Shown here one piece after another: positions 1 through 64,000 of a DNA stretch of 64,000 nt. This DNA is from a bacterium SCSIO 12643. Its GTDB lineage: Bacteria; Bacteroidota; Bacteroidia; Flavobacteriales_G; Salibacteraceae. The stretch is from positions 2,170,001 through 2,234,000 of the forward strand of contig CP073750.1 in assembly GCA_024398135.1 (NCBI GenBank). Direction: 5' to 3'. The number at the start of each line of letters is the position of its first letter. Position 1 is the first letter of the stretch. Both the position numbers and the translations under genes were made by a program. The notes under the pieces are model-generated. The model had not been told where the DNA came from, searched no databases, and saw nothing but the letters and a program-made list of their open reading frames with translations.

Positions 1-377
1 TAGAAACAGTGACAACAGATGGTGATTATTCTGTAATTGTAGAAAATAGTAATGGCTGTTTTGGAACAGATACGATAAACGTAACATTCTCTATCTGTAG
101 TGGAATTGATGAGCCTGGAACAGCATTAAGTATCTCTATGTATCCAAATCCAACTAATGATGATTTAAATATCAATTTAGAAGGATTTATGGGTGAGACT
201 GTTGAGATTCAAATCATGAGTACAAACGGACAGTTGATTCAGACTAGAAAAATTGAGAGCAATAACCAAACAGAACTTAAGACCAAAATGGATTTAAGTC
301 AGGTGTCTCAAGGTTTATATTTTGTAGTCATCAAATCCGGAGATCAAGTGAAAGTAGAAAGAATAACCGTCTACTAA
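1..377 (+). CDS. T9SS type A sorting-domain protein, C-terminal fragment
   Basis: The reading frame is open to the left window edge, so only the end of a larger secreted protein is seen. A GTG at 9 is in frame but is not the likely start. The visible part has an Ig/SprB-like end (around VIVENSNGCFGTD) followed by a classic type A C-terminal sorting domain: ISMYPNPTNDDLNI, then MSTNGQLIQTRKI, then the closing SQGLYFVVIKSGDQ and VERITVY. Such domains carry proteins through the type IX secretion system and are removed at the cell surface. A strong hairpin terminator follows. The passenger function cannot be judged from this fragment. Confidence 0.85.
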   Translation, partial: ETVTTDGDYSVIVENSNGCFGTDTINVTFSICSGIDEPGTALSISMYPNPTNDDLNINLEGFMGETVEIQIMSTNGQLIQTRKIESNNQTELKTKMDLSQVSQGLYFVVIKSGDQVKVERITVY

Positions 378-403
378 TCGCAATAATATATTAAACAAAA
401 AAG

Positions 404-422
404 GCTTCTTGTTTCAGGAAGC
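404..422 (+). terminator. Rho-independent terminator
   Basis: An 8-bp stem GCTTCTTG/CAGGAAGC (one G-T pair) with a TTT loop is preceded by an A-run and followed by seven T. It lies 27 bp after the stop of the T9SS fragment and ends that transcript. Confidence 0.85.
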
Positions 423-545
423 TTTTTTTGTTTTAGAGAGATAGTAACACCTTGGGGAAGCCGACTAAAAAGCAATTCATAATTATGATTATATTAGCGA
501 GGAATTACATGTCCCGAGCTTGTAAGACTTTTATAATTATACGAG

Positions 546-3047
546 ATGAAATATATACTACTACTGATTTTTTCGATTCTGTCCGGGTTTCTTTTGGCAC
601 AAGGTAAAATAGGTACAGTAGAGTACGAACAGTTAAAAGAAGCGGGTAAGCTGAATCCTGTTGGCAATTATAGAATTGTAAACTCTTCAACATCATCGAA
701 TATTGTGATTGCTCCTGATTTTGGACGAAACAGAAGTAGAGCTGCGGGAGATTGTAGTTGTTACATTGAACCGGATTCAACCTATACTTTGGCTGTGGGC
801 CCGGATGACGATGGGAGTTCTCCATTGATTAACCTACCATTCAATTTTTGTTTTTATGGTACAAACAACAACTCGGTATATATAAATATCAATGGAAATG
901 TTTCGTTCGGAACACCTTATTCCACTTTCTCGGGCACGTCATTCCCAAGTAACAACTTTGTTATGGTGGCTCCTTTTTGGGGAGATGTGGATACAAGGTT
1001 GGATGCTAATGGAGTTGCTGGTGGAGAGATTTGGTATAAAATCACACCAACAGCAATGATTGTTAACTGGGTGGATGTTGGATATTATAACAGAGAAAAT
1101 GATAAGCGCAATACTTTTCAATTGATTATAACCGATGGTACCGACCCGCTAATTCCAAATGGAAATAATGTAGCCTTTTGTTATAAAGATATGCAATGGA
1201 CTACGGGAGCAGCATCAAATGGAGTCAACGGATTTGGAGGGATTGCAGCAACTGTTGGAGCCAATTTAGGAAATGGTGTGGATTTCATTCAGTTTGGGCG
1301 ATTTGATACCGCTGGAACGGCTTATGATGGACCATATAGCAACAATGATGGTGTTTCATGGTTAGATGATCAATCTATGTATTTTAATGCATGTAACAGC
1401 TCAAATACACCACCTATCGTAACCGGATTGAACTCTTGTGATACGATTGGTGTATGTAGAGGAGATACATTAAACTTTAATTTATCGTTTATTTCGCCAG
1501 AGCAAAACCAAATAACTGCGATTACTGTGAATACACCTTTCCCTGGACTCACAGTTGTAAATAATATAGCTGGAGTAAATGCATCATTAGATGCTTATGT
1601 AGTTGGTGGTCTGACAAATGTGGGATATCATAATTTACAAATCATGGCAATTGATAATGGGACACCTGCGGAAACAACATATGTGGATTTGGTCATATTT
1701 GTGGACAGTACAATTTTGAACCCGATTATAACTAGTAGTGATTCGACTTTATGCATTGGAGATTCAACCTTATTAGATGTAGGAACCGGATACGATAGTT
1801 ATAAGTGGAGTACCGGAGCACTTGATACCAATTCAATTGTCGGTTATACCGGATTATATACAGTGACCGTTACAAAAGGGTTGTGTGAAAAGTCATCAGC
1901 GCAATACAATGTGGTAACCATTGACCCGCAACCGGTAATTAACGAAGATAAATTGTGTGCAGGAGATAGTTTGGAATTGTATACCTACCAACAGTATGAT
2001 TCTGTGATTTGGAGTACTATGGATACCACAGATACCATAATGATTTCTTCACCTGGAACCTATAGTGTTCAGGTGATGTATTTCGGTTGTTTGGGGGTAG
2101 ATTCTGTGAATATTGCCCAGGTCCCTTTGCCACAGCCAACAATTAGTGGTGATACTTTTTATTGTCATCAGGATAGTGTGTTATTAACCACTGAAAATTG
2201 GGTGTCTTACCTGTGGTCAAATGGTGATACTACAAGAACGATTAAAGCAGGAAGTGGGATGAATACGGTTACTGTTGTCGACACCAATGGTTGTAGAAAT
2301 ACTTCTGCTTCCTTTAATGTGATCCAATCTATTCCTGACGCTATTATATATGGAGATACAGTTATTTGTGATTCAAATCGAACTACTCTTGAAGGAGCAA
2401 CGAACAATGTGACTTTTTTGTGGAGTACGTCAGATACAACAAGAACCATTACTGTAGATTCAGGAAGTTATGCTTTAACAGTTACAGATGTGTTTGGATG
2501 TATAGATTCGTCAAAAGTAACTGTAATTAAAGGGGTAAATCCTATTGCCCGGTTTGGTACAAATCCGTCAGGAGTCGCTATTGTTGGACAAGTAGTTAAT
2601 TTTAATGACTCTTCAACGATCTCCTCTGGAGCAATTATCAATTGGCTATGGCAGTTTGGTGACGGAGATTCTTCTTTGGTTCAAAACCCTGCACATTCCT
2701 ATTCAAGTACCGGAACTCAGAATATTGTTTTGTGGGTGCAAAGTGATTTGGGATGTTCAGATTCTACGCAAAGGTCATTACAAATAATTGAATCATTGGT
2801 GGGACCGAATATTATTACCCCAAATGGAGATTTTATTAATGACTTTCTAATTTTCCCGGCTTTAGAGTATTTTCCTCCCGCAAAGTTGGAGATATTTAAC
2901 CGGTGGGGTGTGTTATTATATGAGTCTTATCCTTACTTAAATAATTGGGACGCATACCAAATTCCGGACGGAACATATTATTATATTTTGACAATACCTG
3001 AGATAGACCGTACCATTAGCAACAACTTTACGATTTTGAGAGAGTAA
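546..3047 (+). CDS. Secreted NIDO/PKD protein with T9SS type B (CHU_C) C-terminus
   Basis: This 833-aa protein starts with a signal peptide ending near FLLAQG. Residues about 95-275 look like a nidogen-like (NIDO) domain: an FWGDVDTR segment, GEIWYKITPTAMIVNWVDVG, a FQLIITDG strand and a CYKDMQWTTGA segment followed by a GFGG turn. A cadherin/Ig-like region follows (about 295-390). Then come four or five roughly 80-residue modules, most with a Cys and a W-S-T/N-G-D/A-x-T-x-T motif, a PKD domain (about 675-745; WQFGDGDSS) and a CHU_C sorting domain (IITPNGDFINDFL ... EIFNRWGVLLYES). The type B tail predicts T9SS export and surface retention or release. NIDO domains are adhesion modules in animals, so a surface-adhesin role is inferred. 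It appears to be transcribed alone. Confidence 0.85.
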   Translation: MKYILLLIFSILSGFLLAQGKIGTVEYEQLKEAGKLNPVGNYRIVNSSTSSNIVIAPDFGRNRSRAAGDCSCYIEPDSTYTLAVGPDDDGSSPLINLPFNFCFYGTNNNSVYININGNVSFGTPYSTFSGTSFPSNNFVMVAPFWGDVDTRLDANGVAGGEIWYKITPTAMIVNWVDVGYYNRENDKRNTFQLIITDGTDPLIPNGNNVAFCYKDMQWTTGAASNGVNGFGGIAATVGANLGNGVDFIQFGRFDTAGTAYDGPYSNNDGVSWLDDQSMYFNACNSSNTPPIVTGLNSCDTIGVCRGDTLNFNLSFISPEQNQITAITVNTPFPGLTVVNNIAGVNASLDAYVVGGLTNVGYHNLQIMAIDNGTPAETTYVDLVIFVDSTILNPIITSSDSTLCIGDSTLLDVGTGYDSYKWSTGALDTNSIVGYTGLYTVTVTKGLCEKSSAQYNVVTIDPQPVINEDKLCAGDSLELYTYQQYDSVIWSTMDTTDTIMISSPGTYSVQVMYFGCLGVDSVNIAQVPLPQPTISGDTFYCHQDSVLLTTENWVSYLWSNGDTTRTIKAGSGMNTVTVVDTNGCRNTSASFNVIQSIPDAIIYGDTVICDSNRTTLEGATNNVTFLWSTSDTTRTITVDSGSYALTVTDVFGCIDSSKVTVIKGVNPIARFGTNPSGVAIVGQVVNFNDSSTISSGAIINWLWQFGDGDSSLVQNPAHSYSSTGTQNIVLWVQSDLGCSDSTQRSLQIIESLVGPNIITPNGDFINDFLIFPALEYFPPAKLEIFNRWGVLLYESYPYLNNWDAYQIPDGTYYYILTIPEIDRTISNNFTILRE

Positions 3048-3116
3048 AGATTTTGAAGAATATAGTAACATAATCAGCTAAAATCTATATCTTGAGCATT
3101 CTAAAACCCAATACTT

Positions 3117-4652
3117 ATGCTCGTAAAAACATATGGATCTGTCGTATATGGTATAGATGCGCAAAAAATCACTGTAGAAGTTAATGTAAGTGCCGGAGTC
3201 AACTTTTTTCTTGTTGGTCTTCCGGATAATGCGGTAAAAGAAAGTCAACAAAGAATAGATGCCGCTTTAAAAAACAATAAGTATAAGATTCCGGTCAAGG
3301 GAATTACCATCAATATGGCTCCTGCAAATATTCGTAAGGAAGGGAGTGCATATGACCTAACTATTGCGATGGGAATATTGGCTGCTACAGGACAAATAGA
3401 TGCTCCGGATATTGATCAATACATTATAATGGGAGAATTGTCCTTAGATGGTGATTTAAGGCCTATCAGAGGCGCATTGCCCATTGCGATTCAGGCACAG
3501 TTAGATGGGTTTAAAGGATTTATTTTACCCTACGACAATGCAGAAGAAGCTGCAGTAGTGAAAGGTCTGGATGTGTATGGTGTGAAGAATATTCTGGAGG
3601 TTATTGATTTTTTCAGGTTTGGTAGTAATTTGGAACCTGTTCATATTGAATTGTCAGAAACGTTTAGTGTAGATAATCAAGTTTATAGTGTCGATTTTTC
3701 AGATGTAAAAGGACAAGAGAATGTAAAGCGAGGATTGGAAATTGCAGCTGCCGGTGGACATAATGTAATTATGGTAGGACCTCCTGGAGTTGGAAAAACT
3801 ATGTTAGCCAAGAGGATTCCGACTATTTTACCTCCTTTAACTTTAGATGAAGCGCTTGAAACGACTAAAATTCATTCGGTTTCCGGATTATTGGACAAGT
3901 CTACTCCGTTGATCACGCAAAGACCATTTAGACATCCACATCATACGGTTTCTGATGTAGCTTTAGTAGGTGGAGGGTCAAATCCTAAACCGGGAGAAAT
4001 TTCATTAGCACATAATGGAATTCTGTTTTTAGATGAGTTACCTGAGTTTAAGAGAACCGTATTAGAAGTCATGAGACAACCGTTGGAAGATCGATACGTA
4101 ACGATATCCAGAGCAATGATTACCGTGGATTTCCCTGCTTCTTTTATGTTGGTAGCTTCCATGAACCCTTCACCAAGTGGCGATTTTTATGATCCGATAA
4201 CTTCAACTGATAGTGAACAGTCGGTTCGGAGATATTTAAATAAAGTTTCAGGTCCATTAATGGACCGTATTGATTTGCATTTGGAAGTCAGCAGTGTGCC
4301 ATTTGAAGAATTGAAGAACAGGGCAGAAGGAGAAAGCAGTCAATCAATTAGACAGAGAGTTGTGGCTGCAAGAAGTATTCAAAATAAAAGATACGAAGGT
4401 ATTGAAGGAATATATTCTAACGCGCAATTGGAACCAAAGCAAATGCGTAAATGGTGTCAGATTGATGGAATGGGAGAGCAATTACTTAAGAATGCGGTAG
4501 AACGATTAGGCTTTTCCGCAAGGTCTTATAATAGAATTTTAAAAGTTGCCAGAACAATTGCGGATCTGGATGCTAGCGAGAAAATAAAATCTCAGCATAT
4601 TGCTGAAGCGATACAATACCGCTCTTTGGATCGAGATGGTTGGTTGGGCTAG
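3117..4652 (+). CDS. comM: YifB/ComM family Mg-chelatase-like AAA+ ATPase
   Basis: This full-length 511-aa protein begins with the family signature MLVKTYGSVVYGIDA. The N-terminal third is the ChlI-like/Lon-related domain. The central AAA+ module has Walker A GPPGVGKTML (about residue 220) and Walker B ILFLDELPEF (about 302), followed by the MASMNP-type sensor region (VASMNPSPSG). The Mg_chelatase C-terminal domain ends with RSLDRDGW. In Vibrio and Haemophilus, ComM is a hexameric branch-migration helicase used to integrate transforming DNA. The protein is conserved in many non-competent bacteria as well. Its stop codon overlaps by 4 bp the convergent queD-like gene. Identification is firm; a competence role here is only known from homologues. 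Confidence 0.95.
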   Translation: MLVKTYGSVVYGIDAQKITVEVNVSAGVNFFLVGLPDNAVKESQQRIDAALKNNKYKIPVKGITINMAPANIRKEGSAYDLTIAMGILAATGQIDAPDIDQYIIMGELSLDGDLRPIRGALPIAIQAQLDGFKGFILPYDNAEEAAVVKGLDVYGVKNILEVIDFFRFGSNLEPVHIELSETFSVDNQVYSVDFSDVKGQENVKRGLEIAAAGGHNVIMVGPPGVGKTMLAKRIPTILPPLTLDEALETTKIHSVSGLLDKSTPLITQRPFRHPHHTVSDVALVGGGSNPKPGEISLAHNGILFLDELPEFKRTVLEVMRQPLEDRYVTISRAMITVDFPASFMLVASMNPSPSGDFYDPITSTDSEQSVRRYLNKVSGPLMDRIDLHLEVSSVPFEELKNRAEGESSQSIRQRVVAARSIQNKRYEGIEGIYSNAQLEPKQMRKWCQIDGMGEQLLKNAVERLGFSARSYNRILKVARTIADLDASEKIKSQHIAEAIQYRSLDRDGWLG

Positions 4653-5056
4653 GCTGGGTATGAAACTGAATTTCTTTCGGTTTCAAACAATTGAATATGT
4701 AACTCTAAGTTTTCAGGAAGTACTTCTTCGATTAAATTATAGCAGACAATCACGATATTTTCTGCAGTAGGAATGAGGTTTTTAAATTCAGGTACATCAA
4801 GATTTAAGTTTTTATGATCCATTTTTTCGACAACCTTTTGATTAATGATGTCTTTTAGGATTTTCATATCGATAACGTATCCGGTATCCGGGTCAATTTC
4901 ACCAGTAACTGAAACCACTAAATTATAATTGTGACCATGGTAGTTCGCATTATTACATAAGCCAAAAACAGCATCATTTTTTTCATTAGACCAATTAGGG
5001 TTGTAAAGTCTATGAGCTGCATTAAAGTGAGCTTTTCTACTAACGCGTACCTTCAT
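4649..5056 (-). CDS. queD: 6-pyruvoyl-tetrahydropterin synthase / QueD family protein
   Basis: This 135-aa T-fold protein is started at MKVRVSRKAHFNAAHRL because that is the conserved N-terminus; the frame also extends about 18 codons upstream into idi. Zn-binding histidines are visible at 15 (NAAHRL), 40 and 42 (HGH), and the closing LFETERNSV holds the catalytic Glu. The reactive Cys34 sits in CNNANYHGHNY, a C-x5-HGH spacing like eukaryotic PTPS, whereas classical QueD has C-x3-HGH. It would process dihydroneopterin triphosphate to a tetrahydropterin in queuosine or pterin synthesis; which product is uncertain. It is 2 bp downstream of idi, so it is probably co-transcribed with it. Confidence 0.85.
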   Translation of the reverse strand: MKVRVSRKAHFNAAHRLYNPNWSNEKNDAVFGLCNNANYHGHNYNLVVSVTGEIDPDTGYVIDMKILKDIINQKVVEKMDHKNLNLDVPEFKNLIPTAENIVIVCYNLIEEVLPENLELHIQLFETERNSVSYPA

Positions 5057-5058
5057 AA

Positions 5059-5577
5059 TTAAGATTTTGATAAATGGGTTTCTACTTCTTTTAATGCAAT
5101 TTGAAGCCAAATGGTATATTTCTCCGGTTCAAGTTCAATATCTTTTTTCAGATCTTCAATACTGATGTACTTCCAATCGGCTACTTCTTCAGGATTCATT
5201 ACAGGAGCATCATCATATTGACCAAAAATCACATGATCAAATTCATGTTCGGTTAATCCGTTTCCAAATTCTTTTTTATAAGTAAAACTGAAAACTTCAT
5301 TTAACTCCACGTCAAATCCCATTTCTTCCTGAAGTCTTCTGTGAGCAGCATCTAATGTGGATTCACCGTCTCTTTGATGACTACAGCATGTATTGGCCCA
5401 TTCACCTGCTGAATGGTATTTAGTATGTGCACGTTGTTGAATAAGTAGTTCACCTTTGGAATTAAAAACGAAAATGGAAAAAGCACGATGCAATAGGCCT
5501 TTTTCATGAGCTTCCATTTTTCCCATAAGACCAATTTGATTGTCTTCCTGATCTACTAAAACGACTTGTTCTTCCAT
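5059..5577 (-). CDS. idi: Isopentenyl-diphosphate delta-isomerase, type I
   Basis: The 172-aa Nudix-fold enzyme interconverts isopentenyl and dimethylallyl diphosphate for isoprenoid synthesis. It carries the type I landmarks: the catalytic Cys in WANTCCSHQ (about residues 57-65; most homologues have CSHP), the Nudix-like helix AAHRRLQEEMGF and the second acidic patch TEHEFDHVIFGQ around residues 106-117. The C-terminal motif EEVADWKYI is also present. Length is normal for bacterial type I enzymes. It is the first gene of a two-gene unit with queD. The upstream gene is on the same strand 72 bp away and is functionally unrelated. Confidence 0.93.
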   Translation of the reverse strand: MEEQVVLVDQEDNQIGLMGKMEAHEKGLLHRAFSIFVFNSKGELLIQQRAHTKYHSAGEWANTCCSHQRDGESTLDAAHRRLQEEMGFDVELNEVFSFTYKKEFGNGLTEHEFDHVIFGQYDDAPVMNPEEVADWKYISIEDLKKDIELEPEKYTIWLQIALKEVETHLSKS

Positions 5578-5649
5578 GTGCTTGGTTTAATTCATGCAAA
5601 AGAACAGAATTTTGATGGAATCCACATGAAACGAAAAAGATAATGTGAA

Positions 5650-6624
5650 TTATGTATATAAATAGCTGGAAACAAGACTTCCAATCAAGGCAATGAAAAA
5701 TAGATCACTTATCCACCAACGTTTAACTTCCAGATGAAATATGGTAAAAAGCATAGATAGTGGAATAATAATTGCGTTAACCATATTGGGAAACGGAGCA
5801 GAAAGAAAACCGTTGAATATGATTCCCAGAATTAAATACCAGAAAGATAAGTGTAATGCTTTGCGAATCTTGATAATTGATTTTGATACTGTTCGAAAGT
5901 AGATGAAGGATTGAAGTAGAATAAGTCCAAGAATGGTATAGGTCGCATAAGCTGGTAGATAGTTTTTCAAATCTAAAGGTTGGAATTGGTCCGACCAATA
6001 ACTGAAAATGTATTCAACTGGAAGAGAGAAAGAAAATACGATAGTATCAAAAAACAAGGCTGGAGTACCAAATCCAATGACCGCTATAAAAAAGTGTCTC
6101 CAAGAGGTTTGGTTGAGATAAATCAAGCTCCAAATGAGAATCGCCAGTAGAATAGCAGAAGGAAAATAAATCATAGAAGCCAGACCGATAAAAAATGAGG
6201 CGTTAAAAACAATACTCATAGGGAGCATTCCTTTAAATTGGGTCATGATAAGATGATAGCTGAGTAATAACAGCGGAACAGCAGTTACAAAAGGGGATAG
6301 AATTAGATTTTCCGGATAAAATGAGATGAAAATCCCAAAAAGAAAAAATAATAAATAATGAATGCCGGAAACCAGATTCAGATTTTGGACAATTCGATTA
6401 AAGAATAACCCGGAAAATAAAATATAGATGGTAGATGTAATATGGGAAATCCAGGGAAACCCAGAACCAAATTGGTTTAGAATATTGCTAGAAATGAGCT
6501 TATTGTCGAACGACTGTTCAGATTCATAAAAAAAACTAAAGAGAACAACCCTAAGAATAGTGATCAAAACGATAATTAAAATCCAAGATAATGGCTGACT
6601 TGTTCTAAAAATTCGTAGCAACAT
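5650..6624 (-). CDS. Multi-pass membrane protein of the DUF6427 type
   Basis: This 324-aa protein is strongly hydrophobic with about 9-10 predicted membrane helices and short polar loops. It begins MLLRIFRTSQPLSWILIIV. Its N-terminus, length and position beside purD and a tiny membrane protein resemble the uncharacterised flavobacterial DUF6427 family as I remember it. No catalytic motif is visible. It is divergent from the 62-aa gene at 6666, with start codons 41 bp apart. Function unknown; a role in membrane or envelope biology would be guesswork. Confidence 0.7.
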   Translation of the reverse strand: MLLRIFRTSQPLSWILIIVLITILRVVLFSFFYESEQSFDNKLISSNILNQFGSGFPWISHITSTIYILFSGLFFNRIVQNLNLVSGIHYLLFFLFGIFISFYPENLILSPFVTAVPLLLLSYHLIMTQFKGMLPMSIVFNASFFIGLASMIYFPSAILLAILIWSLIYLNQTSWRHFFIAVIGFGTPALFFDTIVFSFSLPVEYIFSYWSDQFQPLDLKNYLPAYATYTILGLILLQSFIYFRTVSKSIIKIRKALHLSFWYLILGIIFNGFLSAPFPNMVNAIIIPLSMLFTIFHLEVKRWWISDLFFIALIGSLVSSYLYT

Positions 6625-6637
6625 ATTGAATTAATTA

Positions 6638-6645
6638 TAAATTTG
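6638..6645 (+). promoter_or_regulatory. Candidate -7 element for the 62-aa gene
   Basis: TAAATTTG matches the Bacteroidota -7 consensus TAnnTTTG and lies 20 bp before the start codon of the small membrane protein. No well-spaced TTG -33 element is visible. Confidence 0.4.
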
Positions 6646-6665
6646 CGGTAATTAAAATTTGACAG

Positions 6666-6854
6666 ATGAATTCAAGTGATTTTTGGTACGCGGTAGGAGA
6701 TTTTTTTACAGAAACTTTTAAAATTCTTCCAGTCTTAGGTGACTTCGTTAACTGGCTTTACATTTCAATTATTACAATTGCACTGATTGTATGGATGTTT
6801 ATGCAACAGAAGTATAATTCAGCTGAAATGAAAGAAAGTGGTAAATTAAAATAA
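6666..6854 (+). CDS. Small single-pass membrane protein (DUF6341-like)
   Basis: This is a 62-aa ORF with one hydrophobic segment (about residues 29-48) flanked by an amphipathic N-terminus (FWYAVGDFFTETFKILPVLG) and a charged tail (QQKYNSAEMKESGKLK). It has its own -7 box, a normal start and a convergent hairpin after the stop. Similar tiny proteins, annotated DUF6341 in flavobacteria, sit near purD and a DUF6427 protein. That conserved context supports a real gene. Function is unknown. Confidence 0.75.
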   Translation: MNSSDFWYAVGDFFTETFKILPVLGDFVNWLYISIITIALIVWMFMQQKYNSAEMKESGKLK

Positions 6855-6868
6855 ATCACCACTTTCTT
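6832..6868. terminator. Bidirectional hairpin between convergent genes
   Basis: An 11-bp perfect inverted repeat (AAGAAAGTGGT / ACCACTTTCTT) with a 15-nt AT-rich loop spans the stop codon of the small membrane gene and lies just past the end of purD. The T-rich flank is better on the minus strand, so it may mainly terminate purD. Confidence 0.45.
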
Positions 6869-6880
6869 AAGATCTTATCT

Positions 6881-8155
6881 TTACTTTAGATCGAAACCTA
6901 TATCAGTTCGATAATTTACTTTATCGAACTTAATTTTTTCTACGTTTTTGTACGCTACGTCCAATGCTTCGCTCTGTGAAGAAGCTAACCCTGTTACAGC
7001 AAATACACGGCCTCCATTAGTAATTACCTGATCATTATTATTGGTAGTTGTTCCTGCGTGAAACACTAACGTGTCAGTTTCATTTAAACCGGTAACAGTT
7101 TTTCCTTTTTCGTAAGCTTCGGGATAGCCTCCAGATACCATTACTACAGTCGTAGCGGTTTTAGGACTGATTTCAAATTCTTTATCAGCCAAATTGCCTT
7201 GAGCAACACCTTCGAATAAATCCATCAGATCAGAATTAATTCTTGGAATTACGGCTTCCGTTTCAGGATCACCCATTCTCACATTATACTCCACAACAAA
7301 TGGTTCACCATCTTGATTCATCAAACCAATAAAGATAAAACCTTTATAATCAAAACCTTCTTTATTTAATCCATCAATAGTAGGTTTAATTACCTTTTCC
7401 TCTACTTTACTTAAGAACTCACCTTGCGCAAAAGGGACAGGAGAAATTGCTCCCATTCCACCGGTATTTAATCCGATATCACCTTCACCTATTCTTTTAT
7501 AATCCTTAGCTTCAGGAAGAATTTTATAAGATTTACCGTCAGTAAGTACAAAAACCGATAGTTCGATTCCGGCAAGGAACTCCTCAATAACCACCTTTTT
7601 ACTGGCTTCACCAAATTTGTTTTTAGCTAACATAGCTTCTAACTCCAATTTAGCGATCCCTAAGTGTTCCAAAATTAAAACGCCTTTACCCGCAGCTAGT
7701 CCATCGGCTTTAAGAACATATGGAGGATTTAAGCTTTCTAAAAACTCATAACCTTCATCGATATTTTCTGAGGTGAATGAAGCATATCTGGCAGTTGGAA
7801 TATTATGACGCATCATAAACTCCTTTGAAAATTCCTTACTACCTTCCAATTTAGCGCCTAATGCATTTGGGCCAATAACAGGAATATTCTTTAATTCTGA
7901 ATCCGATTCAAAGTAATCTCTAATACCTTTTACTAATGGATCTTCAGGTCCTACAACGACCATTTCGATTTGATGATTAAGAACTTCTTGCTTAATAGCA
8001 TCAAAATCGTTTACACCTACATTTAAATTTATTCCAACACTGGATGTTCCCGCATTTCCAGGAGCAATATATACTTGATTTACTTTCTCACTTTGAGCTA
8101 ATTTCCACGATAAGGCATGCTCTCTACCTCCTGATCCTATGACTAATACATTCAT
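6881..8155 (-). CDS. purD: Phosphoribosylamine-glycine ligase
   Basis: The 424-aa ATP-grasp enzyme joins phosphoribosylamine and glycine to give GAR, the second step of purine synthesis. The N-terminus MNVLVIGSGGREHALSWKL is diagnostic. GPEDPLVKGI follows at about 70, the ATP-grasp core LKADGLAAGKGVLIL at about 150, and the metal/ATP site EYNVRMGDPETEAVIPR at about 290. Length is typical. It is transcribed alone between an accC terminator upstream and a hairpin downstream. The other purine gene in the window, purH, is 26 kb away, so the pathway is scattered. Confidence 0.97.
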   Translation of the reverse strand: MNVLVIGSGGREHALSWKLAQSEKVNQVYIAPGNAGTSSVGINLNVGVNDFDAIKQEVLNHQIEMVVVGPEDPLVKGIRDYFESDSELKNIPVIGPNALGAKLEGSKEFSKEFMMRHNIPTARYASFTSENIDEGYEFLESLNPPYVLKADGLAAGKGVLILEHLGIAKLELEAMLAKNKFGEASKKVVIEEFLAGIELSVFVLTDGKSYKILPEAKDYKRIGEGDIGLNTGGMGAISPVPFAQGEFLSKVEEKVIKPTIDGLNKEGFDYKGFIFIGLMNQDGEPFVVEYNVRMGDPETEAVIPRINSDLMDLFEGVAQGNLADKEFEISPKTATTVVMVSGGYPEAYEKGKTVTGLNETDTLVFHAGTTTNNNDQVITNGGRVFAVTGLASSQSEALDVAYKNVEKIKFDKVNYRTDIGFDLK

Positions 8156-8256
8156 AAACCCCTCCTTTTTTTATTTACTACAAATTAAGAAAAAGAAAGG
8201 AAGAAATCTATCGGGTTGGAGGGTTTTTGTTGTACGTATTTTCATCAAATAAAAAA

Positions 8257-8276
8257 GGCATCTGAACTCAGATGCC
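8257..8276 (-). terminator. Rho-independent terminator after accC
   Basis: The stem GGCATCTG/CAGATGCC with a 4-nt loop is flanked on the minus strand by a run of T. It lies 26 bp downstream of the accC stop and separates it from purD. The A/T flanks on both sides suggest it could work in both directions. Confidence 0.85.
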
Positions 8277-8301
8277 TTTTAATTTATGATTTAAAATTTT
8301 A

Positions 8302-9645
8302 CTAAGCTTTAGTAAAATCCCATTCTTCCAAGAAAGCAGTGGTAAACTTACCCTCTCTGAATTGTTCGTTTTTCATCAGTTTTTGATGGAATGGAATTGT
8401 GGTTTTGACACCCTCAATGATGTATTCATCTAATGCGCGTTCCATCTTCTCAATTGCTTCTTCTCTGGTTTGTGCTACAGAGATGAGTTTTGAAACCATT
8501 GAATCATAGAAAGGAGGAATAGTATATCCAGCATAAACATGAGTATCTACTCTAATTCCATGACCTCCCGGAGCGTGATATGATGTTACTCTACCCGGAC
8601 TTGGTCTAAAGTTCGCATATGGATCTTCAGCATTGATACGACACTCGATCGCATGCATCTGTGGATAATAATTTTTACCAGAAATTGGCTCGCCAGCTGC
8701 AAGTTTGATTTGCTCTTTGATCAAATCATAATTAACAACCTCCTCTGTAATAGTGTGCTCAACTTGAATTCTAGTGTTCATTTCCATGAAATAGAAATCA
8801 TGGTTTTTGTCTACTAAGAATTCTACAGTACCAACACCTTCATATCCAATTGCTTCTGCCGCTTTGATACCAGCTTTACCCATTTTCTCACGAAGTTTCG
8901 CATCGATAAATGGAGAAGGAGTCTCTTCAACTAATTTTTGGTGACGTCTTTGAATAGAACAATCTCTTTCTGATAAGTGACATGCTTTACCAAATTTATC
9001 ACCCGCAATTTGAATTTCGATATGATGAGGTTCCTCGATGAATTTCTCAAGGTACATTCCATCATTACCAAAATTGATCATTGCTTCCTGTTTTGCAGAT
9101 TCGAATGCAGATTCAATTTCATCTTCACTCCATACCAAACGCATACCTTTACCACCACCACCGGCAGTAGCTTTAAGCATTACAGGATATTTAGCTTTTT
9201 TAGCCTCTTTTTTAGCATGTGCTGCATCTTTTAAAAGACCGTCAGAACCAGGAATACAAGGAACACCTGCTTTTTTCATGGTCGCCTTAGCATTCGATTT
9301 GTCTCCCATACTATCAATCATCTCAGCAGAAGCACCAATGAATTTGATATCATGTTCTTCACATGTTTTTGAGAACTTAGAATTTTCAGATAAAAATCCG
9401 TAACCCGGATGAATCGCATCCGCATTAGTAATTTCACAAGCTGCAATAATATTTGGAATCTTTAAATAAGATTCAGCACTACTTGCAGGTCCAATACATA
9501 CTGCTTCGTCAGCAAATCTTACATGTAAACTATCAGCATCTGCACTAGAATAAACAGCCACCGTTTTGATGCCCATTTCTTTACAGGTACGGATAACACG
9601 TAAGGCAATCTCCCCACGATTAGCAATCAGAATTTTTTTAAACAT
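8302..9645 (-). CDS. accC: Acetyl-CoA carboxylase, biotin carboxylase subunit
   Basis: This 447-aa ATP-grasp enzyme carboxylates biotin on AccB. I start it at [18 protein letters not shown], the universal N-terminus; the frame also allows 13 more codons upstream (start 9684). Landmarks are GYGFLSEN (about 85), the glycine-rich ATP loop [14 protein letters not shown] (about 160), RRHQKLVEE (about 240) and the metal/biotin site [17 protein letters not shown] (about 290). It lies 64 bp downstream of accB and is followed by a clear terminator. The carboxyltransferase subunits (accA/accD) are not in the window. Confidence 0.97.
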
Positions 9646-9709
9646 CTGATTCTTTTTTTTGTCCGTTTTACCTAATCCAAACATATATTTAGATTTAAGC
9701 GTTTATAAA

Positions 9710-10234
9710 TTATGATGGATCAACTAAGAATAACGGTTGATCATATTCTACTGGAGAAGCATCATCTACTAAGATCTTAACAATTTTACCTGAAACCTCA
9801 GATTCTATTTCGTTAAATAGTTTCATCGCTTCAATAATACATGTTACAGATCCTTCTTTGATTTGATCTCCTACTTCAACAAATAAAGGTTTCCCTGGAC
9901 CTGAAGCTCTGTAGAAAGTTCCAATCATTGGAGATTTTACAGTAATGTAATTATTTTCTTCTTCTTTTTTCTCAGCCGCTGCTGGTGCAGGCGCTGCTGC
10001 TGGTGCCGCTGGAGCAGGAGCAGGTGCTGCTGCTGGCGCAGGAGCCGCTACAGGCGCTGCCGCCATTGGTTGCATCATTGGCATTTGTGCCTGGATGATT
10101 TGAGGCTCAGCTTTACCTTTTGCAGGCTTATCAGATTTGATCGTGATTTTAAACTCTTCGGTTTCTAGCTCAACTTCTGAAACACCTTGTTTTGATACAA
10201 ACTTGATTAACTGTTGAATTTTGTCTATATCCAT
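9710..10234 (-). CDS. accB: Acetyl-CoA carboxylase, biotin carboxyl carrier protein
   Basis: This 174-aa protein carries covalently bound biotin between AccC and the carboxyltransferase. Residues 1-40 form the N-terminal helix region (MDIDKIQQLIKFVSKQGVSEVE). A flexible Ala/Pro linker spans about 50-90. The biotinyl domain starts at YITVKSPMIGTFYRA, and the biotinylated lysine lies in IIEAMKLFNEIE (about residue 140). It lies between fabH and accC in one transcript unit. The linker is longer and more Ala-Pro rich than the E. coli one, which is common in this phylum. Confidence 0.97.
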   Translation of the reverse strand: MDIDKIQQLIKFVSKQGVSEVELETEEFKITIKSDKPAKGKAEPQIIQAQMPMMQPMAAAPVAAPAPAAAPAPAPAAPAAAPAPAAAEKKEEENNYITVKSPMIGTFYRASGPGKPLFVEVGDQIKEGSVTCIIEAMKLFNEIESEVSGKIVKILVDDASPVEYDQPLFLVDPS

Positions 10235-10335
10235 AATTTAAAAATTTATGTTCAATTTTAATAAGGAAGGATAAAAGTAAAAATTTAACCCAATCTACAA
10301 TTTTTCTATCCCTTTAATTTATAATCTGTTGATTT

Positions 10336-11334
10336 TTATTTGCTGTCGTAAGCCCATTTAAGGTAAATGGAACCCCATGTGAATCCACCACCAAAGGCTG
10401 CTAAAATAAGATTGTCACCTTTTTTAAGTTGTGATTCCCATTCCCATAAACAAAGCGGAATGGTTCCCGCTGTAGTGTTCCCGTATTTTTGGATATTGAT
10501 CATTACCTTTTCAGGTTCAATCTCCATTCTTCTTCTGGTCGCTTCAATAATTCTTAAGTTCGCTTGATGCGGTACTAAATAAGATACATCTTCCGGCTTA
10601 AGATTGTTACGATCCATGATGTCTCTCGAAACATCAGCCATTTTTGATACTGCCCATTTGAATACTGGTTGTCCTTCCTGGTATACATAGTGTAAACGGT
10701 TGGCAACTGTTTCTTGCGTTGGAGGGTTGGCTGAACCTCCCGCTTTTTGATGCAGATGTTTCCATCCTACACCATCACTTTGGAGAATAGAATCTTGAAT
10801 TCCGTAACCTTCAGTGTTTGCTTCTAACATAATGGCTCCACCACCGTCACCGAAGATGACACATGTAGTTCGGTCCGTATAGTCAATGATAGAAGACATT
10901 TTATCAAATCCGCAAACAATAACCTTTTTGTATTGACCCGATTCGATAAATTTTGATGCTGTAGCCAATGCATATAATAACCCTGAACACGCAGCATTGA
11001 TATCATAGCCAAAGCCATTTTTTATACCGGCTTTGTGCATAGTTAGATTAGCAGCAGCAGGGAAAATTAAATCTGCAGTAACAGTAGCAAAAATGAGTAG
11101 CTCAACTTCATCTGGGTTGGTGTTGGTTTTTTCCATGAGTTCGATCACTGCAGGAGCAGCCATATCACTTGGACCCATGTTCTCACCCTTTAAAATGCGT
11201 CTTTCCTTTATCCCGGTTCTCGATACAATCCACTCATCTGATGTATCTACCATTGATTCCAATTCCTTGTTGGTCAACACGTAATCAGGTAGAAAACCCT
11301 GAATACCAGTAATCGCTGCCGTAACCTTGCCCAT
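10336..11334 (-). CDS. fabH: Beta-ketoacyl-ACP synthase III
   Basis: The 332-aa thiolase-fold enzyme condenses acetyl-CoA with malonyl-ACP to start fatty acid synthesis. The catalytic triad is visible: Cys in NAACSGLLYAL (about 119), His in VPHQANLRIIEA (about 255) and Asn in KYGNTTAGTIPLCL (about 286). The C-terminal GGGFTWGSIYLKW is typical. It heads the fabH-accB-accC unit. plsX, which often lies between rpmF and fabH in other bacteria, is absent. A terminator and a perfect 9-bp dyad separate it from rpmF. Confidence 0.96.
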   Translation of the reverse strand: MGKVTAAITGIQGFLPDYVLTNKELESMVDTSDEWIVSRTGIKERRILKGENMGPSDMAAPAVIELMEKTNTNPDEVELLIFATVTADLIFPAAANLTMHKAGIKNGFGYDINAACSGLLYALATASKFIESGQYKKVIVCGFDKMSSIIDYTDRTTCVIFGDGGGAIMLEANTEGYGIQDSILQSDGVGWKHLHQKAGGSANPPTQETVANRLHYVYQEGQPVFKWAVSKMADVSRDIMDRNNLKPEDVSYLVPHQANLRIIEATRRRMEIEPEKVMINIQKYGNTTAGTIPLCLWEWESQLKKGDNLILAAFGGGFTWGSIYLKWAYDSK

Positions 11335-11376
11335 TATGAAGATATATTTGAATGCTTTTTAAGCATAATTCGGAGA

Positions 11377-11384
11377 CGAAAGTA
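11377..11384 (-). promoter_or_regulatory. Candidate -7 element of fabH-accBC
   Basis: On the minus strand TACTTTCG is a TTCG variant of TAnnTTTG, 42 bp before the fabH start. No clear -33 TTG is present. Confidence 0.35.
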
Positions 11385-11453
11385 TTTAAAACACTTAAAG
11401 TAAAAAATGTTTTGGCTTCATATTGCCATAACATTGTTGTTAAAAAACTTTGC

Positions 11454-11475
11454 TTTATTAGGTAGGCCTAATAAA
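11454..11475. promoter_or_regulatory. 22-bp dyad upstream of fabH
   Basis: A perfect 9-bp inverted repeat (TTTATTAGG and CCTAATAAA, spacer TAGG) lies between the rpmF terminator and fabH, about 120 bp upstream of fabH. It has no T-run, so it looks more like an operator for a dimeric repressor or a hairpin in the leader than a terminator. No regulator gene adjoins it. Confidence 0.4.
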
Positions 11476-11495
11476 ATTAATTGCTCCAAACAAAA

Positions 11496-11524
11496 AAAGA
11501 CCCGCATATTAAATGCAGGTCTTT
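11496..11524 (-). terminator. Rho-independent terminator after rpmF
   Basis: On the minus strand, a 12-bp stem (AAAGACCTGCAT with ATGCGGGTCTTT, one G-T pair) with a 5-nt loop runs into a T-tract, 25 bp after the rpmF stop. It separates yceD-rpmF from fabH-accBC. Confidence 0.85.
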
Positions 11525-11548
11525 GAATGAAATTCGTTAAAAGACTAA

Positions 11549-11740
11549 TTATGCCATAGTTTCTTTTTCCATTACTACTTTTCCTTTGTAGTAAAGTTTT
11601 CCTTCAAACCAGTGTGCTCTGTGATATAAGTGCGGTTGACCAGTTGTTGAATCAATAGCAATTGTTGGCATTTCAGCATTGATATGCGTTCTTCTTTTAT
11701 CTCTTCTAGTTTTCGAAATTTTCCGTTTAGGATGTGCCAT
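11549..11740 (-). CDS. rpmF: 50S ribosomal protein L32
   Basis: This 63-aa basic protein begins with the canonical [19 protein letters not shown]. It lacks the Cys pairs of zinc-ribbon L32, so it is a zinc-independent (C-) form, normal for this phylum. It follows yceD by 27 bp on the same strand, the usual bacterial pairing, and ends at a strong terminator. Confidence 0.97.
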
Positions 11741-11767
11741 AATATCTCGTTTTTAATCTTTAACTTC

Positions 11768-12289
11768 TTACTTTAACTTTTTTAATTTGTCCCATACTGA
11801 TGGGGTTTCATCTTCTTCTTCAGATTCATTATTTTCAGGATGTAATCTATTTATTACCTCCGGATTACAATCATTTTCATCATGTACTTTTCTCAAAGGT
11901 AACTCTAATGCGATAAATTCATAAAGGTATGGCGCGATATCAATTTGATAAGCATCAAAACCCAGGACAACCATTTCATCATTAGATTCATCAGTAGCCT
12001 CACTAAATTTAACAATCAACTCTTTTTCCGTTTCAACCGGAATATCCATGCTTTCCAAGCATCGGTCACATGAACTATGGAGTGTCCCGTTTAACTTAAA
12101 TGTGAAATCCATCATATTTTCTCTTTTTGATAAAAGAAAATCTACATGGATTTGACCACCAGTAACATCTTCAATACTGAATCGTTCAAAGAACATATCC
12201 ACTATATCGAACTCATATTCATGAAGACCTGGTTTCAATCCAGAGAACTGGATAACAAACTGTTTTAGATATCCTTCTAGTTTGGTCAT
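11768..12289 (-). CDS. yceD: YceD/DUF177 family protein
   Basis: This 173-aa protein has the DUF177 pattern: an N-terminal segment KQFVIQFSGLKPGLHEYEF, a central HSSCDRCLESMDIPV with a C-x2-C pair, and an acidic C-terminal tail (NNESEEEDETPSVWDKLKKL). The family is linked to 23S rRNA maturation or 50S assembly and is nearly always next to rpmF, as here. I start it at MTKLEGYL (12289). A promoter at 12327-12355 lies inside the longer alternative frame (start 12337), which rules that start out. Confidence 0.9.
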   Translation of the reverse strand: MTKLEGYLKQFVIQFSGLKPGLHEYEFDIVDMFFERFSIEDVTGGQIHVDFLLSKRENMMDFTFKLNGTLHSSCDRCLESMDIPVETEKELIVKFSEATDESNDEMVVLGFDAYQIDIAPYLYEFIALELPLRKVHDENDCNPEVINRLHPENNESEEEDETPSVWDKLKKLK

Positions 12290-12326
12290 GCCTTCAATAA
12301 AGTAATATCGTCCCAAAAGTGGGCTG

Positions 12327-12355
12327 CAAATGTACAATCTTTTTTAGAAACTCAA
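12327..12355 (-). promoter_or_regulatory. Promoter of yceD-rpmF
   Basis: On the minus strand, a -33 TTG (12355-12353) and -7 TACATTTG (12334-12327) are separated by 18 bp. This is a near-perfect match to the Bacteroidota sigma consensus TTG-N17-23-TAnnTTTG. The predicted leader is about 30 nt. Confidence 0.7.
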
Positions 12356-12379
12356 AGTTTTTTGAATATCAGATTGTTA

Positions 12380-12413
12380 TTGTAAACGAAATGGATGCAC
12401 ATTTTTACTTTTG
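12380..12413 (+). promoter_or_regulatory. Promoter of ldcA-yraN
   Basis: A -33 TTG (12380-12382) and -7 TACTTTTG (12406-12413) are spaced by 23 bp. The -7 box ends 20 bp before the ATG at 12434, supporting that start over the upstream in-frame ATG at 12395. Confidence 0.65.
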
Positions 12414-12433
12414 TGCGTAACAATTGCAATTAT

Positions 12434-13345
12434 ATGGGTAAAAATATTTCACCTTTAGAGAAAGGAGATTTGGTTCTAATTATTACGCCAGCAAAGGCGA
12501 TTGAGAAAAAAGATGTAGATGCTGCGGTTACACTTTTTGAGAATTGGGGGTTAAAGGTTGAAGTTGGAAAAAATGCTTTGGGAAAGCATCATTATTTTTC
12601 AGCAACCGACCAAAAGCGAGCTGAGGATTTACAATGGGCCTTAGATCATCCAAAAGCCAAAGCTATTGTATGTGCTCGTGGAGGCTACGGAACCATTCGA
12701 ATTGTGCATCAGGTGGATTATGCAAAGTTTTCAGAACTGCCTAAATGGATGATTGGATTTAGTGACATTACTGTTTTACATAATAAGATGAATTGTGATT
12801 TAACGCTTCCATCAATACATGCGGTGGCGCCTCTATATTTTGATAGGTTAGATGAAGGTGGTGAAACGCTTATGACACTTAAAAATGCCATGTTTGGAGA
12901 ATCCTATAGGATAACTTTCAATTCAGGCGCAAGAAGTGTAAATGGAAGAACGGAAGGTGAATTGATTGGAGGGAATTTGGCGATTTTAGAAAGTTTAATA
13001 GGGACAAATCTAGATATAGAAACAAAAGGGAAGATTTTGTTTTTAGAAGATGTTTCGGAGTACGCTTATAAATTAGATCGTATGTTATGGTCTTTGAAAT
13101 ATTCAGGAAAACTGGATAATTTGAAAGGTTTAATTATTGGAGGGTTTACAGATATTAAAAGTGCTGATGAAACGTTTGGCTGTACAGTAGAAGATTTAAT
13201 ACTTGAAGTGGTCGGAGATAAAAACTATCCGATAGCTTTTGATTTCCCGGCAGGACATCAATTAGATAATAGAGCTTTAATATTGGGTAAAACGCATGTT
13301 CTTCAAGTGGAAGGAGAATTTTCATTTTTAGAATGTATTGAGTAA
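12434..13345 (+). CDS. ldcA: Muramoyltetrapeptide LD-carboxypeptidase (S66 family)
   Basis: This 303-aa serine peptidase removes the terminal D-Ala from cytoplasmic muropeptides during peptidoglycan recycling. S66 features: ARGGYGTIRI around residue 77, the nucleophile Ser in IGFSDITVLHNK (about 107), Glu in LFLEDVSEYAYKLDRML (about 203) and His in PAGHQLDNRALILG (about 272). The start is at MGKNISPLEKGD because the promoter lies downstream of the earlier ATG. The stop overlaps the yraN start by one base (TAATG), so the two are co-translated. Confidence 0.93.
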   Translation: MGKNISPLEKGDLVLIITPAKAIEKKDVDAAVTLFENWGLKVEVGKNALGKHHYFSATDQKRAEDLQWALDHPKAKAIVCARGGYGTIRIVHQVDYAKFSELPKWMIGFSDITVLHNKMNCDLTLPSIHAVAPLYFDRLDEGGETLMTLKNAMFGESYRITFNSGARSVNGRTEGELIGGNLAILESLIGTNLDIETKGKILFLEDVSEYAYKLDRMLWSLKYSGKLDNLKGLIIGGFTDIKSADETFGCTVEDLILEVVGDKNYPIAFDFPAGHQLDNRALILGKTHVLQVEGEFSFLECIE

Positions 13346-13707
13346 TGGCTTCTCACAATGAACTTGGTAAAGCAGGAGAAAAAGTAGTGCAGGAATATCT
13401 TGTCGCCAATGGATATTCTATTTTGGAGTTGAACTATCGATTTGGACGAGATGAAATTGATATAATCGCTCAAGAAAATGAGTTTATTGTTTTTATTGAA
13501 GTGAAGACGCGCGCAACCTGCTTTTTTGAAACGCCAGAACAAGCTGTAAATCTGCAAAAGCAGAAACGGATCATTCGTGTTGCAAATCAGTATTTAATTG
13601 AAAATGATTTGGATAATGAAGCACGGTTTGATATTTTTGGTGTAACAATTAATCATAGCGAACAAAGTATTAATCATATTAAGAGCGCATTTGTACCTAG
13701 ATGGTGA
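13345..13707 (+). CDS. YraN family (UPF0102) nuclease-fold protein
   Basis: The 120-aa protein has the PD-(D/E)xK-like core of UPF0102: an N-terminal helix GKAGEKVVQEYLVANGYSIL, then RDEIDIIAQENEFIVFIEVKTR, with Asp, Glu and Lys placed as in the fold. The family is universal but its biochemical role is unsettled; DNA processing or RNase-type activity has been suggested. It overlaps ldcA by one base. The C-terminus INHIKSAFVPRW is family-typical. Confidence 0.92.
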   Translation: MASHNELGKAGEKVVQEYLVANGYSILELNYRFGRDEIDIIAQENEFIVFIEVKTRATCFFETPEQAVNLQKQKRIIRVANQYLIENDLDNEARFDIFGVTINHSEQSINHIKSAFVPRW

Positions 13708-13835
13708 TGACCCGAGGTTAGGACAGATGTTTGAGATAGCCGTTTTTTAACACTCTATGACATAAATTAGACAAGGGATATACAAATTAAACGTATTATT
13801 GCGCGCTAAATAAACACATACCAAATTTTTGAATT

Positions 13836-14825
13836 ATGAGTCGGGACGATTTTAATAGTACAGAAAATAATAGTGAAGGCAGACCTGCCGGACAGAGAAG
13901 ACGAAGAATAAGAATTAGCCAGGATTTTAATGAGAGTGATAGCGGGGTGGATGGAAACAGATATTCTGCAGATTCTGGAGGTGAAAGAGCTTATACCAAG
14001 GTTGATAAAAACGGATACCATCATTATAGAAAACAAGGCTATAAACCACGTAGAAAACAAAGTTTTATTCCAAAAGCACAAGGTATAGAGCGTGCTTTTA
14101 ATGAGAAAGACGGAGAAAGACTTAATAAATATCTTGCGAATGCAGGGATTTGTTCCAGACGTGAAGCGGATAAACTAATTGCAGCAGGTATTGTCTCTAT
14201 TAACGATAATCCTGTTACCACTCTAGGTACCCGTGTGATGAAAGGGGATGTAGTGAAGTTAGCTGGAGAAGAGTTGAAGATGGAAAGAATGGTGTACGTG
14301 GTTTTAAATAAACCAAAAGATACCATTACTACGTTAGATGATCCTCAAGGAAGAAGAACCGTAATTGATATTGTTAAGAATGCATGTAAAGAGAGAATTT
14401 ATCCGGTTGGAAGATTAGATAGATATACTACAGGAGTGTTATTGTTAACTAACGATGGAGAAATGGCGACACGTTTGACACATCCTTCATTCGGAATTAC
14501 CAAGGTGTATAATGTGAAACTGGATAGAGACGTGACTCCGGAAGATTTAAAACGTGTGACTGAGGGAATTGAACTGGCTGATGGAGTGATCAAAGCCGAT
14601 TCAGCATTTTACTATAAAGATGGAGTTAAAGACAGCGTGAGATTGGAATTGCACTCAGGTAAGAACCGTGTGATCCGTAGAATTTTTGAATCTATGGGTT
14701 ATAGAGTGGTTTCGTTAGAAAGAATTTCATTCGCTGGAATTACTAAGAAAAAATTAGGAAGAGGTAAATTCCGTTTCTTAGACCCATTAGAAGTTGGTAG
14801 CTTGAAAATGTTAAAAAGCAATTAA
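13836..14825 (+). CDS. rluB: RluB/RsuA-type rRNA pseudouridine synthase
   Basis: This 329-aa protein has a low-complexity basic N-terminal extension (about residues 1-85, Arg/Asn/Ser/Gly rich) absent from short homologues. An S4 RNA-binding domain follows (RLNKYLANAGICSRREADKLI). The catalytic domain has the Asp in GRLDRYTTGVLLLTNDG (about residue 193) and the closing SGKNRVIRRIFESMGY. RluB modifies 23S rRNA U2605 near the peptidyl transferase centre. The assignment RluB rather than RsuA/RluF rests on general resemblance. Extended, disordered N-termini are common for this enzyme in Bacteroidota. Confidence 0.9.
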   Translation: MSRDDFNSTENNSEGRPAGQRRRRIRISQDFNESDSGVDGNRYSADSGGERAYTKVDKNGYHHYRKQGYKPRRKQSFIPKAQGIERAFNEKDGERLNKYLANAGICSRREADKLIAAGIVSINDNPVTTLGTRVMKGDVVKLAGEELKMERMVYVVLNKPKDTITTLDDPQGRRTVIDIVKNACKERIYPVGRLDRYTTGVLLLTNDGEMATRLTHPSFGITKVYNVKLDRDVTPEDLKRVTEGIELADGVIKADSAFYYKDGVKDSVRLELHSGKNRVIRRIFESMGYRVVSLERISFAGITKKKLGRGKFRFLDPLEVGSLKMLKSN

Positions 14826-14857
14826 TACTAACTGATTTTTACTATCGTTATCGCTAG

Positions 14858-17551
14858 ATGCGAATCATAAAAAGACTATTCATTTATACCACCATTATTG
14901 GAGCATTAATGTTTTCAATTTTGGTGGTTTTTGGTTTTATATACCAGGATAAAGTAGTCGAAACAGTTAAAGCAGAATTAAATAAAACCCTAAATGCGGA
15001 AATAAACGTACAAACCATTGATTTGTCTTTTGTTTCTGATTTTCCACAAGCATCGGTCAATCTAAAATATGTTGTTGGCTTTGAGTCTAAATCATACTCT
15101 AATAATCCTGATACACTTTTTGCATTCGAGCAGTTTGCATTATCGTTTAATGTCATTGATATATTTAATGGTCATTATGTATTAAATGGAATTCAAGCGG
15201 AAAATGGTAAGGTGAATTTGGAGATAGCTGAAAATGGGTTGGTCAATTATTCCATTTTTAAAGAAGATACTTCGCAAACAACAAGTAGTTTTCAAGTAGA
15301 CCTAAGCCGAGTACAACTGAAAAATTGTGAAGTTGGATATAGAGACTTTTCAACTTCCGATAAATATCGTTTTATTTTTCCTAAGATTATCGCGAAAGGA
15401 TCATTTTCGGATAAAGAAGTGCATACTGCGTTGTTTGGCTCTACCTATGTGAAAGAATTGCAATTAGATGAGACTTCCTATTTAGAAGGAGAAGATGTTC
15501 ATGTAGACATAGGTGTTGAAATCAATTTAGAAACCGGGGCATTTCAAATTTCCAGAGGCTACCTTACTCTTAGAGATCAATATGATTTTAATGTGAAGGG
15601 AAAAACCGGGACGGATTCTTTTCATTATTCATTTGAGGCAAAAGCACTGGATTTAAATCAGGCTGAATCGTTAATTCCATCGAAACACATTAAGTTTATT
15701 AATACATATCAGCTGGATGGAGCTGTAGATATGAATCTGGATGTGGAAAGAAAAAAGGGTGCGACCAGACCTGAAATTGCTGGAAATTTTGAATTGAGTA
15801 GAGGAAGATTTAAGAACAAATCCACAAATATTTCTATAGATATTCCACATGCTAAAGGAACTTTTGATTTGGGGAAATCTAATTCACCAGTAACAACTAC
15901 TTTAGATTTGGAGGAGTTTGAAATCATTACCAGTGAAGGAACCGTAAATGGAACACTAAATCTGAGAAATCTAAAACACCCAAAGTATAAGCTCGAAGCA
16001 CAGGGAAATGTGGATTTATTACAATTGACGAAATTGGTGGATTTGGGTGAAGACTTCGCCATGTCGGGTACCGCGGATTTCAAAGCAAAACTAACAGGAA
16101 CCATTCAAGAAATGGATTCTATTACCAGTCGTGATATTCAGACTATTCGTGGACAAGCTACCATTCAATTAAAACAGGCTGCTTTTGAAATAAAAGATAT
16201 TCCGCAAATTAAAAATGTAAGTACACAGATTGAATTGAATCAGGATGTTGCGAATATAAAATCCTTTTCAGGTAATGTTTCTCAATCTGAAACGATGGCG
16301 AATATTCAAGTTTCAAATTGGTTGGGTTTTGTATTGGATCAAAAGAAGATGTTAGGATTGCGAGGCAATGTCGCAACTAAAGTCTTTGATAGTTCCCATT
16401 GGACATCAAAACAAGAGGAATCTAAAGGTTCTGAATTTGAACTACCTCGAAATATTTCCTATACGGGACACGTAGAGATTGGACGTTTTAAAAGTGAGAA
16501 AATTGAGTTGACCAATCTTCGGACTAACGTAGCTTATTATCCTCAAAAGTTGCGATTATCTGATACCTATGTGGATGGTTTTGGTGGTAAGATGTATTTG
16601 GATTTGCAAATGAATCAGGTGGCAAATCACATCTTGTTTGACGGGCATTTAAAAACGCAAAAAGTTCAAATTGAACAATTCATGAAAACTTTTGACAACT
16701 TCGGTCAAAAGACGCTGACCTATGAACATTTTAAAGGTGATCTGGATTGCAGTATAGATTTTCGTTTTAAGTCCGATCACTCATTTAAAGTGAATCAACG
16801 ATCCATTTATGTAGATGGTGATTTGATTTTGGTAAATGGGGAATTAATAGAGTATAAGTTGCTTTATGATATTCCTAAAGACATTGAAAGCAATAAGATT
16901 ATTGCGCTTTTTGTAAATCTGGATGCTTTTGAAAAAAGGTTACATCACATCAAATTTGATACAATCAGTAATCACATCACTATTCAAAATGAGATGATCA
17001 ATATCCCGAGAATGGATATTCATTCCTCGGCTATGAATATTAGTATTCAAGGGAAACATAGTTTTGACAATGAGATGGATTATTACATGAATTTTAATCT
17101 CAAACAGGTTTTGAGTAAGAAGGAAAGAATAACCACAGAGTATGGATATATCAAAGATGATAATTTAGGAAATCGTATGGTATATTTACATGTGTATACT
17201 AAAAATGGTGAAATTGAAGTTGATTTAGATAAAAATGGATCTAAAAAACACAATCAGGCTAAAGTCCAGGAAGAACTGAACGAAGCCAAATCTGTCTTAA
17301 AAGAAGAACTTGGATTATTTAAAAATGATACCTCCGTTGTGGTTAAAGAAGAGGAGGAGATATTTGAATATGATGTAGATTTGGGTGAGTTTGGTGATAC
17401 CGTGGTTGTGGACTCTGGCAATACCGAAAAGGACTCAGTAGTTGTAAAAAAGGATTCTTCATTGATCAATAAAATTTTAAAGAAGAAGAAAAAGAAGAAG
17501 AAAGAAAAGGAAGACTTTGAAGAATGGGATTTTGATGACGATGATTATTAA
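14858..17551 (+). CDS. AsmA family inner-membrane/periplasmic protein
   Basis: This 897-aa protein has an N-terminal signal anchor (about residues 5-28) and a long beta-rich periplasmic region. Its start LFIYTTIIGALMFSILVVFGF and the repeated LxLxNLKHPxY / INGTLNLRNL patterns fit AsmA. AsmA-like proteins form hydrophobic-groove bridges involved in phospholipid traffic to, and assembly of, the outer membrane. The C-terminal 110 residues are unusual: acidic, with a run of eight Lys and an ending of four Asp plus Tyr. It follows the pseudouridine synthase by 32 bp and precedes the histidine kinase by 22 bp. Confidence 0.82.
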   Translation: MRIIKRLFIYTTIIGALMFSILVVFGFIYQDKVVETVKAELNKTLNAEINVQTIDLSFVSDFPQASVNLKYVVGFESKSYSNNPDTLFAFEQFALSFNVIDIFNGHYVLNGIQAENGKVNLEIAENGLVNYSIFKEDTSQTTSSFQVDLSRVQLKNCEVGYRDFSTSDKYRFIFPKIIAKGSFSDKEVHTALFGSTYVKELQLDETSYLEGEDVHVDIGVEINLETGAFQISRGYLTLRDQYDFNVKGKTGTDSFHYSFEAKALDLNQAESLIPSKHIKFINTYQLDGAVDMNLDVERKKGATRPEIAGNFELSRGRFKNKSTNISIDIPHAKGTFDLGKSNSPVTTTLDLEEFEIITSEGTVNGTLNLRNLKHPKYKLEAQGNVDLLQLTKLVDLGEDFAMSGTADFKAKLTGTIQEMDSITSRDIQTIRGQATIQLKQAAFEIKDIPQIKNVSTQIELNQDVANIKSFSGNVSQSETMANIQVSNWLGFVLDQKKMLGLRGNVATKVFDSSHWTSKQEESKGSEFELPRNISYTGHVEIGRFKSEKIELTNLRTNVAYYPQKLRLSDTYVDGFGGKMYLDLQMNQVANHILFDGHLKTQKVQIEQFMKTFDNFGQKTLTYEHFKGDLDCSIDFRFKSDHSFKVNQRSIYVDGDLILVNGELIEYKLLYDIPKDIESNKIIALFVNLDAFEKRLHHIKFDTISNHITIQNEMINIPRMDIHSSAMNISIQGKHSFDNEMDYYMNFNLKQVLSKKERITTEYGYIKDDNLGNRMVYLHVYTKNGEIEVDLDKNGSKKHNQAKVQEELNEAKSVLKEELGLFKNDTSVVVKEEEEIFEYDVDLGEFGDTVVVDSGNTEKDSVVVKKDSSLINKILKKKKKKKKEKEDFEEWDFDDDDY

Positions 17552-17573
17552 AATCAAACGAAAACGATAACAT

Positions 17574-19142
17574 ATGGGTGCATTAGTTAACAACAGTAAT
17601 TTTTATTCACGTAAGGCCATTTGGAAAAGGGCTTTGGTGATGGCTGCCCTATTGATTATTGGCGTTTCATTTTTTTATTCCAGCAGATTAGTACGTCAGT
17701 TGTCTCAGGAAGAACGTAAAAAAATCAGGTTGTGGGCAGAGGCGATTCAAGGTAAAGCGGATCGATTGGTAAAAGCTCAGAATCTGTTTAAAGAACTGGC
17801 CGGGGAAGAAGAAAAAAAGATTAAACTGTGGGCGCAAGCTACGGAAACTTTATCCTCTGCAACCGGATCAAATGCCATTGGTAATTTGGCGATTGAGATT
17901 ATTGAAGGTAATAATACGATTCCCATTATATTAACCAATCAACAGGGTGAAATAACCAGTTCGCGAAACCTGGAAGGCTTAATAGATACGACCATTCTTC
18001 AGGGTGAAGAGCGAAGCTGGGGGTATAGTCAAAATCAAATTTATTTGGATTCGGTGCTTCAGGTTATGAAGGCTCAGGGAAATCGAATAGATATCAATTA
18101 TTTTGATGACGAGTACATTTACATGTACTATAAAGACTCCAGAATTTTAGAAGAACTCAGAAGAACATTTAACGAAATTCAAAGCAGTTTCGTGGATGAG
18201 ATTATATCAATGGCGGCTTCTACACCTGTAATTTATTTGCAGGGAGATTCTGTAGTGGCTTCCAATAAAATTTCAACTGAAATCTTAACAGATCCGTCAA
18301 AGTTAGAAAGAGCTTTGAGAAATTTAAGTTCAGACAATGAGCCTATTGTGGTTGATTTGGAGTTTCAGGAAATCAACTACATCTATTATGGAGATTCGGA
18401 TTTATTGAAAAAACTGAAGTATTATTCAATTGTTCAGATTGGTGTGGTCATTTTGTTTGTGCTTACTGGATACTGGTTGTTTAGTATTTTTAGAAGATCA
18501 GAGCAGAACAATGTTTGGGTAGGGATGTCTAAAGAAACTGCGCATCAATTGGGAACGCCTTTGTCTTCATTAATGGGATGGATGGATGTCTTGCGAATGA
18601 AGCACGTGGATGACAGCATTATCACTGAAATGGAGAAGGATGTGGAGCGTTTGAATATGATCACAGATCGATTCTCAAAGATTGGGGCGAAGCCGAATCT
18701 GGAGAATCAAAATGTGTATACGTCTCTAGAGAAATTCGTTAAATATTTTAGTACCCGTGCACCAAGGAAAGTGGAGATTGAGTTGAAAGGAATGAATAAC
18801 GAGCATGTAGAATCTCCATTAAATGAACCTTTGTTTCATTGGGTTATTGAGAATCTGTGTAAAAACGGAATCGATGCGATGAAAGGAAAAGGTAAAATTA
18901 CTATTGAGGTTTTAAGTGAAGCTGATAAAACTGTGGTGGAGGTGACTGATACCGGTAAGGGTATTCCATACAATAAGAGAGAAGAGGTTTTTCAGCCTGG
19001 TGTCACCTCTAAAGAACGTGGATGGGGACTTGGCCTTTCGTTATCCAAACGAATCATTAAACAATACCATAATGGTAAGATTTGGGTGAAATGGAGTGAA
19101 CAAGATAAAGGAACCACATTTAGAATTGAGTTGAAGCAATAA
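17574..19142 (+). CDS. Membrane sensor histidine kinase
   Basis: The 522-aa kinase has TM1 (about 19-36), an extracytoplasmic sensor region (about 38-280) and TM2 (about 285-305). A HisKA segment follows with the phospho-acceptor His in KETAHQLGTPLSSLMGWM (about residue 323), then a HATPase_c domain with N-box ENLCKNGIDAMKGKG, G1 DTGKGIPYNKR and G2 WGLGLSLSKRI. The sensor region begins with an internal repeat: LSQEERKKIRLWAEA (about 43-57) recurs as LAGEEEKKIKLWAQA (about 75-89). No response regulator gene adjoins it. It abuts hemW (1 nt gap). Confidence 0.9.
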   Translation: MGALVNNSNFYSRKAIWKRALVMAALLIIGVSFFYSSRLVRQLSQEERKKIRLWAEAIQGKADRLVKAQNLFKELAGEEEKKIKLWAQATETLSSATGSNAIGNLAIEIIEGNNTIPIILTNQQGEITSSRNLEGLIDTTILQGEERSWGYSQNQIYLDSVLQVMKAQGNRIDINYFDDEYIYMYYKDSRILEELRRTFNEIQSSFVDEIISMAASTPVIYLQGDSVVASNKISTEILTDPSKLERALRNLSSDNEPIVVDLEFQEINYIYYGDSDLLKKLKYYSIVQIGVVILFVLTGYWLFSIFRRSEQNNVWVGMSKETAHQLGTPLSSLMGWMDVLRMKHVDDSIITEMEKDVERLNMITDRFSKIGAKPNLENQNVYTSLEKFVKYFSTRAPRKVEIELKGMNNEHVESPLNEPLFHWVIENLCKNGIDAMKGKGKITIEVLSEADKTVVEVTDTGKGIPYNKREEVFQPGVTSKERGWGLGLSLSKRIIKQYHNGKIWVKWSEQDKGTTFRIELKQ

Positions 19143-19143
19143 C

Positions 19144-20274
19144 ATGGCTGGAATATATATTCATATCCCATTTTGCAAGCAAGCTTGCCACTATTGTGAT
19201 TTTCATTTTTCGACAAACTTCAGAAATGTGGATAGTCTGGTTGAAGCCATTCTGGGAGAAATGAAATTGAGGAAAGATTACCTGAATGGAGAAAACATTC
19301 ACACCATATATTTGGGAGGAGGAACCCCATCTTCTATACCTGTTGACTATGTTGGGGAATTGATATCAGAATCCAGAAGTTTATTTCATGTGGTGCCAGA
19401 CGCTGAGATTACATTAGAAGCTAATCCGGATGATTTAACCGATGAGAATCTTAAAGCCTGGAAAGGTTTTGGTGTAAATAGATTGAGTGTGGGTGTACAA
19501 TCTTTTTATGAGGCGCATCTCAAATTTATGAATCGTGCACATACCAGCAATCAAGCAGTAGATGGATTAAAACGCGCAAAAGCTTACGGGTTTGATAATA
19601 TTACCATGGATTTGATATATGGAATCCCGGATATGACTATGGAGCAGTGGACCCATAATGTAGATCAATTTTTAGAATTGGATCTCCCGCATCTATCGGC
19701 TTATGGGTTGACGATTGAACCACAAACCCAATTTGGATACCTGGAAAGAGTACAGAACCTTAAAGTCGAGAAAGATCAAACGTACAATGCTCAATTGGAT
19801 TTACTCATCCTAAAATTAGATCAAGCAGGTTTTGATCATTATGAGATATCTAATTTCGGAAAGAAGGGATATCATTCCAAACACAATACCTCATATTGGT
19901 TTGGGGTAAAGTATTTAGGATTGGGTCCGGCAGCTCATTCGTTTGATGGTGAGGTTCGTCAATGGAATGTAAATTCTAATATGAAATATACTCAGGGAAT
20001 TCGTCAGGGAACATTAATGGGTGAAAGAGAAATTTTGAGTCAGACGGATAGGTATAATGAATATATCTTAACCCGACTAAGAACGCAATGGGGAATTGAT
20101 GGGGAAGAAATGAGAGAAAAGTTCGGTACTTCAAATTTTGAGTTATTTGAAAGTCATATCGAAAAATATTTAAACTCCGGACATGTAAATCAGAATGGTC
20201 AAACCTATTTTTTATCCCAAAAAGGGAAGTATATGGCCGATAAAATCTCTTCTGATTTGTTCTTGATTGTATAA
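19144..20274 (+). CDS. hemW: Radical SAM heme chaperone HemW
   Basis: The 376-aa protein has the 4Fe-4S/SAM motif in IPFCKQACHYCDFHFST (residues about 7-23), the GGGTPSSIP loop and the C-terminal HemW domain. The segment SKHNTSYWFGVKYLGLGPAAHSF matches the HNxxYW signature that separates HemW from coproporphyrinogen dehydrogenase HemN. HemW binds heme and inserts it into respiratory proteins. It is one base downstream of the histidine kinase gene. Confidence 0.94.
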   Translation: MAGIYIHIPFCKQACHYCDFHFSTNFRNVDSLVEAILGEMKLRKDYLNGENIHTIYLGGGTPSSIPVDYVGELISESRSLFHVVPDAEITLEANPDDLTDENLKAWKGFGVNRLSVGVQSFYEAHLKFMNRAHTSNQAVDGLKRAKAYGFDNITMDLIYGIPDMTMEQWTHNVDQFLELDLPHLSAYGLTIEPQTQFGYLERVQNLKVEKDQTYNAQLDLLILKLDQAGFDHYEISNFGKKGYHSKHNTSYWFGVKYLGLGPAAHSFDGEVRQWNVNSNMKYTQGIRQGTLMGEREILSQTDRYNEYILTRLRTQWGIDGEEMREKFGTSNFELFESHIEKYLNSGHVNQNGQTYFLSQKGKYMADKISSDLFLIV

Positions 20275-20308
20275 AAAATTATATTTTGCAGAGCTAAAAT
20301 TTTTGCTC

Positions 20309-21064
20309 GTGCAAATTTCTCTTACACATAACAATGTAAATTATCTGGTAGATTTAAACCAATACCACGATATTTCTATTCCAATGAATGGAGATAAAAG
20401 CGGATTAAAAGCGTGGTATCTGGATGCACCAGAGATCGTTCCCGTAGTAGACGGAAGTTTTGTTGGAGAAGTTGCCCAGGGAAGTTCAGTAAATTTTAGA
20501 AATATCGGTTTTAATCCGCATGCGCATGTAACACATACAGAGTGTATGGGGCATATCAGTAAGGAAATATACTCTGTGAATGCCCATTTAAAAGAACATT
20601 ATTTTGTTACTGAACTTATAAGTGTCAACCCGGAGATTGAAGGGGAAGATCGAATTATTAAAAAATTACAGCTACAAGAAAAATTAGGAGATAAAAAACC
20701 TAAAGCTGTTATCATTCGTACATTACCCAATAATGAATCTAAATTAACCATGAATTACTCGCATACAAATCCGGCTTATTTGGATGAAGCAGCTACGTTA
20801 TGGTTGAGAGATATTGGTGTTGAGCATTTATTGATTGATATGCCATCTGTGGATAGAGAAGTAGATGCTGGAGAGTTAAAGTCACACAAAGCATTTTGGA
20901 ATTATCCGAATACGGATCGATTGCATTGTACAATAACGGAATTCGTTTTTATTCCCAATGAGATACAGGATGGGATGTATTTAATGAATTTGCAGGTTGC
21001 TCCGTTTGAGAATGATGCCTCACCATCTAGACCCATTTTACATAAGATGACAGCAAAAAAATAA
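20309..21064 (+). CDS. Cyclase-family metal-dependent hydrolase
   Basis: This 251-aa protein of the cyclase/kynurenine-formamidase family carries the metal motif as HAHVTHTECMGH (about 69-80), a variant of HxGTHxDxPxH with Glu for Asp. A second acidic/His patch is LLIDMPSVDREVDAG. I use the GTG at 20309 (QISLTHNNVNYLVDL...) because it matches the usual family N-terminus and removes the overlap with hemW; the frame extends to 20267. The substrate is not evident. It lies 10 bp before an Lrp/AsnC regulator, so amino-acid or amide metabolism is possible. Confidence 0.8.
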   Translation: MQISLTHNNVNYLVDLNQYHDISIPMNGDKSGLKAWYLDAPEIVPVVDGSFVGEVAQGSSVNFRNIGFNPHAHVTHTECMGHISKEIYSVNAHLKEHYFVTELISVNPEIEGEDRIIKKLQLQEKLGDKKPKAVIIRTLPNNESKLTMNYSHTNPAYLDEAATLWLRDIGVEHLLIDMPSVDREVDAGELKSHKAFWNYPNTDRLHCTITEFVFIPNEIQDGMYLMNLQVAPFENDASPSRPILHKMTAKK

Positions 21065-21074
21065 ATATTGGAAT

Positions 21075-21548
21075 ATGGCAACTGAATATGCAATAGATGC
21101 AATTGACAAAAAGATTCTGGACGTGCTACAAGAAAACGGAAGGATCACAAATTTACATTTATCAAATCTGATTGGATTATCTCCGGCACCAACATTAGAG
21201 CGTGTACGAAAATTAGAAAAAGCGAAGATTTTAAAGAGCTATCATGCAGAGGTGGATGCAGCTAAGTTGGGTTATGATTTAAACGTAACCATTCAGGTAA
21301 CTTTGGCACGCCAAATCGAGAATGCCATGCAAAAATTCACTTCTCAGATTCAACAAATTGATGAGATCATTGAGTGTGTTCAGGTTACAGGTGATTACGA
21401 TTATCTATTGCGTGTGATTGTAAAAGATGTTGGGGGGTTGGATGTATTAATCAATCAGAAATTGAGTCACATTGAAGTGATTGGTCAATTAAAATCAAAC
21501 GTTATTTTATCAACCGTTAAGAGCTCCAAGAAAATACCTATTGGGTAA
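21075..21548 (+). CDS. Lrp/AsnC family transcriptional regulator
   Basis: The 157-aa protein has an N-terminal winged helix (IDKKILDVLQENGRIT; recognition region LSPAPTLERVRKLEKAKIL) and a C-terminal RAM/ACT-like ligand domain (TGDYDYLLRVIVKDVGGLDV). The domain order and length match leucine-responsive/asparagine regulators that form octamers and sense amino acids. It overlaps the next gene by one base and follows the cyclase-family hydrolase closely, so it may regulate this small cluster. The effector is unknown. Confidence 0.93.
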   Translation: MATEYAIDAIDKKILDVLQENGRITNLHLSNLIGLSPAPTLERVRKLEKAKILKSYHAEVDAAKLGYDLNVTIQVTLARQIENAMQKFTSQIQQIDEIIECVQVTGDYDYLLRVIVKDVGGLDVLINQKLSHIEVIGQLKSNVILSTVKSSKKIPIG

Positions 21549-21901
21549 TGCATATCGAAGAATTTAGAACATACTGTTTATCAAAGCCCGGAACCAGTGA
21601 AGATTTACCATTTGATGAAACCACATTGGTATTTAAAGTATGTGATAAAATATTTGCTATAACAGGCATAGATACATTTGAAGGAATAAATTTAAAATGT
21701 GATCCGGAGAGAGCCATTGAATTGCGTGAACAATATGATGGAGTTCAACCTGGGTATCACATGAATAAAAAACATTGGAATACTGTATCTACGGATGGTT
21801 CCGTTAACGATCAATTAATTATAGAACTGATCGATCATTCATATGATATGGTGGTAAAAGGATTAAGTAAGAAATTAAGAGAATCTTTAAAAGAGCTCTA
21901 G
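21548..21901 (+). CDS. MmcQ/YjbR family protein
   Basis: This 117-aa protein has the DNA-binding-like YjbR fold pattern: FRTYCLSKPGTSEDLPF at the N-terminus, FKVCDKIFAITGI, LKCDPERAIELREQYDGVQPGYHMNKKHWNTV and the helical C-terminus DHSYDMVVKGL. The family has a double-wing fold like CyaY but no proven biochemical role. The start overlaps the Lrp stop (TAATG) and the stop directly abuts the DUF502 gene. Confidence 0.92.
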   Translation: MHIEEFRTYCLSKPGTSEDLPFDETTLVFKVCDKIFAITGIDTFEGINLKCDPERAIELREQYDGVQPGYHMNKKHWNTVSTDGSVNDQLIIELIDHSYDMVVKGLSKKLRESLKEL

Positions 21902-22459
21902 ATGCGTAAACTGGTTTCATATTTTCTTCAGGGATTGTTGCTGGTTGTTCCTGTGGCGTTGACCATGTTCATTGTTTACAAAATGTTTGTGGTCGTGGAT
22001 GAGTTGTTGCCATATCATCCATTTCCGGGTTCCGGGGTTATTATTTTACTGGTGGTGATTACGTTTATTGGTGTATTGGGAAATACGCTGATCGCGCGTC
22101 AATTAAATGAGTGGTTTCACGCGGTATTAAAGAGACTGCCTTTACTCCGTACGATTTACACTGCGATAAAAGATTTGTTATCGGCTTTCGTAGGGGAGAA
22201 AAGAAAGTTCAATCATCCGGTCTTAGTTAAATTGAGTAAAGAGTCCAATATCCAAAAGTTGGGATTTATCACACAGGAGAATTTGACAACACTTAACATG
22301 GGGGAAGAGAAAGTAGCCGTATATTTACCCCATTCCTACGCTTTTAGTGGGAACTTATTTATTGTAGATAGAGAAAATATAACACCTATAGATGCTTCGT
22401 CTGCTGAAGTGATGAAGTTTATCGTTTCGGGTGGAGTTGCTATCCCAGGAGGAAAATAG
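21902..22459 (+). CDS. DUF502 family membrane protein
   Basis: This 185-aa protein has two membrane helices (about 8-28 and 44-66) and a conserved cytoplasmic part: NEWFHAVLKRLPLLRTIYTAIKDL, then VYLPHSYAFSGNLFIVDRENITPID and the SGGVAIPGG ending. This matches DUF502, a family conserved from bacteria to plant COV proteins but without known activity. It starts immediately after the preceding stop (TAG then ATG) and precedes the acyltransferase by 6 bp, which hints at a membrane-related operon. Confidence 0.92.
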   Translation: MRKLVSYFLQGLLLVVPVALTMFIVYKMFVVVDELLPYHPFPGSGVIILLVVITFIGVLGNTLIARQLNEWFHAVLKRLPLLRTIYTAIKDLLSAFVGEKRKFNHPVLVKLSKESNIQKLGFITQENLTTLNMGEEKVAVYLPHSYAFSGNLFIVDRENITPIDASSAEVMKFIVSGGVAIPGGK

Positions 22460-22465
22460 AAAACT

Positions 22466-23221
22466 TTGAAGAGATTTTTTTGGTTGTCATATAAGGTCTA
22501 TGTGCTTTCAGTGTTTTTCGTCACTTTAATTCCCTTTTATCCCATATTCATTTTCTATTTATCAAAAGAAAGTCGCTGGGAAAGATGTTATCCCTGGCAG
22601 GTGAGATGGGGAAATGTCGTAAGGTTTTTTTCAGGTATAAGATTAGATGTGGAGGGGCTCCGAAACTTACCGCCTCCACCATATGTGATTGTTTCTAATC
22701 ATGCATCATATATTGACACGTTTTTGATGTACGGGATCATCCCACATTTCTTTGTATTTATGGGAATGGCTGAGTTACGGAAGTTTCCTATGTTTGGACG
22801 CTTTTTTAAATCCGGACAAAATATAGCAGTAAATAGATCAAGTGTGGTAGAGTCTATAAAAGCTTTTCATTTGGCGAATGAACGTATTGAATCTGGTTAT
22901 TCTGTAGCAATCTTTCCTGAGGGCGGAATCAAGCCACAGGTGCCCAAATTAGCCCCGTTTAAAAATGGGGCATTTAAGTTAGCGATTAATCAACAAGTTC
23001 CTATTGTGCCGATCGTCATGTTTGATACGCATATTTTGCTCGAATCCAATGATGTTTTGCGAACTGTGGGTAAACCTGGAAGAGCTCCTGTAAAAGTTTT
23101 AACACCTGTGTCAACTGTTGATTTGAAACAAGAAGATTTAATACCTTTGCGCGAGCAAATTCATAATTTAATTTCAAATGAATTGGAAGATTATTATGAA
23201 GGGATAAAAGAAGGCGTATGA
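22466..23221 (+). CDS. plsC: 1-acyl-sn-glycerol-3-phosphate acyltransferase
   Basis: The 251-aa membrane-anchored enzyme transfers an acyl chain to lysophosphatidic acid. An N-terminal helix (about 7-32) precedes the acyltransferase motifs: NHASYIDTF (H-x4-D), GRFFKSGQNIAVNRSS, FPEGG and VPIVPIVMF. The only sensible start is TTG at 22466, six bases after DUF502. The 3' end overlaps gatC by four bases (ATGA). PlsX/PlsY, which act earlier in the same pathway, are not in the window. Confidence 0.9.
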   Translation: MKRFFWLSYKVYVLSVFFVTLIPFYPIFIFYLSKESRWERCYPWQVRWGNVVRFFSGIRLDVEGLRNLPPPPYVIVSNHASYIDTFLMYGIIPHFFVFMGMAELRKFPMFGRFFKSGQNIAVNRSSVVESIKAFHLANERIESGYSVAIFPEGGIKPQVPKLAPFKNGAFKLAINQQVPIVPIVMFDTHILLESNDVLRTVGKPGRAPVKVLTPVSTVDLKQEDLIPLREQIHNLISNELEDYYEGIKEGV

Positions 23222-23508
23222 AAATTGATGATAATATAGTGGATAAAGTTGCTGGACTGGCAAAATTAGAATTCGTAGGTGAAGAGAAAGAAGCTATAAA
23301 AAAAGATATGGAGCGTATTTTAACTTTTATGGATTTACTTAATGAAGTAGATACAGAAGGTGTTGAGCCATTAAAATATGTTACTGAGGGTACGCAAAAA
23401 TTAAGAACGGATCAATCATCAATTACGATCTCTAAAACCGAGGCATTAGAAAATGCACCGTCAAAAGATTCAGACTACTTCAAAGTTCCTAAAGTATTGA
23501 ATAAATAA
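23218..23508 (+). CDS. gatC: Asp-tRNA(Asn)/Glu-tRNA(Gln) amidotransferase subunit C
   Basis: The 96-aa protein matches GatC throughout: VDKVAGLAKLEFVGEEKEAIKKDMERIL, then FMDLLNEVDTEGVEPL and the end region NAPSKDSDYFKVPKVL. GatC links and stabilises the GatA amidase and GatB. Here it stands without gatA or gatB, translationally coupled to plsC by an ATGA overlap. A split gat locus occurs in many Bacteroidota. Confidence 0.95.
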   Translation: MKIDDNIVDKVAGLAKLEFVGEEKEAIKKDMERILTFMDLLNEVDTEGVEPLKYVTEGTQKLRTDQSSITISKTEALENAPSKDSDYFKVPKVLNK

Positions 23509-23575
23509 GGTTGTCACTTATTTGACGCATAGTCTTTTAACGGTTTCTTAAAACAATCCTATTCGGATATAAGAT

Positions 23576-23583
23576 TACTTTCG
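23576..23583 (+). promoter_or_regulatory. Candidate -7 element of the EamA transporter
   Basis: TACTTTCG lies 19 bp before the ATG of the transporter gene. The same 8-mer occurs before fabH. No -33 TTG is evident at normal spacing. Confidence 0.35.
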
Positions 23584-23602
23584 CGTTTCAATAAAGTATT
23601 CT

Positions 23603-24502
23603 ATGAAAAGCAATAACGTCTTGCCACATTTGGCCGTATTGGGAGCCAATGTGATATATGGTATTACATTTACTGTGGCTAAAGATGTAATGCCGGAGTA
23701 TTTAACCCCAAATGCATTCATATTGGTTCGCGTTACAGGTGCCTTTTTATTATTCTGGATGTTGTCATATGCGTTGCGAATCAAGGATAAAGTTGCGAAT
23801 CGTGATTGGTTAAGATTAGCAGTAGCGGGAATATTTGGTGTCGCGGCCAATCAATTGCTATTTTTCCAAGGTCTGGCCTTAACGACACCAATTAACGCGG
23901 CAATTATTATGACCGTAAATCCGGTTATGGTGCTACTCATAGCTGCAGTTATTCTTCGGAATAAAATCACGCCTACCAAAGCATTAGGAATCACTCTGGG
24001 CCTAAGTGGAGCAGTCTTGCTTAATACATATATTGGAGGTGAATGGGTAGTGCCATCATTTTCAAATGAAACCGCTTTTGGTGATTTTCTGGTATTTCTA
24101 AATGCGACATCTTATGCTATTTATTTAGTGATTATCAAGCCGGTTATGCAAAAATATAACCCGGTTACAGTCATAAAGTGGGTGTTTACGTTTGGATTTA
24201 TATATGTATTGCCATTTGGGTTGATGCAGTTGAGTCAGGTGGATTGGAATACCATCCCAGGATTTGTTTTAGGTGAAATTACATTTGTTGTAGTAGCTAC
24301 TACATTCCTGGCTTATTTGTTCAATATTTATGGCTTGAAAAAGTTAAGTCCATCGGTAGTGAGTATATATATATATTTACAACCGTTTTTGGCAACATTG
24401 GTGGCTTTATTGTGGGGGCGTGATGAACTGAATTGGATCAAAATAGTTTCTACGGCATTTATTTTTGCAGGAGTCTATTTGGTGAGTAAGAGAACAAAAT
24501 AA
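23603..24502 (+). CDS. EamA/DMT family transporter
   Basis: This 299-aa protein has ten hydrophobic helices as two EamA repeats, the first starting at HLAVLGANVIYGITFTVAK and the second after NETAFGDFLVFLNATSYAIY. The pattern FQGLALTTPINAAIIMTVNPVMVLL is typical of drug/metabolite exporters (RhaT/YdcZ-like). The substrate cannot be predicted. It has its own probable promoter and stands alone between gatC and yicC. Confidence 0.92.
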   Translation: MKSNNVLPHLAVLGANVIYGITFTVAKDVMPEYLTPNAFILVRVTGAFLLFWMLSYALRIKDKVANRDWLRLAVAGIFGVAANQLLFFQGLALTTPINAAIIMTVNPVMVLLIAAVILRNKITPTKALGITLGLSGAVLLNTYIGGEWVVPSFSNETAFGDFLVFLNATSYAIYLVIIKPVMQKYNPVTVIKWVFTFGFIYVLPFGLMQLSQVDWNTIPGFVLGEITFVVVATTFLAYLFNIYGLKKLSPSVVSIYIYLQPFLATLVALLWGRDELNWIKIVSTAFIFAGVYLVSKRTK

Positions 24503-24531
24503 AATTATAGTCCGCAAACCAATTACTAAGC

Positions 24532-24539
24532 TATATTTG
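24532..24539 (+). promoter_or_regulatory. Candidate -7 element of yicC-gmk-nadD
   Basis: TATATTTG fits TAnnTTTG exactly and ends 20 bp before the yicC ATG; a -33 TTG is not obvious. Predicted leader is about 14 nt. Confidence 0.45.
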
Positions 24540-24559
24540 AATTCTTAAATTAATTGTAG

Positions 24560-25432
24560 ATGCTGAAATCAATGACAGGATTCGGGAAAGCCATGGGAAC
24601 CCGAGAAGATGTGACTTATAACGTAGAAATTAGATCCTTAAATAGTAAGCAAACGGATATTTATGTGCGTGTTCCAGCGCTTTTTAAATCTAAAGAGTTA
24701 GAATTAAGGACGAAATTGGCGAAGCAATTGTCACGTGGTAAGATTGAAATGTCATTGAACGTAAACGGTAATGGAGCTGAGACCATTCAAAATGTGAATC
24801 GGGAAATGGCTTTACATTATCATAAAGAATTAAGTGCTTTGGCCAGTGAAATAGGTGAAAGTACTGAAGGGCTTTTACAATCGATTATTAAGATGCCGGA
24901 AGTATTAGTGAATAAAGCTCCAGAATTGAATGAACATGAATGGAACTTTATTAATGGGTTGATTGATGAAGCTATTTCTACCCATTCAGAATTCAGATCT
25001 GATGAGGGAGCTACGATTGCAGAAGACTTTAAAAATCGTATTGATGCCATTACCAGACTTTTGGGTGAAATCGATAATTATGAGGAAGCACGAATTGAGT
25101 CTGTTCGAAATAGATTAAACAAGGGAGTAGAAGAACTTTTAAACCAGGATAATCTGGATAAAAACCGTCACGAACAAGAGATCATTTATTATATCGAAAA
25201 ATTGGATATTAATGAAGAGAAAGTACGTTTAACTGCACATCTAAAATATTTTGTGGAGACCATGAATGTGGGAGGGGTGACTGGAAAGAAACTAGGGTTT
25301 ATAGCCCAGGAAATGGGAAGAGAGATCAATACTTTAGGGTCTAAAGCGTACCATCAGGATATTCAAAAAATTGTGGTGCAGATGAAAGACGAATTGGAGA
25401 AGATTAAAGAACAAGTATTAAACGTATTGTAA
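24560..25432 (+). CDS. yicC: YicC/YloC family endoribonuclease
   Basis: The 290-aa protein begins with the signature MLKSMTGFGKA and ends with the DUF1732 region MNVGGVTGKKLGFIAQEMGREINTLGSKA. E. coli YicC is an endoribonuclease that helps degrade RyhB and is proposed to act with PNPase. It lies one base upstream of gmk, which is a widespread pairing. Length is normal. Confidence 0.93.
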   Translation: MLKSMTGFGKAMGTREDVTYNVEIRSLNSKQTDIYVRVPALFKSKELELRTKLAKQLSRGKIEMSLNVNGNGAETIQNVNREMALHYHKELSALASEIGESTEGLLQSIIKMPEVLVNKAPELNEHEWNFINGLIDEAISTHSEFRSDEGATIAEDFKNRIDAITRLLGEIDNYEEARIESVRNRLNKGVEELLNQDNLDKNRHEQEIIYYIEKLDINEEKVRLTAHLKYFVETMNVGGVTGKKLGFIAQEMGREINTLGSKAYHQDIQKIVVQMKDELEKIKEQVLNVL

Positions 25433-25433
25433 A

Positions 25434-26000
25434 ATGCAGGAAAAACTGGTGATTATATCAGCTCCGTCTGGGGCCGGAAAATCTACAATTGTTGGAAATG
25501 TATTACCCGAACTAAAGGATTTGGAATTTTCCATTTCTGCTACTTCTCGTGCACCACGAGGAGAAGAAAAGCATGGAAAACATTATTATTTCCTGTCTCC
25601 GGATGCTTTTAGAGAAGCAATAAAAAACGAAGACTTTTTAGAATGGGAGGAGGTTTATCCGGACCAATTCTATGGTTCGCTTAAAAGTGAGGTGACTCGA
25701 CTTTGGGGAGTGGATAAAGCTGTTATTTTTGATATAGATGTGGTTGGTGCTTTAAACTTAAAAAAACAGTTTGGAGATAAGTCCATCGCGATTTTTATTG
25801 AGCCCCCAACATTTGATGTTTTAGAGCAAAGACTAAGAGGAAGAGGAACCGAAACGGAAGAAAAAATCCAGATTCGATTGGGTAAAGCGAAAGAGGAGTT
25901 GTCTCGGGCCAATGAGTTTGATTATGTGGTTGTGAATGACGATTTGGAGAAAGCCACACGAGAGGTATATGATTTGGTTCATGACTTTTTGAATAACTAG
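25434..26000 (+). CDS. gmk: Guanylate kinase
   Basis: The 188-aa enzyme phosphorylates GMP to GDP. The P-loop SAPSGAGKSTIV is at residues 8-19, the GMP site SATSRAPRGEEKHGKHYYFL at about 34-53 and the lid region around RLRGRGTETEEKIQIRL at about 128-144. It follows yicC by one base and precedes nadD by 11 bp, forming a nucleotide/cofactor operon. Confidence 0.97.
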   Translation: MQEKLVIISAPSGAGKSTIVGNVLPELKDLEFSISATSRAPRGEEKHGKHYYFLSPDAFREAIKNEDFLEWEEVYPDQFYGSLKSEVTRLWGVDKAVIFDIDVVGALNLKKQFGDKSIAIFIEPPTFDVLEQRLRGRGTETEEKIQIRLGKAKEELSRANEFDYVVVNDDLEKATREVYDLVHDFLNN

Positions 26001-26011
26001 AATACAAGTCA

Positions 26012-26623
26012 ATGGGAAATAATAACATAGGACTGTTTTTTGGAACATTTAATCCCATTCATGTCGGGCATTTGATTTTGGCCAATTATATGGCGCAATT
26101 AGATCATATTGATCAGGTTTGGTTGGTTGTTACACCTAAGAACCCGTTTAAGGAAAAAGATACGCTTTTAGATGATATTCACAGATTGGCTCTGGTGCGT
26201 GAAGCAGTAGATCAAAACCCGTTGTTGCAGGCAAGCAATATTGAGTTTGATTTACCACAACCTAACTATACGGTGAATACATTGGCAGTATTAAGCGAAA
26301 AATATCCGGAAAAGAACTTTTCTCTTATAATGGGAGAAGATAACTTAAGGAGTTTCCATAAATGGAAAAACTATCAGGTCATTTTAGATCATTATCAGGT
26401 GTTGGTATACCCAAGAGTGTATACACAAAACGAAATGACCGATCGACCTCAGGTGATTGAAGAGTTTCTAAATCATCCAAAGATTGAGTTGATTGATGCC
26501 CCATTAATGAAAATTTCTTCCAGTACTATTCGAAACATGATTGCAGACGGGAAAGATGTAAGATATATGCTGAGTCCGGAAGTACATCAATATGTGGATG
26601 AAATGAATTTTTATAAGAAATGA
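26012..26623 (+). CDS. nadD: Nicotinate-nucleotide adenylyltransferase
   Basis: The 203-aa nucleotidyl transferase adenylates nicotinate mononucleotide in NAD synthesis. It has the HxGH motif in GLFFGTFNPIHVGHLILAN (residues 7-25) and the C-terminal ISSSTIRNMI. The middle motif LIMGEDNLRSFHKWKNY fits NadD. Its stop overlaps the GT9 glycosyltransferase start by four bases (ATGA). Confidence 0.96.
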   Translation: MGNNNIGLFFGTFNPIHVGHLILANYMAQLDHIDQVWLVVTPKNPFKEKDTLLDDIHRLALVREAVDQNPLLQASNIEFDLPQPNYTVNTLAVLSEKYPEKNFSLIMGEDNLRSFHKWKNYQVILDHYQVLVYPRVYTQNEMTDRPQVIEEFLNHPKIELIDAPLMKISSSTIRNMIADGKDVRYMLSPEVHQYVDEMNFYKK

Positions 26624-27603
26624 CAGTAAAAGTTCTCATCATAAGATTTAGCTCCATTGGAGATATTGTTTTGACAACTCCAGTAATTCGAAATGTGAAA
26701 GAGCAGTTGAATGACGGAGATGTGGAAGTGCATTACTTGACCAAGAGACAGTATAAGGGGATTCTGGAAAATAATCCCTACATTGATAAATTGCATTTTA
26801 TTGATGAAAAGGTAGCTCCGATTTTAGATGAGCTGAAAGATGAGTGCTTTCACTATATTTTTGATTTACATCGTAATCTGCGTTCCTCTCAGGTAAAGCG
26901 AGGTCTTGGGATTATGGATTTTACATTTAAAAAATATAATCTGCAAAAGTGGATTCTGGTGAATTTCAAGATCAACAAAATGCCGGATGTGCACATCGTG
27001 GACCGTTACATGGAAACCACAAAAGCATTTCAAATCGTAAATGATCAAAAAGGTTTGGATTATTATATTCCAAAGGTTGATGAGGTGAAATTGGATGTTT
27101 TCCCGAAAGAGTTTCAAAATGGATATATCGCTTTTGCTATTGGTGGACAACATCAGGGAAAAATTCTCCCAAATCATAAGATTGTGGAGATCTGCGATGG
27201 ATTGAAAACACCGGTGATATTGTTAGGGGGTAAGGAAGATGCGGAGAATGGAGATGCTATTGTTTCAAAGTCAAAGAGCCACGTTTACAATGCAGCTGGT
27301 AAGTTCAGTTTAAATCAGAGTGCTTCGATTTTACAGCAAGCTACAGCTGTGATTTCACATGATACCGGACTTATGCATATTGCATCTGCTTTAAAAAAGA
27401 AGGTGATCTCCATTTGGGGAGCAACCGTTCCAGAGTTCGGAATGTATCCGTATTTACCAGGGGCGGGATCTCAAATTATTGAGCCAAAAGGGGTTTCCAG
27501 ACCCTACTCTAAATTAGGAAATAAACAGTGGTATAAACCTGCGTTTAAAGGGATGGAAAAAATTGAAGTCAAAGAAGTCGTGGCAGCCGTAGAGCAGAAT
27601 TAA
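26620..27603 (+). CDS. Glycosyltransferase family 9 (heptosyltransferase-like)
   Basis: The 327-aa protein starts KVLIIRFSSIGDIVLTTPVI, the classic GT9 N-terminus, and has the donor-site region AVISHDTGLMHIASALKKKVISIWG (about 247-271). GT9 enzymes add heptose or related sugars to the lipopolysaccharide inner core. The acceptor and sugar are not predictable. It is coupled to nadD by ATGA, and its stop directly abuts the stop of the convergent radical SAM gene with no base between. Confidence 0.92.
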   Translation: MTVKVLIIRFSSIGDIVLTTPVIRNVKEQLNDGDVEVHYLTKRQYKGILENNPYIDKLHFIDEKVAPILDELKDECFHYIFDLHRNLRSSQVKRGLGIMDFTFKKYNLQKWILVNFKINKMPDVHIVDRYMETTKAFQIVNDQKGLDYYIPKVDEVKLDVFPKEFQNGYIAFAIGGQHQGKILPNHKIVEICDGLKTPVILLGGKEDAENGDAIVSKSKSHVYNAAGKFSLNQSASILQQATAVISHDTGLMHIASALKKKVISIWGATVPEFGMYPYLPGAGSQIIEPKGVSRPYSKLGNKQWYKPAFKGMEKIEVKEVVAAVEQN

Positions 27604-28614
27604 TTACATCCAGACTTTTGTTCCTTCTGTACAGTTTTGACAGATGTCAATGTTTTTTCGAGATTGAATAATTGCATTTCTAAACCCTTTATAAGTGTCA
27701 TTATGCCAAATGTCCTGAAATGTATGATTTTGTAGTGTGCCCATTTTGTATTTGGCATCTTTATCAAAACAACAAGGAACAATATCTCCATCCCAGGTTA
27801 TTACAGCGGAGTGCCAAAGTCTCCAACAATGATTTCTGAGTCTGTTTTTTATCTCGTAAGTCCCATCATCCTTCATCCGATATCTCGAATACTTTTGATC
27901 AGAAGGTAAAAGTGGACTTCCATTTTTGTAGTCGTAGATTTGAGCTGTTTTTAGGGCCACTTTATCTACACCCAATTCTTTGGCTAATCTATGAACTTCA
28001 TCAATTTGATGTTCATTATGTTTCACAACTAAAAACTGAAAAACAACTTGAGGAGTTTGAGAGTTTAGTCTTTTCTTCGCTTCCATAATGTTTCGAGTGC
28101 CTTCTAATACTTTATCCACTTTGCCATGAATTCTATATTGCTCATACACTTCCTGAGTTGTTCCATCCAAAGAAATAATCAAGCGATCTAAGCCAGAATG
28201 GACAATTTCTTTCGCAACCTTTTCATTGATGAAGTGTGCATTGGTTGATGTGGAAGTGAAAATTCCTTTTTCAGAAGCATATTTGACCATCTGAAGAAAA
28301 TGCTTATTGATAAAAGGTTCCCCTTGAAAGTAAAAAGTCAAATAGATCAGTTTTTTATGAATTTGACTGATGATTTTTTCAAAAAGTTCAGGACTTAGAT
28401 TTCCTGTGGGACGCGTAAACATTTTTAGCCCACTAGGACACTCCGGACAGCCCAGATTACATGCGGTAGTGGGTTCGATACTTAAGCTGATCGGTTCACC
28501 CCATTGAATGGGTTGACGTGTGATTCTGGAAGTATAGTAGCCTAAAATCAGAACCAATGCATTTAGAACCCTGGAAAAAGTTAGTTTTCGAATAAGATGA
28601 AAGCTTTCGCGCAT
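27604..28614 (-). CDS. Radical SAM/SPASM domain protein
   Basis: This 336-aa protein has a hydrophobic N-terminal segment (about 12-30), the cluster motif ACNLGCPECPSG (C-x3-C-x2-C), a partial TIM barrel with QGEPFINKHF and SLDGTTQEVYEQYRIHG, and a SPASM-type C-terminus. The latter shows CWRLWHSAVITWDGDIVPCC and a final DICQNC, so auxiliary Fe-S ligands are present. I use the Met at 28614 because a perfect -7 box (28630-28637) overlaps the earlier Met at 28632. SPASM enzymes modify peptides or sugars. No precursor peptide is visible nearby, and the substrate is unknown. Confidence 0.85.
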   Translation of the reverse strand: MRESFHLIRKLTFSRVLNALVLILGYYTSRITRQPIQWGEPISLSIEPTTACNLGCPECPSGLKMFTRPTGNLSPELFEKIISQIHKKLIYLTFYFQGEPFINKHFLQMVKYASEKGIFTSTSTNAHFINEKVAKEIVHSGLDRLIISLDGTTQEVYEQYRIHGKVDKVLEGTRNIMEAKKRLNSQTPQVVFQFLVVKHNEHQIDEVHRLAKELGVDKVALKTAQIYDYKNGSPLLPSDQKYSRYRMKDDGTYEIKNRLRNHCWRLWHSAVITWDGDIVPCCFDKDAKYKMGTLQNHTFQDIWHNDTYKGFRNAIIQSRKNIDICQNCTEGTKVWM

Positions 28615-28629
28615 TGATTTGATTTGATA

Positions 28630-28637
28630 CAAATTTA
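28630..28637 (-). promoter_or_regulatory. Candidate -7 element of the radical SAM gene
   Basis: On the minus strand TAAATTTG fits TAnnTTTG and ends 15 bp before the Met at 28614, which decides that start. The -33 element is not obvious. Confidence 0.4.
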
Positions 28638-28674
28638 TGTTTTAAAGCGAAATGTAATAGTGGCTGTAAAAGCT

Positions 28675-28682
28675 TAAGTTTG
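28675..28682 (+). promoter_or_regulatory. Candidate -7 element of ctlX
   Basis: TAAGTTTG fits TAnnTTTG and ends 16 bp before the ctlX ATG. No TTG at the expected distance. Confidence 0.4.
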
Positions 28683-28698
28683 GAACAAATAAAAATAG

Positions 28699-29607
28699 AT
28701 GAATCCGTATTTTACCTCCAGCATATTTATGGTTCGTCCGGCAAGTTTTGGGATGAACCCGGAAACTTCAGGAACCAATGCCTTTCAAAGCACTATTTTA
28801 ATGGATAAAGTTGATGTAATTCAGCAAAAAGCAGAATCCGAGTTTGATGCCATGGTAGATAGGATCAGAAAGCATGGTGTGAATGTCAAAGTATTTCAGG
28901 ATACTAAAGATCAAGTCAGACCAGATGCTGTTTTTCCGAATAATTGGATCTCAACACATCCTAATGGGCCGACTATCATTTATCCGATGTTGGCACCAAA
29001 TAGAAGGTTAGAAGTTAGAGAAGATGTAGTGGATTATGTCATGACTTCTGAAAAAGTAGATTTGACCTCCTTTGCTGAAAAAGAAGTGTTTTTGGAAGGA
29101 ACCGGATGCATGGTGATAGATCATCAAAAGGGAATTATTTATGTGGCAAGATCGCAAAGAGTAGATGATGAACTGGTAAAACAAGTAGCTGAGAAACTAA
29201 ATTTTTCCATTTGTAGTTTTCTAGCGACCGATCATCAAAACAATCCGATATACCATACAAATGTTGCTATGTTTGTAACGCACAGTCATGTGGGAATTGC
29301 ATTGGAAACAATCAAGGATGAAAAAGAAAGGTTCGAAGTAGTTCGAGCGATTGAAAGTTCCGGGAAAAAGGTTTTGGAATTGAGTTATTATCAAATAACC
29401 CAGTTTTCAGGAAATATGATTCAGTTGCAAGATGCGGATGGCCAGCTCGTTTTGGTAGCATCTTGTTCTGGATGGAACGCTTTGGATGAGCACCAGAAAG
29501 AAGAGTTAGAAAAGGAATCGAAAATTGTGGCAGTAGACATTCCGACCATTGAAATGTATGGTGGAGGGAGTGCCAGGTGCATGATTGCAGAGGTTTTTAG
29601 AGCATAA
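28699..29607 (+). CDS. ctlX: CtlX-type citrulline/arginine hydrolase
   Basis: The 302-aa protein has the amidinotransferase/arginine-deiminase pentein fold: N-terminal MVRPASFGMNPETSGTNAFQ, the substrate-binding VFPNNWISTHPNG, the EGTGCMVID strand, a HTNVAMFVT segment (catalytic His) and C-terminal MYGGGSARCMIAEVF with the catalytic Cys. The family is annotated as citrulline-utilisation hydrolase CtlX in Bacteroidota, which uses citrulline or arginine as a nitrogen source. It is 18 bp upstream of the S9 peptidase. Confidence 0.88.
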   Translation: MNPYFTSSIFMVRPASFGMNPETSGTNAFQSTILMDKVDVIQQKAESEFDAMVDRIRKHGVNVKVFQDTKDQVRPDAVFPNNWISTHPNGPTIIYPMLAPNRRLEVREDVVDYVMTSEKVDLTSFAEKEVFLEGTGCMVIDHQKGIIYVARSQRVDDELVKQVAEKLNFSICSFLATDHQNNPIYHTNVAMFVTHSHVGIALETIKDEKERFEVVRAIESSGKKVLELSYYQITQFSGNMIQLQDADGQLVLVASCSGWNALDEHQKEELEKESKIVAVDIPTIEMYGGGSARCMIAEVFRA

Positions 29608-29625
29608 ATAGAATAAAAGATAGAA

Positions 29626-32496
29626 ATGAGAATAATGATGAAATGGGCGTGGTTGGTTGCGTGTGTGTTGATCATAAATGTAGGTTTTGCCCAGGAGAAA
29701 AGAAGTTTAACACCGGAGGATATGCCGGGTTGGAAAAACTTGAGAGGAGTTAAAATTTCGAATGATGGAAAATGGTTAACCTATCAGGTGATTCCTAATG
29801 TTGGGGATGGGATTTTGCATCTTAAAAATCCGGATTCCGGGATTGAAAAACAATTTGAGAGGGGATATAAAGCGAAGTTTTCGGCTAAAAGTAATTACAT
29901 CGTTTTTATGATCAAGCCACATTTAGATTCTTTGAGAAAAGTAAAGTTGGATGAAGTGCCAAAATCCAAATGGCCGCAGGATACATTGGCGGTCTATGTA
30001 TTTGATCAGGATACTTTGATGAAGTTTGAAGGGGTGAAGTCGTTTAAGTTATCTGAGGAAGGTAGTGATTGGATGTCTTTCTACTATAAGAAACCCCAAA
30101 AAGAGAAAACACCTCCACCAGGTGGTAAAAAGAAAAAAAAGAAGAAAAAGTCAAAGAATACTCCGGCACCTAAGAGTAAGAAGAAGCCAATTAAAAGAAA
30201 GACGAGTGATTTGGTCTTGTTTCATCCAATAAGCGGAGAGACGAAAAAAATCAAAAATGTACAGGAATATAGCATTTCCAAGTATGGAAATAGCATGGGG
30301 TATATCCGTTCCTTTGGAGATACTATTGACAGTGTTGGTGTGTATTGGTTTAATAATATTACCGGAAATATAGATACTTCTTATGTTGGCCTGGGAAATG
30401 CAAAAAAGCCAACTTTTAGTGAAGATGGAGATCATTTTGTTTGGATTCAATCTGCCGATACCGGGAAAGTGAAAGCTTATTCTTTGTATACTACCAGAGG
30501 AAACAAAGGAACCAGAATTATAGTAGATACCAATGATAGAAATTTACCGGAAGGACATACGGTAAGTGAAAATGGACGCATTTATTTTTCCAGAGATGGT
30601 TCTAAAATATTTATAGGTACCGCAGAAAGGCCAGTGGAAGAACCAAAAGATAGTATTCCGGCAGACGAGAAATCTACTTTGGATGTATGGAGTTGGACAG
30701 ATCTGGAGCCACAGCCGATGCAATTATTAAAGAAGGCGCAAGAAGAAAAGAAAACCTACTTAGCGGTATTCCATATTGCTAGCCAAAAACTAGTGCCTTT
30801 GGGAAATGATTCTACCAGATACATTCAACCATTGATGGAAGGGGATAACAATTATGCATTGATGGTAGAGTCTAAAAAATATGATTTGTCTATGAGTTGG
30901 GCTTTTCCTTTTGCCAGAGATTACTATCGAATGGATTTGACCTCGGGAAAGAAAAAACTTATTGGTGAAGCCATTGGTTATAACTCTAATATTTCACCTT
31001 CAGGAAAGTACTTTGTGTATTTTGATGGTGAAGCAGGTATATGGTATTCTTTGGATATTGATACGGATACTAAAGTTGATATATCCAAGCCGTTGGTTAA
31101 AAATGGTCAGATTCTGGTTAATTTGGATTCTGAAATTCCGACTGCACCTTTTGCGTTCGGAATCGAAGGTTGGACCGATGGTGAAGCATGGGTTTTAGTG
31201 AAGACTAAATATGACATTTGGATGGTAGATCCTAAAGGAGAAAAAGAGCCAGTTGCTTTAACCAATGGAATGGCAGATGAAAAACACTTGGCAATAGATT
31301 TCGTGAATTTAGATAGAGATCACGATTATATTAAACTGGACTCTATGATGTTATTGGCTGCACAAAATGTAGATGATAATTCAGAAGGGATGATGTTGCG
31401 TTATCCTGAAGCTGAGAGAATTACGAATTTGATTTGGGGCGAAGAATCTATTTACCAATTCACCAGAGCAAAAGAAGCGAGTAGGTTCTTTTATCGATCA
31501 ATGAATTATATACAGTATCCGGATATTATATATTCTTCTAAGGTAAATGGAAACCCAATTGAAAGTCAGTTTAATAATTCTATAAAAGTATCCAATGTTC
31601 AGTCTCAACAAAACGATTTTTATTGGGGATTTGTAAAGAAACACTATTGGACAGATGAAAATGGGGTAGAACAAAAAGGATTGTTGTATTACCCTGAGAA
31701 TTTTGATGCAAGCAAGAAATATCCGGTGATGATTTATTTCTATGAAAAGTATTTTAGCTCTGAGTACCAGAGAAAACCATTTAGACCATCGCATTCTACG
31801 ATTTCTATTCCATTGTACACCAGTAATGGATATATGGTGTTTGTACCGGACATTCACTATGGAACAGGTCATCCTGGAAAAGATGCTTTGAATACTGTGG
31901 TAAGTGGCGCAAAATCTTTGCAAAAAATGGAATATGTAGACCCAGATAAAATGGCGATTCAAGGACAAAGTTGGGGCGGTTATCAAGTGGCGTATATTGT
32001 GACTCAGACAGATATGTTTACTGCAGCTATGGCGGGTGCTCCGGTAAGTAATATGACCTCTGCATACGGTGGAATCAGATGGGGCTCGGGTATGAGTAGA
32101 GAATTCCAGTATGAAAGAACACAAAGTAGAATTGGAGATCATTTATGGAATGCGCAGGACTTATATATCGAAAATTCACCATTGTTCTATCTTCCGAATG
32201 TGAAAACTCCATTATTGATTATGCACAATGATAAAGATGGGGCAGTTCCTTATTATCAGGGAATAGAGATGTTTATGGGGATGAGAAGGCTCCAAAAACC
32301 ATCATGGTTGTTGGTATATAATAACGAACAACATAATCTGAGAAAAATGCCAAACCGTTTGGATTTGAGTTTGAGAATGTTCCAATTCTTTAATCACTAT
32401 ATGAAAGGAGCACCAATGCCAAAATGGATGTCGGAGGGTGTTCCGGCAGTGGATAAAGGAAAAGATTATGGTTTCGAATTAGAAGAAAAGAAGTAA
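29626..32496 (+). CDS. S9 family prolyl-oligopeptidase-like peptidase, secreted
   Basis: The 956-aa protein has a signal peptide (about 1-22, INVGFAQ), a beta-propeller region (about 30-690) and a C-terminal alpha/beta hydrolase domain. Catalytic residues are visible: Ser in IQGQSWGGYQVAY (about 783), Asp in MHNDKDGAVPYYQG and His in YNNEQHNLRK. It likely cleaves peptides in the periplasm or at the surface. An Ala/Pro/Lys-rich insert around residues 165-190 includes a run of eight Lys, unlike most S9 enzymes. It is probably co-transcribed with ctlX. Confidence 0.92.
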   Translation: MRIMMKWAWLVACVLIINVGFAQEKRSLTPEDMPGWKNLRGVKISNDGKWLTYQVIPNVGDGILHLKNPDSGIEKQFERGYKAKFSAKSNYIVFMIKPHLDSLRKVKLDEVPKSKWPQDTLAVYVFDQDTLMKFEGVKSFKLSEEGSDWMSFYYKKPQKEKTPPPGGKKKKKKKKSKNTPAPKSKKKPIKRKTSDLVLFHPISGETKKIKNVQEYSISKYGNSMGYIRSFGDTIDSVGVYWFNNITGNIDTSYVGLGNAKKPTFSEDGDHFVWIQSADTGKVKAYSLYTTRGNKGTRIIVDTNDRNLPEGHTVSENGRIYFSRDGSKIFIGTAERPVEEPKDSIPADEKSTLDVWSWTDLEPQPMQLLKKAQEEKKTYLAVFHIASQKLVPLGNDSTRYIQPLMEGDNNYALMVESKKYDLSMSWAFPFARDYYRMDLTSGKKKLIGEAIGYNSNISPSGKYFVYFDGEAGIWYSLDIDTDTKVDISKPLVKNGQILVNLDSEIPTAPFAFGIEGWTDGEAWVLVKTKYDIWMVDPKGEKEPVALTNGMADEKHLAIDFVNLDRDHDYIKLDSMMLLAAQNVDDNSEGMMLRYPEAERITNLIWGEESIYQFTRAKEASRFFYRSMNYIQYPDIIYSSKVNGNPIESQFNNSIKVSNVQSQQNDFYWGFVKKHYWTDENGVEQKGLLYYPENFDASKKYPVMIYFYEKYFSSEYQRKPFRPSHSTISIPLYTSNGYMVFVPDIHYGTGHPGKDALNTVVSGAKSLQKMEYVDPDKMAIQGQSWGGYQVAYIVTQTDMFTAAMAGAPVSNMTSAYGGIRWGSGMSREFQYERTQSRIGDHLWNAQDLYIENSPLFYLPNVKTPLLIMHNDKDGAVPYYQGIEMFMGMRRLQKPSWLLVYNNEQHNLRKMPNRLDLSLRMFQFFNHYMKGAPMPKWMSEGVPAVDKGKDYGFELEEKK

Positions 32497-32506
32497 TAAG
32501 TTCTGG

Positions 32507-33085
32507 ATGAACGAACTTTTGAAAGAAATATCACAATGTCGCATTTGCGAATCGTATTTGACTCATGGTGTGCGTCCGGTTGTATTGGCGCACCCAAAGA
32601 GTCGAATTGTGGTTATTGGACAAGCTCCGGGGATAAAAGTTCATACTTCCGGAATCCCTTGGGATGATAAGAGTGGGGAGAATCTTCGTAATTGGATGGG
32701 AATTTCTAATGAAGATTTTTATACTCCTGAAAAAGTTGGGATTATGCCTATGGGGTTTTGTTATCCGGGAAAAGGTAAAACCGGAGATCTTCCACCAAGA
32801 ACAGAATGTGCCCCTCAATGGCATCAACCGTTGTGGGATAAAATGGATGATGTAGAATTAATTTTACTCATTGGAAAATATGCGCAGGATTATTATTTGA
32901 AAGGTCAAACAAAAAGGACCTTGACAGAGACTGTGAAATCGTATCAAGAGTATTTGCCAAAGCATTTTGTATTACCACACCCTTCCCCACGAAACAATAT
33001 CTGGCAAAAGAAAAATCCATGGTTTAAGCACGAGGTAATACCTGCATTAAAGCAGACCATATCGCATATTATGTCTTCTTATTAG
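32507..33085 (+). CDS. Uracil-DNA glycosylase superfamily protein with Fe-S cysteines
   Basis: This 192-aa protein has the UDG-fold motifs VIGQAPGIKVHTSGIPWDD (residues 36-54; motif A) and LPHPSPRNN (motif C). Four Cys at 11, 14, 85 and 101 give C-x2-C-x70-C-x15-C, close to the 4Fe-4S spacing of family 4/5 glycosylases. Motif A differs from known family 4 (GEAPG...PF) by Gln and HTSGIPWDD, so it may be a divergent branch. It would remove uracil or another damaged base. The stop overlaps the convergent permease gene by four bases. Confidence 0.82.
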   Translation: MNELLKEISQCRICESYLTHGVRPVVLAHPKSRIVVIGQAPGIKVHTSGIPWDDKSGENLRNWMGISNEDFYTPEKVGIMPMGFCYPGKGKTGDLPPRTECAPQWHQPLWDKMDDVELILLIGKYAQDYYLKGQTKRTLTETVKSYQEYLPKHFVLPHPSPRNNIWQKKNPWFKHEVIPALKQTISHIMSSY

Positions 33086-34326
33086 CTACGAATAGCTTCT
33101 ACCGGATCCTTTTTAGCGGCTTGCCATGCTGGAAATACCCCGGCAATGATTCCTATGATTACAGAAATAGAAATACCCAAAATGATATTCCCTGAAGTCA
33201 TCACCACTTCATATTCAGTGAATAGATTTACGGAGACCGATAGGATTGAAATTAGAATTAAACCAAATATTCCCCCAATTAAGGATAAGATCACTGACTC
33301 ACTCAAAAACTGAAAAAGGATAAATCCGTTTTTGGCACCAAGTGCTTTTTGAATTCCAATGATTCTGGTTCGTTCTCTCACCGAAACAAACATGATATTA
33401 GCAATACTTACGGCTCCTACCAGGATAGAGAATCCACCAATAATTCCTCCAAGCCAATTGATAAACCCAAAAAAGCCATCAAAACCTTCGGAGATGATAC
33501 TGATTTCATTTAATGCAAAATCATTTTGCGCACGCGGTTTTAATCTCCGTTCCGCACGCATAATTCCGGTAAGTTCATCTTTTAATGCCGCATTATTGAT
33601 GCCTTCTTTTGCTTTGACATAAATAGTTGGGTCTACACGTCTGGATTTGACATTCACCATGGTACGTGCATAATTCAATGGAAGCACGACATAGGGGTCA
33701 AGAGAAAAACCAATCATACTTTCGCCTTCGCGTTTAAACACTCCTATCACCTTGGCTTTACGTCCTCCGATTTTAATGGTTTTTCCTACGGCAGGAGTGT
33801 ACCCAAAGAGATCGAAAGCAATTTGATTTCCAATGACACAAACATTTGCTCCACTTCGAAGTTCTTTTTCTGTAAAATACCGTCCATTTTCAACTTCGAA
33901 ATTCCGAACTAAATCGTAACCTTTAGAAGCACCAATTATGATAGTGGATTCCACACTGTTTCTGGAAAACTGAACTGTCCTTGAAAAGTTACAGGTATAG
34001 GCACTTCCAGCAGCGTATTTAGAGTCTTTGGCAATGGCAACTTGTTCTTCCGGTGATGGATATGGACGAGCCATATAGTCCCACCAGTTATAAGCGCCTC
34101 CAAATTTCCAGGGCCATTTTTGGACAAAGATGACGTTGTCTCCCAGATCTTCTACGCTATTTCTAATTTTCAATTCTAAAGAGTCGACCAACGTAAAAAC
34201 CGTGATAATTGAGAAAATTCCAATTGTAATTCCTAGAAGAGAAAGTGTGGTTCTTAACTTGTTGGTTGATAATGCAGTAAGCGAAAACGAAATGCTCTCT
34301 AAAAAAAGTTTAATGTAAATTTCCAT
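33082..34326 (-). CDS. MacB/FtsX-type ABC transporter permease
   Basis: This 414-aa protein has an N-terminal helix (TLSLLGITIGIFSIITVFTLV), a MacB periplasmic core (about 50-280), three C-terminal helices and the closing FPAWQAAKKDPVEAIRS. The start is MEIYIKLF because that is the family N-terminus; the frame extends 49 codons upstream in an unlikely region. No ATPase gene adjoins it, so the partner lies elsewhere. MacB-type transporters export peptides, lipoproteins or toxins by mechanotransmission. Confidence 0.9.
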   Translation of the reverse strand: MEIYIKLFLESISFSLTALSTNKLRTTLSLLGITIGIFSIITVFTLVDSLELKIRNSVEDLGDNVIFVQKWPWKFGGAYNWWDYMARPYPSPEEQVAIAKDSKYAAGSAYTCNFSRTVQFSRNSVESTIIIGASKGYDLVRNFEVENGRYFTEKELRSGANVCVIGNQIAFDLFGYTPAVGKTIKIGGRKAKVIGVFKREGESMIGFSLDPYVVLPLNYARTMVNVKSRRVDPTIYVKAKEGINNAALKDELTGIMRAERRLKPRAQNDFALNEISIISEGFDGFFGFINWLGGIIGGFSILVGAVSIANIMFVSVRERTRIIGIQKALGAKNGFILFQFLSESVILSLIGGIFGLILISILSVSVNLFTEYEVVMTSGNIILGISISVIIGIIAGVFPAWQAAKKDPVEAIRS

Positions 34327-34479
34327 TTTTACTGCATTGGAGATCTTATCCAAAGATCTGTTTCTGTTGTGAACTAAAAAAACAAAACTAAAGAAGTCAA
34401 AGTTTCGTTCGTGACCGCTCGTAAATTGATAGCGACTTCCGTCACAAATAAAAAAGTGTAAAAAGATGTTCAAAACACG

Positions 34480-34508
34480 TTGAAAAACGTAATTTATTCA
34501 GACTTTTG
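34480..34508 (+). promoter_or_regulatory. Promoter of purH-mreBCD
   Basis: A -33 TTG (34480-34482) and -7 GACTTTTG (34501-34508; one mismatch to TAnnTTTG) are spaced by 18 bp. The -33 lies in a short inverted repeat (ACGTTGAAAAACGT) that could bind a regulator. The leader would be about 56 nt. Confidence 0.5.
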
Positions 34509-34570
34509 CACGTTGTCTTTCGGTAGCTAATTGGTTAAAATTGCTACTACTTCAAAATCAATTAAAAAGG

Positions 34571-36085
34571 ATGTCGGTAAAAATTAAAACTGCTTTAATA
34601 TCAGTATTTTATAAAGATGGTTTAGCGCCAATTGTAAAAAAATTAAATGAACTGGGAGTAGAAATACTCTCAACAGGTGGGACGCAAAAATTTATTGAGG
34701 AATTTGATATCCCGGTAACCCCTGTTGAAAGCTTGACAGGATACCCATCAATTTTGGGTGGAAGAGTAAAAACTTTACACCCTGCTGTATTTGGAGGAAT
34801 ACTTTCTCGAAGAGAGCTAGATAGTGATAAAGCACAATTGGAAGAGTACAAAATTCCTGAGATTGATTTGGTGATTGTGGATTTATATCCATTCGAAGAA
34901 ACTGTGGCTTCAGGAGCAAGTGAGCAGGATATTATCGAGAAGATTGATATTGGTGGGATTTCTTTGATTCGAGCAGCTGCAAAGAACTTTAAAGATGTTT
35001 TGATTGTGTCTTCAAGAAGTCAGTACGATGATGTGTTGAATGTGATTTCAGCGGGTGACGGAACTGTGGATTTAGCTACACGTAAGAAATATGCAGGAGA
35101 AGCTTTCGATGTCTCATCGCATTATGATTCGCATATCTACAAATATTTTAATCCGGAATCAGATTCGCTTAAGTTAAGTGAGCGGAACCAACAAGTCTTG
35201 AGATACGGAGAAAATCCACACCAAAAAGGATACTTCTACGGGAAAATGGACGAGTTGTTCGATAAGAAGAACGGAAAAGAATTAAGCTATAACAATTTGT
35301 TGGATGTTGATGCGGCTGTAAATCTTATTGCAGATTATGATGATTGTACCTGTGCAATCTTAAAACATAACAACGCTTGTGGATTGGCAACAAGAGAAAC
35401 TGTTGTGGATGCGTTCAAAGATGCTTTGGCTGGAGACCCAATATCAGCGTTTGGAGGAATTATTATTACCAACCGTGAAGTAGATTTAGCGACTGCAACG
35501 GAAATCGATAAGATTTTCTATGAAGTAGTAATTGCGCCATCATTTAGCGAAGACGCATTGGCTTTATTATCGGCTAAGAAAAACAGAATTATTTTGGTTC
35601 AAAAAGAAACTTCAATGTCTGGCCAAATGGTACGTACGGCATTAAACGGGTTCTTGGTTCAGGATAAAGATGTAAGTACTCAGGTTGCGGATGATTTAAA
35701 AGTGGTAACAAAATTAGCACCTACCGGAGATCAGGTGGATGATTTGTTATTTGCGAATAAGTTGGTGAAACATACCAAATCAAATACAATCGTATTGGCT
35801 AAAGATGGTCAGTTGTTGGCAAGTGGAACAGGGCAAACCTCAAGAGTAGATGCATTGAAACAGGCGATTTTAAAAGCGCAGTCTTTCGGATTTGATTTAT
35901 CAGGTGCGGTGATGGCTTCGGATGCTTTCTTCCCGTTTGCAGACTGTGTAGAAATTGCGAATGAAGTGGGAATTAAAACAGTGATCCAACCAGGAGGTTC
36001 AATTAAAGATAATTTGTCAATCGAGTTTTGTGATAACAACGAAATGTCAATGGTAATGACGGGAGTGCGTCATTTTAAACATTAA
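34571..36085 (+). CDS. purH: Bifunctional AICAR transformylase/IMP cyclohydrolase
   Basis: This 504-aa protein catalyses the last two steps of IMP synthesis. The N-terminal MGS-like cyclohydrolase domain has ALISVFYKDGL, ILSTGGTQKFI, GGRVKTLHPAVFGGIL and DLVIVDLYPFE. The C-terminal transformylase domain has LRYGENPHQKGYFY, LKHNNACGLA and SDAFFPFADCVE. The start is at MSVKIKTALISVF; the frame extends ten codons upstream. It is 36 bp upstream of mreB and is likely co-transcribed with the shape operon, a linkage common in Bacteroidota. Confidence 0.97.
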   Translation: MSVKIKTALISVFYKDGLAPIVKKLNELGVEILSTGGTQKFIEEFDIPVTPVESLTGYPSILGGRVKTLHPAVFGGILSRRELDSDKAQLEEYKIPEIDLVIVDLYPFEETVASGASEQDIIEKIDIGGISLIRAAAKNFKDVLIVSSRSQYDDVLNVISAGDGTVDLATRKKYAGEAFDVSSHYDSHIYKYFNPESDSLKLSERNQQVLRYGENPHQKGYFYGKMDELFDKKNGKELSYNNLLDVDAAVNLIADYDDCTCAILKHNNACGLATRETVVDAFKDALAGDPISAFGGIIITNREVDLATATEIDKIFYEVVIAPSFSEDALALLSAKKNRIILVQKETSMSGQMVRTALNGFLVQDKDVSTQVADDLKVVTKLAPTGDQVDDLLFANKLVKHTKSNTIVLAKDGQLLASGTGQTSRVDALKQAILKAQSFGFDLSGAVMASDAFFPFADCVEIANEVGIKTVIQPGGSIKDNLSIEFCDNNEMSMVMTGVRHFKH

Positions 36086-36109
36086 AAAGTCGCATGAACA
36101 CACATAAAT

Positions 36110-36115
36110 AAGGAG
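36110..36115 (+). promoter_or_regulatory. Shine-Dalgarno-like site before mreB
   Basis: AAGGAG ends six bases before the mreB ATG. This is a notably strong Shine-Dalgarno sequence for a phylum that rarely uses them. Confidence 0.6.
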
Positions 36116-36121
36116 AAATAT

Positions 36122-37144
36122 ATGGGATTATTTGATTTATTTACACAAGAAATTGCCATTGACTTAGGTACGGCAAATACCTTGATTATTCATAATGATA
36201 AAGTAGTTGTTGATGAGCCATCGATTGTGGCTTTGGATCGTGCTTCGGGTAGGGTTTTGGCTGTTGGAAAACAGGCGCAACAAATGCATGGTAAAACGCA
36301 TGAGAATATCAAGACGATTAGGCCTTTGAAAGATGGTGTGATTGCGGATTTCCATGCTGCTGAGCATATGATTCGTGGAATGATCAAAATGATTCCTGCA
36401 AAAAGCAGATTATTTTCTCCTTCTTTAAAAATGGTGATCTGTATCCCATCAGGTATCACCGAGGTAGAAAAGAGGGCGGTTCGAGATAGTGCAGAACATG
36501 CAGGAGCAAAGGATGTGTATTTAATTCACGAGCCTATGGCAGCTGCAATAGGAATTGGGATTGATGTGGAAGAGCCCATGGGAAATATGGTCATTGATAT
36601 AGGTGGAGGTACCTCTGAGATTGCTGTAATTGCTTTGGGTGGAATCGTTTGTGATAAGTCAATTCGTGTTGCGGGAGATGAATTTACCAGTGATATCGAA
36701 GACTATATGCGTAGACAGCACAATATCTTGATTGGAGATCGCACGGCAGAGCAAATTAAAATTGCAGTAGGTGCTGCAAGTATGGAATTAGATAATCCAC
36801 CAGAAGACTATGCAGTTCATGGGCGTGATTTGATGACTGGAATTCCAAAAGAGATAAAAGTAACTTATCTGGAAATTGCACAGGCTTTAGATAAATCGAT
36901 TTCAAAAATTGAAGAAGCGATTTTGAGTGCGTTAGAGATGACTCCACCGGAGCTTTCAGCGGATATCTATAAAACCGGAATCTACCTTGCAGGTGGTGGT
37001 GCAATGTTAAGAGGTTTGGATAAGCGTATTGAGCAAAAGACAAAGTTGCCGATTCATATTGCAGATGATCCGTTAAGAGCGGTTGCGAGAGGTACTGGTA
37101 TTGCGCTAAAAAATGCGGATAATTTGACATTCCTAATCAGATAG
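36122..37144 (+). CDS. mreB: Rod shape-determining actin homologue MreB
   Basis: The 340-aa actin-fold protein begins DLFTQEIAIDLGTANTLIIH. It has the phosphate loops GGGTSEIAVIALGG and VCIPSGITEVEKRAVRDSA, and the C-terminal nucleotide site GIYLAGGGAMLRGLD. MreB filaments guide lateral wall synthesis with MreC, MreD, RodA and PBP2, all encoded next. It is the first gene of the complete shape cluster. Confidence 0.97.
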   Translation: MGLFDLFTQEIAIDLGTANTLIIHNDKVVVDEPSIVALDRASGRVLAVGKQAQQMHGKTHENIKTIRPLKDGVIADFHAAEHMIRGMIKMIPAKSRLFSPSLKMVICIPSGITEVEKRAVRDSAEHAGAKDVYLIHEPMAAAIGIGIDVEEPMGNMVIDIGGGTSEIAVIALGGIVCDKSIRVAGDEFTSDIEDYMRRQHNILIGDRTAEQIKIAVGAASMELDNPPEDYAVHGRDLMTGIPKEIKVTYLEIAQALDKSISKIEEAILSALEMTPPELSADIYKTGIYLAGGGAMLRGLDKRIEQKTKLPIHIADDPLRAVARGTGIALKNADNLTFLIR

Positions 37145-37180
37145 GAAACATACTATAAACATTAAAACCAGTTACGCAGC

Positions 37181-38005
37181 ATGCGCAAACTGATAGAAGT
37201 ATTAGAGAAATATTATTTGTTTTTTCTATTCCTGATATTGGAGTTGATTGGGTTTTTAATGTTAGTGAGGTACAATACCTATCATCAAATATCATATTTA
37301 TCCTGGACCAGTGAAATCACGGGAGGAGTCAACGAGTCCTTTAGTGATATTACAGAGCATCTACAGTTGGTTGAAGATAATGAAATTCTAGCTCAGGAAA
37401 ATGCTTTGTTGAGAGCGCAATTAAAGCAAGCATACTTATCTACTGGAAAGGATTTTAATCCGTGGGTGGATACCAATTATCAACAGAATTATATTTATCG
37501 ATCCGCTAAGGTGGTGAATAACGAATTGTCGAAACAGGATAATTATCTGATGATTAACAAAGGTAAATTGGCAGGGATTCGCCCGGGAATGGGAGTGGTG
37601 GATTCCCGTGGTGTTGTGGGAATTGTTACGGATGTTTCCAATCACTATGCGGTAATAATGTCTGTTTTGAATTCTAAGTTTAGTCTGGGAGTGAGATTGA
37701 AAAACTCTGAGTATTTTGGAACTTTAAATTGGGATGGGAAAAGTCCGAATCACGCAATTCTAAAGGATATTCAACAATTTGTGAATGTACAGAAAGGCGA
37801 TAGTATCGAAACACTGGGCAGTTCAGGAATTTTTCCTGAGGGGGTATTTTCTGGTGTGGTTGAAGATATAGAGCCTATCGAGGAGTCAAATACATGGAAG
37901 ATTACCATCGCATTATCAGCACCTATACAGCAGGTGAAACATGTGTATGTGATGGAAAACATATTTGAAGAAGAAATCCATACACTAGAGGAGGGAATAG
38001 AATGA
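37181..38005 (+). CDS. mreC: Rod shape-determining protein MreC
   Basis: The 274-aa protein has one N-terminal membrane helix (about 11-30), a periplasmic coiled coil (about 55-90; QLVEDNEILAQENALLRAQ) and the beta-rich MreC core with the motif GIRPGMGVVDSRGVVGIV. It scaffolds the elongasome in the periplasm. It overlaps mreD by four bases (ATGA). Confidence 0.95.
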   Translation: MRKLIEVLEKYYLFFLFLILELIGFLMLVRYNTYHQISYLSWTSEITGGVNESFSDITEHLQLVEDNEILAQENALLRAQLKQAYLSTGKDFNPWVDTNYQQNYIYRSAKVVNNELSKQDNYLMINKGKLAGIRPGMGVVDSRGVVGIVTDVSNHYAVIMSVLNSKFSLGVRLKNSEYFGTLNWDGKSPNHAILKDIQQFVNVQKGDSIETLGSSGIFPEGVFSGVVEDIEPIEESNTWKITIALSAPIQQVKHVYVMENIFEEEIHTLEEGIE

Positions 38006-38517
38006 CATTAGATATTGTTAGAAATATACTCAGGTGGGTGCTGCTGATGGCGGTGCAAATTCTGGTATTGAATAACATCTATCTGGGGGGTGTTTTTAAT
38101 CCCTATGTGTATGTATTGATTATTCTGAGTTTACCTATTGAGATGTCTGCATTGGCAGTTTTATTGATGGGATTCTTTACGGGATTTATATTGGATATTT
38201 TTTCTCATACCATCGGACTACATACTATGGCATTGACTCTGGTAGGTTTTTTACGTCCGCAGATCTTAGCAATAGTAGCGCCTAGAGATGGTTATGAATT
38301 TGGGTCTTCTGTTAATGTGAGAGATATGGGATGGAGTCGATATTCGGTATATGCTTTACTGCTCATTTTTCCACATCATTTAATGCTATTTGCAATGGAA
38401 GGCTTTTCCAGTGGTTTATTTGGATTAGCCGTTCAAAAAACGTTGTTAAATACTGTTTTAACCTTCGTATTAATTCTACTTGTTCAATCGTTCTCACCTA
38501 TAAAGGAAAAGGGCTAA
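38002..38517 (+). CDS. mreD: Rod shape-determining protein MreD
   Basis: The 171-aa hydrophobic protein has about five membrane helices (e.g. VLLMAVQILVLNNIYL; GFFTGFILDIFSHTIG). Sequence similarity within MreD is low, but position between mreC and pbp2 and topology identify it. It is translationally coupled to mreC and its stop abuts the pbp2 start. Confidence 0.92.
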   Translation: MTLDIVRNILRWVLLMAVQILVLNNIYLGGVFNPYVYVLIILSLPIEMSALAVLLMGFFTGFILDIFSHTIGLHTMALTLVGFLRPQILAIVAPRDGYEFGSSVNVRDMGWSRYSVYALLLIFPHHLMLFAMEGFSSGLFGLAVQKTLLNTVLTFVLILLVQSFSPIKEKG

Positions 38518-40362
38518 ATGGATAAGTTTGAGAACAGACGATTTGTGGTTTTGTCGATCATGATTTTGATCGGCATTATCTTTTTGGGACGCTTATTTTA
38601 TATACAGGTTCTAGATGAGTCTTATAAACATTCCGCTGAAAATCAAGCACTAGTTAAAACCACTTTATACCCTTCCAGAGGTGTGATTTATGATCGAAAT
38701 GGAGAGGTTATGGTCTATAACCAGGCATCATATGATTTAATGGTGATCCCAAAGCAGGTGGATAAAGACATTGATACGGTAAAGTTTTGTAAGGTTTTGG
38801 GAATTACCCCAGAGGATTTTGTAGAGAAAATGAAAAAGGCGAAGAAATATTCCAGATATCGCGCTTCCATTTTTGAAAAACAAATTACGGATAAGAACTG
38901 GGTGAGTATTTCGGAAAAACTATTTCAGTTTCCGGGTTTTTTCGGACAAAAAAGAACCTTAAGAAAATATTCCAGACCCGTTGCGGCACAGGTTTTAGGA
39001 TTTGTAGGAGAAGCTAGTAAAGAAAACATCAAGAAAGATCCATTTTATAAACCTGGAGATTATCTAGGAATTAGCGGACTGGAAAGTTGGTACGAAAAAG
39101 AACTTCGAGGTAAAAGAGGGGTGAGTGTATACGTAAGAGATGTCCATAACCGAATTAAAGGTAGTTATGATAATGGACGTTTGGATACTTTACCAATTGC
39201 AGGTGAGGATTTGCTTTCAACAATTGATTTGGATTTACAGGAGTATGGAGAAAAGTTAATGCAGAACAAAAGAGGAAGTATAGTGGCGATTGAACCGGAA
39301 ACAGGTGAGATTTTAGCCATGGTTTCATCTCCGAATTATGACCCGAATATGTTGGTAGGTCGAGAGCGAACAAAGAATTATTCGATGCTTGCTGCGAATG
39401 ATTCATTAAATCCATTATTTAATAGAGCGACCAATGCGGTTTACCGACCTGGATCGATTTTTAAATTAGTAGAGGGGCTGATTGGTTTACAGAAGAATGT
39501 GATTACTGTAAATACCAGAATCCGATGTAATCGAGCCATTATCAATTGTCATGGTAGTCATACCAACGATGATTTAGCAGGTGCGATTCAGCATTCTTGT
39601 AACCCGTATTTTAGAGAAGTGTATCGAAGATTAATCCAGAGTGGTGAGTATAAAAGCATTTATGAAGATTCCAGATTTGGACTTAAAGTCTGGCGAGAAT
39701 ATGTAACGAGTTTTGGATTAGGAGAGCGCTTGCAAACGGATATATCAGGGGTGAGTCCTGGATTTGTGCCGGATGTGGCTTTTTATGATAGATGGTATGG
39801 CGAAAAACGATGGGCATTTAGTACTATTTACTCGAATAGTATTGGAGAAGGAGAAATGGGTGTAACGCCTTTACAAATGGCTAATTTGGCTGCAATCCTG
39901 GCCAATCGGGGATATTATTATACGCCACATTTTATCAAATCTATTGGAGATAAAGGACCGCGTGAAGAATATTTAGAGAAAAACTATACCAGGATTGATA
40001 GTAGCTATTTTTATGTAGTGATTGATGCTTTGGCTTCAGTGGTTAATGAGCCTGGAGGAACTGCGCGAAGAGCAAGAATTGATAGTATTACAGTTTGCGG
40101 TAAAACAGGAACGGTTCAGAACCCAACAACACCGGATCACTCGGTATTTATGGCATTTGCCCCTAAGTTTAATCCAAAGATTGCTATAGCGGTATACGTG
40201 GAAGAAGCTGGATTTGGAGGTACATGGGCCGCACCGATTTCCAGTTTGATGATTGAGAAGTATATCACCGGTGAGGTAACCAATAAGAAAAAGGAACAAC
40301 GAATTTTAGAAGCCGATTTTTTAATTCCGGTGAAGAAGACAGAAACAGATGAGTCGCACTAA
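38518..40362 (+). CDS. mrdA: Penicillin-binding protein 2 (elongasome transpeptidase)
   Basis: The 614-aa protein has an N-terminal anchor (about 8-28), a dimerisation/pedestal region (about 45-220) and the transpeptidase domain. Active-site motifs are SxxK in YRPGSIFKLVEG (Ser about 315), SxN in QHSCNPYFREV and KTG in CGKTGTVQNP. It cross-links peptidoglycan during elongation with RodA, whose start overlaps its end by 14 bp. Confidence 0.96.
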   Translation: MDKFENRRFVVLSIMILIGIIFLGRLFYIQVLDESYKHSAENQALVKTTLYPSRGVIYDRNGEVMVYNQASYDLMVIPKQVDKDIDTVKFCKVLGITPEDFVEKMKKAKKYSRYRASIFEKQITDKNWVSISEKLFQFPGFFGQKRTLRKYSRPVAAQVLGFVGEASKENIKKDPFYKPGDYLGISGLESWYEKELRGKRGVSVYVRDVHNRIKGSYDNGRLDTLPIAGEDLLSTIDLDLQEYGEKLMQNKRGSIVAIEPETGEILAMVSSPNYDPNMLVGRERTKNYSMLAANDSLNPLFNRATNAVYRPGSIFKLVEGLIGLQKNVITVNTRIRCNRAIINCHGSHTNDDLAGAIQHSCNPYFREVYRRLIQSGEYKSIYEDSRFGLKVWREYVTSFGLGERLQTDISGVSPGFVPDVAFYDRWYGEKRWAFSTIYSNSIGEGEMGVTPLQMANLAAILANRGYYYTPHFIKSIGDKGPREEYLEKNYTRIDSSYFYVVIDALASVVNEPGGTARRARIDSITVCGKTGTVQNPTTPDHSVFMAFAPKFNPKIAIAVYVEEAGFGGTWAAPISSLMIEKYITGEVTNKKKEQRILEADFLIPVKKTETDESH

Positions 40363-41662
40363 GAAGAATATATTTACCAATGTAGATTGGTGGCTCATAG
40401 GGTTGTACTTTATGTTGGTGCTCATGGGGTGGCTAAATATTTATGCTACTTTGTATAACGAAGAGCATAGCAATATTTTCGATTTTACGCAGAGCTACGG
40501 AAAACAGCTGATTTGGATTGGAACTTCTGTGATTCTGGCTTTGATTATATTCCTGGTCGATTCCCGACTTTTTGAGACGTTTGCCTATTTTCTTTATAGT
40601 ATCGGAATGTTACTGCTGGTCGCGGTATTGATTTTTGGCACGGAGATTAAGGGCGCGAAATCCTGGTTTGCGTTAGGTGGATTTCGGTTTCAGCCCTCGG
40701 AGACCGCTAAATACGTGACTGCATTAGCAGTAGCTTTTTATCTGAGCCGACCGGGAATTAAGATAGGAAATGCCAAGCCGAAGTTGATGATGTTGGCGAT
40801 GATTGCATTGCCTGGATTATTGATTTTGATTCAACCTGATGCAGGATCCACATTGGTTTATCTGGCGTTTATTTTCGTTTTGTATCGTGAGGGTATGTCG
40901 GGTAATATCATGATCATTGGATTAATTATGGTGATGCTTTTTATCGTGACGCTCTTTGCCAAACAAACATCAATCGATGTCCCCATCCTGGATTATGCTT
41001 TAAATGGGAAATATGTCTTGATCATTATTCTCGCAGTTATTTGTGGAGCGCTGTATTTGCTTTTGCATCGATTTAGTAAAGGCATATGGAAACTCATTGT
41101 TCTGGGCTTTATCATTATGGTGGGAACGGTTTTAAGCGTGGATTATATTTTCGATAATATATTTAGTGACCGTCACCGTAATAGGGTCAATGAATTGGTT
41201 GGAATTATATCAGACCCCAGGGGGACGGGTTATAATCAACATCAGTCTAAAATTGCAATAGGTTCCGGTGGATTTTGGGGTAAAGGATACTTAGAAGGAA
41301 CGCAAACTAAGTATGATTTCGTTCCAGAGCAAAGTACCGATTTCATTTTTTGTACTGTAGGAGAAGAATGGGGCTTTATCGGGAGTTTCTTTGTAATTGT
41401 TATGTTTCTAACCTTGATCGGAAGGCTGATTTTTGTTGCGGAACGACAGCGGTCTAAATTCGCCAGGATTTACGGTTATTCGGTGGCATCCATTCTCTTT
41501 GTACATTTCATGATCAATATCGGAATGACTATTGGGTTGGCTCCGGTAATCGGGATTCCATTGCCGTTCTTTAGTTATGGAGGATCCTCCTTATGGTCGT
41601 TTACCATTCTGCTTTTTACTTTTATTAAACTAGATTCTGACCGAAAGCACGTATTAAGTTAA
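40349..41662 (+). CDS. rodA: Rod shape-determining peptidoglycan polymerase RodA
   Basis: The 437-aa SEDS protein has about ten membrane helices. SEDS motifs include KGAKSWFALGGFRFQPSETAKY, LIQPDAGSTLVYL and the C-terminal GLAPVIGIPLPFFSYGGSS. It polymerises glycan strands together with PBP2. The start lies inside the pbp2 3' end. It ends the operon, and a bidirectional hairpin follows immediately. Confidence 0.96.
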   Translation: MSRTKKNIFTNVDWWLIGLYFMLVLMGWLNIYATLYNEEHSNIFDFTQSYGKQLIWIGTSVILALIIFLVDSRLFETFAYFLYSIGMLLLVAVLIFGTEIKGAKSWFALGGFRFQPSETAKYVTALAVAFYLSRPGIKIGNAKPKLMMLAMIALPGLLILIQPDAGSTLVYLAFIFVLYREGMSGNIMIIGLIMVMLFIVTLFAKQTSIDVPILDYALNGKYVLIIILAVICGALYLLLHRFSKGIWKLIVLGFIIMVGTVLSVDYIFDNIFSDRHRNRVNELVGIISDPRGTGYNQHQSKIAIGSGGFWGKGYLEGTQTKYDFVPEQSTDFIFCTVGEEWGFIGSFFVIVMFLTLIGRLIFVAERQRSKFARIYGYSVASILFVHFMINIGMTIGLAPVIGIPLPFFSYGGSSLWSFTILLFTFIKLDSDRKHVLS

Positions 41663-41672
41663 GGCATAAAAA

Positions 41673-41698
41673 ATGCCGTAAGGAAATCCCAACGGCAT
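41673..41698. terminator. Bidirectional terminator between rodA and pepA
   Basis: Stem ATGCCGT/ACGGCAT with two further inner G-C pairs, A/T runs on both sides. It lies between two convergent genes and can stop both. Confidence 0.8.
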
Positions 41699-41722
41699 CA
41701 ATTTTTTCATTTTAGGTGAGTT

Positions 41723-43153
41723 TTATTTTGCCATGTTTTTGGCAAAATCATATACCAATCGTACACCGGTTCCGGTGCCACCAGCCGCTTTATACGGTTC
41801 TGGTTTTTCTAAGAATGCTGGTCCAGCGATATCTAGATGAATCCAAGGATAATCTGTAAAGTGTTTTAAGAAAACACCTGCAGTAACTACTCCGCCAACT
41901 GGGCCTCCAAGATTGCTTATGTCGGCAATATTTGAATCTAATTGCTTACGGTATTCACTCCACATAGGAAGTTCAAGAATACGCTCATAAACACGCTCAC
42001 CACTTTCTTTCAATTGATTTTTTAGCTCTTCAGAAGCGGTAGCTACAGAAGCAATTCCATGTGAACCGGTAATCGCATGTGCCGCACCTGTTAAAGTAGC
42101 CATGTCGATACATAACATTGGATCATATTGTTTGGCATATACCAATGCATCCGATAAAATCAAACGTCCTTCAGCGTCTGTGTTTTTAACTTCTACCGTA
42201 GTGCCATCGCTAATGGTAATCACATCATCGGCAACCAATGCATTTTTGCCAATTCTATTGTCTGTTGCAGGAACCAGCGCAATGGTGTACACCGGTAGGT
42301 TATTTTTCGCAATGGCGTAAATCGCTCCGGAAACTCCGGCACTACCTCCCATGTCACTTTTCATATCGCTCATGTAAGCTCCTGGTTTAAGGTTGTTACC
42401 TCCGGTATCGTAAACCACACCTTTACCGACTAAAACCAAAGGTTTTTCATTTACGGCATTTTCAGGTTTATAGGTCATAATTGTAAATGAAGGATCGTCA
42501 ATACTTCCTAAGTTTACACCCAGCAAACCACCCATATTCAAGTCTTCGATTTCTTTTTTACTCAAAATTTGAGTATCAAATCCAGCGATTTTACCTGCTC
42601 CTTCAAAACGTTTCGCCAAAGCAGTTGCGTTAAGTGTAATAACAGGTTCATTTACGATATCTCTTGAGAAACAAGTTGCTTCAACTACGTTTTCTAATTC
42701 GTTAAGATCAGACGCTGTGACTCCATCGATAGAGATACTTAATGTAGTCAGACTATTTTTTTTCTTTTTATCTGTTTTGAATTGAAGGTACTGATAGTTT
42801 TCTAAACACATTCCCTCTAAAAAGGCCAGAATGAATTCTTTTGAAATATCTGAATCAGCTAAAACAGTTAGAGACTCAAGTTTCTCAGCATTCACAGCCT
42901 TGGTAACCTGACTTCCTAAAACTCTGTAATCTTGATAAGATTGGTTTGTAGTATCTGCTTTTTTATTAGCGTATACAGCATAAACCAATTTGTCGTCTAC
43001 CGATGAAAAACTTGATCCGTTTTCCTCAGCTTGAACTTTCTTGTTTAAGTAGTCGGATTGAATTCCTGCTATTTTATTTAGATCAGATCCAGAATGTGCT
43101 AAAACAATGATGTTCTGAGCATTTTGGTCTGATGATACGTTTAATTTAATCAT
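41723..43153 (-). CDS. pepA: Leucyl aminopeptidase, M17 family
   Basis: The 476-aa enzyme has an N-terminal M17 domain (1-160) and a di-metal catalytic domain with VGKGVVYDTGGNNLKP (about 245), DMKSDMGGSAGV and the signature NTDAEGRLILSDALVYA (about 325). The first motif differs slightly from the usual GKGITFDSGG. It removes N-terminal residues during protein turnover. It is transcribed alone. Confidence 0.94.
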   Translation of the reverse strand: MIKLNVSSDQNAQNIIVLAHSGSDLNKIAGIQSDYLNKKVQAEENGSSFSSVDDKLVYAVYANKKADTTNQSYQDYRVLGSQVTKAVNAEKLESLTVLADSDISKEFILAFLEGMCLENYQYLQFKTDKKKKNSLTTLSISIDGVTASDLNELENVVEATCFSRDIVNEPVITLNATALAKRFEGAGKIAGFDTQILSKKEIEDLNMGGLLGVNLGSIDDPSFTIMTYKPENAVNEKPLVLVGKGVVYDTGGNNLKPGAYMSDMKSDMGGSAGVSGAIYAIAKNNLPVYTIALVPATDNRIGKNALVADDVITISDGTTVEVKNTDAEGRLILSDALVYAKQYDPMLCIDMATLTGAAHAITGSHGIASVATASEELKNQLKESGERVYERILELPMWSEYRKQLDSNIADISNLGGPVGGVVTAGVFLKHFTDYPWIHLDIAGPAFLEKPEPYKAAGGTGTGVRLVYDFAKNMAK

Positions 43154-43270
43154 GTTTTAAAATCTATATTCTAGTAAATAGGCTTACAAATTTGCGCTTT
43201 TTTATCGAGATGGTACAATTAAGTTTTAAGGAGATCATGTAGAGTGAATGAAACAAAACATTTCTACGGT

Positions 43271-43786
43271 TTAAGTTTTAGAAACTTCTTTTAAAAGCAG
43301 TTTTAAGAAGCACTCATTTTCGTACACTTTGTGATCTTGATTTGGGATGATATTAGGGATAATTTGATGATGCGCATACCATTCTTTGTTCGGAGCATAA
43401 ATATCATGTTCTCCAAAGAATAAGGAAATGGATGCATCGGGTTTTTGGGTTTCTAATCTTAATCTGGTAGAAGAAACACAAAAGAGATGTTTGGCTTTTA
43501 AATCACCTAGAGATGCTTTCCAGGCAATGACTCCCCCCAAACTAAAACCAATAATGTGGATAGGCATAGTTTCAAGCAAGCAGATCTTTGCTACAGCTTT
43601 TTGAATTCCTTTGTGAACGAAGTATTGATGAATTTCATTTTCTGTTGTTAAAGAATCAGGAAGTTCTGCCAATGACCGACAATCATAATGTCGGACCTGG
43701 AAATACGCTGTTAGATTTTGTGCCCATTCAGGATTGCTGTTTCCCCATATATCAGAGAGAATAATGAGTCTGGGTTTCTTAATCAT
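43271..43786 (-). CDS. Alpha/beta hydrolase family protein
   Basis: This 171-aa small hydrolase has the nucleophile elbow IIGFSLGGVIAW (Ser about 87), an acid residue in FFGEHDIYAPNKEW and His in PNQDHKVYENE, with the triad order of the fold. I start at MIKKPRLIILSDIWG (43786), which overlaps the HAD gene end by 8 bp; the frame extends further upstream. Tight coupling to the phosphatase suggests a shared pathway, but the substrate is unknown. Confidence 0.82.
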   Translation of the reverse strand: MIKKPRLIILSDIWGNSNPEWAQNLTAYFQVRHYDCRSLAELPDSLTTENEIHQYFVHKGIQKAVAKICLLETMPIHIIGFSLGGVIAWKASLGDLKAKHLFCVSSTRLRLETQKPDASISLFFGEHDIYAPNKEWYAHHQIIPNIIPNQDHKVYENECFLKLLLKEVSKT

Positions 43787-44465
43787 GTAATAGGGCTTTG
43801 ATGTCAGGCTTGTTGAATTCGGAAAAATCATCAGCTAGATAGCGTACATTGTTTTGAATGAAATTGGTTTTGTATTGAGTCCCAATTCCAATAAATTCAA
43901 GATTGAGGTTTTGTGCAGCTTTTAAATCCCAAAGCCCATCGCCAATGGAGATGATCGTTTTGAAATTGTTTTGATCATAGTATGATTTAGCCTGATTAAT
44001 GGCTTGTTGGATGATAGATTCTCTGTCCCAAAGATCATTGGATCCGACCAAAAGACTTTCCTCAAATTGTAATCCGATAGCATTGAGTTTGTGTATCGCG
44101 GGTTGAAGTAAAGAACCTGTGGCGAAACAAATCCCAAAATTGGTTTTGGATTGGAGATACTGGATGAATTTTAAAGCCCCTTTTATCTCTGCAATCACAT
44201 GTTTTTTGATATCTCCGTATAATTCACGTTCAAACTCCTGAAGTAGTTTTTGATCAAAGGTTAAATCGGTATACGTTTCGAATATGGTTTTGGCAATGTA
44301 TGAATCCGTATGGTGTTTAAATGAATTGAGTTGTGGTTGATCTTCGGGTTGATGTCGTGGAACACCAAGTTTTAAAAGTGCTTTTATAAAAGCTTCCTGA
44401 TGAATGTGGACGGAATCGGTAACTGTTCCATCAATATCGAAAACAACTAAATTTTCTTTGAGCAT
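43779..44465 (-). CDS. HAD family phosphatase (phosphoglycolate phosphatase-like)
   Basis: The 228-aa HAD protein has motif I VFDIDGTVTDSVHIHQEAF (nucleophile Asp9), motif II in CFATGSLLQPA and motif III/IV in TIISIGDGLWDLKAAQNL. The cap position and length fit a beta-phosphoglucomutase/phosphoglycolate phosphatase subclass. The substrate is not predictable. It overlaps the alpha/beta hydrolase gene. Confidence 0.88.
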   Translation of the reverse strand: MLKENLVVFDIDGTVTDSVHIHQEAFIKALLKLGVPRHQPEDQPQLNSFKHHTDSYIAKTIFETYTDLTFDQKLLQEFERELYGDIKKHVIAEIKGALKFIQYLQSKTNFGICFATGSLLQPAIHKLNAIGLQFEESLLVGSNDLWDRESIIQQAINQAKSYYDQNNFKTIISIGDGLWDLKAAQNLNLEFIGIGTQYKTNFIQNNVRYLADDFSEFNKPDIKALLHD

Positions 44466-44490
44466 GATTTAAATAAAAGAGGATATAAAA

Positions 44491-44517
44491 AAAGCGAATT
44501 CTATCGAATCCGCTTTT
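44491..44517 (-). terminator. Rho-independent terminator after the aldehyde dehydrogenase
   Basis: The imperfect stem AAAGCG...CGCTTT plus ATTC/GAAT with a 4-nt loop is followed on the minus strand by seven T, 22 bp after the gene stop. Confidence 0.75.
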
Positions 44518-44538
44518 TAAATAAGTATGATTTATGAA

Positions 44539-46080
44539 TTAAAAATCAAATTTAATTCCTTGTGCTAGTGGTAAATCAGTACCATAGTTAATCGTGTTGG
44601 TTTGTCTTCTCATGTAAGCTTTCCAAGCATCCGATCCAGACTCACGTCCACCACCGGTTTCTTTTTCACCACCAAATGCACCACCGATTTCAGCACCTGA
44701 AGTTCCAATGTTTACGTTAGCAATACCACAATCAGATCCAGCAGAAGAAAGGAACATTTGCGCTTCTCTCATATTGTTGGTCATAATCGCAGAAGACAAT
44801 CCTTGATTCACACCATTTTGCATATCCATCGCTTCATTGAAATCACTGTATTTCATTAAGTATAAAATCGGAGCGAAAGTCTCTTCCTGAACAATTTCAT
44901 AAGTGTTTTGCGCTTCACAAATTGCAGGTTTTACATAACATCCAGACTCATATCCTTCGCCACTTAAAACACCACCTTCACGAACAATCGTACCGCCTTC
45001 AGCAACTAATTTGTCCAATGCTTTAGAGTACATATCTACTGCTGCAGTATCAATAAGTGGTCCCATATGATTAGAAGGATCTAATGGATTACCAATTTTA
45101 ATTTGATCGTAAGCATTGATTACTTTTTCTTTTACGGTATCGTAAATAGAATCATGAATGATTAATCTTCTGGTAGAAGTACAACGTTGTCCTGCCGTTC
45201 CAACAGCCCCAAATACAGCACCAATAATAGTCATTTCCAGGTCTGCATCAGGAGTCACAATAATTGCGTTGTTACCACCTAATTCTAAGATAGTCTTACC
45301 TAAACGACCACCAACAGTAGCACCAACGATTTTACCCATACGTGTTGAACCTGTTGCAGAAACAAGAGGGACACGTTTATCGGTAGTCATCATTTCACCT
45401 ACTTTGTAATCACCGGTAATGATGCCTGAAATTCCCTCCGGAACATCATTTTCAGCAGCTACCATATTAAAGATGTTTTGACAAGCTACGGCACACATCG
45501 GAGCTTTTTCAGAAGCTTTCCATACTACTGGATCACCACATACCCATGCTAATGCAGCATTCCATGACCACACTGCAACTGGAAAGTTAAATGCCGAAAT
45601 TACTCCTACAGTTCCTAGAGGGTGATATTGCTCTTGCATCGCGTGCATAGCTCTTTCAGACTTGATGGTTAATCCGTGCAATTGACGAGATAAACCTACT
45701 GCGAAATCACAGATGTCAATCATTTCCTGAACTTCTCCCCAACCTTCTTGTAAAGATTTTCCCATTTCGTAAGAAACCAATCTTCCCAGAGGATCTTTAA
45801 GTTCTCTTAATTTATTTCCAAATTGGCGAACGAACTCACCTCTTACCGGTGCAGGAACAACTCTCCATTTTTTAAAAGCCTCTTGAGAAGTGGTCATTAC
45901 TTTCTCGTAATCGTCACTCGTAGTACAAGATACTTTTCCGATTAATTTCCCATCCACAGGAGAATAAGATTCTATAATATCACCATTTCCGAAAAAGTCT
46001 TTTCCGGTTGATGTTCCTTCGTTTAGTTCTTTGATTCCAAGTTGTTTTAAAGCATCCTGGATTCCATAATCGTTTGCCAT
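44539..46080 (-). CDS. amaB: Aldehyde dehydrogenase, ALDH7 type
   Basis: The 513-aa NAD-dependent enzyme has the Rossmann loop VSATGSTRMGKIV (about 245), the Glu in ILELGGNNAIIV (about 270) and the catalytic Cys in TAGQRCTSTRRL (about 304). Close resemblance to antiquitin/AmaB suggests oxidation of aminoadipate semialdehyde (piperideine-6-carboxylate) in lysine breakdown. That specificity is inferred from overall sequence. It is transcribed alone with a TAATTTTG -7 box at 46115-46122. Confidence 0.9.
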   Translation of the reverse strand: MANDYGIQDALKQLGIKELNEGTSTGKDFFGNGDIIESYSPVDGKLIGKVSCTTSDDYEKVMTTSQEAFKKWRVVPAPVRGEFVRQFGNKLRELKDPLGRLVSYEMGKSLQEGWGEVQEMIDICDFAVGLSRQLHGLTIKSERAMHAMQEQYHPLGTVGVISAFNFPVAVWSWNAALAWVCGDPVVWKASEKAPMCAVACQNIFNMVAAENDVPEGISGIITGDYKVGEMMTTDKRVPLVSATGSTRMGKIVGATVGGRLGKTILELGGNNAIIVTPDADLEMTIIGAVFGAVGTAGQRCTSTRRLIIHDSIYDTVKEKVINAYDQIKIGNPLDPSNHMGPLIDTAAVDMYSKALDKLVAEGGTIVREGGVLSGEGYESGCYVKPAICEAQNTYEIVQEETFAPILYLMKYSDFNEAMDMQNGVNQGLSSAIMTNNMREAQMFLSSAGSDCGIANVNIGTSGAEIGGAFGGEKETGGGRESGSDAWKAYMRRQTNTINYGTDLPLAQGIKFDF

Positions 46081-46114
46081 TATATTAATGTTTTTTGAGA
46101 TTCAAAATTCGCGT

Positions 46115-46122
46115 CAAAATTA
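46115..46122 (-). promoter_or_regulatory. Candidate -7 element of the aldehyde dehydrogenase
   Basis: On the minus strand TAATTTTG fits TAnnTTTG, 34 bp before the ATG. No clear -33 TTG. Confidence 0.4.
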
Positions 46123-46236
46123 GTTAGATTATGAAATAAAATGAAAGAATTAGTAAATTGTTAAGGTATTACTAATCCTCTTTAGAATTCTTCTAAAAAA
46201 AGTAGAATTGGTATTATTGTTAGGTAAAATAAAAAA

Positions 46237-47091
46237 ATGTTCAAAATGAAAAAATTAAGACTTTTAGTAACACTTTCCTTAATGGTTGTTTTAGGGTTTG
46301 GAGCAAATGCTCAAGATCTTCCACAACCTAGTCCGGCTGCTTCTTTTACGCAAAAAGTTGGGGTGACGGATATTACAATGAATTACTCTAGACCAAGTGT
46401 TCGTGGTAGAGAAATCTGGGGAAGTTTAGTCCCTTATGATAAAGTATGGCGTGCAGGAGCCAATGCATCCACTAAAATTGAGTTTAGTACAGATGTAAAA
46501 ATCAATGGAACCGATGTTAAAGCTGGAAAATATGCTTTGTATGTAATTCCATCTAAAGAAGAGTGGACATTTATTATTAGTTCTTATGTTGATGGCTGGG
46601 GTGTTGATGAATATACTGAGAAAACGGATGTAGTGAGAGTAAAAGCTAAGGTTATGGAAAATTCAATGACTGAAAGTATGCTATTTTCAATGGATCAGAT
46701 TACAAATAATTCTGCAATGCTTAGTTTGGCCTGGGATAAGGTAAAAGCGGGGTTCAAGATTGAGATTAACACAACAGAGTATGCGCATGTTAATATGACA
46801 AAAGCAGTAAAAGAAGCTGATGGAAGTTTTAGAGTTTACAACAGAGCTGCAGCCTGGATATTAGAGAACAAAGGAGAAGAAAAAGAAGCTTTAAGATTGG
46901 CAAAAAAATCTGTAGAGCAAGATAAAAGATTCTGGAATTTGACAGTTTTATCTGAGGCATATGCTGCAAATGGAGATATGAAAATGGCTTTAAAAACGGC
47001 TAAAGAAGCTTTAGCGATGAGTGAAGAAGCTAAATACGATGGGTACATCGAAAGAAACAAAAAGAACATTGAAGCCTGGGGAAAGAAATAA
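46237..47091 (+). CDS. DUF2911 family secreted protein
   Basis: This 284-aa protein has a signal peptide (GFGANAQ) and a DUF2911 core: VGVTDITMNYSRPSVRGREIW, VWRAGANASTKIEFSTDVKI and GKYALYVIPSKEEWTFIIS. A TPR-like C-terminus follows (WNLTVLSEAYAANGDMKMAL). The family is abundant in Bacteroidota and uncharacterised. A second Met at 46246 is an equally good start. It is a single-gene unit with a strong terminator. Confidence 0.9.
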   Translation: MFKMKKLRLLVTLSLMVVLGFGANAQDLPQPSPAASFTQKVGVTDITMNYSRPSVRGREIWGSLVPYDKVWRAGANASTKIEFSTDVKINGTDVKAGKYALYVIPSKEEWTFIISSYVDGWGVDEYTEKTDVVRVKAKVMENSMTESMLFSMDQITNNSAMLSLAWDKVKAGFKIEINTTEYAHVNMTKAVKEADGSFRVYNRAAAWILENKGEEKEALRLAKKSVEQDKRFWNLTVLSEAYAANGDMKMALKTAKEALAMSEEAKYDGYIERNKKNIEAWGKK

Positions 47092-47111
47092 GCTTCGATA
47101 AATAATATTAG

Positions 47112-47142
47112 AAAGCCTCATTTGACAATCAAATGAGGCTTT
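47112..47142 (+). terminator. Rho-independent terminator after the DUF2911 gene
   Basis: A perfect 14-bp stem (AAAGCCTCATTTGA) with CAA loop, followed by T-run. Confidence 0.92.
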
Positions 47143-47205
47143 TTTGTTGGTACTGATGAAAGTAAATAAGAATTACTTTTATTTTGCTTCTTAAATTAGA
47201 GCGTT

Positions 47206-48195
47206 TTGAAAAATAGAAAACAAAGAATATCGGTTTTTATTTATTTACTCATGGGGTATACGATCATCCAATTTTTTTGGTGGACGTATCTCATTTTTGA
47301 GCTAAATGCGGAGATCATTGAACTGGAAAAACTAATTATTAGAGTGGGGAATATAGAGACTGTAGAGTTTATTGCAGCACAGGATAATTTAGATTCGGAG
47401 TTTTTTAAAAAGAAAATGATGATCATGGGAGAAGGTGGGGTCTTCCTATTGATTCTGTTGACGGGTTTCTATTTGATCAAAAGATCTCATCAGAAAGAAT
47501 TAGATCTGGCGAAACAGGAACAAAACTTTATGCTGGCGATAACTCATGAATTAAATTCTCCATTGGCCGCAATTAAGTTAAATATTGAAACTTTAATGCG
47601 GAGAAAGTTGGCAGCGGATAAAGTGAATATGGTTTTAGAACGTACGATGCAGGAATCCGAAAGGTTAAATCATTTAATCAATAATATTTTGGCAGCTTCA
47701 AGAATGGAGAAAACAGGGTTTGAGTTATACCCGGAACAAACGGATTTGGTAGAAAATGTAAAGCATTTGGTTCACAAATATGAGCATCTCATTCCTCAGA
47801 AAATTGAAATCGAATCAGACCCATCCATTCAGGTAGAAATTGATGTTTTAAGTTTTGAATTAATTCTTCAGAATTTATTGGAGAATGCATCGAAATATAG
47901 TGAAGATGATACCGTGATCACGGTTTGGTTAAAATCAAAAGAAAATGTGATTTGTATGAAAGTGAAAGATTTGGGTATTGGAATTAGCGATGAAGAAAAA
48001 CCTAAGATACTTTCAAAATTTTATCGAGTAGGAAACGAGTCTACACGTAAATCAAAAGGTACAGGATTGGGATTGTACTTAGTATCTAATCTGGTAAGTG
48101 AAATGAACGGAAGAGTTTTGATTCAAAACAATCAACCTCAGGGAACCATATTCACAATAGAGTTCCCCAAGTCTGATTTAAAAGTTGAGGTTTAG
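47206..48195 (+). CDS. Two-helix membrane sensor histidine kinase
   Basis: The 329-aa kinase starts at TTG (47206). It has TM1 (about 9-31) and TM2 (about 72-92) around a 40-residue periplasmic loop, then HisKA with His in LAITHELNSPLAAIKLNIE (about 111). The HATPase domain has the N-box NLLENASKYSEDD, G1 DLGIGISDEEK and G2 GTGLGLYLVSNL. No response regulator adjoins it. Its stop overlaps the convergent CHU_C gene by four bases. The signal is unknown. Confidence 0.9.
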   Translation: MKNRKQRISVFIYLLMGYTIIQFFWWTYLIFELNAEIIELEKLIIRVGNIETVEFIAAQDNLDSEFFKKKMMIMGEGGVFLLILLTGFYLIKRSHQKELDLAKQEQNFMLAITHELNSPLAAIKLNIETLMRRKLAADKVNMVLERTMQESERLNHLINNILAASRMEKTGFELYPEQTDLVENVKHLVHKYEHLIPQKIEIESDPSIQVEIDVLSFELILQNLLENASKYSEDDTVITVWLKSKENVICMKVKDLGIGISDEEKPKILSKFYRVGNESTRKSKGTGLGLYLVSNLVSEMNGRVLIQNNQPQGTIFTIEFPKSDLKVEV

Positions 48196-51100
48196 TCTAT
48201 GACGTTGACCGTTCCGGTCATGTCAATTTTTTGTTGCTGGAAGCCTTCAACGGTAATCTTATAAATGTAAGGTCCATTCATTACACGTTTGCCGTTTTGT
48301 GTTCCATCCCATTCGAAATCACTAGATCTTGATGAGAAAACCAATCCTCCCCAGCGATCAAATATCTCAATTCTGAATTCTTTGATCTCATAGCCTTGTT
48401 TAAACCCTTCACCATAAACTTTAAAGACATCGTTTAAGTTATCTCCATTTGGGGTAAACGCGTTTGGAACAAAAGCAATAAGCGGAGGAGTAATTCTATG
48501 ATATGCGGTATCAATACACCCATTAGAATCAGAGGCCACCAATAGAACGTTATATTCTTTACTAAACTGATACTGTTTCAGAGGCTCAAATACGGTTGAA
48601 GTTGTATCTCCATCCCCAAAGTCCCATAGATAGGTATGCGCATCCTCAGAAAGGTTTTTGAATCCTACGTTGAACGCATCAAAGAAGAAGTGTTCAAACT
48701 CTGCAGATGGATTAGAAATGGTAATATTAATATCATCGGTATCTCTGATTTTACAATCATCGGTAACGGTCACGTCATAGAACTGACCAGTATTGGTTTT
48801 AGACCTTAATGTCGGACCTACAGTTCCGTCATTCCATAGATAGGAATAATTTCCGGCACCTCCAGTTACCACAGCTTCAATCACCACTGGCTCTTGTTGA
48901 CATAAATGGGTGTCCGGAGGTAAAGTGACTATCAAAGGATCGTGAGATCTCACCACATAAGTTAATGTCTGGCTGGTAGAATCATTGTTACAACGATCTA
49001 CAGCTTGAATGGTAAACGTTACGGTTGAATCAATTTGAGCATAGAAATAATTGTTCGTAGTAGCCCAATTATCCCATGAGACATAAGAATCACCACTCCC
49101 ACCTTTGACTTGAGTGGCGCCAACGGTTACAATTTCTCCGGGACAGTTAAATGTATCTCCAATGAGTGTGTCAATGTACAATGGAGGATACGTTATCATA
49201 ATGGCATCTACATTTGCAGTTACAGTATCCAGTCCACATATGTCGGTAACAGATACGGTATAAGTCGATGTATTTCCTGTGGCGACAACGCTTTTCACTG
49301 AATCTGTTCCCCCTCCACTCCAGGCATATGTATATGGAGGATATCCTCCACTAGCAAATACTTGCAATACTGCGGTATCCCCAATACATTGGAAGGATTT
49401 ATTTGGCGCATACAATTGAACTGGATTGTTGATGACATATACTGTAGCACTATCTGTAATTGACCTGACCCCACATGCATCAGTAGCTGTAAAATAATAG
49501 GTTGTGGTTACAGAAGGATTGACAAAAGTAGACGTGCCAGATGCTGCGCCACCGCTCCATTGATAATTAAAACTTGGGGTGGCATTTGTGACATGAGCCG
49601 TGAGTACCGTACCTCCATCAATACAACTGATCGTATCATCATCAATATTGATGGTAAAAGGAGGATTATCTACGACCAGTTCAAACGTATCCGTTAAATA
49701 TTGTCCGGAACAGGTTTGTGAGACCGTGACCATAAAATTGGTTGTGGTAAACGGATTGAACCCCCAAAAGGATTGGCTGGTATGCCCGGTATTCCATTGG
49801 ACCTGCATGTTGGGCATGGAGTTAGTAATGTTGACGTACACCGGTGCTCCGGATGATTCACATGTAATCGTATCCGAGGGGGCATCTATACTAATGACGG
49901 GATTCTGTATGACCAGATGGGCAGTGTCAATTATGGTATAAATAGAACAAGCATCCGTAATTGTTACGATGTAAGACGTGCTGACCGTTGGCGTTGGATT
50001 AATTGTAATCGTATCTGTGGTGTCTCCAGTATTCCAAATGAAATTAAATGGAGACAGACCTGTGGCATTTGTTGCAAGTTGCGTATTATTTTGTGTACAG
50101 TTAATGGTATCAGACCATGCATCAGACAGTAAGGGGAGTGGATCATGGATTACGATCTGTAAAGTGTCTCCGGTTCCGGTACATGTGACTAAATCAGTAT
50201 CCGTAACAAATACCATAAGTGTTTCAGGACCTTCTACTAAATAGTCATTTGGAACCAGAAAGGTATGTGTAAAAGAAGTTTGACCTGGTTGGAAAATAAC
50301 ACTGTCTGGAAGAAGTGTATAATCAATTCCATTTGTTGCGTTACCCGAAATATCAAAGTGAATGGTATCTGCATTCTGAATATTATCTGCACGAATTACT
50401 TCCATATCGATCGAACCGCAACCTTCATAAAGAATAGAATCACCACCCAGGTCGTATGTCGCATTAAATGCAACTTGTACACCAGTTGAGTTAAAACTAT
50501 TTGCCTCCATCAATACATACGAAGAAAGTGCGCCATCTGATCCATCAGCAATTGCCATTGTAAAATTGTAAGTTTGACATGGTTGAACCACAAACTCCAC
50601 TTCCATAATGGTTGTATAATGTGCAGTCATTCCCGAAGCAGTGGCAACGTTAGGTACAAAATAAGTCGGATATGAGTTGGTACATGTACTTGGGCTATAT
50701 CCGGTAGCATTAATTGATGTAATGGTAATTGGAATATTGGTCCCTGGAATAACGGCATAATTTTCTGCGCCATTAGGATATCCTGGAGGGCTATAATAAC
50801 CTCCTGAAATACCAGGTCCAGATACAAAGAATCCAAATACATCGTTGTAAGAAGAACATGGGAAACTTGGCCATTCCTCAGATGCAAATACGAATCTGAA
50901 ATGCATGGTATCCAGAGTCGGAACAAAATCAAAAGAAATAACCGCAGCATCATTTACATCATTTGGTGCGGTTCCAAAACCTAAAAGTGTCGGTACAGAT
51001 GCGGATACATTATATAAGTTATTATTTGTTGTTGATCCAGTTGCTGCTCCCATCCATGGAAATCCAAATGTCGTTCCGTTAAATCCACCCGGATTACCTG

Positions 51101-51395
51101 GAACTGTAGATGCGTTTGGACAGTTGCTATTACACAATGCGTTAATGGTTCCGGTTGATAATACAACCCCACTATCTAGTCCAATGGTTGAGTTTCCCGT
51201 AAAAAATCCCATTTGGCTGGAGTTACCATAGGAAGTAACATTTGAAATGGTCACATTCCCTCCGGCAAAAACATCGTTAATAAGGTAAAAAGGAGTATTA
51301 TAGGGTGCAGTATTAGAGGTGCTAAATTGAGCCATAAGAGATGGACTTATTAGCGATAATGTTAAAACGGTAATAACAAAGTAAATTTTTTTCAT
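48192..51395 (-). CDS. Choice-of-anchor L/PKD surface protein with T9SS type B C-terminus
   Basis: The 1067-aa protein starts at MKKIYFVITVLTLSL (signal peptide to LMAQ); the upstream in-frame extension lacks a signal sequence. Residues about 24-270 are a choice-of-anchor L domain (DSGVVLSTG, FVFASEEWPSFPCSSYNDVFG, YAVIPGTNIPITI). A Calx-beta-like domain follows (about 310-375; FQPGQTSFTHTF). About six Cys-bearing SprB/Ig-like repeats come next, then PKD (WDFGDGDTT, about 920) and CHU_C (AFTPNGDNLNDVF ... IFDRWGGLVF). It is predicted to be exported by the T9SS and exposed on the surface. An adhesin or gliding role is inferred. Confidence 0.88.
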   Translation of the reverse strand: MKKIYFVITVLTLSLISPSLMAQFSTSNTAPYNTPFYLINDVFAGGNVTISNVTSYGNSSQMGFFTGNSTIGLDSGVVLSTGTINALCNSNCPNASTVPGNPGGFNGTTFGFPWMGAATGSTTNNNLYNVSASVPTLLGFGTAPNDVNDAAVISFDFVPTLDTMHFRFVFASEEWPSFPCSSYNDVFGFFVSGPGISGGYYSPPGYPNGAENYAVIPGTNIPITITSINATGYSPSTCTNSYPTYFVPNVATASGMTAHYTTIMEVEFVVQPCQTYNFTMAIADGSDGALSSYVLMEANSFNSTGVQVAFNATYDLGGDSILYEGCGSIDMEVIRADNIQNADTIHFDISGNATNGIDYTLLPDSVIFQPGQTSFTHTFLVPNDYLVEGPETLMVFVTDTDLVTCTGTGDTLQIVIHDPLPLLSDAWSDTINCTQNNTQLATNATGLSPFNFIWNTGDTTDTITINPTPTVSTSYIVTITDACSIYTIIDTAHLVIQNPVISIDAPSDTITCESSGAPVYVNITNSMPNMQVQWNTGHTSQSFWGFNPFTTTNFMVTVSQTCSGQYLTDTFELVVDNPPFTINIDDDTISCIDGGTVLTAHVTNATPSFNYQWSGGAASGTSTFVNPSVTTTYYFTATDACGVRSITDSATVYVINNPVQLYAPNKSFQCIGDTAVLQVFASGGYPPYTYAWSGGGTDSVKSVVATGNTSTYTVSVTDICGLDTVTANVDAIMITYPPLYIDTLIGDTFNCPGEIVTVGATQVKGGSGDSYVSWDNWATTNNYFYAQIDSTVTFTIQAVDRCNNDSTSQTLTYVVRSHDPLIVTLPPDTHLCQQEPVVIEAVVTGGAGNYSYLWNDGTVGPTLRSKTNTGQFYDVTVTDDCKIRDTDDINITISNPSAEFEHFFFDAFNVGFKNLSEDAHTYLWDFGDGDTTSTVFEPLKQYQFSKEYNVLLVASDSNGCIDTAYHRITPPLIAFVPNAFTPNGDNLNDVFKVYGEGFKQGYEIKEFRIEIFDRWGGLVFSSRSSDFEWDGTQNGKRVMNGPYIYKITVEGFQQQKIDMTGTVNVID

Positions 51396-51508
51396 TCCCC
51401 TAAAGTTTATACTACATTGAATCCAGAGCCAAAAATTGTGTAATTTGGCTGCCCTGAAAACGCTTTTCAAGGCAATTGGTTGCCTCACAAATGTAATAAA
51501 ATATATAT

Positions 51509-52897
51509 ATGAATAATACACAGAGTTTTATCGCAGAGAATAAGACGAAATTCTTAGATGAGTTGTTTGATCTGTTGCGTATCCCTTCAATAAGCGCAAA
51601 CCCTGATCATAAGGAAGATATGTTAAAAACAGCAGAGGTTGTGAAGCAATCTTTATTGGATGCTGGGGTAGATGTTGCCGAAATATGTGAAACCCCAGGA
51701 AACCCAGTGGTTTATGGTGAGAAAATCATTGATCCGAGTTTGCCAACTGTGGTCGTTTATGGACACTATGATGTGCAGCCTGCCGATCCATTAGATTTGT
51801 GGGATTCTCCGGCATTTGAACCTGTGGTGAAGAAGACGGAAATTCATCCTGAGGGAGCTATTTTTGCGAGAGGAGCCTGTGATGACAAAGGTCAAATGTT
51901 TATGCATGTAAAAGCATTTGAGGCTATGAATAAATCAAATGAACTTCCATGTAATGTGAAGTTTATGATTGAAGGAGAGGAAGAAGTAGGTTCCACCAGT
52001 TTAGGAGGCTGGGTAAAAGCGAATCGTGAAAAACTAGCTGGCGATGTGATTTTGATTTCTGATACGGGAATGTTGGGAAATGATATGCCTTCAATTACCA
52101 CTGGATTAAGAGGTTTAAGTTACGTTGAGGTTGAAGTGACCGGACCAAACAGAGATTTGCATTCCGGATTGTATGGAGGAGCTGTAGCCAATCCAATTAA
52201 TGTCTTGAATAGAATGATTGCATCATTGCAAGATGAGAATAAGCATATTACCATTCCTGGTTTCTACGATAAAGTGGTGGAGTTAAGTGATGAAGAACGT
52301 GCGGATATGGCCAAAGCACCATTCAATGTGGAAGATTATAAAGCGGCATTGGATTTGGGAGATATCGAAGGAGAAGCAGGCTACTCTACGATGGAAAGAG
52401 CTTCAATTCGTCCAACACTAGACGTGAATGGAATTTGGGGAGGTTATACCGGAGAAGGTGCAAAAACAGTAATTGCATCAAAAGCATATGCGAAGATTTC
52501 TATGCGTTTAGTTCCGGATCAGGATCCTGATGAGATTACAGAGCTATTTAAGACGCACTTTGAAAGTATTGCACCTGAGAGTGTAAAAGTAAACGTAACA
52601 GCATTCCATGGGGGACAACCTTATGTGTCTCCAACGGATTCAATCGCATATCAAGCGGCAAGTAAAGCGATGGAAGATGCTTTTGGTAAGAAACCGATTC
52701 CTGTACGTTCAGGTGGTTCTATTCCAATTGTATCTTTATTTGAACAAGAGCTTGGAATGAAAACTATTTTGTTTGGTTTTGGTTTGGATTCAGATGCAAT
52801 TCACTCACCAAATGAGCACTATGGATTATTTAATTTCTACAAAGGAATTGAGACTATTCCACATTTCTACAAGCATTTTACTGAGATGAAGAAATAA
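51509..52897 (+). CDS. M20 family dipeptidase
   Basis: The 462-aa di-zinc peptidase has VVVYGHYDVQPADPLDLWDS (metal His/Asp around residue 90), ARGACDDKGQ (bridging Asp), MIEGEEEVGS (catalytic Glu) and a dimerisation lid (about 210-330). The C-terminal His is in DAIHSPNEH. It resembles carnosinase/CNDP-like dipeptidases. It is divergent from the CHU_C gene with its own terminator. Confidence 0.93.
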   Translation: MNNTQSFIAENKTKFLDELFDLLRIPSISANPDHKEDMLKTAEVVKQSLLDAGVDVAEICETPGNPVVYGEKIIDPSLPTVVVYGHYDVQPADPLDLWDSPAFEPVVKKTEIHPEGAIFARGACDDKGQMFMHVKAFEAMNKSNELPCNVKFMIEGEEEVGSTSLGGWVKANREKLAGDVILISDTGMLGNDMPSITTGLRGLSYVEVEVTGPNRDLHSGLYGGAVANPINVLNRMIASLQDENKHITIPGFYDKVVELSDEERADMAKAPFNVEDYKAALDLGDIEGEAGYSTMERASIRPTLDVNGIWGGYTGEGAKTVIASKAYAKISMRLVPDQDPDEITELFKTHFESIAPESVKVNVTAFHGGQPYVSPTDSIAYQAASKAMEDAFGKKPIPVRSGGSIPIVSLFEQELGMKTILFGFGLDSDAIHSPNEHYGLFNFYKGIETIPHFYKHFTEMKK

Positions 52898-52920
52898 TTT
52901 AGGATGATATTAAAACGAAA

Positions 52921-52946
52921 AAAGCTCAAGGTTTTCCTTGAGCTTT
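52921..52946 (+). terminator. Rho-independent terminator after the dipeptidase
   Basis: Perfect 11-bp stem AAAGCTCAAGG with TTTT loop and T-run. Confidence 0.9.
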
Positions 52947-52970
52947 TTTTATGCCTTCCTGAAAAAGAAA

Positions 52971-53000
52971 AACAGGATACAAACTTAATTGTATCCTGTT
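52971..53000 (-). terminator. Terminator of the beta-helix lipoprotein gene
   Basis: A perfect 12-bp inverted repeat (AACAGGATACAA) with 6-nt loop; on the minus strand it runs into TTTTTC. It lies 50 bp downstream of the lipoprotein stop. Confidence 0.82.
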
Positions 53001-53049
53001 ATATCGGAGTCTATATATTTAGGGATATATAGTTCTGTTTAAACTCTTA

Positions 53050-54324
53050 TTAAAGAGCAGTAGTCCATCCGCTTGTCCAATCATCAGAAGATTGTACAGC
53101 ACCAATGTAGTTAGCAGCGTTGAACCAAGATCCTAAAGAAGATGGGTCAGTGCTTTCAGAACCAGTGTAAGTTCCAACGTATCCATTTAAGAAAGAAGCG
53201 TCAGTAACACTGTTTTTAGCATCGTTTTTGAATTTATCACAATCTTTCCAGGCTTTAGTCATGTCAACTGGAGCACTGATAGAAGAAGTTACTAATAATG
53301 AACCATCAGCCATGTTATCACCAGTTTGAGTAGAAGGATCTTCGTCAGAAACTCTAACACCATATTTTGTAGCCTCAACAACGATTGCGTTATAGATTTT
53401 ACCTTTAGTACCAGCTCTTAAACGGAATCCAGTGTTTTTGCCATCGCCATCGTCAGCCATCAATACAGTTACGTTAGAGATAGTTGGGTTAGAGAATGGA
53501 GTAGCAGCGTTATCATCACCGTTGTTATCACATTCGAAACCTCTATCACCTTTATCAGTACCCTGGTTTACAACTAAGAATTGAGCGTTTCCAACCCATC
53601 CTTGAGTCCAGTCGAAAGAATCATCATGGTTTCCAGTAGAAATACAGTGACGAACGTTTACAGCACCACCGAAGAATTCGAATCCATCATCAGCACCTCT
53701 ATAAGCTTGTAAGTAAGAAACTTGAGTTTCTGAACCAACAGCGTTGAATGAGAATCCGTTCAATTCGTTATCAGTACCTAAGATACGACCAGCGTATTCA
53801 ACAACGATATATTTCATAACACCTGAGTTATCCGCATTGTTATCACCACCGTAAGTTCCAGTTCCACCTTCACCTTCAGCAGTTCCACCAGCTACGTTAA
53901 TTTTTCCGTAACCGTTAACGATAATACCACCCCAGTCGCCAGGAGCAGGAGTAGATTTTACAGTTGTAAAACGAATTGGTTTTGCAGCTGTTCCTTCAGC
54001 CATTAATTTACCACCTTGAGCAATAGATAAAAATGCAGTAGCACCATCGTCAGCAGCTTTTACTGTAGTTCCAGCTTCGATAGTTAAAGTTCTTCCAGAG
54101 TTTACGAAAACACCACCTGAAAGCATCCAGTTTTCATCAGCAGTTAAAGTATAGTTTTCGTTAAATTTACCTTGGATTTTTTTGTAAGTAACACCGTCAA
54201 CTACTTCGTCAGTAATAAAGTAAGTTTTTGATGCTGGTTCCGGGTCGCTATCTTTTTTACAAGAAGATAAGCCAGCCAATATTGCTAGAGACAAAAGACC
54301 GAATGATTTTGTAATCTTTTTCAT
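53050..54324 (-). CDS. Asp-rich beta-helix surface lipoprotein, TonB-receptor partner
   Basis: This 424-aa protein has a lipoprotein signal: lipobox LSSC with Cys22, followed by KKDSD, similar to the surface-export tail described for flavobacterial lipoproteins. Residues about 75-330 look like a right-handed parallel beta-helix (GGVFVNSGRTLTIEAGTTVKA; WGGIIVNGYGKIN; ISNVTVLMADDGDG). They are very rich in Asp/Asn/Gly, with clusters such as GADDGFEFFGG, GNHDDSFDW and ECDNNGDD that suggest Ca2+ or other ligand binding. No catalytic site is evident. It lies downstream of the TonB receptor but has its own promoter with an identical repeat operator. A ligand-capture role is inferred. Confidence 0.82.
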   Translation of the reverse strand: MKKITKSFGLLSLAILAGLSSCKKDSDPEPASKTYFITDEVVDGVTYKKIQGKFNENYTLTADENWMLSGGVFVNSGRTLTIEAGTTVKAADDGATAFLSIAQGGKLMAEGTAAKPIRFTTVKSTPAPGDWGGIIVNGYGKINVAGGTAEGEGGTGTYGGDNNADNSGVMKYIVVEYAGRILGTDNELNGFSFNAVGSETQVSYLQAYRGADDGFEFFGGAVNVRHCISTGNHDDSFDWTQGWVGNAQFLVVNQGTDKGDRGFECDNNGDDNAATPFSNPTISNVTVLMADDGDGKNTGFRLRAGTKGKIYNAIVVEATKYGVRVSDEDPSTQTGDNMADGSLLVTSSISAPVDMTKAWKDCDKFKNDAKNSVTDASFLNGYVGTYTGSESTDPSSLGSWFNAANYIGAVQSSDDWTSGWTTAL

Positions 54325-54370
54325 TTTTGAAGTTTTAATAATAAAATTCGTTTTGTTTAATTCTTTGCTG

Positions 54371-54378
54371 CAAATCTG
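54371..54378 (-). promoter_or_regulatory. Degenerate -7 box of the lipoprotein gene
   Basis: On the minus strand CAGATTTG has one mismatch to TAnnTTTG. The operator repeats begin 22 bp further out, where a -33 TTG would be expected; no clear TTG is present. Confidence 0.5.
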
Positions 54379-54400
54379 TTCAACTCGTGTTGTTTTGGGC

Positions 54401-54458
54401 TTAAGTCAGTATTAACGAATAATTAATTAATACAGGGATATGTTAAGTGAATGTTTAG
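54401..54458. promoter_or_regulatory. Five-repeat TTAA operator upstream of the lipoprotein
   Basis: TTAA-core repeats start at 54401, 54412 and 54423 (11-bp period), then at 54443 and 54454 (11-bp period; the last reads TTTAG). The step between groups is 20 bp. The layout is identical to 57511-57568. An 11-bp tandem repeat is the spacing of PhoB/OmpR-family sites. On the minus strand, CTTAACAT occurs in both operators. Confidence 0.72.
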
Positions 54459-54530
54459 AATTAAAATTTTGGTTTAAATGAAGGGTTATTAATAATACTG
54501 TAAATGTGCAGAATAAAGGGTGTAAAACAA

Positions 54531-54561
54531 AAAAGCCGAAACATTCAATGTTTCGGCTTTT
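54531..54561 (-). terminator. Terminator of the TonB-dependent receptor
   Basis: A perfect 14-bp stem (AAAAGCCGAAACAT) with a 3-nt loop; on the minus strand the T-run follows 19 bp past the receptor stop. This shows that the receptor and lipoprotein are separate transcripts. Confidence 0.9.
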
Positions 54562-54579
54562 TTGAAATAAATATTAAAC

Positions 54580-57447
54580 TTAGTTGTTAGTGAAGATTTT
54601 ATATACTAAAGTACCACCTACTGTGATTCCTCTTTTGTAAGAGCTCACGATTGTAGGTGCATTTCCCTGTGTAGATTCTTGCTCAACTTGAATTTCTGGA
54701 TTTAGTAAATTGCTGGCTGAGATATTGAATTGCCAGTGATCACCAAAATCATTCTTCCAGGTTAAATTCAAAGTGTTGATTGCTCTTTCGTAAGAATCAC
54801 CAATATTTTGTCTACCTACCGCATATAATCTTCTACTGAAGAAGTTATAAGAAGCTGTGATGGATACTTTGTATTTCTCAGTATATCTTTTTTCGTAAGT
54901 TAAATCCGCATTGGCAAGAATTGGTGATGCGCCTTCTAACTGTCTGTTTGGATTGTTAATTGTTACGCTACCACCAGTGGTGTTGTTGGTATCAATTTCA
55001 ACTTTTGAATAAATGTATGAGAAGTTTGCTCCGAAAGCTAAGTTTCTCAATGGAGATGAATCTGAAACAAAGTTTCTGAACTTTTTGATGAACTCAAATT
55101 CAATACCATATGCTTGTGCTGATTTTGCATTTTGGTATGTTAAAAGGATACCAGATGCAGAACCAATAGTAACTTGCTCGATTGGTTTATCGATCATTCT
55201 ACCAAAAACGGTTACAGAGTATAAATCTCCAGAGTTTGGATAGCGTTCAAATCTTAAGTCCAAGTTGGTGTTACTTGAGTTTTGAAGTAATGGGTTACCT
55301 TGTCTTACTTTACCCCCAAAGAACTCACGATACTGGAAAGGAGCCATTTCTTTAAAGTTTGGTCTGGTAATCGTTTGAGAAGCTACGAATCTTACCGAAG
55401 ATTTCTTATTTGGCGTATACTTTAAAGAGGCCATTGGTAAGATACTTAATGTATCAATTACTTCACTTTCTACGAATTGAGGCTCTAAAGGACTTGATTG
55501 ATTTCTGTAACGAATTTCCTGGTAACTTTTCTCCACACGAGCACCTGCTAAAGCATACCATCTTTCATTAAAATGGTAATCCAATGAAGCATATCCGGAG
55601 TGGATATTTACAGTACCTTCGGTTGCAGACTCTGGTCTTGACTCTTCTCTTTGCCAGAAGAAACCTTGTTCGTGATTCGCATCATTAATATAGTAATCAG
55701 GATTGTTCGCATCTACAGATTCAAATCCATTCGCTTGATTGATTCCTTTTAAGTTATGAGAATAGAACTTAAAATCCTGAGTTCTGGTTTTTAATCTTCC
55801 CTGGTATCCACCAGAAACAGTCATTTTTGCTTTTCCTGTTGAATCTTCTTGAAGAACGTATTTACCATTAACTGCAAAGTTGATTTCACGCTCATCCAGA
55901 TACATGTAGTAACGGTGTTGATCCGCAATATTATCTGTGAAGAATTGGTACTCATCTCTTGGAGCCCCTGGATCATGTGTCCAAATTAATTGTCTTCTGT
56001 CTGGTTCCTTTGAACCGGTGATTTGGTAAGCTGCATTCCAGTTAATCGTTAATTTCTCATCTTTTAATTTATGAGAACCTAAGATTTGGTTGGTCCATAA
56101 TTTGTTTTGAACCCAGGTGTATCTTCTTGTGAAGATATCTCCAAGGTTGTCGTAATCCCAGTGATAACCATCAGTTTCTCTAACAACATCTCTAGATAAG
56201 TTCACAAACATGGTGTTGAACTTAATGTTGTTGTTACTGTTGAAACGATAGTACAAAGATCCTAATGATGACATGCTTGTAGATTGGATACTTGCATCAT
56301 AGGTATAGTCAATGATTCTTGCATCTTGTGCATTTACCACACGGTGAATACCGCTTACGTTGTTGTTTTTGTTTTCAAAGCTTGTTAAAACTAAGAAACC
56401 AAGACCTTTACTATTGTCATCATTCCCATAGAAGTTACCTAAGTTAAATCCGAATTTAGAATTGATAGGAGCATTGATAAATGATGGGTTGAAGTTCTTT
56501 TTGAATGGAATTCCAGGATAAGATGGGTTTTTACCCGCATCGTTACTGTTGTATAATTCCTTTGGAGGATTGTCCAGTTTGTTCCATTGTGGATTCAACT
56601 CAGAAGGAACTGCACGTGTACCATCATCAAATCCGAAATAATCTAATTTACCACCATCATAAGTCATAAATGTTTTTCCGGTAGTTTGTGTGTTCATCCC
56701 AAGACCACCATATACGTTGAAAGTTTTATCCTCAGGATAATCTTTAGTGTTGATGTTAATAGATGCTCCGGAAACGTCACCAAATTGATTTGGAGTAAAC
56801 GTTTTTGCCACAGTTAAACTCTGAACAACAGATGTAGGGATGATATCCAAAGGAATCACCTTTTTATCCGGATCAGGACTTGGTAATGGAATGCCATTTA
56901 AGTATGCATTGTTATAACGGTCTCCCAATCCACGAACCAAAATACTTCCGGCTCCTACCTGTGATACACCCGACATTTTTGCTAAACCTTCCTGAACATC
57001 ACCAGCACCTTTTTTAGATAACTCTTGTGCGCCAATTTTTTCTTCTAAAGCTTCCGCATCTTGCCTTTCCATCATCAAAGCACTTTCTGACTCACGGTTT
57101 GCTTTAGCAATTACCTGAACCGATTTTAAAGAGAAAGATTTTTGTTGAATCTGAAAGTTTAATTCATAAGTCCCACCTTCAGCAACAGTAACTTCAGTGG
57201 TGTCTGTTTCGTATCCGGTGAAACTAACCGTCACGCGATGTGTTCCTACAGGAGCATTGATTTGAAATTTACCATCAAAGTCTGTAGTCCCCCCACTCGT
57301 TGTGCCTAATAAAAACACATTGGCGAATGGTACGGGCTCCTGTTTACCGTCAATAGATTCAGTAACTAGCCCTTTAATTGTTCCCGTCTGCGCCCAGGCG
57401 CTAAACGTAAAAATAATCCCTAATAGAAATAATCCGATATTTTTCAT
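54580..57447 (-). CDS. TonB-dependent receptor with carboxypeptidase-like N-domain
   Basis: The 955-aa outer-membrane protein starts at MKNIGLFLLGIIFTFSAWAQ; the frame extends 12 codons further. After the signal peptide comes a CarboxypepD_reg-like domain (about 20-105), a plug domain (about 115-235; VLVRGLGDRYN-type segment SILVRGLGDRYNNAYLNG and PLDIIPTSVVQSL) and a 22-strand barrel region to the C-terminus. There is no SusD homologue nearby; the partner is the beta-helix lipoprotein. It is divergent from a PhoB/PhoR-like system with the repeat operator in between. The substrate is unknown; phosphate or a phosphorylated compound is suggested by the regulator. Confidence 0.92.
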   Translation of the reverse strand: MKNIGLFLLGIIFTFSAWAQTGTIKGLVTESIDGKQEPVPFANVFLLGTTSGGTTDFDGKFQINAPVGTHRVTVSFTGYETDTTEVTVAEGGTYELNFQIQQKSFSLKSVQVIAKANRESESALMMERQDAEALEEKIGAQELSKKGAGDVQEGLAKMSGVSQVGAGSILVRGLGDRYNNAYLNGIPLPSPDPDKKVIPLDIIPTSVVQSLTVAKTFTPNQFGDVSGASININTKDYPEDKTFNVYGGLGMNTQTTGKTFMTYDGGKLDYFGFDDGTRAVPSELNPQWNKLDNPPKELYNSNDAGKNPSYPGIPFKKNFNPSFINAPINSKFGFNLGNFYGNDDNSKGLGFLVLTSFENKNNNVSGIHRVVNAQDARIIDYTYDASIQSTSMSSLGSLYYRFNSNNNIKFNTMFVNLSRDVVRETDGYHWDYDNLGDIFTRRYTWVQNKLWTNQILGSHKLKDEKLTINWNAAYQITGSKEPDRRQLIWTHDPGAPRDEYQFFTDNIADQHRYYMYLDEREINFAVNGKYVLQEDSTGKAKMTVSGGYQGRLKTRTQDFKFYSHNLKGINQANGFESVDANNPDYYINDANHEQGFFWQREESRPESATEGTVNIHSGYASLDYHFNERWYALAGARVEKSYQEIRYRNQSSPLEPQFVESEVIDTLSILPMASLKYTPNKKSSVRFVASQTITRPNFKEMAPFQYREFFGGKVRQGNPLLQNSSNTNLDLRFERYPNSGDLYSVTVFGRMIDKPIEQVTIGSASGILLTYQNAKSAQAYGIEFEFIKKFRNFVSDSSPLRNLAFGANFSYIYSKVEIDTNNTTGGSVTINNPNRQLEGASPILANADLTYEKRYTEKYKVSITASYNFFSRRLYAVGRQNIGDSYERAINTLNLTWKNDFGDHWQFNISASNLLNPEIQVEQESTQGNAPTIVSSYKRGITVGGTLVYKIFTNN

Positions 57448-57480
57448 TTCTGTATATATTATACGTACGATAATGTGGCG

Positions 57481-57488
57481 CAAAAGAA
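57481..57488 (-). promoter_or_regulatory. Degenerate -7 box of the TonB-dependent receptor
   Basis: On the minus strand TTCTTTTG has one mismatch to TAnnTTTG. It is exactly 22 bp from the first operator repeat, as in the lipoprotein promoter. Confidence 0.5.
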
Positions 57489-57510
57489 CTTCTATAATGA
57501 TACTTTGCGC

Positions 57511-57568
57511 TTAATTCAATCTTAAGGTTGAGTTAACTAATTCGGCTTTATGTTAAGCTAGTATTAAG
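57511..57568. promoter_or_regulatory. Five-repeat TTAA operator between receptor and phoB-like gene
   Basis: TTAA-core repeats start at 57511, 57522 and 57533, then at 57553 and 57564: two groups at 11-bp period separated by a 20-bp step. All five cores are exact. It lies upstream of both the receptor (minus) and the response regulator (plus), so it could control both. It matches the second operator at 54401-54458 in every spacing. Confidence 0.75.
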
Positions 57569-57604
57569 TTTGTGAAACCGTTTTGTGGTGAATTATTTTC
57601 TTAC

Positions 57605-57634
57605 TTGGTGTTCCTAGTGATTAGTCTAATTTTG
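57605..57634 (+). promoter_or_regulatory. Promoter of the phoB/phoR-like genes
   Basis: A -33 TTG (57605-57607) and -7 TAATTTTG (57627-57634) are spaced by 19 bp. The predicted leader is about 25 nt. The operator ends 37 bp upstream of the -33, leaving room for activation or autoregulation. Confidence 0.68.
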
Positions 57635-57665
57635 ACTTTACAATTTTTACATAAGATTTACGAAG

Positions 57666-58331
57666 ATGAATAAGATACTTTTAGTAGATGATGACCCGGA
57701 TATTTTAGAATTTATAGAGTATAATCTTGAAAAAGAGGGTTTTGATGTTTCTACTGCCGCTGATGGAATTGAGGCTTTAAAGAAAGCTGAAGAGATTGTG
57801 CCGGATCTGATTCTTTTAGATATGATGATGCCGGAAATGGATGGCGTGGAGACCTGTACTAAATTGCGTGAAATAGATTCAGTTAAAAATACACGTATTG
57901 CTTTCTTAACTGCGAGAGGGGAAGATTACTCTCAAATCGCTGGTTTTGATGCGGGTGGAGATGATTACATCTTAAAGCCTGTAAAGCCAAGAGTTTTGGT
58001 GAGTCGTATTAAGGCTTTGTTAAGAAGATCAAGTGATGTAGATAACAATGCACAGGAAAACGAAGGGTTAAAAATCGATAGAGAACGTTATGAAGTTACA
58101 CGTGATGGAGAAAGAATCTCTTTACCACGTAAAGAATTCGAATTATTAGCCTTGCTGATGTCTAAATCTGGTAAGGTATTTACACGTGAAGTAATCTTGT
58201 CGACCGTTTGGGGAGAAGAAGTTGTTGTTGGAGATAGAACCATTGATGTTCATATCCGTAAGTTAAGAGAAAAATTGGGTAGTGATTATATTAAAACGGT
58301 AAAAGGAGTAGGCTATAAATTTAGTGCCTAG
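57666..58331 (+). CDS. PhoB-like response regulator (OmpR family)
   Basis: The 221-aa protein has a receiver domain (1-120) with acidic pocket D8/D9, phospho-acceptor D52 in LILLDMMMPEMDG and the switch Thr/Lys in FLTARGED and YILKPVKP. A winged helix follows with FELLALLMSKSGKVFTREV and GDRTIDVHIRKLREKLG, close to the PhoB recognition region. Such regulators bind 11-bp direct repeats, and two TTAA repeat arrays flank the adjacent receptor system. The kinase gene follows by 38 bp. Confidence 0.93.
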   Translation: MNKILLVDDDPDILEFIEYNLEKEGFDVSTAADGIEALKKAEEIVPDLILLDMMMPEMDGVETCTKLREIDSVKNTRIAFLTARGEDYSQIAGFDAGGDDYILKPVKPRVLVSRIKALLRRSSDVDNNAQENEGLKIDRERYEVTRDGERISLPRKEFELLALLMSKSGKVFTREVILSTVWGEEVVVGDRTIDVHIRKLREKLGSDYIKTVKGVGYKFSA

Positions 58332-58369
58332 CCCAATTTATCGTTATATTGCCTACCTTAATGTGATCT

Positions 58370-59413
58370 ATGAAAGAAGAATCACCGCACGATATTGCGC
58401 GTAAGATTTCAGTATACATATATGTAGTTCTTACGTTAACCTTGCTACCATTGGTATTGTATTATACGCATGGGTGGAAGCCTATTGTTGTATTTACAGC
58501 AGTAATGGGAGTTGTTTTTTATGCAATATGGCGTTTGATCAAATACAATATTGAGTTCTTTGTTTATAGAAGAATTAAATTGATCTATAAAACGATTTCC
58601 AAATTGAAAACCAATAAATATCCGCAGGAAGCGATGGATTATGAAACGGATATTATTGGAGATGTAAACAAAGATGTTTTACAATGGGAGAAGGAAAGTA
58701 AGAATGAAATTCGTCAGCTAAAAGAACAGGCCAAATACAGAAAGGAATTTATTGGGAATCTGGCGCATGAGTTAAGAACTCCGGCATTTAATATGCAAGG
58801 ATATTTGTTGACCTTGATAGAGGGTGGACTGGAAGACCCAAAGATCAATACCAAATATTTAGCGCGCGCAGATAAGAATCTGGATCGTTTAATTTATTTG
58901 ATTAACGATTTGGATAAGATTACGCGTTTGGAAGCAGGCGAAGATCCTTTGGAAATGGAGGAGTTTGATTTGGTGGATTTGGCCAATGAGCTGGTAGATT
59001 ATCAAGAGGACCGTGCATCAGAAAAAGAAATTGAAATCACTGTAGCCAATTCCGATAAGCCATTGAAAGTAATGGCCGATAAGGAGAAAATTTCCCAGGT
59101 GTTTACCAACCTGATCGTAAATGCCATCAGATATGGGAAAGACAAAGGGTGGATCAAGATTCGTTTCTATGATATGGCCGATAATATTCTGGTGGAGATT
59201 GAGGATAATGGGATTGGTATTGCGGAAGAAAATATCCCAAGGCTTTTCGAACGTTTTTATAGAGTAGACAAATCCAGAGCGCGACACTCAGGTGGTACAG
59301 GATTAGGGTTGGCTATTGTAAGACATATTATAGATGCACATCAGCAAACTATTAATGTACGAAGCGCCATTGGAGAAGGCTCGGTGTTTTCATTTACACT
59401 TGCAAAAGCTTAG
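58370..59413 (+). CDS. PhoR-like sensor histidine kinase
   Basis: The 347-aa kinase has two adjacent N-terminal helices (about 14-33 and 37-58) with almost no periplasmic loop, like PhoR. A cytoplasmic coiled coil (about 65-125) precedes HisKA with His133 in GNLAHELRTPAFNMQGYL. The HATPase_c domain has the N-box NLIVNAIRYGKDKG, G1 EDNGIGIAEENI, F-box RLFERFYRVD and G2 GGTGLGLAIV. Lack of an external domain implies sensing through another membrane complex or in the membrane. It is co-transcribed with the regulator. Confidence 0.93.
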   Translation: MKEESPHDIARKISVYIYVVLTLTLLPLVLYYTHGWKPIVVFTAVMGVVFYAIWRLIKYNIEFFVYRRIKLIYKTISKLKTNKYPQEAMDYETDIIGDVNKDVLQWEKESKNEIRQLKEQAKYRKEFIGNLAHELRTPAFNMQGYLLTLIEGGLEDPKINTKYLARADKNLDRLIYLINDLDKITRLEAGEDPLEMEEFDLVDLANELVDYQEDRASEKEIEITVANSDKPLKVMADKEKISQVFTNLIVNAIRYGKDKGWIKIRFYDMADNILVEIEDNGIGIAEENIPRLFERFYRVDKSRARHSGGTGLGLAIVRHIIDAHQQTINVRSAIGEGSVFSFTLAKA

Positions 59414-59477
59414 AATAGGATTCTCATATGGACGTCATTAAATGGGCTTAACAATGCTCTAAATATTCCGAAAGACC

Positions 59478-59485
59478 TATATTTG
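59478..59485 (+). promoter_or_regulatory. -7 element of tsaC/sua5, near-leaderless
   Basis: TATATTTG fits TAnnTTTG exactly and lies only 6 bp before the ATG at 59492, so transcription would begin at or within a few bases of the start codon. Confidence 0.5.
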
Positions 59486-59491
59486 CAGCCC

Positions 59492-60460
59492 ATGGCAGCT
59501 TTAGGAAAGGATTTAGAAGTAGCAAAGGAATTTTTAATTAACGATGGGTTAGTTGCAATTCCAACTGAGACGGTTTATGGTTTAGCCGCAAATGCATTAA
59601 AAGAAGAAAGTGTAATCAAAATTTTCGAAGCAAAAGAGCGACCATCTTTTGATCCGTTGATCGTTCATGTGCCAAGCTTATCCGCTGCAGATGAATTGGT
59701 TGAAGAAATCCCTGAATCTGCAAAAAAATTAGCAAAAGCTTTCTGGCCGGGTCCATTGACTTTGGTTTTAAAGAAAAGTGAGAAAGTACCGTTAGCCGTA
59801 ACTTCTGGGATGGATACTGTTGGAATCCGTGTTCCAAAACATCCATTGGCTTTAGAGTTATTAAAATCATTAGATTTCCCATTGGCGGCACCAAGTGCCA
59901 ATCCGTTTGGATATACCAGTCCAACCATCGCATTTCATGTAAATACACAGTTAGGACATAAGGTAGATTACATTCTGGATGGTGGACCATGTTCCGTGGG
60001 GATTGAGTCTACGATTGTGAGTTGTATTGATGATCGTGTAGAGGTTTTAAGATTGGGTGGTTTGACTTTAGAAGAGATTGAAAAAACATTGGGAAAACCA
60101 GTGGATGAAATCAGAATTTCAAGTGATAAGCCAAATGCTCCGGGGATGTTGTCCAGTCACTATAATCCAGGTAAAAAGATCATTATAGGAAATATTGATC
60201 ATAATTTAAGAAAGTTTCCACGTGCCAGAGTTGGTGTGTTGTCTTACAAAAGAACTTTCAAGAATTTAAACATTACAAAGCAGGTTGCGCTTTCTCCAAA
60301 GGGAGATATTAAAGAAGCGGCAAAAAACCTATTTGGAGCACTTCGCAAATTGGATTCTCGTGCAGTAGAGTTTATTCTTACAGAAAAAGTTCCGGATGAA
60401 GGTCTTGGGAAGGCGATTAACGATAGATTGTTACGCGCTTCCCATAATAAAGAAGATTAG
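59492..60460 (+). CDS. tsaC: L-threonylcarbamoyladenylate synthase (Sua5 type)
   Basis: The 322-aa protein makes threonylcarbamoyl-AMP for the t6A37 tRNA modification. The YrdC domain (1-200) has VAIPTETVYGLAANAL, KERPSFDPLIVHV and PSANPFGYTSPT. A linker, PGMLSSHYNPGKKI, leads to the Sua5 C-terminal domain (about 215-322). I start it at MAALGKDLEVAKEF; the frame extends only three codons further, through the -7 box. Its stop nearly touches that of the convergent mazG-like gene. Confidence 0.95.
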   Translation: MAALGKDLEVAKEFLINDGLVAIPTETVYGLAANALKEESVIKIFEAKERPSFDPLIVHVPSLSAADELVEEIPESAKKLAKAFWPGPLTLVLKKSEKVPLAVTSGMDTVGIRVPKHPLALELLKSLDFPLAAPSANPFGYTSPTIAFHVNTQLGHKVDYILDGGPCSVGIESTIVSCIDDRVEVLRLGGLTLEEIEKTLGKPVDEIRISSDKPNAPGMLSSHYNPGKKIIIGNIDHNLRKFPRARVGVLSYKRTFKNLNITKQVALSPKGDIKEAAKNLFGALRKLDSRAVEFILTEKVPDEGLGKAINDRLLRASHNKED

Positions 60461-60462
60461 TC

Positions 60463-60792
60463 TTATTGTAACTTCGGATTGTTTTTATGACGATCCTTAT
60501 CTCTTTCGGTCTTTAGTTTCATTTTATTCTGGAAAGCTGTTTCCAAATCAACACCTGTTTGATTGGCCAGACAAATCGCCACAAAAATTACGTCAGCAAG
60601 TTCTTCTCCCAGGTCTTTTTGTTTGTCAGATTCTTTTTCACTTTGTTCTCCATATCTACGCGCAATGATTCTCGCCACCTCGCCAACCTCTTCGGTTAGT
60701 TGTGCCATATTGGTTAATTCGTTAAAGTATCTAACCCCCACGGTTTTTATCCATTCATCTACTTGCTCCTGTAGTTCTTTCATTCCTGCCAT
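60463..60792 (-). CDS. MazG-type nucleotide pyrophosphohydrolase
   Basis: The 109-aa all-alpha hydrolase has the metal site LTEEVGEVARII (E-E-x-x-E) and, after a short insert, EELADVIFVAICLANQTG (E-x-x-D). Such short MazG-like enzymes clean up aberrant or excess (d)NTPs. It overlaps the dtd stop by one base, so the two housecleaning genes are coupled. Confidence 0.93.
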   Translation of the reverse strand: MAGMKELQEQVDEWIKTVGVRYFNELTNMAQLTEEVGEVARIIARRYGEQSEKESDKQKDLGEELADVIFVAICLANQTGVDLETAFQNKMKLKTERDKDRHKNNPKLQ

Positions 60793-61244
60793 TATTCTTT
60801 GTTTTTGGTATCGATAATGATGGTAACCGGTCCATCATTGGTCATAGAAATTTGCATGTCGCCTCCAAACTCACCTGATTGAATTGGTTGATCCAGAAGA
60901 TTAAATAATTCATCGATAAAATCTTCGTAAAGTTTATTGGCATGTTCTGGACGCCCCGCTTTGATGTAAGAAGGACGGTTGCCTTTTTTTGTTTTTGCGT
61001 GAAGTGTAAATTGACTGATCACTAAAATGTTTCCTTTTACATCTCTAATGTTGAGGTTCATTTTACCATCTTCATCACTAAACAATCGAAGTTTATAGAT
61101 TTTAGAAGCGAGCCATTTCACATCCTCAATGGTATCTGCGTCTTCAACACCCAGAAGGACAACATATCCTTGTTGTATAGCTCCAATCTTTTTGCCTTTG
61201 ATGGATACCTTGGCTTCAGTGACTCTTTGGATAACGCTTCGCAC
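60792..61244 (-). CDS. dtd: D-aminoacyl-tRNA deacylase
   Basis: The 150-aa enzyme removes D-amino acids (and Gly) from mischarged tRNA. It has the N-terminal RSVIQRVTEAKVSI, the SQFTLHA motif (catalytic region, about 78-84) and the C-terminal NDGPVTIIID cross-subunit motif. The start codon is GTG (61244). It is coupled to mazG by a one-base overlap. Confidence 0.96.
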   Translation of the reverse strand: MRSVIQRVTEAKVSIKGKKIGAIQQGYVVLLGVEDADTIEDVKWLASKIYKLRLFSDEDGKMNLNIRDVKGNILVISQFTLHAKTKKGNRPSYIKAGRPEHANKLYEDFIDELFNLLDQPIQSGEFGGDMQISMTNDGPVTIIIDTKNKE

Positions 61245-61273
61245 AGATGAATTTTTAGAAAGTCAAAAGTATG

Positions 61274-62548
61274 TTATACAGATGGGTTTCCTAAAAGAAC
61301 ACGATATGTTTGACGTGTTTTTTGTTCCATAAATACGATTCGATCATTTTTAAGTTGATCGATGATCTCCTCGTTGTAATGTCTAATGGTAATAAGTTCT
61401 ACATCGCTATTGTATTTGACCTCATAAGATTGTTGTAAATCTTTGATCAATTCTAACAAACGCCATTCTTTATTATGAACTGCGGCCGTAAAATAAACTG
61501 CTGAGTTTTGCATGATATCGATCTTCACTTTATGACGTGCAAAACATTCGAAAATATGGCTTAAGTGCTCTTCTACAATAAATGAAAAATCTCGTGTGGC
61601 GATGGTAATTAACCATTGACCATTTTGCGTGATGTAAGAAGGAATCTCTGTATTGGTTACTGCATTTTGACTAATCAAGGTTCCAGTAGCATCAGGGTCT
61701 ACGAACGATTTTACATACATGCGGATGTTTTTTCGTTGTAGAGGTTGGATGGTTCTGGGATGGATGACAGAAGCTCCATAGTAAGCCAATTCAATTGCTT
61801 CGTGGAATGAAACTTCATCCAGTTTTACGGCATCCTGGAATTTTCTTGGATCAGCGTTTAACACTCCAGGAACATCCTTCCAAATAAACATTTCATCGGC
61901 ATCCAAACAATAAGCTAAAATGGCTGCAGAATAATCTGAACCTTCTCTTCCTAGTGTAGTGGTTCTACTTTGGTTATCGGAAGCGATAAAACCTTGAGTA
62001 ACTACGATACTTGTTTCAGATACATTTGGAGCCAATTGTGTATTGACCAAACGCTCCGTTTGTTCCCAGTTAATACGACCCTCTTTAAAATTGCTATCTG
62101 TTTTGATGATTGTACGTGCATCTACCCAAATCGAGTTGAGACCGCTACATTTAAGGTGATTGTCAATGATTAATGTACTGGTAAGCTCTCCAATCGAAAC
62201 CAATTTGTCATAGAGTTCATCCGAGTTACCTTCAAATGCTTCCGTCTGATAAGGTATAATTTCTTCAAAAAGATTGGATACGTGTTTTTTTAACCATGGA
62301 CGATCTAATTGAAATAATTCATCAATAATTATATCATGGAAATCCTTAAATTTTTGAATATGCTGATCTAATTCACCATCATTTTCAATAATAGATCTAT
62401 GGATAGCTTCCAGTGCATTGGTAGATTTACCCATGGCAGAAATAACAACAACCAATGGTTCTCCAATAAATTTGTTAAGAATGGTGGTGACATTACGAAT
62501 TGCGTCTGCATCCTTTACCGAAGCCCCACCAAATTTAAAAACGCGCAT
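61274..62548 (-). CDS. lysC: Aspartate kinase
   Basis: The 424-aa monofunctional enzyme phosphorylates aspartate at the entry to Lys/Thr/Met synthesis. It has VFKFGGASVKDADAIRN (residues 3-19), GELTSTLIID, TTLGREGSDYSAAILAYCL and a C-terminal ACT-like region (about 300-424) for feedback control. I start it at ATG 62548; a TTG two codons upstream is also in frame. It precedes dtd by 29 bp on the same strand. Confidence 0.94.
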   Translation of the reverse strand: MRVFKFGGASVKDADAIRNVTTILNKFIGEPLVVVISAMGKSTNALEAIHRSIIENDGELDQHIQKFKDFHDIIIDELFQLDRPWLKKHVSNLFEEIIPYQTEAFEGNSDELYDKLVSIGELTSTLIIDNHLKCSGLNSIWVDARTIIKTDSNFKEGRINWEQTERLVNTQLAPNVSETSIVVTQGFIASDNQSRTTTLGREGSDYSAAILAYCLDADEMFIWKDVPGVLNADPRKFQDAVKLDEVSFHEAIELAYYGASVIHPRTIQPLQRKNIRMYVKSFVDPDATGTLISQNAVTNTEIPSYITQNGQWLITIATRDFSFIVEEHLSHIFECFARHKVKIDIMQNSAVYFTAAVHNKEWRLLELIKDLQQSYEVKYNSDVELITIRHYNEEIIDQLKNDRIVFMEQKTRQTYRVLLGNPSV

Positions 62549-62698
62549 ATTCAATAATTTAGTGCAATAATAACATTCTAAGTCTGACTTAAAAATCGAT
62601 TAAAGGATTCTCTAAAATGCGGATTAACATTTTTTAAATTTCACCAAAATTTAGGGTTTAGAACATTTTGACGATTTTTGTGTTTTAAAATTAGAATT

Positions 62699-63427
62699 AT
62701 GATTAAAGAATCATCGAATCCGATATTAAATACGAAGGCATTTGATAAAGCGTCTTCTACTATTCATAGTACAGAGGTAATGACCGTAAACGGAACGGTT
62801 CAGAAAACGTTTGTGTTAACGATTTTGGTTTTAGCCAGTGCCATGTGGTCATGGATGAATCCGGGAAGTTTATGGGTAATGATTGGTGCTATTGGCGGTT
62901 TAATTGCGGCTTTAGTAACAGCTTTTAAGCCAATGGCTGCACCCATATCCGCTCCTATTTATGCCGTATTGGAAGGATTGTTTTTAGGAGGGATTTCTTA
63001 TTTATATGCAGGTGGTGAAGGTTTTGGAGGGATTGTGATGCAAGCGATTACGTTAACCATTGGAGTATTGTTCCTAATGCTATTTTTATACTCTTCCGGA
63101 ATTATCAAAGTGACAGAAAAATTGAAAATGGGAATTGTAGCGGCAACGGGCGCAATTTTCTTAATGTATTTGATCAATTTTATCATGAGTTTTTTCGGAG
63201 CTGCGTTTTTCACGATGCAGGATACCTCAATGACCGCAATCGGAATTAATTTACTTATTGTTGGTGTAGCAGCATTTAATCTACTGATAGATTTCGATTT
63301 TATTGAAAAAGCTGCAGCTGCAAGAGCGCCAAAAGCCATGGAATGGTATGGTGCTTTTGGATTGATGGTAACATTGGTATGGCTTTATATTGAGCTTTTA
63401 AGATTGTTATCACGTTTACGCGATTAA
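62699..63427 (+). CDS. Bax inhibitor-1/YccA family membrane protein
   Basis: The 242-aa protein has seven membrane helices. Characteristic stretches are PISAPIYAVLEGLFLGGISYLY and the C-terminal FNLLIDFDFIEKAAAARAPK, which holds the two Asp of the pH-gated calcium-leak site in the BsYetJ family. It may act as a Ca2+ leak channel or an FtsH modulator. The start is at MIKESSNPILNTKAF; the track extends seven codons upstream from a non-ATG. Confidence 0.93.
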   Translation: MIKESSNPILNTKAFDKASSTIHSTEVMTVNGTVQKTFVLTILVLASAMWSWMNPGSLWVMIGAIGGLIAALVTAFKPMAAPISAPIYAVLEGLFLGGISYLYAGGEGFGGIVMQAITLTIGVLFLMLFLYSSGIIKVTEKLKMGIVAATGAIFLMYLINFIMSFFGAAFFTMQDTSMTAIGINLLIVGVAAFNLLIDFDFIEKAAAARAPKAMEWYGAFGLMVTLVWLYIELLRLLSRLRD

Positions 63428-63431
63428 TCCG

Positions 63432-64000
63432 ATGAGATTGAATAAAATTATTGCAGGCATTTCAATGTCTCTGGTTTTGTTTTCTTGTCAAAGCGAGGAG
63501 CAAAAAACAACCGTAAGAAAAGAAGGAACATTAGATTTTAACCGGGAATGGGTACGTTTAGATTCTATTAAAATGGGAATGTCTAAAAAGGTATGGCGTT
63601 CTGATGCTGTTGAGAAAAAGCAAAGCAAGAGTCCGAATTGGGCCGTAGAGCTTAAACCTTTTGTAGATGCGGATTTCAATAGACCAGGAGTCGTAGAGAA
63701 ATATTCCAGGACCATTTTGGAGAGTCCACTTTCAGGATGGAAGGATGTTGTTTGGGTAGCGAACGATCCTAAACAAACTACACGTTGGGCAGTGTATCGT
63801 TATAAAGATGATGTGTGCATTGGCGCTTCTATTCTTGTAGATAAGGAATCCGATGCTTATCGAATGAGTGAGCAGTTAACTTATATGCCTCAATATGGAT
63901 ATGTCATAGAAAATGAGCAGGATTTAAATTACATGGATAATGAACAGTTCTTTTTGGAGTCAGAATTTGACGGAAAGAACCAGCCATGGAGGATGTTTTT
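63432..64000 (+). CDS. Lipoprotein of unknown function, truncated at window end
   Basis: The frame opens with MRLNKIIAGISMSLVLFSCQSEEQ: a lipoprotein signal with lipobox LFSC (Cys19), followed by a soluble domain rich in Trp and charged residues. It is open to the end of the window, at least 189 residues. It lies 4 bp after the Bax-inhibitor gene on the same strand. I do not recognise the domain. Confidence 0.8.
   Translation, partial: MRLNKIIAGISMSLVLFSCQSEEQKTTVRKEGTLDFNREWVRLDSIKMGMSKKVWRSDAVEKKQSKSPNWAVELKPFVDADFNRPGVVEKYSRTILESPLSGWKDVVWVANDPKQTTRWAVYRYKDDVCIGASILVDKESDAYRMSEQLTYMPQYGYVIENEQDLNYMDNEQFFLESEFDGKNQPWRMF

Follow-up and report, generated by a model that had tools for sequence, protein, structure and literature searches.

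TTAA-repeat operators in fixed phase with the -7 box: candidate Pho boxes at two promoters beside a PhoB/PhoR-like system in a member of the Bacteroidota

Regulators of the PhoB family bind head to tail on tandem direct repeats, and in E. coli they activate transcription from repeats that take the place of the upstream promoter element. The E. coli Pho box consists of CTGTCAT-type repeats, with the boxes ending about 10 bp from the -10 element. Phosphate-poor waters, soils and plant roots harbour Bacteroidota in abundance; many members of the phylum lack the textbook Pst importer, and their promoters are unlike those of E. coli. In our search of the literature, a Bacteroidota Pho box was found for Riemerella anatipestifer and Bacteroides fragilis only. 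The DAP-seq motif of the PhoB-like Riemerella regulator PhoP is TTTAACA, which is termed ArcA-like, so that 11-bp repeats are implied (PMC9603813); B. fragilis PhoB binds the pstC promoter (PMC3547664). Outside the phylum, the box of cyanobacterial SphR, built of CTTAACCT repeats, has 8-bp boxes joined by 3-bp linkers, with at least three boxes in tandem (PMC1906773). In Flavobacterium johnsoniae, the TonB-dependent transporter and lipoprotein of the PhoBR cluster are strongly induced on phosphate depletion (PMC8115612).

The locus described here lies in a 64,000-nucleotide stretch (the window) of the 4.1-Mb genome of strain SCSIO 12643 (Salibacteraceae; contig CP073750.1, positions 2,170,001 to 2,234,000), to which coordinates refer unless they are given as contig positions. 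A PhoB-like response regulator of the OmpR family (57666-58331, plus strand; Response_reg and Trans_reg_C domains) is followed by a PhoR-like sensor kinase (58370-59413, plus strand; HisKA and HATPase_c), in which no PAS domain was detectable with Pfam. The two top-scoring NCBIfam families for the regulator are TIGR02154 PhoB (223.8 of 296.2 bits) and NF053854 Bacteroides PhoB (211.5 of 270 bits); because neither curated equivalog cut-off is reached, we call the protein only PhoB-like. The top matches of the kinase, PnpS and PhoR, are likewise under their cut-offs. Divergent from the regulator is a TonB-dependent receptor gene (54580-57447, minus strand), encoding 955 amino acids from the ATG at 57447, with Plug and CarboxypepD_reg domains and with TonB-Xanth-Caul as its top NCBIfam match, again under the cut-off. 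An alternative TTG start at 57483, which would give a longer ORF, lies upstream of the predicted transcription start. The next gene (53050-54324, minus strand) is an ORF for a 424-residue lipoprotein with a lipobox cysteine, for which no Pfam or NCBIfam family was matched. Its structural model (pLDDT 75) matched many parallel beta-helix proteins with VIA-align (Z about 19-21); a Foldseek search with the same model matched beta-helix proteins weakly, none with an E-value below 0.001. The lipoprotein is thus predicted to be a parallel beta-helix, the VIA-align matches backing a common fold and no function. An intrinsic terminator with a 17-bp stem (54528-54564, minus strand), predicted from RNA folding (-22.2 kcal/mol, z -7.5), separates the two genes. 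The receptor and lipoprotein genes therefore probably form two transcription units, and the lipoprotein gene probably needs a promoter of its own. A tandem pair of terminator-like hairpins is found 3' of the lipoprotein gene (52918-53000), and elsewhere in the window (48192-51521) there is a gene for a long secreted protein of 1109 amino acids whose C-terminal PNAFTPNGDNLNDVF resembles a gliding-motility or type IX secretion sorting domain.

The preliminary description of this DNA had reported that the two upstream regions align without gaps, and this is so: 54371-54458 and 57481-57568, both read on the minus strand, share 54 of 88 positions (61%). Counting along this alignment, exact TTAA occurs at positions 12, 28, 32, 43 and 54 in the lipoprotein site and at 1, 12, 32, 43 and 54 in the receptor site. 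The operator had been called an identical five-repeat, which is slightly overstated: four of the five boxes (12, 32, 43 and 54) are exact in both sites, but the most upstream box of the lipoprotein is CTAAAC. In the candidate lipoprotein operator (54401-54458, minus strand), a TTAA triple in 11-bp steps (54401-54404, 54412-54415 and 54423-54426) is preceded by a box at 54443-54446, within CTTAACATA, and by the degenerate CTAAAC at 54453-54458; an additional TTAA lies at 54427-54430. The candidate receptor operator (57511-57567, minus strand) has its triple at 57511-57514, 57522-57525 and 57533-57536 and an upstream pair, both TTAA, at 57553-57556 and 57564-57567. Tandem 11-bp direct repeats are thus seen in the triple of both promoters and in the exact upstream pair of the receptor. 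The sequence CTTAACATA (plus strand TATGTTAAG) is common to both sites at the same offset, as had been noted.

Both triples stand at the same distance from a -7-like box, the last TTAA being followed after exactly 22 bp by CAGATTTG at the lipoprotein promoter (54371-54378, minus strand) and by TTCTTTTG at the receptor promoter (57481-57488, minus strand), in agreement with the spacing first proposed. These boxes are assigned from sequence and from congeners, which keep the spacing of the former and the position of the latter; each has one mismatch to the Bacteroidota sigma-ABfr -7 consensus TAnnTTTG. With the offset taken over from the -7 element of F. johnsoniae (PMC6847099), transcription is predicted to start near 54366 for the lipoprotein (leader of about 42 nt) and near 57476 for the receptor (about 29 nt). 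No -33 TTTG was found 19-21 bp before the -7 box at either promoter; TTAA is found there instead, so the proposal that the repeats replace the -33 element holds in that the last TTAA occupies the expected -33 position. A search for the E. coli-type CTGTCAT core gave no TGTCA repeat at either site, the cores being TTAA(C), and a sigma-70 promoter scan gave matches no more numerous than in shuffled sequence.

TTAA is palindromic and frequent in AT-rich DNA, which counts against a Pho-box reading. When the two upstream regions were shuffled, at least four in-register TTAA were found in 0 of 5000 shuffles and three in 23 of 5000, and the triple with TTTG never appeared in 5000. The whole genome was searched blind for exact patterns, with the reversed sequence as control. 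TTAA-N7-TTAA-N7-TTAA, which is identical on either strand, was found only at the two window promoters, and the triple followed by N26-TTTG likewise gave these two matches and none in the control. A TTAA pair followed by N26 and TTTG was at background over the whole genome, both in the exact search (12 matches vs 10 in the control) and in a fuzzy one (187 vs 198; the fuzzy listing is without the two window sites, both of which the exact search lists).

The pair matches nevertheless differ in kind from those of the control. Six of the 12 exact matches lie just upstream of a correctly oriented gene, compared with one of 10 in the control, where matches are mostly intragenic. The six genes encode the receptor, the lipoprotein, a paralog of the lipoprotein, a phytase (PF02333), a MauG-like di-haem protein (PF03150) and an M23 peptidase. 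At the phytase promoter (contig 3179433-3179477), the TTAA pair and a perfect -7 box, TAATTTTG, stand just upstream of the gene with N22 between them. The paralog (gene at contig 4032319-4033470, minus strand; site at 4033625-4033669) is 48% identical and follows the N26 rule, also with a perfect -7 box; its mRNA may be leaderless, since the predicted start coincides with the A of the ATG. In a MAFFT alignment with the other promoters the boxes of the paralog were not registered, although the exact pattern finds them. At the promoter of the MauG-like di-haem cytochrome c peroxidase (contig 87858-87902), the box pair is 164 bp upstream of the gene, with a poor -7 box. In F. johnsoniae, depletion of phosphate induces phytase and MauG-like genes that belong to these two Pfam families (PMC8115612). 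A pair with the longer gap of N37 before TTTG gave 8 matches vs 2 in the control. Among these sites is one 25 bp upstream of the gene for a Na+/Pi cotransporter fused to PhoU domains (contig 1887143-1888908), where 37 bp separate the TTAA pair from the TTTG within a perfect TAGATTTG box. This site is found with its gap unchanged in both congeners and also in several more distant genomes, and in some family members a few kilobases at most separate the cotransporter gene from the phoBR cluster. In the genome of SCSIO 12643, searches for PstB and PstC gave no match above cut-off, and a stand-alone PhoU was likewise not detected. A gap of N15 was also tried in this genome and gave no convincing site, with matches below the control. 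A 34-bp sequence with a TTAA pair occurs twice on the minus strand (contig 3955745-3955778 and 3956332-3956365), 587 bp apart, and is probably a duplicated segment.

The cluster of phoR-phoB, receptor and lipoprotein genes is retained throughout the family, with gene order varying in some genera; synteny also extends beyond the family, and lipoprotein orthologs adjoin phoB in other genomes. The preliminary description had made its reading depend on the presence of the layout upstream of orthologous receptor and lipoprotein genes. There it is present in congeners and reduced in other genera, where the 22-bp spacing is the same. Both promoters retain the boxes and this spacing in two congeners; in genomes of genus g9, the receptor promoter retains the triple at exactly this spacing. 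Across 41 genomes, the triple with TTTG gave 9 matches vs 4 in the control, 6 of the 9 being at receptor or lipoprotein promoters. Several orthologous promoters, above all those of distant lipoproteins, are without clear exact boxes. The upstream pair is set off from the triple by a break of 20 bp here and of 19 bp at the receptor promoters of the congeners; the 20-bp break is genus-specific. Spacings of 20 bp or 31 bp as a general rule were rejected, as there was no phylum-wide enrichment.

Enrichment over the phylum was examined at 95 loci upstream of phoB, with 80 PhoB loci added from named Bacteroidota genomes. TTAA pairs 11 bp apart numbered 23 at the family loci, where 1.3 were expected, and 76 at the 76 loci outside the family, where 7.1 were expected. 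Because the species are related, the counts should not be taken as strict probabilities; more weight falls on the comparison with neighbouring spacings, enrichment being confined to 11 and 22 bp, with 9, 10, 12 and 13 bp at background. When all 256 4-mers were scored at 56 spacings, a scan without prior choice of motif, the five strongest signals were GTTA, TTAA, TGTT and TAAC at 11 bp and TTAA at 22 bp; the G 5' and the C 3' of TTAA thus belong to the signal, as GTTA, TAAC and TGTT at 11 bp indicate. Low-GC control tiles had 0.096 pairs per 400 bp, compared with 1.042 upstream of phoB, and none of the top 4-mer signals was seen in these AT-rich tiles. Phase with the -7 element recurs as well. 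On the strand divergent from phoB, gaps from pair to TTTG peak at 26 (10 loci) and 37 (14 loci), with neighbouring gaps mostly at 0-3, and on the phoB strand they peak at 15 and 26. All three gaps equal 4 modulo 11, which is the commonest TTTG phase in all three promoter sets, including that of pst; upstream of pst genes in other Bacteroidota, 13 TTAA pairs were found vs 4.1 expected.

The reading that we prefer, with a probability of about 0.87, is that both sites serve as Pho boxes for the PhoB-like regulator encoded alongside, and that at low phosphate PhoB activates the receptor and the lipoprotein genes separately. The layout itself is observed, as are its conservation, its fixed phase with the -7 box, its recurrence at further phosphate genes, and the terminator. 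PhoB binding, activation, phosphate as the signal and the start sites are what we infer, taking support for binding and induction from the literature on relatives. Other members of the OmpR/PhoB family could use such repeats in response to a signal other than phosphate, since ArcA and further members also bind 11-bp TTAA-like direct repeats, often three to five (PMC3798270). The Riemerella PhoP has been tied to aerotolerance besides phosphate (PMC9603813), and our regulator is under the PhoB equivalog cut-offs. We nevertheless consider a different regulator with an ArcA-like motif unlikely: the repeats are enriched phylum-wide upstream of phoB itself, and upstream of pst; further matches in the genome include the phytase and the Na/Pi cotransporter; and the corresponding gene set of F. 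johnsoniae is induced at low phosphate (PMC8115612).

Two further explanations seem less probable still. TTAA is flexible, and in F. johnsoniae promoters AT-rich motifs outweigh any -33 motif (PMC6847099), so the ladder might be an AT-rich UP-like or bendable promoter element without a specific regulator; enrichment at 11 and 22 bp only, its absence from AT-rich control tiles and the flanking G and C in the signal make this very improbable. Least probable of all is that the likeness of the two promoters reflects only recent copying of one from the other. The 61% identity over 88 bp would fit a copy, but in the congeners each of the two promoters retains its boxes and spacing, and the same rule is obeyed at the cotransporter and phytase promoters, whose sequence is otherwise different.

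If both sites are Pho boxes, PhoR would phosphorylate PhoB when phosphate is scarce, and phosphorylated PhoB would bind, as tandem subunits facing the same way, to the direct repeats with TTAA(C) cores that are spaced by 11 bp. Relative to the predicted start, the boxes would begin at about -38, -49, -60, -80 and -91, giving a bound region of about -38 to -91, with the -38 box in the place of the weak Bacteroidota -33 element. With the most downstream box at the -33 position, the promoter-proximal PhoB could contact the sigma factor or polymerase and so activate, by the class II route, a promoter whose -7 box is imperfect. Five boxes in a ladder probably make activation cooperative and strongly switched, and the receptor and lipoprotein genes, as distinct transcription units, would be placed on one common switch. 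A wider proposal, which we hold only tentatively and think rather doubtful, is that this lineage may run a Pho circuit that dispenses with both PstSCAB and stand-alone PhoU, in which PAS-less PhoR, PhoB and the box-controlled Na+/Pi cotransporter-PhoU might form a minimal sense-and-respond loop, and that one 11-bp code (TTAA boxes with a gap of 15, 26 or 37 bp to the -7 TTTG) might govern PhoB-activated promoters throughout Bacteroidota.

We class the site as a probable operator of the Pho-box type; the kind is known, and the phase-locked spacing rule was not found described, our literature search having returned neither a fixed phase with the Bacteroidota -7 box nor the naming of a regulon from such a rule. 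Since the rule recurs at phosphate genes across the phylum, it can be used to predict phosphate-responsive genes. A Pho box at a fixed distance from the -7 element would make Bacteroidota phosphate regulons predictable from sequence, would give unnamed receptors and beta-helix lipoproteins a link with phosphate scavenging, and would offer a clear system for how activators act with the unusual Bacteroidota sigma factor. The closest counterpart in gene content is Fjoh_0543-0546 of F. johnsoniae, where PhoR, PhoB, a TonB-dependent transporter and lipoprotein FII are clustered; that study has no promoter or operator analysis, and the gene correspondence is drawn without direct sequence-orthology comparison (PMC8115612). 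In both context and predicted fold, our lipoprotein is like the FI/FII lipoproteins of F. johnsoniae. Riemerella PhoP, from the same phylum and order, shares the TTAAC(A) core and binds upstream of its own operon; the portion of the report considered gives no -7-box geometry, multi-box layout or receptor-lipoprotein link, and PhoP is likened here to the window PhoB without orthology comparison (PMC9603813). The SphR box has the same TTAAC core and 11-bp period (PMC1906773), but belongs to another phylum and sigma factor, has other flanking bases and is without the 19-20 bp break. E. coli ArcA sites also consist of direct repeats, two to five in number and mostly with 11-bp spacing; ArcA is a redox regulator whose sites are not fixed in position relative to the promoter, whereas the boxes described here are phase-locked to the -7 box (PMC3798270). 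As in the E. coli Pho box, a PhoB-type regulator is paired with 11-bp tandem direct repeats in place of the upstream promoter element, but the core is TTAA rather than TGTCA, and in the two window promoters 22 bp lie between the end of the last core and the -7 box, which puts it one 11-bp step farther upstream.
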